NCBI GenBank assembly: GCA_030637775.1
Contig: DAOWFY010000040.1
Span: forward strand, 1-6,011
DNA: 6,011 nucleotides
Origin: DAOVGU01 sp030637775 [NCBI: bacterium]
GTDB taxonomy: Bacteria > Ratteibacteria > UBA8468
Reading direction: 5' to 3'
Below the pieces are notes generated by a model. It was not told the origin of the DNA. It did no database searches and worked only from the letters and a program-made list of their open reading frames with translations. Shown here piece by piece: positions 1 to 6,011 of this stretch (within the stretch, counting starts at the first letter, position 1; each line of letters begins with the position of its first letter). The translations under genes and the position numbers were made by a program.

Positions 1-867
1 GATTTCAGGGGAGGAGCCAATGAGCTTTAAATCTTTGAATTTCAAATAGTACATATAGGGTGAAGGATTGATGGAGCACAAAGCACGATAGAGATCAAAG
101 GGTTCGACGAAAATCTTTGTCTGAAATCGTTGGGAAATCACTACCTGAATAATATCGCCAGATTTAATGTACTTCTTTGCACGCTTTACCTTTTTGATGA
201 AAGAGGATTTAGAAAGATTGGAGGAGAAAGAGATTTTTTGTTTTGGGGAAGATTTAAATGGAGGAGCCAGCGGGGACTTTAACTTAGCGATGATATTGTC
301 AATTTTATCAACCGCTTTTTGGTAAGAGTTTAAGAGGTTCTCGCGATTAATGTACGCATTGGAGATAATCTTTATTTTATGCTTGAGATGATCAAAAACA
401 ACAAGTGTATCGGTAAAGATTAGATATGTCTCGGGCAGTTTCAAATCGTCAGGATTTTCCTCCGGTAACTCTTCAAAAAAACGAACGAGGTCATAACTGA
501 GATATCCTACTGCTCCCCCAAAAAATCTCGGAAGCCCTGGAACCTCCACCACCTTAAACCTTGCCAAGAGACCCTTCAAAACATCAAGTGGCTTACCTTT
601 GATCCTTTCAATCTTTCCTTTCTCCCTGATCTCAATATTTTCTCCTCTGCTCTTAAAGATAAGGAAAGGGCTATCACCTAAAAATGAGTAGCGAGCAAAT
701 TTTTCCTCTCCCTCTACGCTCTCCAAAAGGTAGTTATAGTCACCTTTCCCTAATTTCTTGAAGGCAGATACCGGCGTCTCCAGATCGGTTAAAATCTCTT
801 GTGTAATCGGAATAAGATTTCCCTTTTTTGCTAATCTTTTAAAATTTTTAAAATCGGGGTAGTACAT
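1..867 (-). CDS. trpE: Anthranilate synthase component I, 3' end cut by window edge
   Basis: TrpE converts chorismate to anthranilate, using ammonia from the glutaminase subunit TrpG; this is the first committed step of tryptophan synthesis in the cytoplasm. The frame is open from ATG at 867 to the left edge, giving 289 residues of an expected roughly 490-510. Residues about 15-165 form the N-terminal regulatory domain, with the LLES motif (47-50) linked in this family to tryptophan feedback, FGGAVGY (116-122) and YDLVRFFE (125-132). The chorismate-binding domain begins near 220, with YIKSGDIIQVVISQRF (233-248), INPSPYMYYL (266-275) and GSSPEI at the cut. LLES and NPSPY favour TrpE over PabB or isochorismate synthase. 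The start is set by the ATG that directly follows the ferredoxin stop (TAG-ATG, no spacer). No good Shine-Dalgarno precedes it, so translational coupling is likely. There is no room for a trp leader or attenuator immediately upstream. The linker near residues 197-215 is Pro/Ser/Lys-rich. trpG and other trp genes may lie beyond the left edge (inference). Confidence 0.95.
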   Translation of the reverse strand, partial: MYYPDFKNFKRLAKKGNLIPITQEILTDLETPVSAFKKLGKGDYNYLLESVEGEEKFARYSFLGDSPFLIFKSRGENIEIREKGKIERIKGKPLDVLKGLLARFKVVEVPGLPRFFGGAVGYLSYDLVRFFEELPEENPDDLKLPETYLIFTDTLVVFDHLKHKIKIISNAYINRENLLNSYQKAVDKIDNIIAKLKSPLAPPFKSSPKQKISFSSNLSKSSFIKKVKRAKKYIKSGDIIQVVISQRFQTKIFVEPFDLYRALCSINPSPYMYYLKFKDLKLIGSSPEI

Positions 868-1059
868 CTATTTCTCGGATACACTGAGTGCCTCATTGGG
901 ACAGGCTTCAACACAGCTATTGCAGCCATCACACTTCTCTGGATGAACAATTTTTACCACATCATCGGTCATCTCCAGGACATCTTTCTCGCAGGCATCC
1001 ACGCAGACTCCGCAACCAACACATTCTTCCTCATTCAATTTAACTTTTTTTTCTGCCAT
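868..1059 (-). CDS. Small 2x[4Fe-4S] ferredoxin
   Basis: This is a 63-residue soluble electron carrier of the clostridial-type (bacterial 2x[4Fe-4S]) ferredoxin family. It has two cluster motifs: C13-x2-C16-x2-C19-x3-C23 and C43-x2-C46-x2-C49-x3-C53-P54. In such folds the fourth cysteine of each motif ligates the other cluster. The usual Pro after the fourth Cys is kept in the second motif but is Glu24 in the first. The length fits the family and there is no signal peptide. The ATG at 1059 is chosen because a strong purine-rich ribosome binding site (1066-1071) sits 6 nt upstream. The stop directly abuts the trpE start, so the two are almost certainly cotranscribed. The gltD-like gene lies 79 bp upstream and is the most plausible redox partner, since TrpE needs no electrons; this pairing is inference. 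The protein could equally serve pyruvate:ferredoxin oxidoreductase or other enzymes elsewhere. Confidence 0.95.
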   Translation of the reverse strand: MAEKKVKLNEEECVGCGVCVDACEKDVLEMTDDVVKIVHPEKCDGCNSCVEACPNEALSVSEK

Positions 1060-1065
1060 TTCCTT

Positions 1066-1071
1066 CTCCTT
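1066..1071 (-). promoter_or_regulatory. Ribosome binding site of the ferredoxin gene
   Basis: On the minus strand the sequence GAAAGGAGAAGGAA precedes the ferredoxin ATG. The AAGGAG core lies 6 nt from the start codon. It is the strongest Shine-Dalgarno sequence in the window, and it supports this start and independent loading of ribosomes on the ferredoxin-trpE pair. Confidence 0.85.
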
Positions 1072-1085
1072 TCATCAGTAAGGTA

Positions 1086-1129
1086 GGAGATGACTGGGGT
1101 TTGTAAGCGAACAAACTTTAGTCATCTCT
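1086..1129. repeat. Dispersed palindromic repeat, copy 1 (44 bp)
   Basis: This near-perfect hairpin sequence lies between the gltD-like gene and the ferredoxin gene. Arm GAGATGACT at 1087-1095 pairs with AGTCATCTC at 1120-1128, and the stem continues through GGGGTTTGT (1096-1104) against ACAAACTTT (1111-1119). The 6-nt loop is AAGCGA. Read as + strand RNA, all 18 positions pair, three as G-U wobbles. Read as the minus-strand mRNA, those three become A-C mismatches forming an internal loop. A second copy at 2625-2666 is identical except for a 2-nt deletion in the loop. No T-run follows on either strand, so it is not a standard intrinsic terminator. It starts about 10 nt past the gltD stop. It may be a REP-like or MITE-like element; its function is unknown. 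Confidence 0.85.
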
Positions 1130-1138
1130 AATCTCATT

Positions 1139-2560
1139 TTATCTCTTCTGACAATATTTATCAATTGCTCGGGCAGCCTTCTTCCCTGCCCCCATCGCCG
1201 AGATAACGGTGGCGGCTCCGGTAGCAATATCCCCTCCAGCAAAGAGGCCCGGCACATTTGTTTCTCCGGTCTCTTCATTGACGATGATATTGCCAATTCT
1301 GCCGGTCTTCAGACCAGAGGTACTTTGCGGTACCAAGGGGTTAGGTCTTTGTCCAATGGCAATCACCACCGTATCAAAGGGAAGAGAGAATTCTGAACCC
1401 TTTATGGGAACGGGGCGAGGTCTACCAGAGCTATCAGGAGAACCCAATTTCATCTTAATAAGTTCTATTCCCTTTACCCAATTTTTTTTATCTCCTAAAA
1501 TTTCAATAGGAGCTACCAAAAAATAGAATTTTATTCCTTCCTCCCTTGCATTCTCATACTCCTCTCTTCTTGCCGGCATCTCCTCTTCACTACGACGATA
1601 AAGCACCGCTACTTTGCTACCCATCCGCAGAGCCGCTCGGGCTGAGTCCATCGCCACATTGCCTCCACCAATTACGGCTACGTTCTTGCCAATGTTAAGC
1701 GGAGTTTCATATTCGGGAAAGAGGTATGATTTCATAAGATTTGTCCGGATCAAGAATTCATTGGCTGAATAGACCCGATTAAGCCATTCTCCTTCTATTC
1801 CCAAGAACATCGGCAAGCCTGCTCCTGTCCCTACAAAGACCGCCAAGAATCCTTGAGAAAAAAGCTCCTCGATAGTAAATATCTTTCCGATGACCATATC
1901 GGTTTTAATCTCCGCACCCAAATCCTTAATCGAGGCAATTTCCTCCTCTACTATCTTTTTAGGCAATCTAAATTCAGGAATACCATAGAAAAGCACCCCT
2001 CCTGGAAGATGAAGGGATTCAAAGACGGTTACCGAATAACCTGCCTTGGCTAAATCTGCAGCACAGGTCAGTCCCGCCGGTCCCGAGCCAATCACAGCAA
2101 TCTGACACGAAGTGTCACCCTGAGCCCTTGGCGAAGGGTCTCTGAGATTCTTCGCTTCGCTCAGAACGACTTCGTCGTTTTTCCTCTCCCAATCGGCAGC
2201 AAACCTCTCCAATGCTCCAATCGCTACAGGCCTCTCTTTTTTTGCCAAGATACAGGTCTTTTCGCACTGGTCCTCCTGGGGGCAGACCCGACCGCAAATG
2301 CCAGGAAGACTATTCTTCTCCTTTAAAGTGGCAATAGCCTGGCTAAAGTTAGAATCTCTGATTTCTTTAATAAATTTTGGAATATCGATCTCCACCGGGC
2401 AACCCTCAATACAGAACGCTTTTTTACACTGAAGGCAGCGAGCGGCTTCCCGAACTGCCTGCTCTTTGCTATATCCAAGGGCTACCTCATTGAAATTCCT
2501 GATACGAACTTTTGGATCCTGCTTGGGCATCGGCTCTCTGCCATGTTTTACAGTAACCAT
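1139..2560 (-). CDS. gltD: GltD-type Fe-S flavoprotein oxidoreductase (glutamate synthase small-chain family)
   Basis: This family moves electrons between NAD(P)H, FAD and [4Fe-4S] clusters, as the beta subunit of NADPH glutamate synthase, as the stand-alone archaeal-type GltA, or as NfnB/sulfide dehydrogenase. The protein is 473 residues. The N-terminal Fe-S domain has C42-x2-C45-x4-C50-x3-C54 and C89-x3-C93-x5-C99-x3-C103. The FAD Rossmann motif GSGPAG is at 158-163. The NADPH-binding GGGNVA is at 298-303, followed by YRRSEEEMPARREE (321-334). The C-terminal FAD segment NVPGLFAGGDIATGAA spans about 435-450. Residues 128-152 are encoded by a 75-bp palindromic insert (see repeat), in the linker between the Fe-S and FAD domains, so no catalytic motif is hit. 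No glutamate synthase large subunit or NfnA-like gene adjoins, so the exact reaction is open. The start is uncertain: ATG at 2560 lacks a ribosome binding site, while ATG at 2530 (Met11) has only a weak GAGAG. The PMP-QDPKVR segment at 10-18 resembles family N-termini. Family confidence is high; substrate confidence is low. Confidence 0.93.
   Translation of the reverse strand: MVTVKHGREPMPKQDPKVRIRNFNEVALGYSKEQAVREAARCLQCKKAFCIEGCPVEIDIPKFIKEIRDSNFSQAIATLKEKNSLPGICGRVCPQEDQCEKTCILAKKERPVAIGALERFAADWERKNDEVVLSEAKNLRDPSPRAQGDTSCQIAVIGSGPAGLTCAADLAKAGYSVTVFESLHLPGGVLFYGIPEFRLPKKIVEEEIASIKDLGAEIKTDMVIGKIFTIEELFSQGFLAVFVGTGAGLPMFLGIEGEWLNRVYSANEFLIRTNLMKSYLFPEYETPLNIGKNVAVIGGGNVAMDSARAALRMGSKVAVLYRRSEEEMPARREEYENAREEGIKFYFLVAPIEILGDKKNWVKGIELIKMKLGSPDSSGRPRPVPIKGSEFSLPFDTVVIAIGQRPNPLVPQSTSGLKTGRIGNIIVNEETGETNVPGLFAGGDIATGAATVISAMGAGKKAARAIDKYCQKR
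2104..2178. repeat. In-frame palindromic repeat insert inside the gltD-like gene
   Basis: This 75-bp stretch is four consecutive small hairpins. GACAC/GTGTC (2104-2116, loop GAA) and ACGAC/GTCGT (2166-2178, loop TTC) form the two ends. Between them are CCCTT/AAGGG (2125-2138) and TCTGAG/CTCAGA (2141-2165). The two end hairpins are similar in form, and the ends share inverted ACGAAGT/ACTTCGT. Its length is a multiple of three and it stays open in the gltD frame, encoding roughly Asn128-Cys152 with the core peptide LSEAKNLRDPSPRAQGD. From memory, the GAGCGAAGCGAAGAATCT core resembles intergenic repeats common in genomes of uncultured and anaerobic bacteria; I could not search for this. The insert falls in the variable linker before the FAD domain, where it would be tolerated. 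Confidence 0.75.
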
Positions 2561-2573
2561 AGATTACACAGAT
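2555..2573. repeat. Repeat-like motif overlapping the gltD start
   Basis: On the minus strand this reads ATCTGTGTAATCTATGGTT, with an internal near-duplication (ATCTGTG and ATCTATG). It resembles, from memory, a short intergenic repeat seen in many bacterial genomes with the form ATCTGTGTAATCTGTGG. The candidate gltD start ATG at 2558-2560 lies inside it, which weakens the case for that start. The identification rests on recall rather than a second copy in this window. Confidence 0.35.
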
Positions 2574-2624
2574 AAAAAATAGTAAATATTCACCAAACCA
2601 TGTCACTAAGGACAAGAAATTGCA

Positions 2625-2666
2625 GGAGATGACTGGGGTTTGAGCGAACAAACTTTAGTCATCTCT
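2625..2666. repeat. Dispersed palindromic repeat, copy 2 (42 bp)
   Basis: This is the second copy of the element at 1086-1129, in the same orientation, again at the 3' end of a gene. Arms 2626-2642 and 2649-2665 form a 17-bp stem on the + strand with three G-U pairs and the loop AGCGAA. The only difference from copy 1 is the loss of two loop bases. It overlaps the last codons and stop of nadB: the TGA at 2659-2661 is part of the conserved GAGATGACT arm on the minus strand. The rest of the 98-bp nadB-gltD spacer holds only a weak TGTC/GACA inverted repeat at 2601-2614, the motif at 2555-2573 and AT-rich sequence. No clear promoter is visible. Confidence 0.85.
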
Positions 2667-4251
2667 TAATGATGGTGTTCTTCCTCCATTTTTTCTCGTC
2701 CTTTTCTGGGAAATCAAGTCGAAAATGAGCCCCTCTACTCTCCTGCCGCTTCAGCGCACTCTCGGTAATAAGAAAGGAGGTAATCAACATATTCTGCATT
2801 TCCCATCCTCTGAGAGTCGTGCGTAATGTCCTTAAAGCATACTTTTGCCAAAAGCGAATCTTCTGTAGCGCCTCCTCCAATCCATTTTTCTCTCGCTCAA
2901 TTCCTACATTCCTCCACATCAAAACACGTAAGGACCTCTTAAGATCAGAAAGGTCAAAATGTTTTCTTTCCTCCCATCTCCCGGAAAAGGAAATCTGAGG
3001 AATTTTAATGCCTTTTTTCTCTATGCTTTTCCCCGCATTCCTTCCCGCACGATAACCAAAAACAAGGCATTCCAATAAGGAATTGCTTGCCAATCGATTA
3101 GCACCATGAATGCCACCCTCGGCTGTCTCTCCACAGGCATAGAGGTTTTCAATATTTGTTCTGCCGGTTAAGTCTATTTTGATTCCACCCATAAGATAAT
3201 GGGCGGCAGGACGCACAGGAATAGGATCTTTGGTGATCTCTAAACCATAATCGGAACAGACCCTTCTGATATGTGGAAAACGTTTCTTGGTGAATCCTTC
3301 ATTGAAGGAGGTCAAATCCAAATAAACACAGTTGCCTTTGGTTTTCTTCATTTCATTCAAAATTGCTCTGCTAACGACATCCCGGGAAGCAAGCTCGGCA
3401 AGTTTATGATAATGTTGCATAAACCGTTTCCCTTTTTTATTAACAAGGATTGCTCCTTCTCCTCTTGTTGATTCAGAAATGAGAAATCTTGGAGTACCGG
3501 CAAGGTAAAGGGCGGTGGGATGAAATTGAAAAAATTCTAAGTTAGATAGAGTCGCTCCGGCACGATAAGCAATCGCCAAACTATCTCCCGTGGAAACAGA
3601 GGGATTGGTCGTTTCCTGGTAGAGTTGACCCGCCCCCCCGGTAGCTAAGATAACCTTTTTGGCAATGATCGCCTTTATCTCCTTTTTAATACCATCAAAG
3701 ATTATCGCGCCAAAAACTTCCCCTCCCTGATGAAGAAGATCAATGAGAAAGAGGTTTTTAATAATGCGGATCGCGGGATTTCTTCTCACCTCCTCCAAGA
3801 GAACTCTCTCTATCTCTTTACCGGTAGCATCTCCTCGGGCATGAATGACTCTACCTCTTGAATGGGCACCCTCTTTAGAAAAACTAATTTTTCCTTTTAT
3901 ATGATCAAAATTTGCTCCTTTTTCGATTAAATCCTTTACCCGCCTGACACCTTCTCTTACCAATAGTTCTACCGCAGTCCTATGCGAAAGACCCTCTCCA
4001 CACCTGAGGGTATCTTCAAGATGAAGTTTCCAGCTGTCCTCTCTTTTTAAAGTAACAGCGATACCTCCCTGAGCATTGGAAGAAGCATTCTCATCTATCT
4101 TACCTTTAGTAATAATTAAGATCTTACCGTAGTCGGAAGCAGCGAGCCCACTGGTGAGACCAGCAACTCCACTGCCAACTATCAGAATATCGGTTTTTAG
4201 TTGGGAAAGATGGGAAAGATTAAAATTAATCAGATAATCCGGAACAATCAT
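2659..4251 (-). CDS. nadB: L-aspartate oxidase
   Basis: NadB oxidises L-aspartate to iminoaspartate, which NadA condenses to quinolinate for NAD synthesis; oxygen or fumarate can reoxidise its FAD. The protein is 530 residues, full length for the family. The FAD motif GSGVAG is at 26-31, SSNAQGGIAV at 57-66 and EGAHSRGRVIHARGDATG at 127-144. HPTALY starts at His244 and SRDVVSRAI carries Arg290. HYLMGGI starts at His351, and GETAEGGIHGANRLASNSLLE spans 374-394 with Arg386. His244, Arg290, His351 and Arg386 match the active-site residues reported for the E. coli enzyme, even in numbering. The C-terminal helical domain ends with ESRGAHFRLDFPE (504-516). These features separate it from succinate dehydrogenase and fumarate reductase flavoproteins. 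The start is ATG at 4251, with an in-frame TGA two codons upstream and GGGAG 11 nt before it. The stop lies inside palindromic repeat copy 2, so the last residues (KR) are repeat-encoded. nadA and nadC are not adjacent. The cellular electron acceptor would be fumarate if the host is anaerobic (inference). Confidence 0.97.
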   Translation of the reverse strand: MIVPDYLINFNLSHLSQLKTDILIVGSGVAGLTSGLAASDYGKILIITKGKIDENASSNAQGGIAVTLKREDSWKLHLEDTLRCGEGLSHRTAVELLVREGVRRVKDLIEKGANFDHIKGKISFSKEGAHSRGRVIHARGDATGKEIERVLLEEVRRNPAIRIIKNLFLIDLLHQGGEVFGAIIFDGIKKEIKAIIAKKVILATGGAGQLYQETTNPSVSTGDSLAIAYRAGATLSNLEFFQFHPTALYLAGTPRFLISESTRGEGAILVNKKGKRFMQHYHKLAELASRDVVSRAILNEMKKTKGNCVYLDLTSFNEGFTKKRFPHIRRVCSDYGLEITKDPIPVRPAAHYLMGGIKIDLTGRTNIENLYACGETAEGGIHGANRLASNSLLECLVFGYRAGRNAGKSIEKKGIKIPQISFSGRWEERKHFDLSDLKRSLRVLMWRNVGIEREKNGLEEALQKIRFWQKYALRTLRTTLRGWEMQNMLITSFLITESALKRQESRGAHFRLDFPEKDEKKWRKNTIIKR

Positions 4252-4262
4252 TTTTCATCTTT

Positions 4263-4267
4263 CTCCC
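4263..4267 (-). promoter_or_regulatory. Probable ribosome binding site of nadB
   Basis: GGGAG on the minus strand lies 11 nt before the nadB ATG, slightly far but the only candidate. An out-of-frame ATG sits between it and the start (ATGAAAAATG). That would open a 10-codon mini-ORF overlapping the nadB start, which might lower initiation. Confidence 0.5.
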
Positions 4268-4274
4268 AAGGCAA

Positions 4275-4405
4275 GGAAGTTTCCTGAAGCGTGCCTTGTT
4301 AGCGACGAGCGGGCACGGTGTCCGCCAAAGGCGGACGAGTGAGGAGCAACGAGAGTGCAGATTCCCTCGCCGGGGAAATCAAACGTGCCGCTGAAGGGAA
4401 CTTCC
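4275..4405. repeat. Hairpin-rich spacer element with imperfect terminal inverted repeats
   Basis: Most of the ilvD-nadB spacer is one structured block that looks more GC-rich than its flanks. Its ends resemble each other in inverted orientation: GGAAGTTTCCTGAAGCG at 4275-4291 against GGAAGTTCCCTTCAGCG on the minus strand at the other end, about 14 of 17 matching by eye. Inside are three hairpins: CGTGCC/GGCACG (4290-4317), GTCCGCC/GGCGGAC (4320-4336) and GATTCCC/GGGAAATC with one bulge (4360-4380). No target-site duplication is evident, no protein frame is convincing, and no T-run follows any stem. It could be a non-autonomous repeat of the genome or a transcript-processing or insulating structure. 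Confidence 0.5.
4320..4336. other. Perfect 7-bp hairpin in the ilvD-nadB spacer
   Basis: GTCCGCC and GGCGGAC flank a 3-nt loop, giving a very stable GC-rich stem. It lies 77 bp past the ilvD stop in transcription order. The sequence after it on the minus strand is ACACCGTGCCC, with no U-tract, so a standard intrinsic terminator is not supported. Confidence 0.6.
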
Positions 4406-4413
4406 GAGCCTCC

Positions 4414-6011
4414 TTATTCTTTCAGAACCGCACCACTGCTCGCAGAAAGAACCTGCTTACTATAATGGTAAAGATAACCTTCCTTAATCTTTGGCCCGGG
4501 TGCCTTCCATAAGGAGAGACGTTTCTTTATCTCCTCGGGAGTGAGTTTCAGATTTAACTCTCTCTTCGGAATATCAATTTCAATAAGATCTCCATTGCGA
4601 ACAATGGCGATCGGTCCTCCCTCTGCTGCCTCGGGAGAAATATGTCCAATGGCTGCTCCTCGTGTGCCCCCAGAAAATCTGCCATCGGTGAGAAGAGCGA
4701 CCTCTTTATCAAGACCTATTCCCGCAATGGCCGAGGTTGGAGAAAGCATCTCCCTCATTCCCGGACCTCCCTTTGGCCCCTCATAGCGAATGACAAGTAC
4801 TTCTCCTTTTCTTATCTTTTTCTTCATGATCGCCGCCATTGCCTCCTCTTCACTTTCAAAAACCCTGGCGGCTCCGGTATGCTTTAGCATCTCCAATGCC
4901 ACGGCAGATTGCTTCACCACCGCCCCTTCGGGAGCTAAATTCCCTTTTAAAATTGCCAGTCCCCCTTCCGCAGAGTAAGGCTTTTCTATCGGCCTGATTA
5001 CTTCATTGTCGAGCACTTTACTCTGAGAAATATTTTCTCCCACACTCTTCCCCGTCACCGTCATTACCTTTAAATTAAGTAGCTCCTGCCGGGCAAGTTC
5101 TGACATTACCGCAGCTACCCCACCGGCGCGGTGTAAATCTTCTAAATGAAAGGCTCCCGCCGGAGAAAGCCGACAGAGATTGGGAGTGCTTTTAGAAAGC
5201 TGGTTAAAAAGTTCCAGGTCCAATACTACCTTTGCTTCCTTAGCAATAGCCGGTAGATGCAAGACTGTATTGGTTGAGGCTCCTAAAGCCATCTCCACCC
5301 TGATGGCATTTTTGAAAGCGGCCAAAATTGCAATATCTCTGGGCCGAACATTCCTTTGATAAAGTTCCATGATCCTGGCTCCGGCATATTTCGCCAATCT
5401 CTTTCTCTCTGCCATCACCGCAGGAATTGTGCCATTGCCAGGTAGAGCCAATCCCAAAGCCTCGGAAAGACAGTTCATAGAATTAGCCGTAAACATTCCC
5501 GAGCAGGAACCATATCCAGGACAGGCACTATCTTCAAGAACTTTTAACTTCTCTTCCGTCATTTTCCCGGATGTAAAACTACCTACCGCTTCGAAAACAG
5601 AGATAAGGTCCAGAGCTTTGCCCTGGAAATAGCCGGCCAACATTGGACCTCCAGACACCAGGATTGCCGGAATGTTAAGCCGCAACGCTGCCATCAGCAT
5701 TCCCGGAACAACCTTATCGCAATTGGGAATAAGAACCAAACCATCAAAAGGATGCGCCATAGCCATTGTCTCAATAGAATCGGCAATCAGTTCCCGACTG
5801 CAGAGAGAATATTTCATTCCTGAATGACCCATTGCTAAACCGTCGCAGACGGCAATGGTGGAGAACTCCACCGGTAGCCCCCCGGCACTTCTTACTCCTG
5901 CCTTTACGCTCTTCGCGATTTCATCAAGGTGAATATGGCCAGGAACAATCTCATTGCTTGAGTTAGCAATGCCAATGAAGGGTTTTTTTATCTCGCTATC
6001 GGTATCACCCA
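4414..6011 (-). CDS. ilvD: Dihydroxy-acid dehydratase, 5' end cut by window edge
   Basis: IlvD dehydrates 2,3-dihydroxy-isovalerate and 2,3-dihydroxy-3-methylvalerate to the 2-oxo acids that precede valine, isoleucine and leucine, using an Fe-S cluster and Mg2+ in the cytoplasm. The frame is open to the right edge: 531 complete codons are visible, so roughly 20-30 N-terminal residues are missing. Counting from the first visible codon, motifs are [17 protein letters not shown] (12-28), CDG (55-57), PNCDKVVPG (95-103) with the cluster Cys97 and the Asp/Lys of the metal site, [14 protein letters not shown] (167-180) with cluster Cys169, [13 protein letters not shown] (409-421) and TDGRFSGG (441-448) with the family's catalytic Ser446. 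PGH at 23-25, where [2Fe-2S] enzymes carry a Cys, suggests the oxygen-labile [4Fe-4S] class. SLCSRE at 68-73 has Cys where Pro is usual. The GTG at 5871 is internal, not the start. ilvD rather than edd is favoured by the overall motif wording. nadB follows after 162 bp. Confidence 0.96.

Follow-up and report, generated by a model that had tools for sequence, protein, structure and literature searches.

The GltD-like locus

The window analysed here is a stretch of 6,011 nucleotides from a draft genome of an uncultured candidate phylum (G000; 1.4 Mb in 177 contigs). It contains a frame of 473 amino acids that scores 575.2 bits against the TIGR01316 profile over residues 16-469 (curated cut-off 471.75) and matches the Pfam families Fer4_20 (residues 19-129) and Pyr_redox_2 (residues 153-459). 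The best solved relative is PDB 4ylf_B (E 1.6e-165), and from these profile and structure matches we read the product as a putative NfnB. The gene and the features within it are as follows:

1139..2560, minus strand: GltD/NfnB-like NADPH-dependent oxidoreductase gene, the 473-aa frame that carries the repeat
2192..2560, minus strand: Fe-S domain part, residues 1-123, conserved (Fer4_20)
1142..2101, minus strand: FAD/NAD(P)-binding part, residues 154-473, conserved (Pyr_redox_2)
2102..2191, minus strand: interdomain linker, residues 124-153 (30 aa), delimited by homologue comparison and pLDDT
2103..2179, minus strand: repeat-derived block of 77 bases, residues 128-152, delimited by genome copies and hairpins
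2144..2170, plus strand: palindromic unit 1, arms ATTCT/AGAAC, from the pattern match, arms and fold
2114..2142, minus strand: palindromic unit 2, arms ACCCT/AGGGT, from the pattern match, arms and fold
2165..2179, either strand: outer half-palindrome AACGAC-GAA-GTCGTT, the same 15 bases in the related genome G003 and with one change in G002
2103..2117, either strand: outer half-palindrome on the TGACAC-TTCG side (TGACACGAAGTGTCA), also present beside other copies

Residues 128-152 are read from the block on the minus strand with no stop codon, and both flanks of the open frame align to TIGR01316 and to solved homologues. Within the block, units 1 and 2 lie tail to tail with a half-palindrome at each end, and the terminal hairpins have perfect 6-bp arms (2103-2108/2112-2117 and 2165-2170/2174-2179). 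The centre of unit 1 is GCGAAGC, the sequence of a DNA mini-hairpin reported to be extraordinarily stable (PMC4686876, excerpt). Folded as single-stranded DNA, positions 2095-2185 reach -19 kcal/mol; shuffles average -11.26 (z -3.52), and 1 of 200 did as well. The window had no Rfam match up to E 1, and the block had none in plasmid and phage collections at E 0.01.

Linkers of ordinary homologues measure 17-23 residues (n=29: 23 from the same class, comprising 22 measured by script and G007 read from the alignment, and six from outside it). The window linker has 30 residues, about 25 of them encoded by the repeat, a net gain of about 10, which implies that the repeat took the place of most of the ancestral linker and was not simply added to it. 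Compared with G002, a sister genus of the same family, the Fe-S part is 85% and the FAD part 86% identical, and the linker 50% in an uncertain alignment. The dN/dS ratio is about 0.05 for the Fe-S part (dN 0.079, dS 1.63; residues 8-125) and about 0.06 for the FAD part (dN 0.081, dS 1.37; residues 152-470); both ratios are rough because dS exceeds 1 in either part. Judged by these substitution rates, both enzyme parts are under purifying selection. An AlphaFold2 model built from 17 sequences has a mean pLDDT of 82 and places the end of a helix at residue 127 and the start of a strand at residue 153; in between, residues 134-146 fall below 50, which suggests a disordered linker.

The initial annotation had described a hairpin block inside the GltD-like frame, and this is borne out by the arms, the fold, the open 473-aa frame and 13 copies elsewhere in the genome. 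It placed the block at 2104-2178, a stretch that is indeed repeat-derived, although the true extent is 2103-2179. It also treated the block as a clean insertion of about 25 residues, a description that does not survive the comparison of linker lengths (30 against 17-23), since most of the old linker has given way to the repeat, for a net gain of about 10. The gap that it expected in close homologues at this place is seen in the alignments, as are further copies of the block in G000 and its relatives.

Two other repetitive stretches occur in the window. Two copies of an inverted repeat lie at 1085-1129 and 2624-2666, on either side of gltD and in both cases between genes; its parts, AGGAGATGACTGGGGTTTG and AGCGAACAAACTTTAGTCATCTCT, are each 100% identical in the two. 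The interval 4281-4405, between nadB and ilvD, is repeat-like and contains short palindromic words, GTCCGCCAAAGGCGGAC among them; a search of 4250-4420 found no inverted repeat of at least 14 bases.

A palindromic unit dispersed through the genome

The block has 13 other matches in G000 at E <= 0.001, the best at 6e-19. A model built from eight copies, with an RNAalifold consensus structure used for searching alone, hit 13 places with 20 matches (E up to 0.1), and eight of these places were its own sources. Searching with a single-unit pattern gave 29 units at 24 sites and none with the reversed control pattern; two of these sites (C171 and C172) share the same flanks beside the unit and may be one piece counted twice.

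Read in gene sense, the unit opens with GTC and the first 5-base arm and closes with the second arm and CTC; between the arms, a GA on each side encloses a short, variable inner stem and loop. Units span 27-33 bp in G000. The most frequent arm pairs are ATTCT/AGAAT (14), ACCCT/AGGGT (6) and ATTGC/GCAAT (4), followed by ATTCT/AGAAC (2), ATTCC/GGAAT (2) and ATTTT/AGAAC (1). Because a MAFFT alignment of the 29 units sets the stem types against each other with a shift of one column, pairing was scored by script from the arm ends. Over 26 distinct units, pairing is kept at 126 of 130 arm positions; when second arms were shuffled, the mean was 94 and the maximum 116, and none of 10,000 shuffles reached 126. 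The unit pattern itself forces purine versus pyrimidine at some arm places and leaves the choice between two pairs free. RNA folding yields 5 bp, an internal loop and 2-4 bp closed by a loop of 3-5 bases for 21 of the 26 distinct units, and other folds for the remaining five.

The base that precedes the pattern-set GTC, itself free, makes the tag TGTC in 19/29 units of G000 and in 21/30 of those fetched from G001, a genome of the same genus, and CGTC in 2/29 and 2/30, respectively. Stems start with AT in 20/29 units, the others being six ACCCT arms and three with G for the first A, under a pattern that partly constrains these positions. The tail of unit 1 reads CTC in seven of eight BLAST copies and CCC in one; the units found by pattern say nothing on the tail, as that pattern presets CTC. 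Tail-to-tail pairs under the strict pattern occur at 5/24 sites. The consensus unit is open in 4/6 frames (counted by hand); this is near chance, and stop-free frames were therefore not counted as a sign of adaptation.

G000 carries two Y1_Tnp genes (C119 and C86), neither of them flanked by units. Both have their own terminal repeats, of the GGGGTCAG type, at both ends, an arrangement that recalls the TIR-flanked transposases reported by Di Nocera et al. (PMC3733652, excerpt). Mobilisation by a RAYT was considered and set aside, given these GGGGTCAG-type ends with no unit alongside; a transposase may act on the units in trans. Because no mobilising enzyme is tied to the repeat, insertion by repeat mobility, as put forward in the initial annotation, is something that we infer.

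The GltD linker in related genomes

The survey comprised 35 genomes of the class, all drafts, and a phylum-wide search gave the same 35. Unit counts among the relatives were 130 in G001, 82 in G004, 68 in G003, 23 in G008 and 8 each in G002 and G013; the remaining 28 of the 35 held 0-1 units, and the reversed control gave 5 hits over all 35. The GltD linker could be read in 28 genomes, those left unread being G001 (read in part), G006, G014, G017, G021, G031 and G032.

Repeat-rich genomes differ in what they carry between the Fe-S and FAD domains. G002 has a 36-residue linker that holds a unit by a looser pattern. G003, another sister genus of the same family, has a block of about 210 bases with two looser-pattern units and a C/G-rich hairpin. 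The first hairpin of the window's repeat block is common to G003 (AACGACGAAGTCGTT) and, with one change, to G002. In G001 the linker sequence differs, and the contig ends inside it. In G008, from a second family, an unrelated C-rich repeat makes up the 56-residue linker. This repeat has 29 matches within G008 (itself included), 46 in G004, 32 in G003 and 7 in G001, some of these matches being the two strands of one place; there were none in G000, G002, G010 and G012. The linker of G004 has 35 residues, and a dispersed-repeat match for it was not obtained. G013 keeps an ordinary 20-residue linker despite its 8 units.

Among readable genomes with at least 8 units, the linker is longer than 23 residues or filled with repeat in 5/6 (G000, G002, G003, G004 and G008, with G013 as the exception), against 0/22 of those with 0-1 units (Fisher p 6e-5, with kinship ignored and the five positives lying in two families). 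With its repeat-bearing linkers confined to two families, the association may go back to a small number of events.

In G003 (C62), gltD changes frame between its Fe-S and FAD halves, which are separated by a repeat block that includes a ten-G run; the cause is either a real split of the gene or a sequence error.

Repeats in polA and other genes

At three of the 24 unit sites in G000, the unit sits within a conserved gene that extends far to either side of it; these genes are gltD, polA and a pabB/C fusion, so the prediction of other in-frame copies held for the latter two. Strict units occur in polA of G000 (arms ATTCT), G001 (ATTAT) and G002 (ATTGC), in each case in the linker that follows the 5'-3' exonuclease part. 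The same gap in G008 matches that genome's own C-rich repeat (C45:8532-8565), and 21 other aligned homologues have no insert there. This alignment contained 27 loci, of which G006 (wrong frame) and G004 (3' part alone) were not counted; 3/35 genomes gave no match, and some others gave fragments.

Two further inserts were noted in polA of G000. The repeat of the second also occurs in frame in apbE of the same genome (loci on C167 and C53), with the peptide VGVG-IRP...LINQAPT, and has further short matches at C171, C12, C3 and C25. The third is rich in C and G and absent from G002 and G008; polA of G004 contains a similar peptide at this place. The recJ gene of G000 has two stretches that are missing from a solved RecJ.

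Units also supply the last residues of ribosomal protein L15 (G000:C175) and of a DegT-type aminotransferase (G000:C91), and one possibly forms the start of a PEMT-family protein (G000:C10). The other sites in G000 precede genes, fall in frames that are short or lack support, or are not in a frame at all, as judged by open frames and not by a full annotation. Of 30 units fetched from the 130 of G001, one is deep in a supported gene (a Wzy_C protein, codon 408/683, after the Pfam domain) and several others are before or near frame starts.

Origin of the linker sequence

On the sequence comparisons above, the Fe-S/FAD linker of this GltD/NfnB-like enzyme is very probably a REP-like dispersed palindromic repeat that has come to lie within the reading frame. 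Linkers in the GltD-like family do vary in sequence, and an ordinary fast-evolving linker could in principle resemble a repeat by chance. That reading has a negligible probability in view of the 13 DNA matches elsewhere in G000, with a best E of 6e-19, and of 29 patterned units whose paired palindromes show compensating changes. We also consider it very unlikely that a dispersed repeat was placed in gltD, or unlike halves linked through one, by an error of short-read assembly. All the genomes are drafts, the G001 gltD contig ends in the linker and the G003 frame breaks there; however, the Fe-S and FAD halves of one gene flank a repeat block in separate genomes, gltD is open over its full length in the window and in G002 with its two parts about equally diverged (85% and 86% identical), and polA (G000, G001 and G002) and pabB/C (G000) are likewise open through their units.

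Slightly more credible, though still improbable, is that the palindrome is kept for an action at the DNA or RNA level in the gene (mRNA stability, pausing or a protein-binding site), the linker then being a regulatory site. The conserved pairing of units would fit this, as would the RNA roles suggested for REPs (Di Nocera et al. 2013, PMC3733652, excerpt) and the many REP insertions described in the same excerpt in genes of DNA synthesis and repair, which here would correspond to polA and perhaps recJ. Yet relatives hold other arrangements or an unrelated repeat at the linker, and repeat-poor relatives none, so no one structure is conserved. The repeat probably has no role in the enzyme beyond that of a tolerated spacer.

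Under the dispersed-repeat reading, the block would be translated and kept in the protein, with repeat mobility or the exchange of copies as the source of the linker repeat. A common ancestor of the family may have acquired a repeat at this linker, as suggested by the first 15 bases that three genera share with one change, although a single ancestral insertion is unproven because G001, the genome nearest to G000, lacks this shared anchor. Other repeat copies would later have been gained, lost or exchanged there, and only variants with an intact frame and a flexible linker would have survived. Insertions that disrupt frame or fold would be selected against, which would leave surviving repeats in flexible linkers and at protein ends. 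The earlier proposal that the block is tolerated on account of its place in a linker agrees with the low model confidence in this region and with the purifying selection on the two flanking parts.

More tentatively, and with slightly less than even confidence, we suggest that certain interdomain linkers in this candidate phylum (GltD, PolA and perhaps RecJ and ApbE) are standing landing or exchange sites. Units of one family and unrelated repeat families would replace each other there, so that linker sequence and length evolve by repeat turnover and not by point mutation. Since relatives carry other repeats at the GltD hinge, tolerated spots in a protein appear to be rewritable by repeats while the enzyme stays under selection.

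Palindromic repeats within coding sequences have been described in Rickettsia and in REP-bearing species from several phyla; these observations add an uncultured phylum. They also supply a set of relatives for comparison, in which a given linker of a given enzyme is free of repeats in some and filled by different repeats in others, and which makes it possible to test directly whether such insertions are neutral, harmful or useful. As a warning for annotation, peptides that recur among predicted proteins, SEAKNLR for example, can be the translation of a repeat.

Comparison with known repeats

The units may be like the repeats of Rickettsia or the alphaproteobacterial CGTC repeats in sequence; the comparisons below concern organisation. 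In the open-licence literature, we found no report on palindromic repeats in candidate phyla, including Omnitrophota, none of the DNA and peptide words of this repeat, and, by that wording, nothing on intragenic REPs in interdomain linkers.

Rickettsia palindromic elements are 105-146 bp long and occur between genes and in frame in conserved genes (Ogata et al. 2000, via PMC2229807, excerpt), and a gmk product with such an element is reported to be active (PMC2229807, excerpt). The repeat studied here is similar in being palindromic, in lying both within and between genes and in staying in frame where it is coding. It differs in size (a 77-bp block of 27-33-bp units against 105-146 bp) and in organism, the comparison being one of descriptions. 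The parallel with Rickettsia drawn in the initial annotation is thus sound as a way of working and not as membership.

CGTC REPs carry a terminal unpaired CGTC tag, with TGTC and CCTC as variants, and stems with complementary AT at positions 1-2; they have copies in genes, among them that for DNA polymerase I, and no dedicated transposase was found for them (Di Nocera et al., PMC3733652, excerpt). Our units share the TGTC tag (19/29), dimers of unlike units, copies inside genes including that for DNA polymerase I, and the lack of a transposase beside them (Y1 type, in G000). They may also be alike in the start of the stem, which is AT in 20/29 under a pattern that partly constrains it. Unlike CGTC REPs, with stems of 8-9 bp, loops of 4-5 bases and a 3-base tail that is mostly CCA, they have 5 bp, an unpaired GA/GA step and a further 2-4 bp, and end in CTC; with stem length and tail both different, we do not file the repeat under CGTC REPs. 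Tail-to-tail pairs, moreover, are said to be rare there (PMC3733652, excerpt) and occupy 5/24 sites here.

With GTAG REPs and their RAYTs (PMC3733652, excerpt), the units share short and often paired palindromes; they lack the GTAG tag, and G000 has no RAYT gene flanked by the repeat as in a REPtron. The MITE-like RU and ERIC elements (PMC2229807, excerpt) are likewise small gene-less repeats that can be read as gene parts, and no parent transposase of the Y1 type was found in G000 for the repeat described here.

What is new is the apparent recurrent turnover of repeats at the same site in the linkers of two housekeeping enzymes across genera, and in a second family with another repeat type. 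For such same-site turnover there is one published precedent, the different REPs at about the same recB site in two Xanthomonas species (PMC3733652, excerpt). Overall, the repeat works like the Rickettsia palindromic elements and like intragenic REPs; it resembles the CGTC REPs most and departs from both in some features.
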